Source of the DNA: Microbacterium sp.
GTDB lineage: Bacteria > Actinomycetota > Actinomycetes > Actinomycetales > Microbacteriaceae
Reading direction: 5' to 3'
Assembly (NCBI RefSeq): GCF_029263575.1
Contig: NZ_JAJUFV010000006.1
Location: forward strand, 1 to 43,790
Length of the DNA stretch: 43,790 nt
Positions 1 through 43,790 of this stretch are shown here, one piece after another. The stretch's first letter is position 1. Each line of letters begins with the position of its first letter. Position numbers and translations under genes: made by a program. Under the pieces are notes generated by a model. That model saw only the letters and a program-made list of their open reading frames with translations, was not told where the DNA came from and ran no database searches.

Positions 1-1
1 G

Positions 2-451
2 GGCAAGGTCGACGAAGAGCTCAAGCGCCACTTCAAGCCCGAGTTCCTCAACCGTGTCGACGATGTCATCGTCTTCCCGCAGCTGTCGAAGACCGAGCTC
101 GTGCAGATCGTGGATCTGTTCGTCAAGCGCCTCAGCGACCGGCTGCTCGACCGCGACATGACCGTCGAGCTGTCTCAGGCGGCGAAGGAGCGACTCATCG
201 AGATCGGCTTCGACCCGGCGCTCGGCGCCAGGCCGCTGCGCCGTGCGATGCAGCGCGAGATCGAGGACCAGCTGAGTGAGAAGATCCTGCACGGCGAGCT
301 GAACACCGGCGATCACGTGAAGGTCGATGCTGCGAACGGACAGTTCGTCTTCGAGATCACCGAGCGCGGCGAGAAGGTCGCCATCGGCGTCAACACGAAC
401 GGCGGCGCGATCTCTGCCAGCCCCGATTTGGCCGCTGCCTCAGGCGAGTAA
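2..451 (+). CDS. clpC: ATP-dependent Clp protease ATP-binding subunit (ClpC type), C-terminal part; 5' end outside window
   Basis: Frame open from base 2: GKVDEELKRHFKPEFLNRVDDVIVFPQLSKTEL...GFDPALGARPLRRAMQREIEDQLSEKIL, typical Clp/HSP100 D2 small domain; TAA at 449-451. Confidence 0.88.
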   Translation, partial: GKVDEELKRHFKPEFLNRVDDVIVFPQLSKTELVQIVDLFVKRLSDRLLDRDMTVELSQAAKERLIEIGFDPALGARPLRRAMQREIEDQLSEKILHGELNTGDHVKVDAANGQFVFEITERGEKVAIGVNTNGGAISASPDLAAASGE

Positions 452-461
452 CGCGGTTGTC

Positions 462-497
462 ACGAAAGGGCGGATGCTTCGGCATCCGCCCTTTCGT
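462..497 (+). terminator. Intrinsic-type terminator hairpin after clpC
   Basis: Perfect 16-bp stem acgaaagggcggatgc / gcatccgccctttcgt with TTCG tetraloop; no U-tract. Confidence 0.8.
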
Positions 498-649
498 CGT
501 TCGCGTGCCGAATCTCAGACGGACGTGAGGCGTGTCGGCGTGTCGAGCGCCCGACACGCCGTGAGGGCCGCGAAGCATCTGAAATTCGGCACAGGCGAAC
601 ACGACGTCGCTATCAGCGAGCGCCCTCGCAAGCCGATTACGCTGGACTT

Positions 650-1150
650 GTGAGCGAGTACACCGTCCGCCCGGCGCGCAGCGCCGACATCCTTGGCATC
701 CACCACCTGCTGGAGCCGCTGGTGGAGCGACGCATCCTGCTCGGCAAGGACCTCGCGGTGCTCTACGGCGCGGTGCAGGAATTCGTCGTCGCCGAGTGGG
801 ACGGACAGCTGATCGGATGCGGCGCGCTGCACGTGATGTGGGAAGACCTGGGCGAGGTGCGCACCCTCATTGTGCGCGACGACTGGCTGCGCCGCGGTGT
901 CGGGCGCCAGATCGTCGATGCGCTTGAGGCGCGCGCCAGAGAGCTGGGCCTGCGGCGCCTGTTCTGCCTCACGTTCGAGATGGATTTCTTCACCCGGCGC
1001 GGCTTCGCGCCCATCGGCGAGCAGGTCGTCGACCCCGACGTGTACTCGCAGCTGCTGCGCAGCCCGGACGAGGGCGTCGCCGAGTTCCTCAACCTCGCGC
1101 ACGTCAAACCCAACACACTCGGCAACACACGGATGCTGAAGAACCTGTGA
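650..1150 (+). CDS. GNAT-family amino-acid N-acetyltransferase (ArgA-like N-acetylglutamate synthase)
   Basis: 166 aa, GTG start; EVRTLIVRDDWLRRGVGRQIVDALEARARELGL acetyl-CoA binding region; CLTFEMDFFTRRGF; leaderless -10 TACGCT 6 nt before start. Confidence 0.8.
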   Translation: MSEYTVRPARSADILGIHHLLEPLVERRILLGKDLAVLYGAVQEFVVAEWDGQLIGCGALHVMWEDLGEVRTLIVRDDWLRRGVGRQIVDALEARARELGLRRLFCLTFEMDFFTRRGFAPIGEQVVDPDVYSQLLRSPDEGVAEFLNLAHVKPNTLGNTRMLKNL

Positions 1151-1806
1151 TGACAGCGCGTCGCCGCACTGCCGCGAAATATCGTCGTCGTCGCATCGTC
1201 GTCTTCGGCGGGTTGATCGTGCTGGTCGCAGCCATCGCGGTGGGAATCTGGCTGGTCATCGCCCAGCCCTGGGCGGATGCCGCGGCCAAGGCCCCGTCCA
1301 CGCCAGCGCCGACCGCATCCGACACGCCGTCACCCGAGCCGTCGGAAAGCGACAGTCCCTCACCGGAGCCGACAGAGGAAGCGGAGTCGGGGAAACCCGC
1401 GCCCTGCGAGGCGCGTGATCTCACCATCGAGGCGGTGACGAATGCTGACACCTACGCGGCCGGTGAGCTTCCTGAACTGTCGATCTCACTGACCAACAAG
1501 GGACCGGCGGATTGCACGCTCGATGTCGGCTCGGCCACGCAGACCTTCACGGTGTCGAGCGGATCCGACATCTGGTGGCGTTCGACCGATTGCCAAGAGA
1601 ACCCGAGCAGCATGGTCGTGACTCTCGCGGCCGGCCAGACCGTGCTGAGTGCGGCGCCCGTGGTCTGGGATCGCACCCGCTCGAGCGTCGACACCTGCGA
1701 CCAAGACAATCGTCCCCGAGCGCCCGGCGGTGGCGCCTCGTATCACGTCGCCGTGTCGATCGGCGGTTTCGATGGGCCCGTCACGCGGCAGATCCTGCTG
1801 TACTGA
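1150..1806 (+). CDS. Membrane-anchored hypothetical protein, Pro/Ser/Thr/Glu-rich linker plus extracytoplasmic domain
   Basis: ATG overlaps previous stop (ATGA); N-terminal TM helix; APSTPAPTASDTPSPEPSESDSPSPEPTEE linker. Confidence 0.75.
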   Translation: MTARRRTAAKYRRRRIVVFGGLIVLVAAIAVGIWLVIAQPWADAAAKAPSTPAPTASDTPSPEPSESDSPSPEPTEEAESGKPAPCEARDLTIEAVTNADTYAAGELPELSISLTNKGPADCTLDVGSATQTFTVSSGSDIWWRSTDCQENPSSMVVTLAAGQTVLSAAPVVWDRTRSSVDTCDQDNRPRAPGGGASYHVAVSIGGFDGPVTRQILLY

Positions 1807-1830
1807 GCGCAAAAACCGCGGCTCAAGAGG

Positions 1831-1859
1831 CTGACACACGCGGGCCTTTGGGATACCAT
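1831..1859 (+). promoter_or_regulatory. Predicted housekeeping-sigma promoter of the ncRNA candidate
   Basis: CTGACA (1831-1836) - 17 bp - TACCAT (1854-1859); predicted +1 at about 1865-1866. Confidence 0.5.
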
Positions 1860-1864
1860 TAAGC

Positions 1865-2000
1865 AACTCTCGAGATTCTCGGTGGAAGCCATCCCCAGTG
1901 GCGTCGAATTCAGCGTCCCCAGCGCATCGACAATCACCGTTCGAGAGTTCGAGGGCCCTTTCGAGTACTTCAGTCCCCAATGGAGAACTCGAGAGGGCCC
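1865..2000 (+). ncRNA. Candidate structured small RNA: three-way junction plus terminal hairpin, three UCCCCA loops
   Basis: P1 AACUCUCGA(1865-1873)/UCGAGAGUU(1941-1949) plus CGGUG(1880-1884)/CACCG(1935-1939); P2 GCCA-UCCCCAG-UGGC (1888-1902); P3 GUCGA..GCG-UCCCCAG-CGC.UCGAC (1903-1931); P4 GGGCCCUUUCGAGU..CUUCA-GUCCCCAA-UGGAG..ACUCGAGAGGGCCC (1953-2000). Confidence 0.55.
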
Positions 2001-2019
2001 CAATTGTTAGGCTGTGCCA

Positions 2020-2430
2020 ATGGCATCGAAGAAGTCAAAGCGCAAGAAGCCGGCGCCGGAGGAGTTCCGTTCTGAGGCTCTTGCGCAGGCGCTCGAGAAG
2101 CAGGACATGGCGGCGGTCGCCCTCGCGCTGCGCCACGGCACGACGGTTGTTCCGCTCATCAGTCCGGGCTCTCGCGACAACCCGCTCGACAGCGGTGAAG
2201 TCTGGACCTACCGCGATCCGGCATCCGGCGATGTGGCCCTTCTGCTGTTCAGCGACGCGAAGAACAAGCCGGCCAACCTGCCCCCGGGCGTCGGTATCTA
2301 TTCCGCGGCCTGGCTGCGCTCGTTTCTGACCACGCATCGCGATACCATCACCACGGTTTTTCTGGACATCGCGGGCCCGCACCCCATGCAGGCTCCGCCG
2401 GACGAGTTGCTCAAAGCGCTCGACGCCTGA
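2020..2430 (+). CDS. SseB-family protein
   Basis: 136 aa from ATG 2020 (MASKKSKRKK...); TFRD/GDVALLLFSDAKNKPANLPPGVGIYSAAWLRSFL resembles SseB; leaderless -10 TAGGCT 6 nt upstream. Confidence 0.65.
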   Translation: MASKKSKRKKPAPEEFRSEALAQALEKQDMAAVALALRHGTTVVPLISPGSRDNPLDSGEVWTYRDPASGDVALLLFSDAKNKPANLPPGVGIYSAAWLRSFLTTHRDTITTVFLDIAGPHPMQAPPDELLKALDA

Positions 2431-2443
2431 ACGGGGAGAAAAC

Positions 2444-2986
2444 ATGAGCGCGGAGAACACCGACGCTCGAAACCTGAAGTGGCGCATCGCCGCCCTCGAG
2501 CGGCTCATCTTGAGCGTTTACTGTCTTGCTGTGAGCGTCCTGATCATCGTGGGGCTGTTGACCCCCTTTCTCACGGAGCACGTCGGCGAAGACAACGAGA
2601 CAAGCTGGTCCGTGCTGAACTACCTCTTCAACCTGCCCACCGACGCCGACGAGGGTCCCGGCCTCCTGGCCGTCGCGTTCATGATCGGATTCATCGGGCT
2701 CACGCTGGTGTCGATACTGATCCTGTTCGCGTTCCTGCTGCCGGCTGCCCGGCGAACCCTCACCGAGCGATGGCTCATGATCGGTCGGGTGCTGGTGGCT
2801 CTCGGCGTGATCGGTGCGGCCATCGTGTTGCTTTTCAGTCTGTCGGCGCTGGGCACCGTGCGAACTGAGATGGGGGCCGGCAGCATCATTCTTCTGGTCG
2901 GGATGCTGGCGCTTGTGCCACTGCTGACCAGCGCAGCGCGTCCGTACATCGTGGATGCGACGATCCGCCCGGACTACATGCGCTGA
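2444..2986 (+). CDS. Integral membrane hypothetical protein
   Basis: 180 aa with several hydrophobic helices; RBS-like cggggag upstream of ATG. Confidence 0.7.
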   Translation: MSAENTDARNLKWRIAALERLILSVYCLAVSVLIIVGLLTPFLTEHVGEDNETSWSVLNYLFNLPTDADEGPGLLAVAFMIGFIGLTLVSILILFAFLLPAARRTLTERWLMIGRVLVALGVIGAAIVLLFSLSALGTVRTEMGAGSIILLVGMLALVPLLTSAARPYIVDATIRPDYMR

Positions 2987-3006
2987 CACAGCTGAGATAC
3001 GGCTGC

Positions 3007-4374
3007 TCAGAACGGCGGGATGTCGTCTTCGCGACGCCGGGAGGTACTGCGCGCCCGCACGTCTTTCAGCGCGGCATCCAGCGTCTTCGATCGCTCGTCG
3101 ACGACCTGCTCGTAGCCCAGCCGCGCCGCCTCTGACCGCCGCTGCTTCGCCTGCGTCACCGCGCGCACCTCGCCGGCCAGACTCAACTCTCCGACTGCCG
3201 CGACCGTGCGTGGAACCGAGAACTGCCTGATCGAGCCCGCCACGGCGATCGCGATCGCCAGGTCGGCAGCCGGCTCGGTGAAGCGCACTCCGCCGACGGT
3301 CGAGACGTACACGTCGAGCTTGCCGGTCGCGATGCGCCCGCGCTTCTCGAGAATCGCCAGCACCATCGCGACACGCGCGGAGTCGAGACCCGACACGACC
3401 CGGCGTGGATTCGGAGCGGGCGATTCGACCGTGAGCGCCTGCACTTCGACAGGCAGCGCACGACGCCCCTCCATCGCGATGGCCACGCATGTGCCCGGCT
3501 CGGTCGAACCGTGACCGAGGAAGAGCCCTGACGGGTCGGGAACCTCGGCAATGCCGTCGCCGGTCATCTCGAAGCAGCCCACCTCGTCGGTCGGTCCGAA
3601 CCGGTTCTTCAGCGTACGGATGAATCGCAGCGCCGTCTGCCGGTCGCCCTCGAAATGACAGACCACATCGACCAGGTGCTCGAGAATGCGCGGCCCCGCC
3701 ACCTGGCCGTCTTTCGTGACGTGCCCGACGATGATCATCGGCAGCTCACGCTCTTTCGCCACGCGGATGAGAGTCGCGGCGACCTCGCGCACCTGGCTCG
3801 GCTGCCCGGCCGCCCCGTCAGACAGAGAGGATGCCACGGTCTGCACCGAATCGACGATGACCAGCTGCGGCTTCACCTCGTCGATGTGGCCGAGAATCGT
3901 CGCCAGGTCCGTCTCGCTTGCCAGATACAGCTCGTCATGCAAGGCGTTCGTGCGCTCAGCGCGCAGCCGCACCTGCGCCTGCGATTCTTCGGCGCTCGCA
4001 TACAGAACGCGGCGCCCGCCTCGAGCGGCCCGCGCCGCGACCTCGAGCAGCAGCGTCGATTTGCCGACGCCCGGCTCGCCGCTGAGCAGAATCGCTGCCC
4101 CCGGCACGATGCCGCCGCCCAGCACCCGGTCGAACTCGGTGACACCGCTGCTGCGGCGCGGAGCCTCGGCCGTCGTGATCTGTGTGATCGGCCTCGCAGC
4201 ACGATCAGCTGGCGGGGCGAGAGGTGTCATCTGCCGCAAGATGCCGGTCTTCGCCGCCTGCTCTTGCACCGTGCCCCACTGCTGACACTCGCCGCAGCGG
4301 CCCACCCACTTCGACGTCGTCCACCCGCATTCGGTGCAGGCGAAAGCGGGAGGAGCCGGACGACGGGTTGCCAT
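3007..4374 (-). CDS. radA: DNA repair protein RadA/Sms
   Basis: N-terminal zinc finger CTECGWTTSKWVGRCGECQQWGT; Walker A GEPGVGKSTLL; KNRFG motif (TLKNRFGPTDEVGCFEM); C-terminal Lon-like domain. Confidence 0.96.
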   Translation of the reverse strand: MATRRPAPPAFACTECGWTTSKWVGRCGECQQWGTVQEQAAKTGILRQMTPLAPPADRAARPITQITTAEAPRRSSGVTEFDRVLGGGIVPGAAILLSGEPGVGKSTLLLEVAARAARGGRRVLYASAEESQAQVRLRAERTNALHDELYLASETDLATILGHIDEVKPQLVIVDSVQTVASSLSDGAAGQPSQVREVAATLIRVAKERELPMIIVGHVTKDGQVAGPRILEHLVDVVCHFEGDRQTALRFIRTLKNRFGPTDEVGCFEMTGDGIAEVPDPSGLFLGHGSTEPGTCVAIAMEGRRALPVEVQALTVESPAPNPRRVVSGLDSARVAMVLAILEKRGRIATGKLDVYVSTVGGVRFTEPAADLAIAIAVAGSIRQFSVPRTVAAVGELSLAGEVRAVTQAKQRRSEAARLGYEQVVDERSKTLDAALKDVRARSTSRRREDDIPPF

Positions 4375-4431
4375 ACAGCCAGGCTATCCGCAGCATCCGA
4401 CATCTCTATCGCCACCGGGTCGATTTGGTAC

Positions 4432-4457
4432 GTATCGCCCGCGCCCACGGGCGATAC
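4432..4457. promoter_or_regulatory. Inverted repeat in the radA-cydA divergent intergenic region, candidate cyd regulatory site
   Basis: GTATCGCCCG-CGCCCA-CGGGCGATAC, perfect 10-bp arms, about 90 bp upstream of cydA. Confidence 0.45.
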
Positions 4458-4548
4458 TGGAGACAGCGCCAAAGACGTCTCGTCTGGGGGCCGAAACCGG
4501 CCCACTCACGGGTGCAGTTCGTGCACCTTCGAGAGAAGGAGTCCTCTG

Positions 4549-5964
4549 ATGGAATGGCTTGACCCGCTGGCCTTGGCCCGCTGGCAATTCGGTCTCACCA
4601 CGATCTACCACTACCTGTTCGTCCCGCTGACGATCGGCATGGCATTGGCAGCGGCGATCTTCCAGACCGCCTGGGTGCGCAGCGGGAAGATCCAGTACCT
4701 GCACCTGACCCGGTTCTTCGGCAAGATCTTCCTGATCAACTTCGCCATGGGCGTCGTGACCGGCATCGTGCAGGAGTTTCAGTTCGGCATGAACTGGTCT
4801 GACTACTCGCGCTTCGTCGGCGACGTGTTCGGCGCACCGCTGGCCTTCGAAGGTCTGCTCGCCTTCTTCTTCGAAGCGACGTTCATCGGCCTGTGGATCT
4901 TCGGCTGGGACAAGCTGCCCCAGAAGCTGCACCTGGCCACCATCTGGTGCGTCTCGGTCGGCAGCATCCTGTCGGCCTATTTCATCATCGCCGCGAACGC
5001 GTTCATGCAGAATCCGGTCGGTTACGAGTACAACCCCGTCACCAACCGCGCCGAGCTCGTCGACATCTGGGCGCTGCTGACCAACCCGGTCGCGCTCGCC
5101 GCTTTCCCGCACACCATCTTCGGTGCGTTCATGTTCGCCGCCGGTGTCATCATCTCGGTTTCGGCCTGGCACCTCTACCGGGGCCAGCACACCCACACGA
5201 TGCGCGTCTCGCTGAAGTTCGGACTGTGGGGGATGCTCGTCTCCACCGCCGGCGTCGCCCTCAGCGGTGACCAGCTCGGGCTCGCGATGTATGCCGCGCA
5301 GCCGATGAAGATGGCCGCCGCCGAGGCGACCTTCGACACCGTCTGCGGGGCGGATGCCTCGTTCAGCCTGTTCACCCTCGGCACCCCCGACGGGACCTCT
5401 GAGCTGTTCTCCATCCGCGTTCCCTACCTGTTGTCGCTGCTGTCGACGCACACCCTCGACGCCTGCGTGCACGGCGTCAACGATCTCAATGCCGAGTACG
5501 CCGTGCAGTTCGCCGACAGCGGCATCACCGACTTCGCCCCGGTGCTGTGGATCACCTACTGGGCGTTCCGCTGGATGATCGGTCTCGGCATGCTGCACGC
5601 GTTCATCGCGCTCGTCGGGCTCTGGGTGACCCGCCGCGGGGCGAAGCGCCCGGTTGCGAAGTGGATGTGGAAGATCGCGATCTGGTCGTTCCCGCTCGCG
5701 CTCGCGGCGAACATCGTCGGCTGGGTCTTCACCGAGATGGGCCGCCAACCGTGGCTCGTCTTCGGACTCATGAGCACCCGCGACGGTGTCTCACCGGGAG
5801 TGGGCGCAGTCGAAGTGCTCATCTCGCTCATCGCCTTCACAGTGATCTACGCCGCCCTCGCCGTCGTCGAGATCCGGCTGATCGTCCGTGCCGCGCAGAA
5901 GGGTCCCGACACTACCGAGCAACCCCACGAAGAGACGGCTCAGCTGCCGTCGGCTGTGTACTGA
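4549..5964 (+). CDS. cydA: Cytochrome bd ubiquinol oxidase subunit I
   Basis: MEWLDPLALARWQFGLTTIYHYLFVPLTIGMALAAAIFQT; FQFGMNWSDYSRFVGDVFGAPLAFEGLLAFFFEATFIGLWIFGW; ATG at 4549 with RBS agaaggag (ORF-track start at 3655 is upstream overrun into radA). Confidence 0.97.
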   Translation: MEWLDPLALARWQFGLTTIYHYLFVPLTIGMALAAAIFQTAWVRSGKIQYLHLTRFFGKIFLINFAMGVVTGIVQEFQFGMNWSDYSRFVGDVFGAPLAFEGLLAFFFEATFIGLWIFGWDKLPQKLHLATIWCVSVGSILSAYFIIAANAFMQNPVGYEYNPVTNRAELVDIWALLTNPVALAAFPHTIFGAFMFAAGVIISVSAWHLYRGQHTHTMRVSLKFGLWGMLVSTAGVALSGDQLGLAMYAAQPMKMAAAEATFDTVCGADASFSLFTLGTPDGTSELFSIRVPYLLSLLSTHTLDACVHGVNDLNAEYAVQFADSGITDFAPVLWITYWAFRWMIGLGMLHAFIALVGLWVTRRGAKRPVAKWMWKIAIWSFPLALAANIVGWVFTEMGRQPWLVFGLMSTRDGVSPGVGAVEVLISLIAFTVIYAALAVVEIRLIVRAAQKGPDTTEQPHEETAQLPSAVY

Positions 5965-5974
5965 GAGGAGCATC

Positions 5975-6985
5975 ATGGATCTCGCCACGCTCTGGTTCTG
6001 CCTCATCGCCTTCTTCTTCGTCGGGTACTTCGTGCTCGACGGCTTCGACTTCGGCGTTGGCATGTCCCTGCCCTTTCTGGGCAAAGACGACGTCTCGCGC
6101 CGCCAGGTCATCAACACCATCGGCCCCATCTGGGACCTCAACGAGACCTGGCTGATCGTCGCGGGTGCGTGCCTGTTCGCGTCGTTTCCCGAGTGGTACG
6201 CCTCGCTGTTCAGCGGGTTCTACCTGCCGCTGCTGATCATCCTGCTCGCACTCATCCTGCGCGGCGTCTCGTTCGAATATCGGCACCAGCGCGACGACCC
6301 TCGCTGGAAGGCGCGGTTCGACCGCATGATCGTGATCGGCTCGGCCGTGCCCGCCTTCCTCTGGGGTGTCGCATTCGCGAACATCGTGCAGGGCGTCGCG
6401 CTGGACGAGCGCCACATCTTCGTCGGCAGCGTGCTCGACTTGCTCAACCCCTATGCGCTGTTGGGCGGAGCGGTCACCCTGCTGCTGTTCTTCACCCACG
6501 GCGTCACCTTCGTCGCCCTCAAGACCGACGAGCAGTTGCGTTCGGATGCGCGGCGGCTGGCCGTTCGGGCCGGACTCGCGACGCTTGTGGTCGCCGCCGC
6601 GTTCCTGGCCTGGACGGTGACGGCGCACTTCTCGGTCGCTGTGCTGGCGCTGGCCGCGCTCGCCGCCGTGTCACTGGTGCTGATGATCGTGACGAACCTA
6701 CGCGGACGCGAGGGATGGTCGTTCGGTTTCGGCGCCGCGACCACACTGTTCGCCGTTGTCACGCTGTTCACCGCGCTGTTCCCGAACGTGCTGCCCTCGA
6801 CGATCGATGCGGCCTACAGCCTGACGATCGCGAACGCCTCGAGCACTGAATACACGCTGCAGATCATGACCTGGACGGCCCTGGTCGCCATGCCGCTCGT
6901 GCTGCTGTACCAGGGATGGACGTACTGGGTCTTCCGCAAGCGCGTCACCCGTGCGTCGATCGAAGGGGCACCGGCTCACGCATGA
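5975..6985 (+). CDS. cydB: Cytochrome bd ubiquinol oxidase subunit II
   Basis: MDLATLWFCLIAFFFVGYFVLDGFDFGVGMSLPFLGKDD...GPIWDLNETWLIVAGACLFASFPEWYASLFSGFYLPL; RBS gagaggag. Confidence 0.97.
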   Translation: MDLATLWFCLIAFFFVGYFVLDGFDFGVGMSLPFLGKDDVSRRQVINTIGPIWDLNETWLIVAGACLFASFPEWYASLFSGFYLPLLIILLALILRGVSFEYRHQRDDPRWKARFDRMIVIGSAVPAFLWGVAFANIVQGVALDERHIFVGSVLDLLNPYALLGGAVTLLLFFTHGVTFVALKTDEQLRSDARRLAVRAGLATLVVAAAFLAWTVTAHFSVAVLALAALAAVSLVLMIVTNLRGREGWSFGFGAATTLFAVVTLFTALFPNVLPSTIDAAYSLTIANASSTEYTLQIMTWTALVAMPLVLLYQGWTYWVFRKRVTRASIEGAPAHA

Positions 6986-7025
6986 CCAGCCGCCGCCGTC
7001 GTGGGCGCCCCGATCTGCCGAGCGC

Positions 7026-7072
7026 GTCCCGATCTGCTGACGAATTCTGCAGAAACGTCGGCGAATCGGGAC
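7026..7072. repeat. Imperfect palindromic element between cydB and cydD
   Basis: GTCCCGAT-ct-GCTGACG-aa-TTCTGCAGAA-a-CGTCGGC-ga-ATCGGGAC. Confidence 0.5.
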
Positions 7073-7113
7073 AGGGTCCGCAGAACGGGGCGGGCCCGAC
7101 GGCCGGAGCGCGC

Positions 7114-8829
7114 ATGAAACCCGTCGACCCTAGACTCTTGCGGTACGCGCGCGCCGCGCGGGGGTTCTTCGCGCTCTCGACGGTGATCGGTGTGCTCCAG
7201 ACGGCAGTGGTCATCGCCTTCGCCTGGTTTCTGACGGATGCCGTGACCGGTGCCCTCGCGGGGCGATCTGTTGCGGCATCCCTCGTCTGGTTGCTCGCGC
7301 TCGCGGTGGCGCGCGGGCTGTTGATTGCGGCATCCGACGCCGCAGGCACGACCGCAGCGGCCCGCACCGGAGCGCAACTGCGCCGCGCATTGATCGACGC
7401 AGTCAGCAAGCTCGGACCCGGGTGGCTTGCCGGACGCAACCAGGCCTCACTCGCCGTCACCGCCGGGCACGGACTCGAATCACTCGACGCATACTTCGCG
7501 CGCTATCTGCCGCAGCTCGTGCTGACGGTGATCGCAACGCCGGTTCTGGTCACCGTGATGTGGTGGCGTGATTGGCCGAGTGGTCTGATCGCGACGATCA
7601 CGCTGCCGCTGATTCCGCTGTTTCTCATCTTGATCGGCATCGCGACTCGCACAGTGCAGCGCAAGCAGTGGCAGGCGCTTCAGCGGCTGGCCGCGCGGTT
7701 CGCCGATACCGTGCAGGGGCTGTCGACGCTGCGGCTGTTCGGCCGTGATCGACGTGCGGCTGCCCAGATCGAGGTGACGGCCGAGCAGTACCGGCGCGAG
7801 ACGATGAAGGTGCTGCGCTTCTCGTTCCTGTCGGGGTTCGCGATGGAGCTGCTCGCCTCGCTGGCGGTGGCGCTCATCGCGGTCACAGTGGGGTTCCGGC
7901 TGCTGGCGGGCGACATGTCGCTCGAGGTCGGACTCTTCGTGCTGCTGCTCGCGCCGGAGGCATTCCTGCCGATCCGGCAGGTGGGCGTGCAGTTTCACGC
8001 GGCGTCGGAGGGGGTCGCGGCGACGGAAGACGTGTTCGAGGTGCTCGATGCGGGTGCGGCGCGGCCGGCCCCGGTGCACAATTCAGCAAAGAACGGGCGC
8101 GGTGCGGCCGATCCGGCAGATTCCGGCCCAGAGTCGCCGGATTTTGCCGAGTTGCGCACGGCGCGGACGGGAGCTGACCTGCGGGGCCCGGAGGTACGCA
8201 CGGGCCTGATCGTCAACGATCTGCGCGTGCGCGACCTGCCGCCGGTGTCGTTCGCCGCGACGCATGGCTCGATCACCTTGATCGAGGGGCCCAGCGGCGC
8301 GGGCAAGTCGAGCTTGCTGGCAGCCCTGAGGGGTGCGGTCGATTTCGAGGGTGAAACCGAGGTCGGCGGTAACGATGCGCGCACACTCGCGCCGTCCGAC
8401 TGGCTCGCCTGGGCCGGGCAGACCCCCGGCCTCATGCAGGGCACAATTGCTGCGAACGTGGCTCTCGGTGATTCAACGCCGGATGCTGACGGCGTCCGTC
8501 GCGCCCTCGACTCGGCCTGCGCGGGCGACCTTGACCCCGACCAGGAACTCGGCGTGCAGGGCAGCGGACTCTCGGGCGGACAAGCGCAGCGGGTGGCGGT
8601 CGCTCGCGCGCTTTATCGGCACGCGGCAGACCCCACGCGGGTGCTGATGCTCGACGAACCGTCGAGCGCGTTGGATGCGGACACCGAGGCTCGCCTGTGG
8701 CATTCGCTGCGTGAGCGAGCGGATGCCGGAGCCACGATCCTGCTCGTGTCGCACCGCCGCACGGCGCGCACGATCGCCGACCAGGTCGTGACGCTCATGG
8801 CTCGGCCGCAAGACGGGGTGCCCGCATGA
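7114..8829 (+). CDS. cydD: Thiol reductant ABC exporter subunit CydD
   Basis: ABC TMD plus NBD: Walker A EGPSGAGKSSLL, signature LSGGQAQRVAVARAL, Walker B VLMLDEPSSALD; MKPVDPRLLRYARAARG start chosen; alternative in-frame ATG at 6982. Confidence 0.92.
   Translation: MKPVDPRLLRYARAARGFFALSTVIGVLQTAVVIAFAWFLTDAVTGALAGRSVAASLVWLLALAVARGLLIAASDAAGTTAAARTGAQLRRALIDAVSKLGPGWLAGRNQASLAVTAGHGLESLDAYFARYLPQLVLTVIATPVLVTVMWWRDWPSGLIATITLPLIPLFLILIGIATRTVQRKQWQALQRLAARFADTVQGLSTLRLFGRDRRAAAQIEVTAEQYRRETMKVLRFSFLSGFAMELLASLAVALIAVTVGFRLLAGDMSLEVGLFVLLLAPEAFLPIRQVGVQFHAASEGVAATEDVFEVLDAGAARPAPVHNSAKNGRGAADPADSGPESPDFAELRTARTGADLRGPEVRTGLIVNDLRVRDLPPVSFAATHGSITLIEGPSGAGKSSLLAALRGAVDFEGETEVGGNDARTLAPSDWLAWAGQTPGLMQGTIAANVALGDSTPDADGVRRALDSACAGDLDPDQELGVQGSGLSGGQAQRVAVARALYRHAADPTRVLMLDEPSSALDADTEARLWHSLRERADAGATILLVSHRRTARTIADQVVTLMARPQDGVPA
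8076..8157. repeat. Palindromic (MITE/REP-like) element inside cydD, TMD-NBD linker
   Basis: Imperfect terminal inverted repeats: GCACAATTCAGCAAAGAACGG vs reverse complement of right arm GCGCAACTCGGCAAAATCCGG; encodes low-complexity linker NSAKNGRGAADPADSGPESPDFAELRT in frame. Confidence 0.5.
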
Positions 8830-10613
8830 GCCAGCCCGGGTCGTTCCCTGAGCGCCGCGCCCCGCTCCTTGAGCCGGGCCCACGCGCCCCCGAGGCTCCG
8901 GGCAGCGCGGAGCGCTGGTTGGAGAGGGGCGTGGGGATCGAAGGGTCCGCCAGCCCCCGCATCCGCGAAATTCTCCGGCTCGCCCAGCCGCCGACCGCAC
9001 GCTTCCTGCCCGGGCTGATCTGGGGCGTGCTTTCGGCGGGCGCAGCCGTGGCGCTGCTCGCGGTCAGCGGCTGGCTGATCGTGAGCGCGTCGATCGTCGA
9101 CTCGCTCGTGCCGCTGTCTGTCGCCGTGGTCGGCGTGCGGTTCTTCGCGGTCTCGCGCGCGGTTTTCCGCTATCTCGAGCGACTGTCGGGGCACGACGCG
9201 GCGCTGCGCCAGCTCGCGCGTACCCGGTCGGACATGGTGCGCAGACTCATTCCGCTCTCTCCGGCCGGCCTCGGCAGGACCGACCGTGGCCAAGTGCTCT
9301 CTGCTCTCATCGATGACGTCGAGAATCTGCAGAACCTGCCGCTTCGAGTTGTGCAGCCACTGGCGGTCTCGGCTGTCGTCGCGCTCGGCGCTGTCGGATT
9401 CATCGCGTTCGTCTCGCCTCCGGCGGCGCTCGCTCTGGCCGGGTGTCTGATCGTCACGGCCATCGTGTCGGTCGGTCTCGGCTGGGTGTTCGGCTCGCGC
9501 GCCGAAGAGCGCGTTTCCCTTGCGCGGGCTGACGTTTCGGCATCCCTTGTCGACTATTTCGGCAGTCTGGATGTGCTGCTCGCCTACGGCGCCGAGGCGC
9601 CGGCGCGTGAGCGAATCGAACGCGCCGACCGGGTGCTGCGCCGCACGCTCACCCGGGCATCCGTTGCTCAGGCCGTCGCCGCGGGAGTCGTCTCGACGCT
9701 GGCTGGTGTCGCCTCAGTGGCGACGCTCACCGTGGCGTCGCCGGGCCTGGCGACGGGAGTGATCGATGGCCCGTGGCTGGCGGTTGTCGTGCTCGTGCCG
9801 ATGGTCGTGTTCGAAGTGTTCGGCGCTGTGCCGATCGCGGCGGCGTCGTGGCGCAGCGTGCGCGCGAGCGCGCGGCGCATCGTCGACGCGCTTCCCGGCG
9901 AGCTGCCGGACGAGCTGCGATCGGATGCCGGAATCGCAGAGCCCCCGGCATCCGCTGCTCTTCACCTCCGGAACGTGCACGCAGCGTGGCCGGGAGGAAC
10001 GCCGGCGTTGCGCGGCGTCGATCTCGACCTCGCCGCCGGCGAACGGGTGCTGGTGTCGGGGCCGAGCGGGGCCGGTAAGAGTTCGCTCGCTTCGGTGCTG
10101 GTCGGCTTTCTGCGTGCCGACGTGTCGCGCGCTGGAAGCGAGTTCACCCTGGGCGGGGCGGATGCCGCGTCGCTCAGCGGCCCGGCGCTTCGTGAGGTGA
10201 TCGGGCTGTGCGAGCAGCATCCGCAGCTTTTCGATGAGGACATCCGTCAGAACCTCCTTTTCGCACGAGACACCGCCACCGATGACGAACTGTTCGCGGT
10301 GCTCGAGCGCGTCGGACTCGGCGACTGGGTGCGCGAACGCGGCGGGCTCGACGCACGGGTCGGCGACCGCGGTGCACTGGTGTCGGGTGGTCAGGCGCAG
10401 CGCATTGCGCTGGCGCGGGCGATCCTGCGCGGATTCCCGGTGCTCGTGCTGGATGAGCCGACCGCGGGCGTCGATCCCGAGGCATCCGATGCGCTGTTGC
10501 GCGACATGATGTCAGCGGCGGGGGAGCAGTCGGTGGTGCTCATCTCGCACGTCTCGCCGCCCGCCGGAACCGTCGATCGCGTCGTGCGGATCGACGGCGG
10601 GCGCACGGTGTGA
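8826..10613 (+). CDS. cydC: Thiol reductant ABC exporter subunit CydC
   Basis: ABC exporter; Walker A SGPSGAGKSSLASVL, signature VSGGQAQRIALARAIL, VLVLDEPTAGVD; 4-nt overlap with cydD. Confidence 0.92.
   Translation: MSQPGSFPERRAPLLEPGPRAPEAPGSAERWLERGVGIEGSASPRIREILRLAQPPTARFLPGLIWGVLSAGAAVALLAVSGWLIVSASIVDSLVPLSVAVVGVRFFAVSRAVFRYLERLSGHDAALRQLARTRSDMVRRLIPLSPAGLGRTDRGQVLSALIDDVENLQNLPLRVVQPLAVSAVVALGAVGFIAFVSPPAALALAGCLIVTAIVSVGLGWVFGSRAEERVSLARADVSASLVDYFGSLDVLLAYGAEAPARERIERADRVLRRTLTRASVAQAVAAGVVSTLAGVASVATLTVASPGLATGVIDGPWLAVVVLVPMVVFEVFGAVPIAAASWRSVRASARRIVDALPGELPDELRSDAGIAEPPASAALHLRNVHAAWPGGTPALRGVDLDLAAGERVLVSGPSGAGKSSLASVLVGFLRADVSRAGSEFTLGGADAASLSGPALREVIGLCEQHPQLFDEDIRQNLLFARDTATDDELFAVLERVGLGDWVRERGGLDARVGDRGALVSGGQAQRIALARAILRGFPVLVLDEPTAGVDPEASDALLRDMMSAAGEQSVVLISHVSPPAGTVDRVVRIDGGRTV
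8838..8948. repeat. Degenerate dispersed-repeat-like sequence forming the N-terminal extension of CydC
   Basis: Begins GGGTCGTTCCCTGAGC and ends GATCGAAGGGTCC, resembling the ggtcgttccctgagc...cgaagggacc repeats of Microbacteriaceae; translated as GSFPERRAPLLEPGPRAPEAPGSAERW. Confidence 0.4.
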
Positions 10614-10653
10614 GCTCACGCATCCGATGCGGTCGACGACGTAGCGTGGGCAC

Positions 10654-11115
10654 ATGAGCCGAATCGACGAAGCCGCCCGTCTCATCAACGCCTCACCCGA
10701 ACGTGTCTTCTCCGCGCTGAGCACGGCCGACAGCGTCGCGAAGTGGCTGCCGCCGAGGGGAATGACTGCGACGGTCGAGCATTTCGACGCGACGGACGAG
10801 GGTACGTACCGGCTGGTTCTCACCTATGACGACGCGGCGGATGCGCCGGGCAAGAGCAGTGCGAACGAAGATATCGTCGAGGGCCGCTTCGTCGAGGTGA
10901 CACCGGGAGTGCGCCTGGTGCAGGAGATCGAGTTCGAATCAGACGACCCGCGGTACGCGGGAGTCATGCGCATGACGTGGGAAGTGCGGCCCAGCGGTGC
11001 GGGATCTGAGGTGATCTTCCGCGCTGAGGACGTGCCCGCGGGGATCACCGCATCCGATCACATCGAGGGGCTGACCTCGTCGTTGCAGAACCTCGCCGAC
11101 CTCGTCGAGCGCTGA
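10654..11115 (+). CDS. SRPBCC/AHSA1-like (START-superfamily) protein
   Basis: MSRIDEAARLINASPERVFSALSTADSVAKWLPPRGMTATVEHFDATDEGTYRLVLTY; leaderless -10 TAGCGT 6 nt upstream. Confidence 0.85.
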   Translation: MSRIDEAARLINASPERVFSALSTADSVAKWLPPRGMTATVEHFDATDEGTYRLVLTYDDAADAPGKSSANEDIVEGRFVEVTPGVRLVQEIEFESDDPRYAGVMRMTWEVRPSGAGSEVIFRAEDVPAGITASDHIEGLTSSLQNLADLVER

Positions 11116-11132
11116 AGGGAAGGTGTCGAGCG

Positions 11133-11909
11133 TCAGTTGTAGAGCTCGGCCGGCGGTTCCATGACGATGCCCTGCGCCTCGAAGATGCGGCGGCGCTCTT
11201 CGATGCGGCGGTGCATCTCGACCTGGGCGTCTTCGACGAGCTGAGCGTCGAGTTCGACGCTGGGCGGATGCTGGTCGCCATTGTTCGCGGCGATGTACGA
11301 GTCGAGTTCGGGGCCCGAGGTCCACGACGTGATCAGCGAGTAGCGCGGTTCGGGTCCCTGGTGCCACACGGCGTGCCAGAAGCGCTGCGTATCGACGATG
11401 ATGCGCGAGCCTGCCGGGAGGGCGAGGCGGATCTCCGTGGCGGGATCGAAGCGATCCTCGCGCAGAATCAACAGCGAATCGCGGTCATCGGTGAGGTTGA
11501 ACCAGCCGCGTACGACCCAGCCGGAGCCTTCTTCGTTGAGGCGGTTGTTGTCGTCCTGGTGCAGGTTGTAGATCGCGTCCGCGTAGGTGTTGGGCTGCAG
11601 CTCGATGACGCGGCAACGGCCGACGTTCGCGCCTGGCTCTTGCGCGCGGCGGGCGAGGTTCGGCGCCTTCTCGACCTGGCTCGCCACCCACACGCCGTCT
11701 CTGTCGGTGCGCGGCGGGGTGTGGTTCCAGAATCCATTGCACTCGATGTCGCCGGCGTAGCTCGCGAGAGGCGCGAAACGGGTGATTCCGGATGAGCGCC
11801 AACCGACGTACTCCAGATTCAACCATTCGGTCGGATCAGCTGCCTGCTCGTAATCGTCGAGGACGACGTATCCGGTCTCCTCCAGCGCCTGTGACGTGAT
11901 GAAGCTCAT
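11133..11909 (-). CDS. Conserved hypothetical protein, probable 2OG-Fe(II) dioxygenase-like fold
   Basis: 258 aa from ATG 11909 (MSFITSQALEETGYVVLDDY); LHQDDNN ... WHAVWHQGPEPRYSLITSW compatible with HxD...H...R; ORF-track extension to 12152 runs through the tRNA. Confidence 0.65.
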   Translation of the reverse strand: MSFITSQALEETGYVVLDDYEQAADPTEWLNLEYVGWRSSGITRFAPLASYAGDIECNGFWNHTPPRTDRDGVWVASQVEKAPNLARRAQEPGANVGRCRVIELQPNTYADAIYNLHQDDNNRLNEEGSGWVVRGWFNLTDDRDSLLILREDRFDPATEIRLALPAGSRIIVDTQRFWHAVWHQGPEPRYSLITSWTSGPELDSYIAANNGDQHPPSVELDAQLVEDAQVEMHRRIEERRRIFEAQGIVMEPPAELYN

Positions 11910-12032
11910 GGTGCACCTTTCCGGACCGGCGTCTCCGTCCATCCGTATGGCCATCCTAATCAGCGGTGGCCTGTGCGCGGGCGCGGATGCATCGATTCGC
12001 GCGATGGCCCCGCGTCGCGTAAACTCTTCCGC

Positions 12033-12121
12033 GGTGACGTGTCCGAGCGGCCGAAGGTGCAACACTCGAAATGTTGTGTAGGTAACCCCTACCGTGGGTT
12101 CAAATCCCACCGTCACCGCCA
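12033..12121 (+). tRNA. tRNA-Ser(CGA), CCA encoded
   Basis: Acceptor GGTGACG/CGTCACC, anticodon arm CAACA-CTCGAAA-TGTTG, long variable arm, T arm GTGGGTTCAAATCCCAC, CCA at 12119-12121. Confidence 0.95.
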
Positions 12122-12127
12122 GAATTA

Positions 12128-12168
12128 AAGCCCCGCGATCCCTTGTAAACACTGGGATCGCGGGGCTT
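12128..12168 (+). terminator. Terminator hairpin after tRNA-Ser
   Basis: 15-bp perfect stem aagccccgcgatccc / gggatcgcggggctt, 11-nt loop, followed by cttgccttt. Confidence 0.8.
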
Positions 12169-12243
12169 CTTGCCTTTACTAGGCCAGCGGTAACGCGCGT
12201 TTGCGGTTGGGTCTGTTCGCCAACCCGTTTTGAGAGCAGGATG

Positions 12244-12366
12244 TCAGGAGCGCGCGTCTCCTAGGTAGCCCGCAGAATGTCGTACGGGGACTCCTTCCTG
12301 GACCATCTCTAGCTCGGTCTCATCGCGGACTGTCACGGGGTAAGCTCGTCCGTCGGTCAGGTTCAT
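12244..12366 (-). CDS. Small ORF B (40 aa), hypothetical
   Basis: MNLTDGRAYPVTVRDETELEMVQEGVPVRHSAGYLGDARS; ATG overlaps stop of sORF A by 4 nt (GTATGA). Confidence 0.3.
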   Translation of the reverse strand: MNLTDGRAYPVTVRDETELEMVQEGVPVRHSAGYLGDARS

Positions 12367-12506
12367 ACCGATTTGCGGGCCATGCGGTTGGCGAGCGCCA
12401 CGATTCCTTCGGAGGCAATCCAATCCAACGCCACCAAACTCCCAACGGAAATGCTTCGGCGGTAGTCCACGGACGCAAGGTCCGCGTAGTCAATGCGCTG
12501 AGACAC
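12363..12506 (-). CDS. Small ORF A (about 47 aa, GTG start), hypothetical
   Basis: (V/M)SQRIDYADLASVDYRRSISVGSLVALDWIASEGIVALANRMARKSV; coupled to sORF B. Confidence 0.3.
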   Translation of the reverse strand: MSQRIDYADLASVDYRRSISVGSLVALDWIASEGIVALANRMARKSV

Positions 12507-12872
12507 GAGAGATCCGCATCTGATCGTGTCCAATCAGAGTCACCTTAGAGCCAGTGGGCGGCGAACGCCGGGGGCCACATGATTCTGAGGCGCGCCCGTT
12601 GGCTAGATAAGCGATTAATGGTTAATCACCGTTTGCACTTCGTTGGGTCATGAACGGGATAGATCCGCGCCAAGGCCTCCGTGACCTTGCCTGCACCGCA
12701 GGCCATAGATGCTCTATTTGGATAAAAGAGTCAACGTTTCATCTGCATCCTCTGTTGACAGCGTAATCGACATGACTGTACTCTCGGGCGATAAGTGATT
12801 CACAATATGATGATTCCAAATTTACTTAGCGTTGAGTCATTGTGATCGCCCGACGGACCAAAGGAGATTCAC

Positions 12873-14018
12873 ATGAGGCGTGTTGCGATTGTCGCCGGAG
12901 CCCGGACTCCCATTGGCAAGGCCGGGGGCGCGTACAAAGATGTGCACCCCGTCGAGTTGCTCAGCGTGACAATGCGCGCTGCCGTCGAGAAGACCGGGCG
13001 CGACCCTGCGCTCATCGAGCAGATTTTCGTCGGCTGTGTGCAGCAGGTCAACAACCAATCCATGAACATCGGGCGGAATGCGTGGCTGAACGCAGGGTTC
13101 ACCGAGCGAACTCCCGCCTTCACTCTCGACGCGCAATGCTGCTCGGGGCAGGAAGCGGCCAACCTGGGATTCTCTGTGATTGCGAGCGGCCAAGCAGATA
13201 TCGTGCTCGCAGGCGGGGTGGAATCGCTCAGCCGTGTGCCTCTCGGCGCCACTCAGGGGCAGGGCGTGAATTTTCCGTATCCGGATTCGCTCTTGGCGCA
13301 GTGGGATATGCCGTCTTTGCAGACCGCTGTAGAAGCCGCGGCGATCAAGTACGGCGTGACTCGCGAAGCTGCCGACGAGTATGGTGTGAGATCTCATCTG
13401 CGAGCCGCTGCGGCGTGGGACGAAGGACGCTTCGATGACGAAATAACCTTCGTTGAACGAGACGAAGCCGTGCTGCTTTCACAGGACCAAGGCATCCGGC
13501 GCGATTCCAGCGTCGAGCGTTCGGCGCAGTTGTCGCCCGCGTACTCGCCAGACGGAATCGTCACCGCAGCAAACGCGTCGCAGTTTTCAGATGGTGCGGC
13601 GAGTCTCGTGCTGGCATCGGAGGACGCTTGCGACAGATACGGCTTGGAACCTCTTGCGTGGATTACGGACACGGCACTGGTCGGGAGTGATCCCAATTTC
13701 ATGTTCGAAGGCCCGCTGGAAGTGACCGATTCCATTTTGAAGCGTGCCGGATTGACGCTCGACGACGTCGACCGCGTTGAGATTCATGAGGCGTTCGCCG
13801 TACCGGTGCTCATGTGGCTGAACCGCTACCCGTATGGCGTGGACAAGGTCAACGTTGACGGAGCGGGGATCAGCCTCGGTCATCCGTACGGCGCGACGGG
13901 AATCCGGCATCTGGTTCATCTTGCGTACTCCATGAGGCGGGAGTCTTTGCAAGTAGGACTTCAGGTCATGTGCGGTGGGGGCGGACTGGGCAGTGGCACC
14001 GTTTTGCGCCGCGATTGA
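12873..14018 (+). CDS. Thiolase (acetyl-CoA acyltransferase family)
   Basis: VAIVAGARTPIGKAGGAYKDVHPVELL; nucleophile region DAQCCSGQEAA; HEAFA; GHPYGATG; CGGGGLGSG; RBS aaggag. Confidence 0.93.
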   Translation: MRRVAIVAGARTPIGKAGGAYKDVHPVELLSVTMRAAVEKTGRDPALIEQIFVGCVQQVNNQSMNIGRNAWLNAGFTERTPAFTLDAQCCSGQEAANLGFSVIASGQADIVLAGGVESLSRVPLGATQGQGVNFPYPDSLLAQWDMPSLQTAVEAAAIKYGVTREAADEYGVRSHLRAAAAWDEGRFDDEITFVERDEAVLLSQDQGIRRDSSVERSAQLSPAYSPDGIVTAANASQFSDGAASLVLASEDACDRYGLEPLAWITDTALVGSDPNFMFEGPLEVTDSILKRAGLTLDDVDRVEIHEAFAVPVLMWLNRYPYGVDKVNVDGAGISLGHPYGATGIRHLVHLAYSMRRESLQVGLQVMCGGGGLGSGTVLRRD

Positions 14019-14044
14019 TTTCTTGAATAGAACGAGGTGAAGCC

Positions 14045-15586
14045 GTGAGAGCAGCAGAGTTGCTGGATGACGCGTGCATTCGATGGGCGGATCGCGTGGC
14101 GTTTCGGGTGCCGGGGCGCGACGAGCTGTGGAGCTATGAGCGTGTTCGAGTCGAATCGGACGCGATCGCCGTTGGCTTGATTGCGGCGGGAATCGGGCTC
14201 GGTTCAGCGGTTGCCGTGCTCAGCCCCAATAAGCCTGAGGCGTTCATTGCTCAACTCGCTGTTCTGAAGACGGGAGCGGCGTATGTGCCGCTCAACGCGA
14301 AAGCGAAGCTGAGCGATTGGTTCGGGCTGACAAGGGCGACCAGTGCTACTGGCCTTCTGTTCGGTGCCGAGATGAGCGTTGCTGCCCAGGAGCTCGTGGA
14401 ACACAACCAGAATCTTGCTGTGCGCTTCTCGATAGGGGAGGTCGATGGCCTCACCTCGCTGGAAGACCTCGTCACTCGTCACCGAGGCGCGGTGCCCCCA
14501 CGGCTGCCCGACAATAGTGAGGATCCTTCGTGGATCGTCGGATCCGGGGGAACGACCGGGGTGCCGAAGGCCATCTGCGTGCCGCAGCGCGCCCTCGTTC
14601 TGCAGACCCTCGCGCTCCAGGCGCATCTACTGGACGCCGCACCGATTCATCTCGTTTCTGCGCCCCTCACGCATGCTGCCGGGGTGCTCACCTATCCGGT
14701 GTTCCTCCAAGGCGGCGAGACCATCGTCTTGGACGGCGCTCGCCCGGGGGAGATTCTCGCAGCAATCGAGAAGTATTCGGTGACCCAGATATTCATGCCC
14801 CCGACGGCTATTTATGCCATGCTGGCACACCCTCAGATCGGTGATTACGACTACTCCTCGTTGAGGTATTTCATCTACACAGCCGCGCCGATGTCGCCGT
14901 CCAAGCTCGAGGAGGCGCTCGAGGTGTTCGGGCCGGTGATGGCCCAGCTCTACGGGCAGGCGGAAGCGCCGACGGTATGCACATGGTTCAGCCCGGCCGA
15001 GCATGTGAAGGCCCTGAACGATCCGAGCCTCGCGCACCGGCTTTCGTCTGTGGGGCGGCCGTCGTCGGTCGCTTCGGTGCGGGTCGTCGATGACAACGGT
15101 GATCCGCTTCCGACTGGCGAGACCGGTGAAATCGCGGTGAAGACTCAGCTGCGCTTCATCGGTTATATCGGTGCACCGGAGGAGACGGCGAAGCTCGAAG
15201 CGAATGACGGTTATATGCGCACGGGCGACATCGGTCATATCGATGCCGACGGTTTCGTCTACATCACGGATCGCGCTCGCGACATGATCATCACGGGTGG
15301 GTTCAATGTCTTCCCGAGCAATGTCGAGAAGGTGATCTGGACGCACCCTTCGGTGGAGGACTGTGCAGTGATCGGTCTTCCGCACAGCCACTGGGGTGAG
15401 GCAGTGACGGCTGTCATCGAGCTCAAGCCGGGTGCAGAAGAGGCTACTGAAGAGATCATGGCCCTGTGTCATCAGCAGCTCGGCCCCGTTCAGACGCCGA
15501 AGTCGGTCATCTATGACTCGCTTCCCCGTAGTGCGGTCGGAAAGGTACTCAAACGAGATCTCCGGCAGAAGTACGCCAGCGGATAG
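14045..15586 (+). CDS. Acyl-CoA synthetase/ligase (AMP-forming, ANL superfamily)
   Basis: GSGGTTGVPKAI P-loop; YGQAEAP; YMRTGDIGHIDADGFVYITDRARDMIITGGFNVFPSNVE; PRSAVGKVLKRDLR. Confidence 0.93.
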   Translation: MRAAELLDDACIRWADRVAFRVPGRDELWSYERVRVESDAIAVGLIAAGIGLGSAVAVLSPNKPEAFIAQLAVLKTGAAYVPLNAKAKLSDWFGLTRATSATGLLFGAEMSVAAQELVEHNQNLAVRFSIGEVDGLTSLEDLVTRHRGAVPPRLPDNSEDPSWIVGSGGTTGVPKAICVPQRALVLQTLALQAHLLDAAPIHLVSAPLTHAAGVLTYPVFLQGGETIVLDGARPGEILAAIEKYSVTQIFMPPTAIYAMLAHPQIGDYDYSSLRYFIYTAAPMSPSKLEEALEVFGPVMAQLYGQAEAPTVCTWFSPAEHVKALNDPSLAHRLSSVGRPSSVASVRVVDDNGDPLPTGETGEIAVKTQLRFIGYIGAPEETAKLEANDGYMRTGDIGHIDADGFVYITDRARDMIITGGFNVFPSNVEKVIWTHPSVEDCAVIGLPHSHWGEAVTAVIELKPGAEEATEEIMALCHQQLGPVQTPKSVIYDSLPRSAVGKVLKRDLRQKYASG

Positions 15587-15770
15587 TCCGCTCAAACCAC
15601 AAATGAATATAAGTCAAAATCAATTTACTAATGCGCGTATCCTATGCGGCTACTTCCAAGACAGTTTGCGGGCATTAGTGAAACTCAATTTACGAGGGTC
15701 TCGATGACGATACACTCGTTCCGGGCAGCACATCAACAGTGCCCTGGCCGGCCGAAGGAAAGAGAAGAGC

Positions 15771-16994
15771 ATGCGGATTTCACACATCTTGGGCGGAACG
15801 AGCGCAGCGATGGCGCTGTTGCTCCTGACGAGTTGCGCGGGAACAGCGGGGACAGCCGGCGGCGGCGATGACGAGCGTCCGTTGATCGATCTGACGGTCG
15901 CCCACCACGTGGGAGAAACTACCCAGGTCGGAGCGGCAAGTCACGCCTTCATCGATGCTCTCGAGGAATATTACGACGGCGAAGTCGCCGTCGAGTGGTA
16001 CTGGTCCGGTGCTCTCGCGGGTACAGGTCCGGAGATTCTTGACGCACTCGCAGACGGACGCGCATCGCTTTCGACGGTGCCGCCCGCGTACTGGCCGGAG
16101 AAGATGCCACTGGCCGAATGGCTCGATCCGCTGCTGGCCACCCCCGGGGCCGCACCGCTTTCACCGGCGCTGGCGTCATTGATCGCGCACACCGAGGCGC
16201 TGAAATTGCCGCAGCTTGAGGAGGAGTTCGCCAAAGAGGGCGTGACGATGCTCACTGCGACGACGAACGACTACTACTACCTGTTCTGCAACCGACCGAT
16301 CAACAACTTGGCCGATGCGAAGGGCGCCATCGTCCGGGCAGGCACGCGCACGCAGGTAGGTGAGATCGAAGCGCTGGGGATGACCCCGGCAACCATCGAA
16401 TGGGGAGAGCTGTTCGAGGGGCTTCAGCGCGGGACCGTTGACTGCGCCGCGATGCCCATTGCCGGAGCCGCAGACATCGGGGCGTTGGATGTCGCTCCAT
16501 ACGTCATGATGGTGCCGCTTTCGCCCGCCGTCATTCCGGTGTTCATGAACACCGCACAGCTCGAGTCGCTTCCGGAGGATGTGCAGGAGTGGATCCGCAC
16601 CGAAGGCGCAGCCGTGTATGCGGAGGCATTTGTGGCCGAGCAGATCAATCAGAGCCACGCCGCATTTGCCGAGGGTGGCGCTTACGTGTCGGGAGACGGC
16701 GTTGAAGTCATCGTTCCGAACGACATGATCGCCGAGCTGGCGCAATATCGCGAGGATCAGTATGCGACTCTTGCCGAGCTCGCCCCCGCGTCGGTAGAAG
16801 ACCCGCAGGCCATCGTCGATGGCTACCTGAAGACGGTGGATGACGCGATGGAGCTCTACGCCGACGTGACGGGAATCTCAGCGGAAGATCTCGATACCAC
16901 GGAAGCGACTATCGCGGCGATCCAGGATATGCCAGCGGAAGCGACGGCCGAGGCCTTCGCCCGCAAGCTTCTAGACGTTCTCAGCTCGCGATAA
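15771..16994 (+). CDS. TRAP transporter substrate-binding lipoprotein (DctP family)
   Basis: Lipoprotein signal ALLLLTSCAG; DctP-like fold with AIVRAGTRTQVGEIEALGMTP conserved Arg region. Confidence 0.9.
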   Translation: MRISHILGGTSAAMALLLLTSCAGTAGTAGGGDDERPLIDLTVAHHVGETTQVGAASHAFIDALEEYYDGEVAVEWYWSGALAGTGPEILDALADGRASLSTVPPAYWPEKMPLAEWLDPLLATPGAAPLSPALASLIAHTEALKLPQLEEEFAKEGVTMLTATTNDYYYLFCNRPINNLADAKGAIVRAGTRTQVGEIEALGMTPATIEWGELFEGLQRGTVDCAAMPIAGAADIGALDVAPYVMMVPLSPAVIPVFMNTAQLESLPEDVQEWIRTEGAAVYAEAFVAEQINQSHAAFAEGGAYVSGDGVEVIVPNDMIAELAQYREDQYATLAELAPASVEDPQAIVDGYLKTVDDAMELYADVTGISAEDLDTTEATIAAIQDMPAEATAEAFARKLLDVLSSR

Positions 16995-17023
16995 CGGGCC
17001 TCGGTCCTTGCCAGGGAGTGGAA

Positions 17024-17620
17024 ATGACCAAGATTCGTGCCGTCCTTCTTCGGATGCTCAGCGCAACCGCGGTGGTGATCACCGGTGTCATGATGGTTCA
17101 CATCACGGCCAATGCCGTGATGCGCCAATTGCTTCGGGAGCCGTTGCCCTCGACGAACGAGATCGTCGGATACTGGGAGCTACCTCTGGTGGCGCTTCTC
17201 GGGTTGCTCGCGGCCCAGCTTCGGCGTGACCACATCGAAGTCTCGCTCTTCGTGTCGAGACTGCCACGCCAGACTCGTACTCAGTTCGCGATTCTGTCAT
17301 CGCTTCTGGTGGCGTCGCTCAGCGTCGGGTTCGCCTGGTTCGGACTTGTCAAAGCGTTGGAGGATATGACCCTCGGCGTCACAGCAGGCGTCTCTTATCT
17401 CCCTATCTGGCCAGTGACCATCTTCGTGCCGATTGTGTTCGCGACCCTGGCTGTGCTGTGCGTCATGGACATCATCGAGCTGCTGAGAGGCGTCAGCGTG
17501 TTGAGCGATGCAGATGACGAGAGCATCGTCACCTCCTCGCAAAACGCCGAAGAGAATGCGTCCGAGTTCCCCGTACACGGTTTCGCAGAGGACATCGATC
17601 AGTCGAAAGCAGGACGGTGA
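17024..17620 (+). CDS. TRAP transporter small permease (DctQ)
   Basis: About 198 aa, 4 TM; VMRQLLREPLPSTNEIVGYWELPLVALLGLLAAQLRRDHIEVSL. Confidence 0.88.
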   Translation: MTKIRAVLLRMLSATAVVITGVMMVHITANAVMRQLLREPLPSTNEIVGYWELPLVALLGLLAAQLRRDHIEVSLFVSRLPRQTRTQFAILSSLLVASLSVGFAWFGLVKALEDMTLGVTAGVSYLPIWPVTIFVPIVFATLAVLCVMDIIELLRGVSVLSDADDESIVTSSQNAEENASEFPVHGFAEDIDQSKAGR

Positions 17621-19155
17621 TGGCGTCGACCACTCCTACGCAGCTCGCTCCGGATGCGGAGCACACGGTCAAGACCTCAACTTTCGCGGTTGCGCTCTTC
17701 GGGGCACCGGGCAAACGCGGACCCAAGGGAACGATCGCCTGGGTGGTGTTCCTCATCCTCACTGCGGGATCGCTGGCCGCACTGTTCGCGAGCCCGACGA
17801 AGCCTCTCGCTGGTGTTGCCGTCATCGCTCTCATGCTCGTGATGCTGTTCTTCAAGATTCCGGTTGCCGTGGCGCTCGCTGTTCCCAGTCTGATCGGGGT
17901 ATACGCAGTCTCGGGTATCCCGGCTACGGTGAACCTCCTCAGCAGCGCCCCGTACAGCGCGGTGTCGAAGTGGGCAATGGCCGTCGTGCCGATGTTCATC
18001 TTCATGGGGATGGCCCTCGGCGAATCCGGGATTACGACGAAGATCTATCAATTCACGGATAAATGGTTCGGCTGGCTCCCCGGCGGCGCTGGAATCGGTA
18101 CGACCGCGGCGGGCATCGGGCTTTCGTCAGTGAGTGGTTCCACGCTGGGAATGACGTACACGCTGGGCCGGGCCGGTATCCCGGAGATGCTGAGGGCCGG
18201 CTATCACCGGAGGATTGCCCTCGGCGTCGTCATCGTGGCCGGACTTCCCGGGATGCTCATCCCCCCGAGCGTTCTCCTTGTGGTTTACGCCGGTATCGCC
18301 GAGGTTCCCGTAGGGCCGCAGCTTCTGGCCGGCACTCTGCCGGGGATCCTGCTCGGTGTCACGTTTGCACTCTTCTTGCTGTGCCTGAGTTTGATGAAGC
18401 CCGCGTGGGTGGGGCGCGACAAGAGCCAACCGCGCCCTCAGGCGTCGACCATGCGCGAGCGGCTGCTCGCGCTGCGTGACATCTGGGGCCTGCCTGTCAT
18501 CGTCTTCGTGCTGTTCGGCGGAATGTTCTCGGGGCTGTTCACCGCCACGGATGCGGGTGCTGCCGCCGCTTTCGCCACCCTGTTGCTGACGCTGTGGTTG
18601 CGTCGCGGCAACAAGCCATGGGCCGCTGTAGCGAGGGCGGCGGTCTCCACCGTCTCGGCGACGGGTGTGATCTTCTTCATCCTCATCGGTGCGGAGATGC
18701 TCACCCGCCTTCTTGCGGTGACAGGTCTCGCGCAGTTGATGACGGACAGCATCACCGGTCTCGGACTCTCACGCGTTGCGTTCCTCGTCATTCTGGTTGT
18801 GCTCTACCTCTTTATGGGCATGTTCTTCGACACGTTCTCGATGATGCTGCTGACAGTTCCGATTCTGTTGCCTGTCCTTGCTGAGCTCGACGTAAATCCG
18901 CTGTGGTTAGGGGTCTTCGTCGTGCTGCTTGCCGAGATCGGGCAGCTGACGCCGCCGCTCGGAGTGCTCTCGTTCGTGCTGCACGGTCTTGCCCAGGACC
19001 CCAAGGTGAATCTCGGCCAGAAGATCACGCTGATCGACGTCTTCGTGGCTGTGCTGTACTTCTTGCCGATCGTGCTGCTGTTCGTCATTGCGCTCATCGC
19101 GTTCCCTGAGCTGGCCACCTGGCTTCCAGATCTGGCGCAAGGGGGAATGCCGTGA
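17620..19155 (+). CDS. TRAP transporter large permease (DctM)
   Basis: MFIFMGMALGESGITTKIYQFTDKWFGWLPGGAGIGTTAAGIGLSSVSGSTLGMTYTLGRAGIPEML; DctM signature; overlaps DctQ stop. Confidence 0.93.
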   Translation: MASTTPTQLAPDAEHTVKTSTFAVALFGAPGKRGPKGTIAWVVFLILTAGSLAALFASPTKPLAGVAVIALMLVMLFFKIPVAVALAVPSLIGVYAVSGIPATVNLLSSAPYSAVSKWAMAVVPMFIFMGMALGESGITTKIYQFTDKWFGWLPGGAGIGTTAAGIGLSSVSGSTLGMTYTLGRAGIPEMLRAGYHRRIALGVVIVAGLPGMLIPPSVLLVVYAGIAEVPVGPQLLAGTLPGILLGVTFALFLLCLSLMKPAWVGRDKSQPRPQASTMRERLLALRDIWGLPVIVFVLFGGMFSGLFTATDAGAAAAFATLLLTLWLRRGNKPWAAVARAAVSTVSATGVIFFILIGAEMLTRLLAVTGLAQLMTDSITGLGLSRVAFLVILVVLYLFMGMFFDTFSMMLLTVPILLPVLAELDVNPLWLGVFVVLLAEIGQLTPPLGVLSFVLHGLAQDPKVNLGQKITLIDVFVAVLYFLPIVLLFVIALIAFPELATWLPDLAQGGMP

Positions 19156-20360
19156 CCGCTCGAAAGCGCGCTATGCCGACTAAAATGACGCGAATGAGTC
19201 AGAGCGCAGGGCCGCCGAAACGTCGGCCGCGTGGCCGCAAACAAGACATCCTCGATGCTGCGCGGGGACTCTTCGTCGAATTCGGCTACCCCAACGTCTC
19301 GATGGCGACGATTGCCGAGCAGGTCGACATCACGGCCGGGGCGCTTTATCGTCACTATTCGAACAAGGCCGCCCTGTTGGAAGCCGTCTTCGAAGACGGC
19401 TTCCAGCTTCTGATTGTGCCGTCGACGAGCGGGAGCATCGATGAGTTCTTCGACGACGCTGTCCGGCGCGACCTCGAGGGCAAGTACATCGCGGAACTCT
19501 GGCGGAGCGAGGCCCGTTATCTTCCTGCCGAGTCGCAGGAAGTTTTTCGTGCTCGGCTGCTGAATTGGACAAAGTGTTTTTCGGAGATGTTGCTGCACCA
19601 GAGATCGGATCTGTCGCCGATTCAATCGCAGATGATTGCATGGGCCGTGCAATCAACGCTCGTGCGGCCACAGGTCGTGCGCTCTGGCCTGAGCAATGAG
19701 CACGCGCGAGAGATGGTACTCGGTGCTCTCGGAGCCATCGGGGACGTCGAGTTGCTGCCGTTCGGCGAACGAGACAGTTCAGGCGAAGAGAACATTCCCG
19801 CCGTTCATTCCACACGCGAGCGTCTGCTGTTGGCGGCTGTCCAGCACTTCGGTGAGAACGGGTTCCGCGCGTCCTCGATCATTGAGATCGGGACCACGGC
19901 GGGTGTAACCGGACCAAATCTCTATGGCCATTTCGCCGACAAAAAGGCCCTCTTCCTGGAGGCGTTCATGCGAGGTGTGCATGCCTCCTGGATTGCGATG
20001 AATCGCGCAGTTACTGCCTCGCAAACCGCTGAGGAGCGCGTGTGGAACGTTGCTCGAGAGCATGTGAACCTCGACAAGCTGTGGACCCAAGTGCGACTGA
20101 ACGTCACGCTGGATGATGATGCGATCAGGGCTTACATGATCCGCGAGCAGTCCGAATACCTCTCCGAGTGGATTGAGATGCTGCGAACCGCGCGGCCCGA
20201 GTTCACCAAGCCTGAAGCGCACTTTCGGGTTCTGATGGCGTTCACCATCGTGGAGGATCTGCAGCGGACGAGGTTTCTCACACAACGCCGGGGGTTCCGT
20301 GAGAACCTCGCACGCCTGGTGGCTGCTGTGATGCTTGATCATTACTCGACTGATCGTTAG
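19152..20360 (+). CDS. Tandem double-TetR transcriptional regulator (two TetR units in one polypeptide)
   Basis: Two TetR_N HTHs in one 402-aa chain: RKQDILDAARGLFVEFGYPNVSMATIAEQVDITAGALYRHYSNKAALLEAVF and RERLLLAAVQHFGENGFRASSIIEIGTTAGVTGPNLYGHFADKKALFLEAF. Confidence 0.92.
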   Translation: MTARKRAMPTKMTRMSQSAGPPKRRPRGRKQDILDAARGLFVEFGYPNVSMATIAEQVDITAGALYRHYSNKAALLEAVFEDGFQLLIVPSTSGSIDEFFDDAVRRDLEGKYIAELWRSEARYLPAESQEVFRARLLNWTKCFSEMLLHQRSDLSPIQSQMIAWAVQSTLVRPQVVRSGLSNEHAREMVLGALGAIGDVELLPFGERDSSGEENIPAVHSTRERLLLAAVQHFGENGFRASSIIEIGTTAGVTGPNLYGHFADKKALFLEAFMRGVHASWIAMNRAVTASQTAEERVWNVAREHVNLDKLWTQVRLNVTLDDDAIRAYMIREQSEYLSEWIEMLRTARPEFTKPEAHFRVLMAFTIVEDLQRTRFLTQRRGFRENLARLVAAVMLDHYSTDR

Positions 20361-20433
20361 GCGGACTCGCGCGCGTAGCCCGTGAGCTTGCATCGGATCT
20401 CACGTGACCTTCAACGACGCGGAATCGTGAATA

Positions 20434-20621
20434 CGCATTAAGTAAATCGTCACAAACTCGTATCAGGCGAGCTGTGACGCTTCGACTCATTCGATGCATT
20501 CGAGTTCGGCTATCGAAGCGCCCTTTCATGTGTAATGCCTGCGGAAAGACGCGCGAAACTCCTCGTTCTGCAGACTTTCCTTCGCCTGGATCGGCGCCGT
20601 GCGTTGACATTAAGTTAATTT
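20434..20621. promoter_or_regulatory. Two candidate double-TetR operators upstream of the SCP2-thiolase operon
   Basis: CGCATTAAGTAAATCG (20434-20449) and CATTAAGTTAATTT (20608-20621); the latter lies just downstream of a TTGACA -35. Confidence 0.5.
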
Positions 20622-20672
20622 CAAGTAAGTATGTATGTAGGTTTTGCGCATCGATCGAAGGAGGTCCTCGAA

Positions 20673-21866
20673 GTGATTGACGTTGTGGTGGGCGGCGTGG
20701 GAATGATTCCCTTCACGAAGCCGGGGCGAAGCGAGTCCTACGAGATCATGGGGGCGAAGGCCGTGCGCAACGCCCTCACGGATGCGGGCATCGACTACTC
20801 GTCGGTGCAACAGGCCTACGCAGGCTATGTCTACGGTGATTCAACGGCCGGGCAGGTTGCGCTGTACGGCGTGGGGATGACAGGCATCCCCATCGTCAAT
20901 GTCAACAACAACTGCTCGACAGGCTCGTCTGCGCTGTACTTGGCACGGCAGGCAGTTGCCTCTGGCGCGGTCGAATGCGCCCTCGCCGTGGGTTTCGAAC
21001 AGATGCGACCGGGAGCGCTGGGGACGCACTGGGACGACCGGACCTCGCCGCTGGGGAGTTTCAGCGACGCGATGGATTCGATTCAGGGTCTCACGCCCGA
21101 GGCTCCTATCGCTGCCCAGCTCTTCGGGGGAGGGGGACAAGCGTACATCGATGAGTACGACATGGATCCCTCCGTCTTCGCGCGGATTTCAGTGAAGGCG
21201 CGCACTCATGCAGCGAACAACCCCTACTCGGTTTTCCGCGATCCTGTCTCGTTGGACGACGTGCTCAACTCCCCGCAGATCTGGGGGCCGCTCACACGGC
21301 TGCAGTGCTGTCCACCCACGTGTGGAGCCGCCGCCGCCATTGTCATGAGCCGGGCATTCGCCGAGAAGCATGGCATCGATGCATCGATCGTGATTCGTGC
21401 GCAGGCCATGACGACTGATGATCCCTCGACGTACGAGTCAGGAGACATGCGCAAGGTCGTCGGGTACAACATGACCCAGGCGGCCGCGCGCCGGGTGTAT
21501 GAAGACAGCGGGGTCGACCCTCTCGACATCCCCGTTGTCGAGCTGCATGACTGCTTCACGACGAATGAGCTCCTGACCTACGAAGCGTTGGGGCTCACCC
21601 CGGAGGGGACAGCAGAGAAGTTCATCATGGACGGCGACAACACCTATGGTGGACGCGTCGTCACGAACCCCTCAGGGGGGTTGCTCTCCAAAGGGCATCC
21701 TCTGGGAGCGACCGGCCTTGCCCAGTGCACCGAACTTGTCTGGCAGCTGCGCGGTCAGGCGGCCGCACGTCAGGTGGACGGTGCGAAGGTTGCTCTGCAG
21801 CACAACCTCGGCCTCGGTGGTGCGTGCGTTGTGACTATGTATGAACACGTAGGCGCGCGCCGGTGA
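20673..21866 (+). CDS. SCP2/SCPx-type thiolase (lipid-transfer protein thiolase)
   Basis: VNNNCSTGSSALYLARQAV; ELHDCFTTNELLTYEALGL; NPSGGLLSKGHPLGATGLAQCTEL; GTG at 20673 preceded by aaggagg (ORF-track 20631 start lacks RBS). Confidence 0.9.
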   Translation: MIDVVVGGVGMIPFTKPGRSESYEIMGAKAVRNALTDAGIDYSSVQQAYAGYVYGDSTAGQVALYGVGMTGIPIVNVNNNCSTGSSALYLARQAVASGAVECALAVGFEQMRPGALGTHWDDRTSPLGSFSDAMDSIQGLTPEAPIAAQLFGGGGQAYIDEYDMDPSVFARISVKARTHAANNPYSVFRDPVSLDDVLNSPQIWGPLTRLQCCPPTCGAAAAIVMSRAFAEKHGIDASIVIRAQAMTTDDPSTYESGDMRKVVGYNMTQAAARRVYEDSGVDPLDIPVVELHDCFTTNELLTYEALGLTPEGTAEKFIMDGDNTYGGRVVTNPSGGLLSKGHPLGATGLAQCTELVWQLRGQAAARQVDGAKVALQHNLGLGGACVVTMYEHVGARR

Positions 21867-22333
21867 GCGGTCCATACGAATATGCCGTCGGGCGGACGTG
21901 GGAGCCGATCTCATTGCAGATCACTCGCAGTCGGCTTCGTTTCTTCGCGAAAGCGACCGGACAGACCGACCCCATCTATACCGACGTCGAGGCTGCTCAA
22001 CAGGCGGGGCATCCGGACCTTCCCGTACCGCCGACGTTCCTGTTCGGTGTGGACTTTGAAACAGAGGATCCGTTCGCGTGGTACGCCGAGCTGGAGATCG
22101 ATCTGCGGACAGTGCTGCACGGCGGTCAGGATTTCAGCTATCACAGGCTTGTTCATGCGGGAGAGACCATCACCGCGCATCCGCAGTTGCGCAAGACGTA
22201 CGACAAGCGAGGCGGGGCGCTCATCTTCCTGGAACGCGTCATCACGTATCGCGACGGCGAAGGAGAGACGGTGGCGGAGGCGACGACCACCGTGATCATT
22301 CCGTCGCAGCACACGGTCGAGGAGGCCCTATGA
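21863..22333 (+). CDS. FAS1-type dehydratase / MaoC N-terminal hotdog subunit
   Basis: ITRSRLRFFAKATGQTDPIYTDVEAAQQAGHPDLPVPPTFLFGVDFE; 4-nt overlaps on both sides. Confidence 0.85.
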   Translation: MSGPYEYAVGRTWEPISLQITRSRLRFFAKATGQTDPIYTDVEAAQQAGHPDLPVPPTFLFGVDFETEDPFAWYAELEIDLRTVLHGGQDFSYHRLVHAGETITAHPQLRKTYDKRGGALIFLERVITYRDGEGETVAEATTTVIIPSQHTVEEAL

Positions 22334-22740
22334 GGGCCACAGATTGGTCGATCGGAAAAGAGATCGGTCCCCTTGCTGTGAAGCCGATTTCTCGGACGAC
22401 GCTGGCCCTGTTTGCGGGTGCCTCTGGCGACCACAACCCGATTCATATCGACACTGATGTCGCCCGCTCCGCGGGGCTGGACGACGTCTTCGCTCAGGGG
22501 ATGCTCTCCATGGCATACCTCGGTCGACTTCTCACAGACCTCGTGCCCCAGGAGCAGTTGCGTCGCTTCGTGGTGCGTTTCACCGCGATCATACCCATCC
22601 ATGCAGCACCGATCTGCCGAGGCGTGGTGCGGGAGATTGAAGAGCGAGACGGTGAACGGCTTGCTCTGCTCTCTCTCACGGTGACGTTGGATAACGAAAC
22701 GACCGTACTGGTCGGTGAGGCCGAAATCGCGCTGGACTGA
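22330..22740 (+). CDS. MaoC-type (R)-enoyl-CoA hydratase
   Basis: TTLALFAGASGDHNPIHIDTDVARSAGLDDVFAQGMLSMAYLG, hydratase GDxNPIHxD motif; ATGA overlap. Confidence 0.88.
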   Translation: MRATDWSIGKEIGPLAVKPISRTTLALFAGASGDHNPIHIDTDVARSAGLDDVFAQGMLSMAYLGRLLTDLVPQEQLRRFVVRFTAIIPIHAAPICRGVVREIEERDGERLALLSLTVTLDNETTVLVGEAEIALD

Positions 22741-22813
22741 GGCGCGGAAGATCATTCACGAACAGCGCAGGCGACCAACGTCGGAGCACTGTGAACGAGG
22801 GAAGGAAAGCCCC

Positions 22814-23638
22814 ATGGGCAAGCTTGAAGGAAGAAGCGCGATCGTATCCGGAAGCGGCCGCGGGATCGGACGCGCGATCGCGCTTAAGCTCGCTGCCGAG
22901 GGAGCGCGCGTAGTCATCAACGATCTCGACGCGGATCCTGCCGCGGAGGTCGTCGCAGAGATCCTGGCTCGCGGCGGCGAAGCTGTGTCGTGTGTGGGCA
23001 ACGTCACCGAAGACGGCTTCGCTGAGGCGTTCGTGAACACCGCTGTGGAGAGCTTCGGTGGGCTGGACATCATCATCAACAACGCCGGCTATACCTGGGA
23101 CGCCGTTATTCAGAAAATGACAGACGAGCAGTGGGATGCCATCCAGGACGTACATCTCAAAGCACCGTTCCGCATTCTTCGTGCGGCGCAGCCCATCCTC
23201 AGCCAGGACGCAAAAGCGGAGATCGCCAAGGGCCGCCGAGTTCATCGCAAGGTGGTGAATATCTCCTCGATTTCTGGCCTGTTCGGAAACGTCGGCCAGG
23301 CGAACTACTCTTCAGCTAAGGCAGGAATTCTCGGACTGACCCGTGCTCTCGCCAAAGAGTGGGGCCGATACAACGTGAACGTCAACGCTGTGGCGTTCGG
23401 AATGATTAATACGCGTTTGACCGAGGCTACTGCCGGTGACTCTTCGATCCAGATCGAGGGCCGCGACTTAAAGGTGGGTATGAACCCGCAAATCGCTGAC
23501 CGCATGAACGCGATGACACCTCTGGGGCGTGCCGGTGCAGCCGAGGAAGCGGCGGGCGCCGTTGTCATGCTGACGTACCCCGAGGCTGACTACATCAGCG
23601 GTGAAATGATTACTGCGGGGGGTGGTTTCCTCGGATGA
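22814..23638 (+). CDS. SDR-family oxidoreductase (3-hydroxyacyl-CoA dehydrogenase-like)
   Basis: SGSGRGIGRAIA Rossmann; NNAG; S...YSSAKAG catalytic YxxxK; RBS gaaggaaag. Confidence 0.92.
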   Translation: MGKLEGRSAIVSGSGRGIGRAIALKLAAEGARVVINDLDADPAAEVVAEILARGGEAVSCVGNVTEDGFAEAFVNTAVESFGGLDIIINNAGYTWDAVIQKMTDEQWDAIQDVHLKAPFRILRAAQPILSQDAKAEIAKGRRVHRKVVNISSISGLFGNVGQANYSSAKAGILGLTRALAKEWGRYNVNVNAVAFGMINTRLTEATAGDSSIQIEGRDLKVGMNPQIADRMNAMTPLGRAGAAEEAAGAVVMLTYPEADYISGEMITAGGGFLG

Positions 23639-23662
23639 GGCCGCATCAGAGGAATCTCGAAG

Positions 23663-23878
23663 ATGGGCGCCCGATACACTGCTTCAATGAATCCTGGAAA
23701 TACGCCCTTCGACACGATCATGATCTTTCTGCCGATCTGGTTACCGGCTCTGGTCGTCGGCATCACGGTTCAATGGATCGTTGCCCGCAGTGCGGCGATC
23801 TCGGCGCTACGCAAGCACGCTCGAGACCAGGAGAGTTCTGGGGATCAAGCACAGAACGCGCAGACGCAGACGTCTTAG
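23663..23878 (+). CDS. Small hypothetical membrane protein
   Basis: 71 aa with one TM (IMIFLPIWLPALVVGITVQWIVA); internal ATG 23687 has leaderless-type -10 TACACT 6 nt upstream. Confidence 0.45.
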   Translation: MGARYTASMNPGNTPFDTIMIFLPIWLPALVVGITVQWIVARSAAISALRKHARDQESSGDQAQNAQTQTS

Positions 23879-24166
23879 AGGTCGGGCGCGCTCCCGAGGC
23901 GTTCCACGCGCGACGGAGCGGATCCCGGAAGGATCTCCCGGGTTCGCGCTCGCGCGGAGACGGGAAACGCTTCCGGCATCCGATCTCGCGCTCAACAGAG
24001 AGCAGCGCGGTGGCGGCGGATCCTGCACTATCCCGCGTTGGTGGCGAGCTTCCCTTCCGATAAACAGAAGAAGTGTGTTTTTTCTCCGCTGATTTGGGTG
24101 GAGAACCGATTGTTCTTGCCTGAGAGTGGAGTTATCGCTGACCGCCACCACAGCAAAGGACACATC

Positions 24167-25762
24167 ATGACCGCCTACCAGGACGACATCGACGCCATTC
24201 GGTCGCTGAAGGACGAAGCCGGCTCCAGCTGGGATGCCATCAACCCCGAGTCGGTAGCGCGCATGCGCGCACAGAACCGCTTCAAGACCGGGCTCGAGAT
24301 CGCGCAGTACACCGCGGACATCATGCGCCGCGACATGGCCGAGTACGACGCTGACTCCTCGGTCTACACGCAGTCGCTCGGCGTCTGGCACGGCTTCATC
24401 GGCCAGCAGAAGCTCATCTCGATCAAGAAGCACCTCAAGACCACCAACAAGCGTTACCTCTACCTGTCGGGCTGGATGGTCGCAGCCCTCCGTTCTGAGT
24501 TCGGCCCGTTGCCTGATCAGTCGATGCACGAGAAGACGTCGGTCCCAGCCCTCATCGAAGAGCTCTACACCTTCCTTCGCCAGGCGGATGCCCGTGAGCT
24601 TGACTTGCTGTTCACACAGCTCGACGACGCCAGGGCCGCCGGCGACGACACCGCCGCAGAGTTCGTCCAGTCGCAGATCGACAACTTCGAGACTCACGTC
24701 GTGCCGATCATCGCCGACATCGACGCCGGCTTCGGTAACCCCGAGGCGACCTACCTCCTCGCGAAGAAGATGATCGAGGCAGGCGCCTGCGCGCTCCAGA
24801 TTGAGAACCAGGTGTCGGATGAGAAGCAGTGCGGTCACCAGGATGGCAAGGTCACCGTTCCGCACGAGGATTTCATCGCGAAGATCAATGCCCTCCGCTA
24901 CGCGTTCCTCGAACTCGGCATCGACAACGGTGTCATCGTGTCTCGCACCGACTCGCTGGGTGCCGGCCTCACACAGAAGCTCGCTGTCTCGAACGAACCC
25001 GGCGACATCGGCGACCAGTACAACTCGTTCCTCGACGTCGAAGAGATCTCTGAAGCAGACCTGGGCAACGGGGACGTCATCATCAAGCGCGACGGCAAGC
25101 TGCTGCGCCCGAAGCGCCTGGCGAGCAACCTGTTCCAGTTCCGTGCCGGAACAGGTGAAGAGCGCTGCGTGCTCGACAGCATCACGTCGCTGCAGAACGG
25201 CGCCGACCTGCTGTGGATCGAAACCGAGAAGCCGCACGTCGAGCAGATCGCCGGGATGATGGACAAGGTGCGCGAGGTCATCCCGAACGCGAAGCTGGTC
25301 TACAACAACAGTCCGTCGTTCAACTGGACCCTCAACTTCCGCCAGCAGGCATACGACAAGTTCGTGGCGGAGGGAATGAACGTCGACAACTACGACCGCA
25401 GTGCACTCATGAGCGTCGATTACGACGAGACCGAGCTCGCCCAAGTGGCCGACGAGATGATCCGCACCTTCCAGCGGGATGGCTCCGCGAGGGCCGGCAT
25501 CTTCCACCACCTCATCACCCTGCCGACGTACCACACGGCGGCTCTGTCGACGGATGACCTGGCCAAGGGCTACTTCGCTGACGAGGGCATGCTCGCCTAC
25601 GTCAAGGGTGTGCAGCGCCGGGAGATCCGCGAGGGGATCGCCACGGTCAAACACCAGAACATGGCCGGCAGCGACATCGGTGACAACCACAAGGAGTACT
25701 TCGCCGGCGACGCCGCGCTCAAGGCTGGCGGAAAAGACAACACGATGAACCAGTTCAACTAG
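24167..25762 (+). CDS. aceA: Isocitrate lyase (long, Pseudomonas-type)
   Basis: SDEKQCGHQDGKVTVPHEDFIAKI; NNSPSFNWTLNFRQQAYDKF; GIFHHLITLPTYHTAAL; RBS aaagga before ATG 24167. Confidence 0.96.
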   Translation: MTAYQDDIDAIRSLKDEAGSSWDAINPESVARMRAQNRFKTGLEIAQYTADIMRRDMAEYDADSSVYTQSLGVWHGFIGQQKLISIKKHLKTTNKRYLYLSGWMVAALRSEFGPLPDQSMHEKTSVPALIEELYTFLRQADARELDLLFTQLDDARAAGDDTAAEFVQSQIDNFETHVVPIIADIDAGFGNPEATYLLAKKMIEAGACALQIENQVSDEKQCGHQDGKVTVPHEDFIAKINALRYAFLELGIDNGVIVSRTDSLGAGLTQKLAVSNEPGDIGDQYNSFLDVEEISEADLGNGDVIIKRDGKLLRPKRLASNLFQFRAGTGEERCVLDSITSLQNGADLLWIETEKPHVEQIAGMMDKVREVIPNAKLVYNNSPSFNWTLNFRQQAYDKFVAEGMNVDNYDRSALMSVDYDETELAQVADEMIRTFQRDGSARAGIFHHLITLPTYHTAALSTDDLAKGYFADEGMLAYVKGVQRREIREGIATVKHQNMAGSDIGDNHKEYFAGDAALKAGGKDNTMNQFN

Positions 25763-25774
25763 GTTTCACCGAAA

Positions 25775-25807
25775 GGGCAGGCGTTGGCGAGGCGTCAACG
25801 CCTGCCC
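25775..25807. terminator. Hairpin between convergent aceA and tetR
   Basis: GGGCAGGCGTTG-gcgaggcgt-CAACGCCTGCCC, perfect 12-bp stem. Confidence 0.82.
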
Positions 25808-25849
25808 GGACTTGATATCTGCCACGACGGCTGCGTTCGGCTTCCGTTC

Positions 25850-26455
25850 TCACCGAGTGGAGCGCTCGACCATGCGAACGAGTTGTTCGGCCGCTGCTGC
25901 AGTGTCGTAGTCGGGATCTTGGAGTCGTTCCGCGACGATTGCATTGATCGCTCCGCCGATGATGATCGCCGTGTTCTTCGCGTTGCCCTCGTCAGCCGCT
26001 CTGACCGGGTGGGCGGCAGCGATGATGTCTGCCAATGGCCGCCACCTCTCAGCTGAGTCGCCGTCGCCCTCATCGTGGGTCATCGCTTCGATGATCATCC
26101 GGGTGTGATGAGGATGCTCATGCAGATGACTGATCATCGACCTGATGTAGGCAGCTGGTCCATCACCGACCTCGACCGATTCGACCGCACCAGCGACCTC
26201 TTGCACGAGTGCATCAATGACGTGCTCGTAAGCGGCGCGCACGAGATGCGCTTTGGACGGGAAATGATAAAGCACCGCAGCCTTGGTGATGCCGGCGTTC
26301 TGCGCGATGCCCGCAAGTGAAGCTCCTGCGTAGCCCCTCTCGGCGACCAGATCGATCGTGGCCGCGATCAGCTGACTTCGTCGTGCTCGCTCTGTCAGAG
26401 TCAGTTCGGTCGGGGGTCGAACGCCGCGAGAAGCATCTCTTGCCATGTCGGCCAC
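25850..26455 (-). CDS. TetR-family transcriptional regulator
   Basis: RSQLIAATIDLVAERGYAGASLAGIAQNAGITKAAVLYHFPSKAHLVRAAYEHV; GTG 26455 or ATG 26446. Confidence 0.93.
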   Translation of the reverse strand: MADMARDASRGVRPPTELTLTERARRSQLIAATIDLVAERGYAGASLAGIAQNAGITKAAVLYHFPSKAHLVRAAYEHVIDALVQEVAGAVESVEVGDGPAAYIRSMISHLHEHPHHTRMIIEAMTHDEGDGDSAERWRPLADIIAAAHPVRAADEGNAKNTAIIIGGAINAIVAERLQDPDYDTAAAAEQLVRMVERSTR

Positions 26456-26492
26456 CTTACCGTACGGTAGAAAATTCTACCGTACGGTAAGG
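26455..26492. promoter_or_regulatory. 38-bp double palindrome, probable TetR operator between divergent genes
   Basis: CCTTACCGTACGGTAGAA-AA-TTCTACCGTACGGTAAGG; 18-bp perfect arms, each containing inner palindrome TACCGTACGGTA. Confidence 0.85.
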
Positions 26493-26498
26493 AGATGC

Positions 26499-27557
26499 AT
26501 GTCGGGAAGTGTTGCAGTCGAGGAGAACGCTGTCGGTCAAAGTGGAGGCATCAAGCGTCCTCATCGCCCAGGGCGTCGATTTCGGGTTGCACTGGTAGTC
26601 GTTGCGGTGCTGACCATAGCAGCGGGCTTTATCGTCCGTTCTCCATCTCCAGTGGGCCACTGGGACAGTGCTCAGGGGCAGGATCGCTTTATGGCGGCCT
26701 ACGACGAGGCCTTTGCTGAAATGCCCGAGGCTGAGGAATCCGTCGATGTGCGCACCGACTTCGGCATCGTGCGCCTGTACCGGTTCTCGGGCACCGGGGA
26801 CGCCACCGGCACCGGCACTGCCACCGCACCGCTGATCCTGCTGCCCGGCCGTTCCGCTGCCTCACCGGTATGGGCCGACAATCTGCCGATGCTCCGCGAG
26901 ATCGGCGACGTGTACACCATCGACTTGCTCGGTGAACCAGGGATGAGCGTGCAAGAGCGCCCAATCCAGAACGACGAGGATCAAGCGGCTTGGCTTCACC
27001 AAGCACTCGAAAGCCTGCCGGAGGACCGCTTCCATCTCATCGGGCTGTCAATCGGCGGATGGAGTGCGGTCAACCTCGCCGTGCACGAATCCGAGCTCGT
27101 CGCCACGATGTCACTCATCGATCCCGTGTTCGTCTTCGGGGAGATGCCGTTGAGCACCGTGATGCGATCGATCCCTGCCGCCTTTTCGTGGTTGCCGAAG
27201 TCATGGCGGGACGACTTCAACTCATACACCGCAGGCGGTGCCCCAGTCGAGGACGTTCCGGTCGCGGAAATGATCGAAGCAGGGATGCAGCATTACAACC
27301 TCAAGCTGCCGCAACCCGCGAGAATCAGCGAAGAGCAACTGGCCGCCATTGACCTGCCGGTATTGGCGATTCTGGCCGGAGACTCGGTCATGCACGACCC
27401 TCAAGCCGCCGTAGGTACCGCCGAACGCGCGTTATCCGATGGCACAGTGAGTTACTATCCCGGCGCCTCCCACGCGCTCAGTGGCGAACAGCCGGAACAG
27501 ATCGCGATCGACATCGCCGGGTTCATCTCGGAGAACTCATCCAGCGGCGGCAAGTAG
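26499..27557 (+). CDS. Membrane-anchored alpha/beta hydrolase
   Basis: N-terminal TM RVALVVVAVLTIAAGFIV; nucleophile elbow GLSIGG; ILAGDSVMHD; HALSGEQPEQIA. Confidence 0.85.
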   Translation: MSGSVAVEENAVGQSGGIKRPHRPGRRFRVALVVVAVLTIAAGFIVRSPSPVGHWDSAQGQDRFMAAYDEAFAEMPEAEESVDVRTDFGIVRLYRFSGTGDATGTGTATAPLILLPGRSAASPVWADNLPMLREIGDVYTIDLLGEPGMSVQERPIQNDEDQAAWLHQALESLPEDRFHLIGLSIGGWSAVNLAVHESELVATMSLIDPVFVFGEMPLSTVMRSIPAAFSWLPKSWRDDFNSYTAGGAPVEDVPVAEMIEAGMQHYNLKLPQPARISEEQLAAIDLPVLAILAGDSVMHDPQAAVGTAERALSDGTVSYYPGASHALSGEQPEQIAIDIAGFISENSSSGGK

Positions 27558-27623
27558 GAGATTCTTCTTTCGGCGCATCCGCCTCCCCGGCATCCGACCC
27601 ACGCGCACGCTACGGTTATCAGC

Positions 27624-28892
27624 ATGACCCAGGCGCTACGCACCTTCGGGCGCATCCTCGCGTCGCACTGGATCGCGCTCGCCGCCTGGTATCTCGGCGG
27701 CGAAGCTCTGCACCAGGTACTCGTGCAGGTCGCCGGCTTCGTCGGCGGGTACACCTCGCTCGGCGGGCTCCTGCTGCTGCCGCTTGCTGTCGCGGCGCGA
27801 CTGGTGTCGTACATCGCGATGTACCTCACCGTTCGGTCTGCGCTCGCCCACGCCGCTCACCCCGCCGGCGGCGGGGCTCGGGAGTTCTTGGCGGCGACTC
27901 TCGCCGCGATCCTCCCGTTCTCGGCGTTCTATGCCGCATGGGGCATGCTGGCCGCCGACCAGAACGAGTTCTTCAACATCGCCGCCGGCATCGCCCTGGC
28001 CGAGACGAACTACGAATACGGTGCACTCGGCGATCGCGGCGGTCTGATCTCCGTCGGGGTGCTTCCGGTAGCTGTGCTCGTGATCGCCCTGGCGCTGCGG
28101 ACGCTGCACGCGCGCTACAGCGAGCGCCTGCCAGCGTGGACCTTCGTCGTCGCGGCATACACCGAGTTGCTGTGGACGTTCATGCTCTTCACCCTCGTCG
28201 GCCAGTGGTGGGCAGACGTTCGAGAATGGCTCGCCGGGCGCGCGGTCACAGCCTGGCTGAACGACATCGGTGACTGGTTCGCCGGCAACATCGTTCCGGT
28301 CGCCTTTGTCTGGGAAGGTGCGCTCTGGCTGGTCGGGCTGCTGGCAGCCGTGATCGTCGTTCCCGCCGGATGGCTCGCGGTGGCCGGCGTCATCTACGGC
28401 ACGACCTTCGACACGACCCCGCCGGCGCTTCGCCGCAGCCGCGCGGCGCTCACGGGAACAACGGCGAAGCTCGTCCGCGTGCTGCTCCGACGATTCGAAG
28501 ACCTGTGGGCGGCCGTCTCGGTGATCTGGCGAGGTGGGCCGTTGCTGATCGGCGCGTTCGTCCTGGCGTACGCGCTGTGGCAACTGGCGACGCAGGCTGG
28601 CACTCGCGGCCTGCTGGAGTTGATCGGCGGACACGACAGCTCATTCTGGAGCGCTTATCTGCCGATGATCCTCGTCGCCGTCGCGGCGGTGGCCGAGCCG
28701 GTGGGCGTCGCGGTCGTGGCGACAGCGTATGACGCCGTCATCGCCCGCCCGGAGGCGGGACTCGACACAGAACCCTCAGGGCTCGACGACGAAGCGGATC
28801 ATGCGGTCGTCGAGATCGGGGATGGTGAGGGAGAACGGGCCGGTCGCGTCATCCGGCAGGAGGAAGACAGCGAGGATGTCGTAGGAGAGTGA
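27624..28892 (+). CDS. Polytopic membrane hypothetical protein
   Basis: 422 aa, multiple TM helices; leaderless -10 TACGGT 7 nt upstream; C-terminus overlaps opposing gene. Confidence 0.75.
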   Translation: MTQALRTFGRILASHWIALAAWYLGGEALHQVLVQVAGFVGGYTSLGGLLLLPLAVAARLVSYIAMYLTVRSALAHAAHPAGGGAREFLAATLAAILPFSAFYAAWGMLAADQNEFFNIAAGIALAETNYEYGALGDRGGLISVGVLPVAVLVIALALRTLHARYSERLPAWTFVVAAYTELLWTFMLFTLVGQWWADVREWLAGRAVTAWLNDIGDWFAGNIVPVAFVWEGALWLVGLLAAVIVVPAGWLAVAGVIYGTTFDTTPPALRRSRAALTGTTAKLVRVLLRRFEDLWAAVSVIWRGGPLLIGAFVLAYALWQLATQAGTRGLLELIGGHDSSFWSAYLPMILVAVAAVAEPVGVAVVATAYDAVIARPEAGLDTEPSGLDDEADHAVVEIGDGEGERAGRVIRQEEDSEDVVGE

Positions 28893-29264
28893 CTCTTCGA
28901 GACATGACTGCTCACCGGCATCCGAAGGCACATCGACGTCGCGGTGCGCGCCGAGCCACACGCGAGACCCCTCGATCTCTGCCAGAGTGAACGCCCCGCA
29001 CCGCGTGGCATCCGCTCCACCCGTCGAGCGCATCGCGACGCTCAGGGTGCGCGAACCGGCCGGAGCGTCGAATTCGTCCCAGCGCACCGTGTCGACCGCG
29101 ATCGTCTGACCGGCGATCTCGCCGCGCCGTTCCACGTCGACGACCGTCGGCTGCTCTGCCTCCGAAGAGGGCAGCACATCCAGCCAAACATGAACTCCGG
29201 CAGCGGCGACCGCCGCCACGACGAGCGCGATCAGCGCCAGCCCCTGCCTGCGCCACCACCTCAT
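28776..29264 (-). CDS. Membrane-anchored hypothetical protein
   Basis: MRWWRRQGLALIALVVAAVAAAGVHVWLDVL N-terminal anchor; 4-nt overlap with upstream gene. Confidence 0.75.
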   Translation of the reverse strand: MRWWRRQGLALIALVVAAVAAAGVHVWLDVLPSSEAEQPTVVDVERRGEIAGQTIAVDTVRWDEFDAPAGSRTLSVAMRSTGGADATRCGAFTLAEIEGSRVWLGAHRDVDVPSDAGEQSCLEESLSYDILAVFLLPDDATGPFSLTIPDLDDRMIRFVVEP

Positions 29265-29812
29265 GGCGCCCCCAGGTGTGAGTCTTCGATCTCGATGCTC
29301 GGCTCGGTAGGGGCGTCGTCCAAGAAGATCGGAAGCACCACAAGATCGTCCAGTCGTGGCGTGGCGTACGTGGTCGACAGGCGCAGCAGCCCCTCGTCGT
29401 CGCTGATGCGCTCAGGCACCTCGAAAGCCAGCATCCCGACCGTGTCCGTACCGACGTGAAGATCTGTACGCACGAGCGACGTCCCTGGTCGCTCGCTTGC
29501 CTGGAACACCTGCCCATCCACCTCGAGTGTGGCCAGCTCGATGACGGCGTCTACCTCGGTCTGCGGGGCGGATGCCACGACCGTGACGACGATCCAGCGG
29601 CCGTCGGCGTGCCAGTCATCGACCGTGACCCGGTCCGCGAAACGGACGTCCGCGGCGGCGGCCGTGAGCGCGCGCGAGCTGACCTGCTCACCCACGGCAC
29701 CGCTGACGACGAACGGAGCACGCTGGTCGAACGCCGTGGTCGCGACCACAGACACCGCACACGCCGCGACGGCCAGCGCAATGCCCGAGGCCCAGGAGCG
29801 TGCCGGAGTCAT
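29261..29812 (-). CDS. Membrane-anchored hypothetical protein
   Basis: Start ATG 29812 overlapping upstream stop by 4 nt; MTPARSWASGIALAVAACAVSVVATTAF anchor. Confidence 0.75.
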   Translation of the reverse strand: MTPARSWASGIALAVAACAVSVVATTAFDQRAPFVVSGAVGEQVSSRALTAAAADVRFADRVTVDDWHADGRWIVVTVVASAPQTEVDAVIELATLEVDGQVFQASERPGTSLVRTDLHVGTDTVGMLAFEVPERISDDEGLLRLSTTYATPRLDDLVVLPIFLDDAPTEPSIEIEDSHLGAP

Positions 29813-30498
29813 CGGTCGCCATCCAGTTCGATGCGCGCTGCGAGCTCGCCGCGGCGCCAGATGACCTGATCGGAGGAGATCAGGATCTGTCCGGTCGTCA
29901 CCTGTGCGTCGTACACATCGAGAGAGACGCCTGCTGCCACGGCATCCGCTGGCACCGTCCACGCGACGCGCAGGGCGCTCGGGACACCCGGCTGCAGAAT
30001 CACCGAGCCCGCCGACCCGTCCGTGCGCCACGCGAGCACGCTCGTGGTCGGCTCGATGCCGGGGCGCTCGCCCTCGCCGTGTTCGGGGCTGGTCAGGGTG
30101 AACAGCGGGTTGCGCGTGTTGACAAATCCGGTGGAGATGCGGTCGGCGCTGGTGGTGAGGCCGATCGGACGGTCTGTCGTGTTCTCCAGTTCCATCGTCA
30201 CGACCAGAAGAGTCTCACCGGCGTCGGCTTCGAGAAACTGATCCTCCACGGCATCTGTGAACGCGGCGTCGAGCACTGTCACCGTGTACTCCGAGAGGTG
30301 CAGCTCATCGCCCATCGCGGTGGCCACTGGCACTGTCTCGACGGCGCGGAGCCCGCCCGAGGCCGTGACCGCGACGATCAGTGCCGCCACGAGACCGATC
30401 GCGATCCACAGCAAGGTCGGCACAGCGGCGAGGGCCGAGCCGATCAGGCGCCAGGCGGCACGGAGCGACCCCCGCACCGCTTCGCCTGCTCTGCCCAC
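29809..30498 (-). CDS. Membrane-anchored hypothetical protein
   Basis: GTG start; TM LLWIAIGLVAALIVAVTA; leaderless -10 TAGGCT 6 nt upstream. Confidence 0.78.
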   Translation of the reverse strand: MGRAGEAVRGSLRAAWRLIGSALAAVPTLLWIAIGLVAALIVAVTASGGLRAVETVPVATAMGDELHLSEYTVTVLDAAFTDAVEDQFLEADAGETLLVVTMELENTTDRPIGLTTSADRISTGFVNTRNPLFTLTSPEHGEGERPGIEPTTSVLAWRTDGSAGSVILQPGVPSALRVAWTVPADAVAAGVSLDVYDAQVTTGQILISSDQVIWRRGELAARIELDGDR

Positions 30499-30540
30499 GC
30501 CGCAAGCCTAGCGAGCGACGTGGGGCTGGTGGACGAATTG

Positions 30541-30601
30541 GTTGACTCTCGGCAATAGTTGACAAATCACAACGACATAAATAAGGTTGTCATTCATCAA
30601 C
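30541..30601 (+). promoter_or_regulatory. Promoter of MFS exporter with repeated GTTG-N8-CAAC operators (probable MarR sites)
   Basis: GTTGACAAATCACAAC (30558-30573), GTTGTCATTCATCAAC (30586-30601), degenerate GTTGACTCTCGGCAAT (30541-30556); -35 TTGACA at 30559. Confidence 0.72.
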
Positions 30602-30627
30602 TTTCGTTCTGCAGGAGCACCACCCCT

Positions 30628-32289
30628 TTGACTTCCACCACGCACATCTCACCTGAGCCCACGCGCTCAGCCCGTGAGGTCTTCACCGCGATCTCGGGCC
30701 TCATCGTCGCCATGTTCGTCGCCGTGCTCTCTGGCACGATCGTGTCCACGTCGTTGCCGGTCATCATCGCCGACCTCGGCGGCACGCAGTCGCAGTACAC
30801 CTGGGTCATCACAGCGAGCCTGCTCGCCACGGCCGTCACCACCCCGATCTGGGGCAAGCTCGCCGACCTCGTCAACCGCAAGATGCTCGTTCAGGTCTCG
30901 CTGATCATCTTCACTGTGGGCACGGTGATCGCCGGCTTCTCGACCGACACCAACATGCTCATCGTCATGCGCGTCGTGCAGGGCATCGGCGTCGGCGGAC
31001 TCATGTCGCTCGTCATGATCGCCGTGGCACTGATCATCTCGCCCCGTGAGCGCGGCAAGTACATGGGGGTCGTCGGCGGCATCATGGCGCTCGGCACGAT
31101 CGGCGGGCCGCTCCTGGGCGGCGTCATCACCGACACGCTGGGCTGGCAGGCCAACTTCTTCGTGGGCGTGCCGTTCGCGATCGTGGCGCTTCTCCTGCTG
31201 CAGTTCACGCTGCACCTGCCCGAGCCGCAGGGCATGAAGGTCTCGATCGACTACTTCGGCATCGTTCTGCTCGCCGTCGGCGTCTCGTCGCTGCTGATCT
31301 GGGTGTCGATGGGCGGCAGCCAGTTCGAGTGGGACTCGCTGACGAGCTTCGCGCTCGCCGGGATCGCCGCGGTCGCCATCATCGCGTTCATCGTGGTGGA
31401 GCTCATCGTGAAAGAGCCGATCGTTCCGATGTCGCTGTTCCGCAATCGAACCTTCACGCTGTCGGTCGTCGCCTCGATCGCCATCGGCGTCTCGATGTTC
31501 GCGACCGCGGTCTTCCTCGCGCAGTACTTCCAACTCGCTCGGGGAGCCACGCCGACCGAATCGGGCCTCATGACGATCCCCATGATCATCGGTCAGATGG
31601 GCGCGTCGATCATCATCGGCCAGCTCGTCAGCCGCTTCGGCAAGTGGAAGGGGTGGATGGTCACGGGATCCGTGCTCGCGCTCATCGGCGTCACCCTCAT
31701 GTCGACCCTGCGCTATGACACGCCGTTCCCGCTCGTGGCGACGTACATGTTCGTGCTCGGCGCGGGGCTCGGCATGGTCATGCAGAACCTCACCCTGATC
31801 GTGCAGAACGACACCCCGCCCACGCAGCTGGGTGCGGCATCGTCGAACGTCAATTTCTTCCGCACCATCGCCGGCACCATCGGCGTGACCATCATGGGCT
31901 CGGTGCTCTCGACCAGCGTCGCCGGCTATATGAAAGACGGCCTTGCGGGCTTCACCCCGACGACGCCCGACGAGATCAGCGCGCTGAAGGGCCTGGCATC
32001 CGGCGATGTGCCCGCGGTGTCATCGCTGCCCGAATCGATCCGAACGGTCGTCGAATCCGCATACGGTCACGGCATCGCCGACGCGTTCCTCATCGCGGTT
32101 CCGCTCGCTGTCATCGGCATCATCGCGATCGCCTTCATCAAGAACAAGCCGCTGTCGACCAAGAACGCCGCCGAGCAGCTGCGCGAACAGGCCGAGGAAT
32201 CGGCCATCGAGGTCGCCGAGGCCGAGGTGGGCGCGACGACCGGCACCGGGTCGATTCGCGTCGTCGCAGGCGATGAGGTCAGGCGCTGA
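30628..32289 (+). CDS. DHA2-family (14-TM) MFS drug exporter
   Basis: TSLPVIIADLGGTQSQYTWVITASLLATAVTTPIWGKLADLVNRK; GGIMALGTIGGPLLGGVITDTLGWQANFFVGVP; TTG start at 30628 with gcaggag. Confidence 0.93.
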   Translation: MTSTTHISPEPTRSAREVFTAISGLIVAMFVAVLSGTIVSTSLPVIIADLGGTQSQYTWVITASLLATAVTTPIWGKLADLVNRKMLVQVSLIIFTVGTVIAGFSTDTNMLIVMRVVQGIGVGGLMSLVMIAVALIISPRERGKYMGVVGGIMALGTIGGPLLGGVITDTLGWQANFFVGVPFAIVALLLLQFTLHLPEPQGMKVSIDYFGIVLLAVGVSSLLIWVSMGGSQFEWDSLTSFALAGIAAVAIIAFIVVELIVKEPIVPMSLFRNRTFTLSVVASIAIGVSMFATAVFLAQYFQLARGATPTESGLMTIPMIIGQMGASIIIGQLVSRFGKWKGWMVTGSVLALIGVTLMSTLRYDTPFPLVATYMFVLGAGLGMVMQNLTLIVQNDTPPTQLGAASSNVNFFRTIAGTIGVTIMGSVLSTSVAGYMKDGLAGFTPTTPDEISALKGLASGDVPAVSSLPESIRTVVESAYGHGIADAFLIAVPLAVIGIIAIAFIKNKPLSTKNAAEQLREQAEESAIEVAEAEVGATTGTGSIRVVAGDEVRR

Positions 32290-32290
32290 C

Positions 32291-32749
32291 ATGACCGCCG
32301 CCGGGTCGACCCGCTCCGCGCTGGCGACGGATGCCGAGTTCGCCGAGTTCCAGGGTCACCTGAACCTCATCTTCTCGCGAGCGCGCAGTATGTGGAAGGA
32401 GTCGGCGGCACGCATCCACCCCGAGCTCCAGCCGTCGGGTTACAAGTTGCTGATGTTCATCTCGCGGGTCGGAAGCTCCAACGCCCACGAGATCGCCGAG
32501 CGGTTCGAGATGGACAAGTCGATGATCAGCCGACAGGTGCGGATGCTTGAAGACCTCGGTCTTCTCGAATCTCGGCCGGACGATGACGACGCCCGGCAAC
32601 GGGTGCTCACCGCGACTCCGGCAGCCAGCGAAGCCCTGGTCGAGCTGCGGACTGATCACGCCCATCGGCTCCGCCGTGCACTGGCCGGGCTGACGAACGA
32701 AGAGATCACGGCGGCATCCAAGGTGTTCCGCGCTCTCTCCGAGATGTGA
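32291..32749 (+). CDS. MarR-family regulator 1
   Basis: SGYKLLMFISRVGSSNAHEIAERFEMDKSMISRQVRMLEDLGLLESRPDDDDARQRVLTAT. Confidence 0.92.
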   Translation: MTAAGSTRSALATDAEFAEFQGHLNLIFSRARSMWKESAARIHPELQPSGYKLLMFISRVGSSNAHEIAERFEMDKSMISRQVRMLEDLGLLESRPDDDDARQRVLTATPAASEALVELRTDHAHRLRRALAGLTNEEITAASKVFRALSEM

Positions 32750-32792
32750 GCGCGGTGCCTGTGCCGGTGAAGGCGCCCGTAAACTGGCGAGC

Positions 32793-33239
32793 ATGACTGA
32801 CTCGCCCGCGGATGCCGCGACAGCACAGGCCGTCGCACGCGTCGAGCACGAACTGGGGCGGTTGTTCGCCCGCATCCGCGTGGGCTGGCGGGAGGCCGCG
32901 GCGACCGTGCACCCCGACCTGCAGCCGCTGGGCTATCAGGTGCTCACCTCGATCGCGAGCGGCAAAGCGACCTCGGCGGGGGCGATCATCGAGCGGCTGC
33001 AGACCGACAAATCAGCCGTCAGCCGGCACGTGCGTCAGTTGGAAGAGCTCGGGCTCGTCGAAAGCGTGCCCGACCCCGACGACCGGCGCGCTCGCGTGCT
33101 CGTCGCCACCGATCTCGCACAGGAGCGCATCGCTATCGCCCGGGAACGCTATGAAGGTCGGCTCGGCGAGAACCTGCGCTCGTGGACGGAAGGCGACCTC
33201 GATCGCTTCGTCGAGATGCTGGGGTCGCTCGGCCGGTGA
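32793..33239 (+). CDS. MarR-family regulator 2 (paralog of regulator 1)
   Basis: LGYQVLTSIASGKATSAGAIIERLQTDKSAVSRHVRQLEELGLVESVPDPDDRRARVLVATD; -10 TAAACT 7 nt upstream. Confidence 0.92.
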   Translation: MTDSPADAATAQAVARVEHELGRLFARIRVGWREAAATVHPDLQPLGYQVLTSIASGKATSAGAIIERLQTDKSAVSRHVRQLEELGLVESVPDPDDRRARVLVATDLAQERIAIARERYEGRLGENLRSWTEGDLDRFVEMLGSLGR

Positions 33240-33287
33240 GCGGCACGGGCGTCGAACGCCCTGCGACAGAGCCGAGTAGCCGGCGAC

Positions 33288-33331
33288 GATGATGCTCCCG
33301 GACGCCATTGCAGGCATCCGAGAGCATCATC
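33288..33331. terminator. Bidirectional terminator hairpin between marR2 and LPXTG gene
   Basis: gatgatgctcccggacgcc-attgca-ggcatccgagagcatcatc, 19-bp stem with two G-U type positions. Confidence 0.82.
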
Positions 33332-33357
33332 ATCAGGAACTCAGCGTCGGTCGTCGG

Positions 33358-36300
33358 TCACATCGACGACCCCTTGCGGCGCCGGGTGAAGACGGCCATC
33401 CCAGCCCCGAAGGCGAGCAGGAGAACGGCTGCCAGGATGAACGCCGTCGACGCTTCTGCACCTGTGCGCGGCAGCTCGCCGTCCTGTCCGCCTGCGCCCC
33501 CGTCATCACCGTCTTGCCCGCCGCCGCTGGCGCCGTCATCGCCGGAGCCGGCGCCCGGGTCGGTGGAGCCGCCACCGTCACCGGGTTCGGGGTCTGGCGC
33601 ATCCGACCCTTCCACCTGGAAGAGCCCGCCGAACTGCACGAGAGTGCCCGCTTCGGTGCTCGCTTTGATGCTCGCGTCGGTGCTTGCACCGGTGCCCGCT
33701 TCCGTGCTGCTGGCTGTCCATGCGTACATCTCGCCCGCGGTCAGGTCGCTCCAGCGAACCGTCGCCGGTGTTCCCGACGGCACCGTCTCGGTGCCGATGA
33801 CCACGTCGGTCGGCGTCGCGACCACCAGGCCGTCCGTGGCGAACGATGTCGTGCGGGTGCTCAGGTTGATGGGAACCGTGAGGTTGTCCTCCGCGCCGTT
33901 GTACCGGTTGATCGGCTCCGGTGTGTTCTTCGGCGAACTGCCGTGGTCGTACGGCGTTGCTCCGAACTCGTCCAGGAAAGGTGAATAGGTGTCGACTGAC
34001 ATCGTGTTCTCCGCGGTGTTGAACTGCAGCATCCGCATGAAGCTGGCGCCCATGGCGAGCTTGTCCGTCGTCAGGTGATCCCACGAGCCATCGCCGTCGA
34101 CGTCGATCTTGCCCGCATCGTCGCCGGTGCCGAACACGCACTGGGTCGCCGTGTCCAGTCCCGCCGCAGCGCACCGTTCCTTACTGAAGATGGTCTCCGC
34201 CGGAACCATGTACCCCTGATAGTCGGCGAGCATCTGAACGACCTTGTGGTTGCTCTGCACGCCCGGGATCGTCTCGACATTCGTGCCGACACCGTGGAAG
34301 TGTCCGCCGAGGACGAGGAACACGTTCGCGTTGGAGCGCACGACCTCGTCATACAGCTTGCTGCCATCGGCTCCCACTCGACCGGTGCGACCATCCGGTT
34401 CAGACGACGCCGAGACGTATCCGTGAGTGATGAGGATGCCGTTGCGATCGGAGTAGCGCTTGAACACCGAGTCCGCCCAGTCGGATTCTTCCTGAGTCAC
34501 GCCGTAGGACAGCCCGACCGCGACGAAGTCGAGCCCACCGGCGGAGAACAGCACGTAGCTGTTAGAGCTGTCCTTTCCGCGCGTCGCGACGGCACCCGTG
34601 TCGGAATCGGTCACTTCGTCCATGGTGTGGAACGAGGCGCCCGCCGGCCAGAGCTCAGCGGCCTGGTCGTAGTACTCATCGGCGGCGAAGAACGCGGCGA
34701 ACGGTGACTTCGGGCCGTTGTGCGCGCCGTTGTAGTTGTCGTGGTTTCCTGCGACAGCCTGGTTCGGCACGCCGGACTCCCACAGATCTTCTTGGAGCGA
34801 GACAATCGTCTCGAACTCCTTGCCGATCTGCTCCTTGGCGCCGGGGACGGATCCGTCGGAGGTGGTGTAGTCGAACACACTCGAACCGTCGCCGGGGTCG
34901 ACAGCGTCGGGGTCGAACCGCATGTCACTGAGCGATACGTTGCTGTTGATGACATCGCCGGTGTTCGCGACGTAACTGATCTTGCGCTCGTCTTTGTTCG
35001 CGCCGATCCACTGGTTCTGCTCACGCAGCGACTGCGCGAAGACCGCAGACTCCGCTGGCGTGTTCGTCGCGCCCTCGATGTGCTGCCAGGGGAGGCTCGA
35101 CGCCCACTCCATGTCGCTGCCGGATGCGACCTCGGTCGTGTACTGCGCATCGGTGTAGTGGACGAAGGAGAAATCGTAGTCCTCGGGCGCTTCGAAATGA
35201 TCCTTCAGCTCGGGTGACCCCGCGGACTCATCGCGAGGCGACAGATCATCGGCGAACGGATCCTCCGCAGTGACGGCCACATGCACCACCGGATCGTTCT
35301 CGTCGCTCGAGTCGATCAAACGTGCATGGATCTCGCTCTGGAGATGCGTGTCACCGTCTGCCACGCCCCGCGACTCGTCGACGAGTGACCAGGACTCGCT
35401 CGTCTGGTCCCACGCCCAGAGCTTCACGATGCGCGTCGGATCGGCCTGTCCGCTCCACAGCAGCTGCTGCCCGCGCTCGGCATTCGGGAGGTCGATGTCG
35501 AACCGCTGGAACGGGAATGCGTCGTGGCTGGCCGGGCTCTTCGTCATCTCGTCATCACCCGGAGCTAGCCCGCCCGAGATCGCGGTGACGTCGTCCGCCT
35601 CGTCGGCGAAATCGAGGTCGAGCTCGGCGAGGGAAACGGAGATCGTGCCTTGAACTCCCGCGGGAGCCTCGGTGAGACGCGCCTCGGTGAAGGTCGTGGT
35701 GATGCTGTCGGCCACACCCGTCGCGGTCGCCGAGAGGACCGCGGCGTTGTCTTCCGGCCGCGTCTCGGTTCCGCCTGGCAGCGGAATGCGCAGCGACGTG
35801 AAGGGAATGGTCCAGTTCACAGATCGACCGAACACATCGGTCGCGAAGATGGCGATCTCGTGGTCGCCGGCTTCCATACCCGCGCCGATCACATCACCGG
35901 GGTGGATCTCGGTACCGTCGAGTTCGTACCGCCACCCGGTCGCGAGACCGTGATCCGAGATCGTCACGGCGAACTCCGTCGGGGTCTCCAGCGCCGTGCC
36001 GGCGGCGGGGACGGACGAGACGAGTTCGGGTGCCGCTGTGCGATCGCCGAACGAGTCGCGGTCCAATCGCGCTGCCTGATCTGCGTTCAGCGCGGAACTC
36101 CAGATACGTGCGTTGCCGATGCTGACGGATGCGGGAGATTCGATGGAACCGCGACCGGCGACGTCGGAACCGAGTGCGAAGTAGCGAACGTACGGCTCGA
36201 TGGTTGAACCGGCGGTCGGTGCCTTGATCTGGCCGACGGTGCCCGTGGCGTTCGTTCCCACCAGCTTGCCGTCGAGGTAGAGGTCGATCTCGGTGCCGTC

Positions 36301-37785
36301 GAACGTCGCGACGACGCTGTACCAGACGCCTGACTGAAGGGCCGGCGTGCCGATGCTCTTGTACCCGCCGTTGATGTGCATGGATGCGACGATCGACGAG
36401 TTCGACAGGTGCAGCCCGAATCCGCCGGCGCTCTTGCCGGCGCACACGTGAGGCGTGCCGGTGACCGGCAGCGACTGGTTCACCTTGATATCGCACTGCA
36501 GGGTGAGGCCGTCGCCCGCCCACGAGTCGTCAGCCCACGTGCTCGTGTCGTCCGTGCGCGGTGCGCCCGTGTCAGCCCACGCATCTTGAAGCGGATAGAA
36601 GGCGTGGTCCTTCTGCCCATCTGTCGTGTAGACATTGTGCGGCTGCGTGGTGAAGGCCCTGTCGACGGTGACATCCGCCGTGCCAGTCACCTTCGGCTGG
36701 CGGTTCGCGGGCGAGTGATCCCGGAATGCCGCCGCCTCGTCGGAGAAGTCGACATCGAGCACATCGGCAGCTGGCACGTCGACGTTCGGGTTCGGCTCGT
36801 CTGGATTCTCCTCGCCCGGGTCATCTCCGGGATCCACTTCCTCGGCCGTTGAGGGCTTCTCCTCGTTCCACAGCATCGCCACTTGGGCTTCGGTGAGAAC
36901 CGAGCTCCAGGCGCGCGATGCCGCGACCGCGATGTGGGCGGGCTGCGCGAAACCATCTTCGCGCGGGGTAGCGCCGATGCCCCACTTCGGAACGCTGTCG
37001 ACCCTGAGTGTGCTGTACGGGCTGACGTGGTTGCGGCCGGAGCCAGCTCCGTTGCCGGGTTGCGGCTCGAGTTCCCACGCGGGTGTGCCGTTGAGGTAGA
37101 GCTTGACCTCGCCGTCGCCGACGGTTGCCACCGCGTGCACCCATTCTCCCGGCTTGACCGGGATCGGTGCCGTGGCCGTGTTCACGTTCGCCGACGTGGA
37201 TGTGGCCTTGAACCGGAGGCAGCATCCTGTCGCGGGCAGGTAGAAGGCGTACCCTTCCGGGCCGCCCGCGCACAGCTGACTGGACTGACCACCCGGGACC
37301 GGGCTGTCTCCGTCGTAGCGGAAGTAGCATTCGAACGTGCCGCCATCGAGGAGATCGATGCCCTCTGCGTACTCGGGGTCATCCGTCGACCAGGCGTCGC
37401 TGATGTCGTAGACATACGCGCCGGTGCCCGTGCTGGTTCGCTCCGTGTCGCCGACGAAATCGGCGATATAGCGCTCCACGGTCTCGTCGTACACGATGTT
37501 CGGGGCCGTACCTTCGACACTGACCGGGCGGTCTTTCACATGTTCGACCGGGCCGTCCTCGGTGAAGTCCACGCTGATCACGTCGGCCTGTGGAACGGCG
37601 GAAGCCGCGATGGCTGTCGGCGCAGACGATGCGACGTCCGAAGAGATCGCAGCAGCCGCCGGGGCCGAGACCGCCGCACTCGCGGCGACGGCCACGGCAA
37701 CGGCGATCACACCGGCCTTTCTGACCATGGATGGCCGCCATGCGGCGGGGGTGAACGCCGTCGGTACACGGGTATGGGAACGCAC
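33358..37785 (-). CDS. LPXTG-anchored surface protein: two LamG-like domains plus calcineurin-like metallophosphoesterase
   Basis: Signal peptide; LamG-like repeats (GTFECYFRYDGDSPVPG..., LTLQCDIKVNQSLPVTGTPHVC...); FVHYTDAQ, NTGDVIN, AGNHDNYNG, LITHGY, GGHFHG motifs; LPRTGAEASTAFILAAVLLLAFGAGMAVFTRRRKGSS sorting signal; GTG 37785 with GAGGAGG RBS. Confidence 0.9.
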   Translation of the reverse strand: MRSHTRVPTAFTPAAWRPSMVRKAGVIAVAVAVAASAAVSAPAAAAISSDVASSAPTAIAASAVPQADVISVDFTEDGPVEHVKDRPVSVEGTAPNIVYDETVERYIADFVGDTERTSTGTGAYVYDISDAWSTDDPEYAEGIDLLDGGTFECYFRYDGDSPVPGGQSSQLCAGGPEGYAFYLPATGCCLRFKATSTSANVNTATAPIPVKPGEWVHAVATVGDGEVKLYLNGTPAWELEPQPGNGAGSGRNHVSPYSTLRVDSVPKWGIGATPREDGFAQPAHIAVAASRAWSSVLTEAQVAMLWNEEKPSTAEEVDPGDDPGEENPDEPNPNVDVPAADVLDVDFSDEAAAFRDHSPANRQPKVTGTADVTVDRAFTTQPHNVYTTDGQKDHAFYPLQDAWADTGAPRTDDTSTWADDSWAGDGLTLQCDIKVNQSLPVTGTPHVCAGKSAGGFGLHLSNSSIVASMHINGGYKSIGTPALQSGVWYSVVATFDGTEIDLYLDGKLVGTNATGTVGQIKAPTAGSTIEPYVRYFALGSDVAGRGSIESPASVSIGNARIWSSALNADQAARLDRDSFGDRTAAPELVSSVPAAGTALETPTEFAVTISDHGLATGWRYELDGTEIHPGDVIGAGMEAGDHEIAIFATDVFGRSVNWTIPFTSLRIPLPGGTETRPEDNAAVLSATATGVADSITTTFTEARLTEAPAGVQGTISVSLAELDLDFADEADDVTAISGGLAPGDDEMTKSPASHDAFPFQRFDIDLPNAERGQQLLWSGQADPTRIVKLWAWDQTSESWSLVDESRGVADGDTHLQSEIHARLIDSSDENDPVVHVAVTAEDPFADDLSPRDESAGSPELKDHFEAPEDYDFSFVHYTDAQYTTEVASGSDMEWASSLPWQHIEGATNTPAESAVFAQSLREQNQWIGANKDERKISYVANTGDVINSNVSLSDMRFDPDAVDPGDGSSVFDYTTSDGSVPGAKEQIGKEFETIVSLQEDLWESGVPNQAVAGNHDNYNGAHNGPKSPFAAFFAADEYYDQAAELWPAGASFHTMDEVTDSDTGAVATRGKDSSNSYVLFSAGGLDFVAVGLSYGVTQEESDWADSVFKRYSDRNGILITHGYVSASSEPDGRTGRVGADGSKLYDEVVRSNANVFLVLGGHFHGVGTNVETIPGVQSNHKVVQMLADYQGYMVPAETIFSKERCAAAGLDTATQCVFGTGDDAGKIDVDGDGSWDHLTTDKLAMGASFMRMLQFNTAENTMSVDTYSPFLDEFGATPYDHGSSPKNTPEPINRYNGAEDNLTVPINLSTRTTSFATDGLVVATPTDVVIGTETVPSGTPATVRWSDLTAGEMYAWTASSTEAGTGASTDASIKASTEAGTLVQFGGLFQVEGSDAPDPEPGDGGGSTDPGAGSGDDGASGGGQDGDDGGAGGQDGELPRTGAEASTAFILAAVLLLAFGAGMAVFTRRRKGSSM
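33644..33715. repeat. Six degenerate 12-bp tandem repeats near the 3' end of the LPXTG gene
   Basis: gtgcccgcttcg gtgctcgctttg atgctcgcgtcg gtgcttgcaccg gtgcccgcttcc gtgctgctggct. Confidence 0.65.
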
Positions 37786-37833
37786 TGATGTCCTCCTCGA
37801 CTACCTGCGCCGTGCGGTCGCAGGCGCTGACGA

Positions 37834-37868
37834 TGGCGAGTATAACGACATACTTGATTGCACTACAA
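37834..37868 (-). promoter_or_regulatory. Promoter of LPXTG protein gene with LacI-type candidate operator
   Basis: Minus strand TTGTAG-18-TATACT; AGTAT-N6-ATACT inverted repeat over the -10; TGGCGAGTATAACGA identical to 43111-43125. Confidence 0.6.
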
Positions 37869-38037
37869 GAGACGTGTCTTTATGTCGTTCACGCCAGTTT
37901 CGATTGAAATAACGGGTAACTCAGGAGAAACCTACTGAGCAGTGGCGACCGAGAGGTTACGTAAATCAAAATACTTGGTAACGCTGCTGGAGTGCGTGCG
38001 GCGATGAAGCCGAGTGTCCTTTCACCGGTGACGGGGG

Positions 38038-38055
38038 TCGAGTATTACGATTGAA
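38038..38055. promoter_or_regulatory. Third copy of candidate LacI operator, upstream of lacI-type gene
   Basis: TCGAGTATTACGATTGAA, similar to GCGAGTATAACGACATAC. Confidence 0.4.
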
Positions 38056-38106
38056 CGAATCCTCGGCGCTCGCCCGGGATACGGCACGAGCGACAAGGAG
38101 GCGCGA

Positions 38107-39117
38107 ATGGCGAAAAGCGCGCGTCTATCGGAAGTCGCGAAGCTCGCCGGAGTTTCCCCTGGGCTCGTCTCGCGATTGATCAACGACGACCCGACTCTGA
38201 AGATCCGCGAGGAGACGCGCGAGCGCGTGACGTCGGCGATCGAGATGCTGCAGTACACGCCGCACGCCTCTGCGCGGGCCCTGCGCAGCGCGCAGACCGG
38301 GCTGCTGGGCTTTGCCCTCTACCACGTCACTGATCCGATCTATGCGCAGATGGTCGAGAGCGCTGAGACTGCAGCGGCTGCGGCGGGCTACTCGCTCATG
38401 CTCCTCAACGCCGCGGAACTCGCAGCCCACCCTGATACCTTTCGCCGACTGACACAAGGTCGCCGGGTCGACGGTCTGCTCATCCAGGGCGGATACTCCG
38501 ACGATCTGTCATCGTTGCAGGGTGCGAAGTCGATACCGACCGTGCTGTTCAACGCCGACGCGCTCGACGGCTTCCGCACTGTGCGACTCGATGACGCCGG
38601 CGCCGCGACGCTGGCGACGCGCCACCTGATCGAGCTCGGTCATCGCAACATCGCCTTCGTCGGGGCGGAGGGCTCATCATCCGAGCGTCGTTTCCAGGGG
38701 TATCTGTCGGCGATGGCGGAGGCCGGACTGGCTCCGCACCCGGTCATCGCCGGTGGCTGGGACGCGGGCCCGGCGCGCGAGGTCACCGAGAGCTACTGCC
38801 TGAGCCGCGGAAGCGCGACGGGGCTGGTCGTCGTCTCGACCACGAGCGCGTTGGGAGTGCATGCCGGCGTCATCGCCTCGGGCCGGCGGGTTCCGCAGGA
38901 TGTGTCGATCGTCAGCATCCACGACACGTGGTTCGCCCCGCATCTGAGTCCGGCGCTCACCGTGGCCGCGATGCCGCTCGGCGATCTCGGGCGGGTCGCG
39001 GTCGAGCTGTTGCTCGAACAGATGCGCTCCCCGACCGAAGGCGAAGTGATCTTCCGCGAACCAGAGACGCGTATGGTGCTGCGCGCGTCGAGCGCGCCGC
39101 CCCCGCAGGGCGCGTGA
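38107..39117 (+). CDS. LacI-family transcriptional regulator
   Basis: RLSEVAKLAGVSPGLVSRLINDDPTLKIREETRERVTSAIEMLQYTPHASARALRS. Confidence 0.95.
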   Translation: MAKSARLSEVAKLAGVSPGLVSRLINDDPTLKIREETRERVTSAIEMLQYTPHASARALRSAQTGLLGFALYHVTDPIYAQMVESAETAAAAAGYSLMLLNAAELAAHPDTFRRLTQGRRVDGLLIQGGYSDDLSSLQGAKSIPTVLFNADALDGFRTVRLDDAGAATLATRHLIELGHRNIAFVGAEGSSSERRFQGYLSAMAEAGLAPHPVIAGGWDAGPAREVTESYCLSRGSATGLVVVSTTSALGVHAGVIASGRRVPQDVSIVSIHDTWFAPHLSPALTVAAMPLGDLGRVAVELLLEQMRSPTEGEVIFREPETRMVLRASSAPPPQGA

Positions 39118-39124
39118 GTCGTCG

Positions 39125-39913
39125 TCAGAGCGTGTCGGTCATCCGCGCGACTGCTGCGACGGCCTCGGGCAGCCAACCCGAATCCCACCGGTGCGCACGG
39201 TGCCGTTCGTTGTCGTACACGTGCGCGATGCCGAGCTCATCCAGCAGCCGGTGCGCCTCGGAGAGGTGGTCGTGGCTCCAATCCGGTGCGTCCTTGCCGA
39301 AGTTTCCATACCCGTGCAGGGCGATCCGCGGGGCGTCGCCCAGTTCGCCGCCGCGGGTGCGGAGCAGGTGGGGGATGGCGAAGTCCTCGAAGCGCTCGGG
39401 GCTGGGCCAGTAGTAGGGCATCTCCCACTGATCGGGCTGCGTCTTCATGACGGGTGAATCGAATGCCGCAGCGGCCGCGAAGGCCTGCGGGTAGCGCAGC
39501 AGGATCTGGAGTGCCGCCGATCCGCCCTTGCTGTAACCGATCAGCAGCCGGGGGAGAGCGGGGTAGAGGGTGTCGACGAACGGCACGATCTCATCGATGA
39601 AGAACATCAGCTGCTGGAACATCGGCTGATCGGGAAGGTCGGTCATCCACGGCCAGTCCGAGTATGTGGGCGCGACGAAGATCAAGCCGTGGCGATTGTG
39701 CAGATCACCGCGCAGCGCCTCATCCAGCCCGTCTCCCGAGCGGTGGCTCAGCTCCGGAGTCGAGGGCAGCAGGTAGACGATACGCGGGTTCTCGACGGCC
39801 GCGAGATCGTCGGGCTCGAGCACTCGGAGCACGGTCTCGAACTGCTGCCGCGTCGACGTCACAGAGTACTGCAGATAGTTGAGCCGCAGCGGCGCGGAGA
39901 AGGTGGCGGGCAT
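39125..39913 (-). CDS. Alpha/beta hydrolase (esterase-like)
   Basis: LIGYSKGGSAALQILLRYPQAF nucleophile elbow; DNERHRAHRWDSGWLPEA. Confidence 0.75.
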   Translation of the reverse strand: MPATFSAPLRLNYLQYSVTSTRQQFETVLRVLEPDDLAAVENPRIVYLLPSTPELSHRSGDGLDEALRGDLHNRHGLIFVAPTYSDWPWMTDLPDQPMFQQLMFFIDEIVPFVDTLYPALPRLLIGYSKGGSAALQILLRYPQAFAAAAAFDSPVMKTQPDQWEMPYYWPSPERFEDFAIPHLLRTRGGELGDAPRIALHGYGNFGKDAPDWSHDHLSEAHRLLDELGIAHVYDNERHRAHRWDSGWLPEAVAAVARMTDTL

Positions 39914-39946
39914 GGGCGTCCTTTCCAGAGATCTCGTACTCGGATG

Positions 39947-40801
39947 CTACGACTTCAGGCCGCCCGCGGTCAGTCCGGAGACCACGTGCTTCTGAGCCAG
40001 CAGGAAAACGATGAGCACGGGCAGCACGGAGAGGGTCGTCGCAGCCATCTGCACGTTCCACCGGGGGCCGGCCAGTGCGTCTTCGAAGAGCGTCAGCGCG
40101 ACCGGGACCGTGAGCATCGTCTGCGAGCGCAGATAGACGAGTGGCTCGAGGAACTGGTTCCAGCTGAACCACGCGGTGAAGACGATCGCCGATGCGATGG
40201 ATGGGCGGACGAGCGGGAGGAAGATCTGCACCATGGTGCGGGTGCGGCTGGCGCCATCGAGCGTTGCCGCTTCTTCGAACTCTGCGGGGAGGGTGAGGAA
40301 GGCCTGGCGCATGATGAACATCGCAACCGGTCCCGTTGACAGCACCGAGGTGAAGATCACCAGCGGGTAGAAGGTATCGACCCACCCGAGGTCAGCGGCC
40401 GTCTGGAACAGCGGGATGATCACCGCCTCGGGCGGGATGAAGACGCCGCTGAGCAGGATGATGAAGATGACCGCGGCGCCGACCGGTCGGACACGGGCGA
40501 GGGCGTAGCCCGCGGGCACCGCCAGTAGCAGCGTGAGGGCGCAGATCAGGACCATCAGCAGGACGGAGTTCAGGATCTGCCGTCCGAAGGGCTGCAAGGT
40601 GAAGACCTGCACGTAGTTCTCCCAGCGGAACACCTCTGGGAAGATCAGCGGGGGATACTTGAGGATCTCTGTGATGGACTTGAACGATCCGCTCACCATC
40701 CACAGCACGGGCCCGATGAACAGCAGCGCGATGACGCTCAGGAGTACGTAGGTCGGGATGCGCCGCACCGCTGGCGATCGCAATGCGCTATTCCGCTTCA
40801 T
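39947..40801 (-). CDS. Carbohydrate ABC transporter permease (MalG-like)
   Basis: EEAATLDGASRTRTMVQIFLPLVRPSIASAIVFTAWFSWNQFLEPL EAA loop. Confidence 0.95.
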   Translation of the reverse strand: MKRNSALRSPAVRRIPTYVLLSVIALLFIGPVLWMVSGSFKSITEILKYPPLIFPEVFRWENYVQVFTLQPFGRQILNSVLLMVLICALTLLLAVPAGYALARVRPVGAAVIFIILLSGVFIPPEAVIIPLFQTAADLGWVDTFYPLVIFTSVLSTGPVAMFIMRQAFLTLPAEFEEAATLDGASRTRTMVQIFLPLVRPSIASAIVFTAWFSWNQFLEPLVYLRSQTMLTVPVALTLFEDALAGPRWNVQMAATTLSVLPVLIVFLLAQKHVVSGLTAGGLKS

Positions 40802-41744
40802 GGAAGACCATCCTCTTTCGGAACTGCCAGATGACGCCGATGAGCGCGATCACCAGGACGAACAGGAACACCGAGAGCGCGGAAGCGTAGCCGATGTCGT
40901 TCAGCCGGAAGGCCTGCCGGTAGATCTCGAAGGCGAGGACCGATGTCTGCACGCCGGGGCCGCCGTTGGTGAGCAGCAGGACGAGCTCGAAGACCTTGAA
41001 CGAGCCACTGACCATCAGCATGAACACCATGATGATCGCCGAGGAGATCTGCGGGAGGATGACGTGGCGAAAGCGCGTCCAGCGTCCCGCGCCGTCCACG
41101 TGCGCTGCGTCCAGCAGTTCCTGAGGCACGGCCTGCAGCGCCGCGAGGAAGATCATCATGTTGATGCCGACGTTCTTCGTGAGCTGAATGACGGCGAACA
41201 CGGCGAGCGTGAGCCATTCGCCGCGCAACCATGGCAAGGGGCCCGACCCGACGAGTCCGACGATGCCATCCAGCAAGCCGCCGGGCTGGAGGATGAATCC
41301 CCAGACGAGAGTCCACGCGACGGTGGTCACCAGTGCGGGGACGAAGATCGCCGCACGGAAGATGTTGATGCCGGGGATCTTCTGGTTCAGTAAGAGAGCG
41401 AGGGCGAGGGCGAGTATGGTGCCCCCGATGCTCAGCACCACGACGAAGAAGAAGGTGTTCGACAGCACGACCGCCATATCCGGGTCGCTGAAGATGCGTG
41501 CGTAGTTGTCGAGGCCGACGAAGTCACGGGTGCCGGCGAGCACGTTGACGCGCGTCAGACTGAGCTGGACGACGCCCCCGAGTGCGACGAGCCCGACCAC
41601 CAGCATGCCGAGCGTCTGCGGCGCCAGCAGCGTGTAGCCGAAGACGTTGCGGCCAGCCTCACGCGGGCCGTGTCTCTTCCTGCCGCGCCTCGGCGCCCGG
41701 ATCTCTCCGGGCGCCGAGGCGGCAGCGCGATGCTGCATTGTCAT
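40788..41744 (-). CDS. Carbohydrate ABC transporter permease (MalF/UgpA-like)
   Basis: LLDAAHVDGAGRWTRFRHVILPQISSAIIMVFMLMVSGSFKVFELV; overlaps next permease. Confidence 0.95.
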   Translation of the reverse strand: MTMQHRAAASAPGEIRAPRRGRKRHGPREAGRNVFGYTLLAPQTLGMLVVGLVALGGVVQLSLTRVNVLAGTRDFVGLDNYARIFSDPDMAVVLSNTFFFVVVLSIGGTILALALALLLNQKIPGINIFRAAIFVPALVTTVAWTLVWGFILQPGGLLDGIVGLVGSGPLPWLRGEWLTLAVFAVIQLTKNVGINMMIFLAALQAVPQELLDAAHVDGAGRWTRFRHVILPQISSAIIMVFMLMVSGSFKVFELVLLLTNGGPGVQTSVLAFEIYRQAFRLNDIGYASALSVFLFVLVIALIGVIWQFRKRMVFHEAE

Positions 41745-41765
41745 GATGTTGCGCAGGTCTCCAGA

Positions 41766-43061
41766 TCAGGGAAGGAGTTCGCCGACGTTGCCGCAGACGC
41801 TCGTGAGTGCCTGCTTCACGTCGACGCCGGGCTGATAGAAGTACTCATCGAGCGACGAGTTCAGTGCATCAGCGACGACGGCATTGCTCTCTGTCACAGG
41901 GAACACCTTGCCATTCTCCTTGACTCCTTCGATGATCGGCACCACTGCCTCGGGGGTGAGAACCTCGGAGTTCTGGGTGAGTACCTCGGGGGTGAGCACG
42001 CTTTCGCGGATCGGCGGGAAGAATCCCGAGTACTTCGCCATCGCGTCCTTCGAGCCGAGGAATGCGACGAGCTCGGCGGCTTCGGCTGTGTGGTTGCCTG
42101 CGGCGAAGGCGACGATGGAGGCCTGTCCTGTCGCCACGACGTCACCGGCAGGGCCCGCGGGTGTCGGCGCGATGCCCCAGTCGAAGTCGACTTCACCGAG
42201 GTTCGCGGCGGAGCCGAGGAAGGCTGACGTCGCCGCGGCGCCGCCGCCCCAGAAGTCGACCTGCTGGCCGGGCACCGGCATCGAACCGTCATCGAAGGTC
42301 ATGCCGTGGAAGACGGAGAGGGCCTCGACGGCCTCGGGAGAATCGAGCGTGCACTTCGAGGCGTCGTCGCTCCAGGGGGATGCTCCGTAGGCGTTGAGGT
42401 AGGGGAGCAGGCGCGTCCAGTTCTTGAAATCGAAGTCGTTGAGCACGTAACCGGGCACGCCAGCTGAATCGGCCAGCTGCTTCGACGTCTCGCGGAAGGT
42501 CTCCCACGTCCAGTCGCCGTCGGCGATGAGCTGGCCCGGATCCTTGACACCTGCCTGAGCGTAGAGGTCCTTGTTGTAGTACATGATCAGCGGCCCCGTC
42601 GAGAACGGTATGCCGTACACCGCGTCGTCGGCCTCCCACCGCTCGAGCAACGAGGGAATGAAGTCGTCGAAGTCGAAGTCCTCCGTCGCGTCGATGGTCT
42701 CGCGCAGATCGACGAGCGCACCCGCCTTGATGTACTCGGCGCTGCTCTCGACCGGCAGCCAGCTGACATCGGGGGCATCGCCGGCGGAGATCTGCGTCGT
42801 CACCAGCGTGTCGAGTTGGGCGAGGTCGAAGCTCTCGATCTTGACGCTCGCGACGCGGGGATTCTGCTCTGCGAACTCCGCGCCGAGATCTTCGAAGACA
42901 CCGACGTGATCGGGGTTCGCCGACCAGATCGTCATCCGAAGATCGACATCGTCTTCGCCGCTCGTGCCGGTGTCAGGGTTTGCGCCGTTGCTGCAGGCGA
43001 CCACCAGGCTTGCGGCCGCGAGAGCGGCGACAGCGAGTGGTACTCGGGTGCTGGAACGCAT
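41766..43061 (-). CDS. Carbohydrate ABC transporter substrate-binding lipoprotein
   Basis: Lipoprotein signal ALAAASLVVACSNG; LRMTIWSANPDHVGVFEDLGAEFAEQNPRVASVKIESFD; AAGNHTAEAAELVAFLGSKDAM. Confidence 0.94.
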   Translation of the reverse strand: MRSSTRVPLAVAALAAASLVVACSNGANPDTGTSGEDDVDLRMTIWSANPDHVGVFEDLGAEFAEQNPRVASVKIESFDLAQLDTLVTTQISAGDAPDVSWLPVESSAEYIKAGALVDLRETIDATEDFDFDDFIPSLLERWEADDAVYGIPFSTGPLIMYYNKDLYAQAGVKDPGQLIADGDWTWETFRETSKQLADSAGVPGYVLNDFDFKNWTRLLPYLNAYGASPWSDDASKCTLDSPEAVEALSVFHGMTFDDGSMPVPGQQVDFWGGGAAATSAFLGSAANLGEVDFDWGIAPTPAGPAGDVVATGQASIVAFAAGNHTAEAAELVAFLGSKDAMAKYSGFFPPIRESVLTPEVLTQNSEVLTPEAVVPIIEGVKENGKVFPVTESNAVVADALNSSLDEYFYQPGVDVKQALTSVCGNVGELLP

Positions 43062-43110
43062 TTCTATCCTCCTTGATACATGCGGGCCGCAAGAACGCAG
43101 GTGCCCATGG

Positions 43111-43144
43111 TGGCGAGTATAACGAAGTACCTAAAGGCGGTCAA
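43111..43144 (-). promoter_or_regulatory. Promoter of sugar ABC operon with LacI-type candidate operator
   Basis: Minus strand TTGACC-17-TATACT; TGGCGAGTATAACGAAGTACCT. Confidence 0.65.
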
Positions 43145-43230
43145 TAAAGCACATAAGCTAGTGAACACAGAAGTAAATCCATATACTTGCGGGCAGGAAC
43201 ATCGCGAAAGGCAATGGAGGCCGAAAGAGC

Positions 43231-43790
43231 ATGTCGAGCGAGAAGAGCGCGCTGTACGTGGCGGAGCCGTCGAAAAGCACCCCGGTCGTCGGTGACTTCG
43301 ACGTCATCGTCACCGGAGGGGGCCCTGCCGGCGTGATCGCGGCGATCGCCGCTGCTCGTGGTGGGGCTCGCACTCTGTTGATCGAGCGCTACGGCTTCGT
43401 CGGCGGAATGTCGACGAGCGCGCTGGTGACTCCGATCAGCGAGTTCCGCGTGGGCGGTCAGCAGCACATCGGCGGTATTCCGCTCGAGCTGATGCGTCGT
43501 GCCGCCGAGCTCGGCGGTGCCGAGCTCGAGCGCGACAGTGGCAACTGGCCGGTCAATGATGAGATTCTCAAACTCGCGGCGCAGCGCATGCTGCTCGAGA
43601 GCGGGGTGACCCTGCTCTTTCACAGTTGGTTCGCCGACGTCGTCGCCGATGACGGGACCGTGAGTCACGTGATCGTGCAGAACAAGGCCGGGCGCACGGC
43701 CTATGCGTGCAAGGTCGTGATCGACTGCACCGGCGACGCCGATGTCGTCCGCGCTGCAGGCCTTCCGACGACGAAAGGCGAAGTGCTGCA
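43231..43790 (+). CDS. FAD-dependent oxidoreductase, 5' part (runs off window; not in supplied ORF track)
   Basis: ATG 43231: MSSEKSALYVAEPSKSTPVVGDFDVIVTGGGPAGVIAAIAAARGGARTLLIERYGFVGGMSTSALVTP; GxGxxG FAD-binding motif; open to base 43790. Confidence 0.88.
   Translation, partial: MSSEKSALYVAEPSKSTPVVGDFDVIVTGGGPAGVIAAIAAARGGARTLLIERYGFVGGMSTSALVTPISEFRVGGQQHIGGIPLELMRRAAELGGAELERDSGNWPVNDEILKLAAQRMLLESGVTLLFHSWFADVVADDGTVSHVIVQNKAGRTAYACKVVIDCTGDADVVRAAGLPTTKGEVL

Follow-up and report, generated by a model that had tools for sequence, protein, structure and literature searches.

In Xanthomonas, the small RNA sX13 has three stable stems, each with a C-rich loop at its apex, represses targets that carry GGGG near their translation starts, and is Hfq-independent (PMC3771888). 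The LhrC1-5 RNAs of Listeria are encoded in multiple copies and have three redundant UCCC sites, of which one is placed in the loop of the terminator and one in a single-stranded stretch (PMC4132741). In B11/6C, two C-rich loops act against a G tract in a 5' UTR (PMC10470900), and the ANTAR-target RNAs are composed of two hairpins with hexaloops that have A at position 1 and G at position 4 (PMC8164766). Here, we describe an RNA that is a previously undescribed family of a known functional kind, specific to Microbacterium. The existence of this family is close to certain, and no published description of it was found in the open-access literature.

The window, i.e., the whole stretch of 43,790 nt from Microbacterium sp. 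that was analyzed, contains a gap of 213 nt (1807-2019) between a DUF4232-like gene and a gene for a 136-aa protein. A preliminary description of this DNA had read the gap as a complete RNA gene, with its own promoter, a helix P1 enclosing two hairpins, and a third hairpin downstream, and upon reading the sequence, every named element, loops included, was found where it had been placed (Table 1). The putative promoter is built from CTGACA at 1831-1836, a 17-nt spacer, and TACCAT at 1854-1859; it was the sole sigma-70-like match in the 1.2 kb between 1500 and 2700, where shuffled sequences averaged 0.2 matches, and the stretch GCTGACA...TGGGATACCATT was conserved among the relatives that we call class A below. 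The fold also came out as described: for the plus strand, RNAfold gave this structure as both the MFE and the centroid (z -4.07), and none of 200 shuffles was equally stable. P1 encloses hairpins 1 and 2 and is followed by hairpin 3, with an outer stem of 14 bp that includes one G-U pair. The P1 strands (1865-1949) and hairpin 3 (1953-2000) have CTCTCGAG-type palindromes in common, so that an alternative fold is possible, with the 5' strand of P1 paired to the 3' side of hairpin 3.

Table 1. Positions in the window of the small RNA gene, its parts, and the neighboring genes.
Feature	Position	Strand	Basis and remarks
Small RNA gene	1865-2008	+	Inferred transcript of ~140 nt; fold z -4.07; covariance-model matches
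Promoter CTGACA-17-TACCAT	1831-1859	+	Promoter search; conserved in class A relatives
Helix P1, 5' strand AACTCTCGA	1865-1873	+	Fold; all 9 pairs changed on both sides
Helix P1, 3' strand TCGAGAGTT	1941-1949	+	Pairs with 1865-1873; fold, covariation
Inner P1 extension, 5' strand CGGUG (DNA CGGTG)	1880-1884	+	Fold; all 6 pairs of the helix changed on both sides
Inner P1 extension, 3' strand CACCG	1935-1939	+	Fold, covariation
Hairpin 1	1888-1902	+	Loop UCCCCAG at 1892-1898; fold, covariation
Hairpin 2	1903-1931	+	Loop UCCCCAG at 1916-1922; fold, covariation
Hairpin 3, terminator hairpin	1953-2000	+	Loop GUCCCCAA at 1973-1980; fold, covariation, family-wide T-rich 3' tail
Amino-acid N-acetyltransferase (argA type) gene, synteny marker	650-1150	+	NF005921, 234 bits
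DUF4232-like secreted protein gene, upstream	1147-1806	+	21.3 bits, below the Pfam cut-off of 27; conserved synteny
Conserved 136-aa protein gene, downstream	2020-2430	+	ATG at 2020; no Pfam or NCBIfam assignment
TAGGCT, -10 box of the 136-aa gene	2008-2013	+	6 nt before the ATG; leaderless start

The minus strand showed no excess of fold stability over chance (z -0.80), and a minus-strand reading with CsrA-like GGGGA loops was rejected for this reason and because the promoter and the tail are on the plus strand. All three plus frames are open across the RNA element of the window; a protein-coding reading was rejected, since length differences of single bases occur between copies and the paired positions covary.

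A DNA search of 58 genomes identified the element in 10 other Microbacterium genomes at 82-86% identity; the match spanned almost the whole element in 9 of these, and several of the 10 had second sites that match hairpin 3 alone. The paralogues sit at fixed syntenic sites, which we separated into classes A and B, plus a class C for other places. A covariance model built from 12 site-A copies (R1) detected the RNA in 69 of 119 Microbacterium genomes, and a second one built from 82 copies (R2) in 81 of 118, corresponding to about two thirds of the species sampled, with up to three copies per genome; the window itself was matched at 1863-2001, with 148 and 137 bits, respectively. Because hairpin 3 is nearly palindromic, the models also gave matches on the other strand of the element, which are artefacts. 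Outside the genus, R2 gave no match in 84 other genera of Microbacteriaceae (300 genomes), and R1 none in 198 genomes of the order. The exact hairpin-3 pattern was present in 97 stretches of GTDB genomes, and among the 80 matches listed nearly all were titled Microbacterium, the others being Microbacteriaceae or actinomycete assemblies not given a genus name, plus a single short contig titled Stenotrophomonas, which is probably contamination. The RNA had been presented as unannotated, and in agreement no Rfam family matched positions 1780-2040, either at the gathering score or at E<=5.

The preliminary description had also staked its case on the stems and the UCCCCA loops being conserved and covarying in relatives, and both were observed. 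In an alignment of 81 distinct copies, which was fitted to the structure and thus favors it, though the margin is large, paired cells amounted to 89.6% (shuffles, 71.2%), compensatory changes on both sides were seen in 43 of the 47 base pairs, the cells with such changes numbered 625 (shuffles, 170; slid controls, no more than 119), and the covariation score was 0.473 (shuffles, 0.169; slid controls, no more than 0.073). P1 still pairs in the site-B copies despite having no evident sequence similarity to the site-A P1. The loops behaved in the opposite way to the stems, CCCCA being kept while nearly every stem was rewritten: this 5-mer fell inside a hairpin loop in 241 of its 284 occurrences, against 9.4% for all 5-mers, and exactly three CCCC loops were present in 72 of 87 elements. 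The commonest loop cores were GUCCCCAGC, GUCCCCAAU, and AUCCCCAGU, and most copies had U before CCCC and G or A after CCCCA. The U-G closing position was found in 66 of 78 sequences for hairpin 1 and in 49 of 66 for hairpin 2, when other stem pairs vary freely, and the loop of hairpin 3 was conserved.

In nearly every copy with P1 found, a TANNNT hexamer ended 2-9 nt before the first P1 base, mostly 4-7 nt; the chance of this hexamer at a spacing of 3-9 nt from random positions is 0.008. In the 10 nt after hairpin 3, the mean number of T was 4.3 in class A, 3.7 in class B, and 4.3 in class C, when the background is 1.5. Because the -10 spacing is constant and the T-rich tail is present, the copies appear to be complete transcription units that would start at P1 and end at hairpin 3, as expected of the independent RNA, with its own promoter and terminator, that had been proposed. 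The proposal of hairpin 3 as the terminator stands in general, since the T count of the family after this hairpin exceeds background; in the copy of the window, all that comes after the hairpin is CAATTGTT, a weak U-tail.

Class A copies lie in the order argA-type acetyltransferase, DUF4232, RNA, 136-aa gene, and, on the other strand, a gene that we take from its sequence to be radA; the 136-aa protein is presumably SseB-like. A membrane protein gene (2444-2986) is located between the 136-aa gene and radA of the window's genome only, among the class A loci compared. It had been suggested as a local target of the RNA, and this suggestion was not supported, given its restriction to one genome among these loci and a GGGGA that offers just 5 bp. 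Several of the class C copies precede a secreted alpha/beta hydrolase gene or lie close to glmS, with gene names assigned by eye. In class B, the RNA is followed, after about 80-100 nt, by a short RNA, the terminator loop of which is CUCCCCCC, and then by cspA. This short RNA (L034:1130-1205, L022, L142, L150, and others) reads GACGCACCCTCCGGTCGTC...CTCCCCCCG...TTTT and has its own TAGGCT -10 box. In the window's genome, the short RNA of this type scored 28 bits with RF01066, below the gathering score of 47. 6C RNA was reportedly described in Corynebacterium glutamicum by Pahlke et al. in 2016, and in a control search even C. glutamicum scored below the RF01066 cut-off; therefore, 6C-like is a fair label. 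The best RF01066 match in the window's genome (contig C199, 30 bits) was a CCCCA five-base loop beside the tmRNA gene, and it was judged a terminator-like hairpin, not 6C. The same genome has a decayed class B copy (contig C33, ~8924), with a shortened hairpin 3 and loops CUCCCA and UCCCCGA. An analogy with C-rich-loop RNAs such as 6C had been put forward, and the link is stronger than could be seen from the window, because the class B paralogue lies directly upstream of the 6C-like RNA; the RNA itself is not a 6C RNA, as it has no RF01066 match and its loops are CCCCA, not at least six C.

The transcription-unit layout, fold, UCCCCA loops, paralogy, and fixed sites are established by comparative sequence evidence, and with moderate confidence we read the element as a stand-alone, trans-acting sRNA of ~140 nt, the loops of which would pair with G-rich translation-initiation regions and exert translational control. 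Each loop would display UCCCCA(G/A) in advance, allowing fast pairing with UGGGGA-like stretches near ribosome-binding sites, and this pairing would block the translation of several mRNAs, with three loops providing redundancy or holding more than one target. A point against this reading is that the CCCCA core does not complement GGAGG, the canonical Shine-Dalgarno core. To look for targets, TGGGGA-N5-9-ATG was counted relative to AGGGGT-N5-9-ATG in 25 carriers, 16 non-carrier congeners, and 9 other genera. TGGGGA before ATG was not enriched in carriers, with medians of 1.01 in carriers and 1.19 in non-carriers (p 0.37) in a blunt test that a small target set would escape, and the pooled ratios were 1.06 in carriers, 1.10 in non-carrier congeners, and 0.98 in other genera, an equally blunt figure that leaves room for a handful of targets.

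The main rival to trans-acting pairing is a protein-binding RNA, the three UCCCCA(G) loops of which would be identical sites for capturing or titrating a putative protein partner (e.g., one with a KH domain, or a cold-shock protein), in the way that CsrB handles CsrA. The identical loops with conserved flanking U and G are what is expected of a recognition motif, and class B copies precede cspA; however, a 7-nt loop maintained for pairing with RNA would just as well be closed by U-G or U-A, and we know of no such protein for C-rich hairpin loops in Actinobacteria. We thus regard protein binding as possible, if somewhat unlikely.

Two further readings involve a palindrome, TGTCCCCC-N4-GGGGGACA (or its GAGGGGACA form), which was found once or twice per genome in 12 Microbacterium genomes (e.g., L142:1501-1520, L144, L146, L150). 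Among its 15 sites, 5 immediately precede the 6C-like promoter of class B loci, 4 immediately precede the class A promoter, and 6 are elsewhere. The palindrome has T before and A after it, and because these flanks are the reverse of those of a terminator, it is more likely to be an operator, as judged from sequence, of what would be a very small regulon. In genomes with no copy of the RNA (G024 and G007; L152 and L156, ~1300-1750), the palindrome is close to a promoter of the TACCAT type and to one more stretch able to form a hairpin, which may represent a different unannotated RNA. In one of these readings, the RNA would represent a new multivalent class of bacterial RNA, the three identical UCCCCAG loops of which dock a putative actinobacterial RNA-binding protein or chaperone, within a small regulon under a shared palindromic operator that also drives the 6C-like RNA; we consider it unlikely. 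In the other, a circuit of C-rich sRNAs, the paralogues would be co-regulated with the 6C-like RNA and compete with it for G-rich mRNAs or a chaperone. The tandem arrangement in class B and the 9 of 15 rare palindrome sites at a 6C-like or class A promoter are consistent with such a circuit, but this is an association in sequence, the palindrome is missing at the window's own class A copy, and the other 6 sites lie elsewhere, so that we find the circuit quite doubtful.

It is very improbable that the RNA is a cis-acting leader or attenuator of the 136-aa gene, even though class A copies are 17 to ~300 nt upstream of this gene and in the same orientation. In 60 of 62 class A loci, the 136-aa gene has a -10 box of its own, a TANNNT located 5-8 nt ahead of its start, and in genomes that do not carry the RNA (e.g., L120, L121, L133, L139) the gene follows the upstream gene after a short gap and has the same kind of box; inspection by eye and fold of site A in such congeners revealed a short gap with no triple C-loop element. 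Since the gene has this box with or without the RNA, the latter is an added unit, not a leader. Moreover, class B and C copies precede different genes, and hairpin 3 is a terminator. A MITE- or REP-like element, whether mobile or simply a palindromic repeat, which several copies per genome and the near-palindromic hairpin 3 could suggest, is already refuted by the fixed syntenic sites across species with few copies per genome, the promoter at constant spacing, and the covariation across the multibranch fold, and no match to the element was found in phage and plasmid collections.

Few regulatory RNAs have been characterized in high-GC Gram-positives outside mycobacteria, corynebacteria, and streptomycetes, and most Actinobacteria, to our knowledge, have no Hfq. 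An RNA that is genus-wide, paralogous, and strongly covarying, with the same recognition loop three times over and one copy beside a 6C-like RNA, would offer a tractable system in which to learn how sRNAs with C-rich loops reach their targets in the absence of Hfq, and the family would merit a new Rfam entry. When compared with described systems, it resembles the ANTAR-target RNAs in being actinobacterial and having two adjacent small hairpins, but its loops are UCCCCAG and it has P1 and a third hairpin in addition, so it is not an ANTAR-target RNA. A CsrA sponge of the CsrB/RsmY type, with GGA in the loops, was likewise discarded, since the plus-strand loops are UCCCCA and the minus strand, with GGGGA, folds no better than chance. 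The RNA shares with LhrC the multiple copies and three redundant C-rich sites, including one in the terminator loop, whereas LhrC has a site in a single-stranded stretch, another architecture, and another lineage, and no sequence relation was seen; common descent was rejected, as no Rfam family matches and the RNA was found in one genus only. As in sX13, three hairpins each show a C-rich loop; sX13, however, is from another phylum with no homology shown and has no described enclosing helix, whereas here a long P1 encloses two hairpins and there are up to three paralogues per genome. Membership in 6C (RF01066) was rejected, since the whole-genome search with this family matched other places only; in 6C, about six C in a row occupy the loop of each of two stem-loops, in contrast to three CCCCA loops and a multibranch P1. 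Nevertheless, both are actinobacterial RNAs with C-rich loops, the G-rich regions proposed as targets here would parallel the G tracts in 5' UTRs targeted by 6C/B11, and a 6C-like RNA is the direct neighbor of the class B copies.
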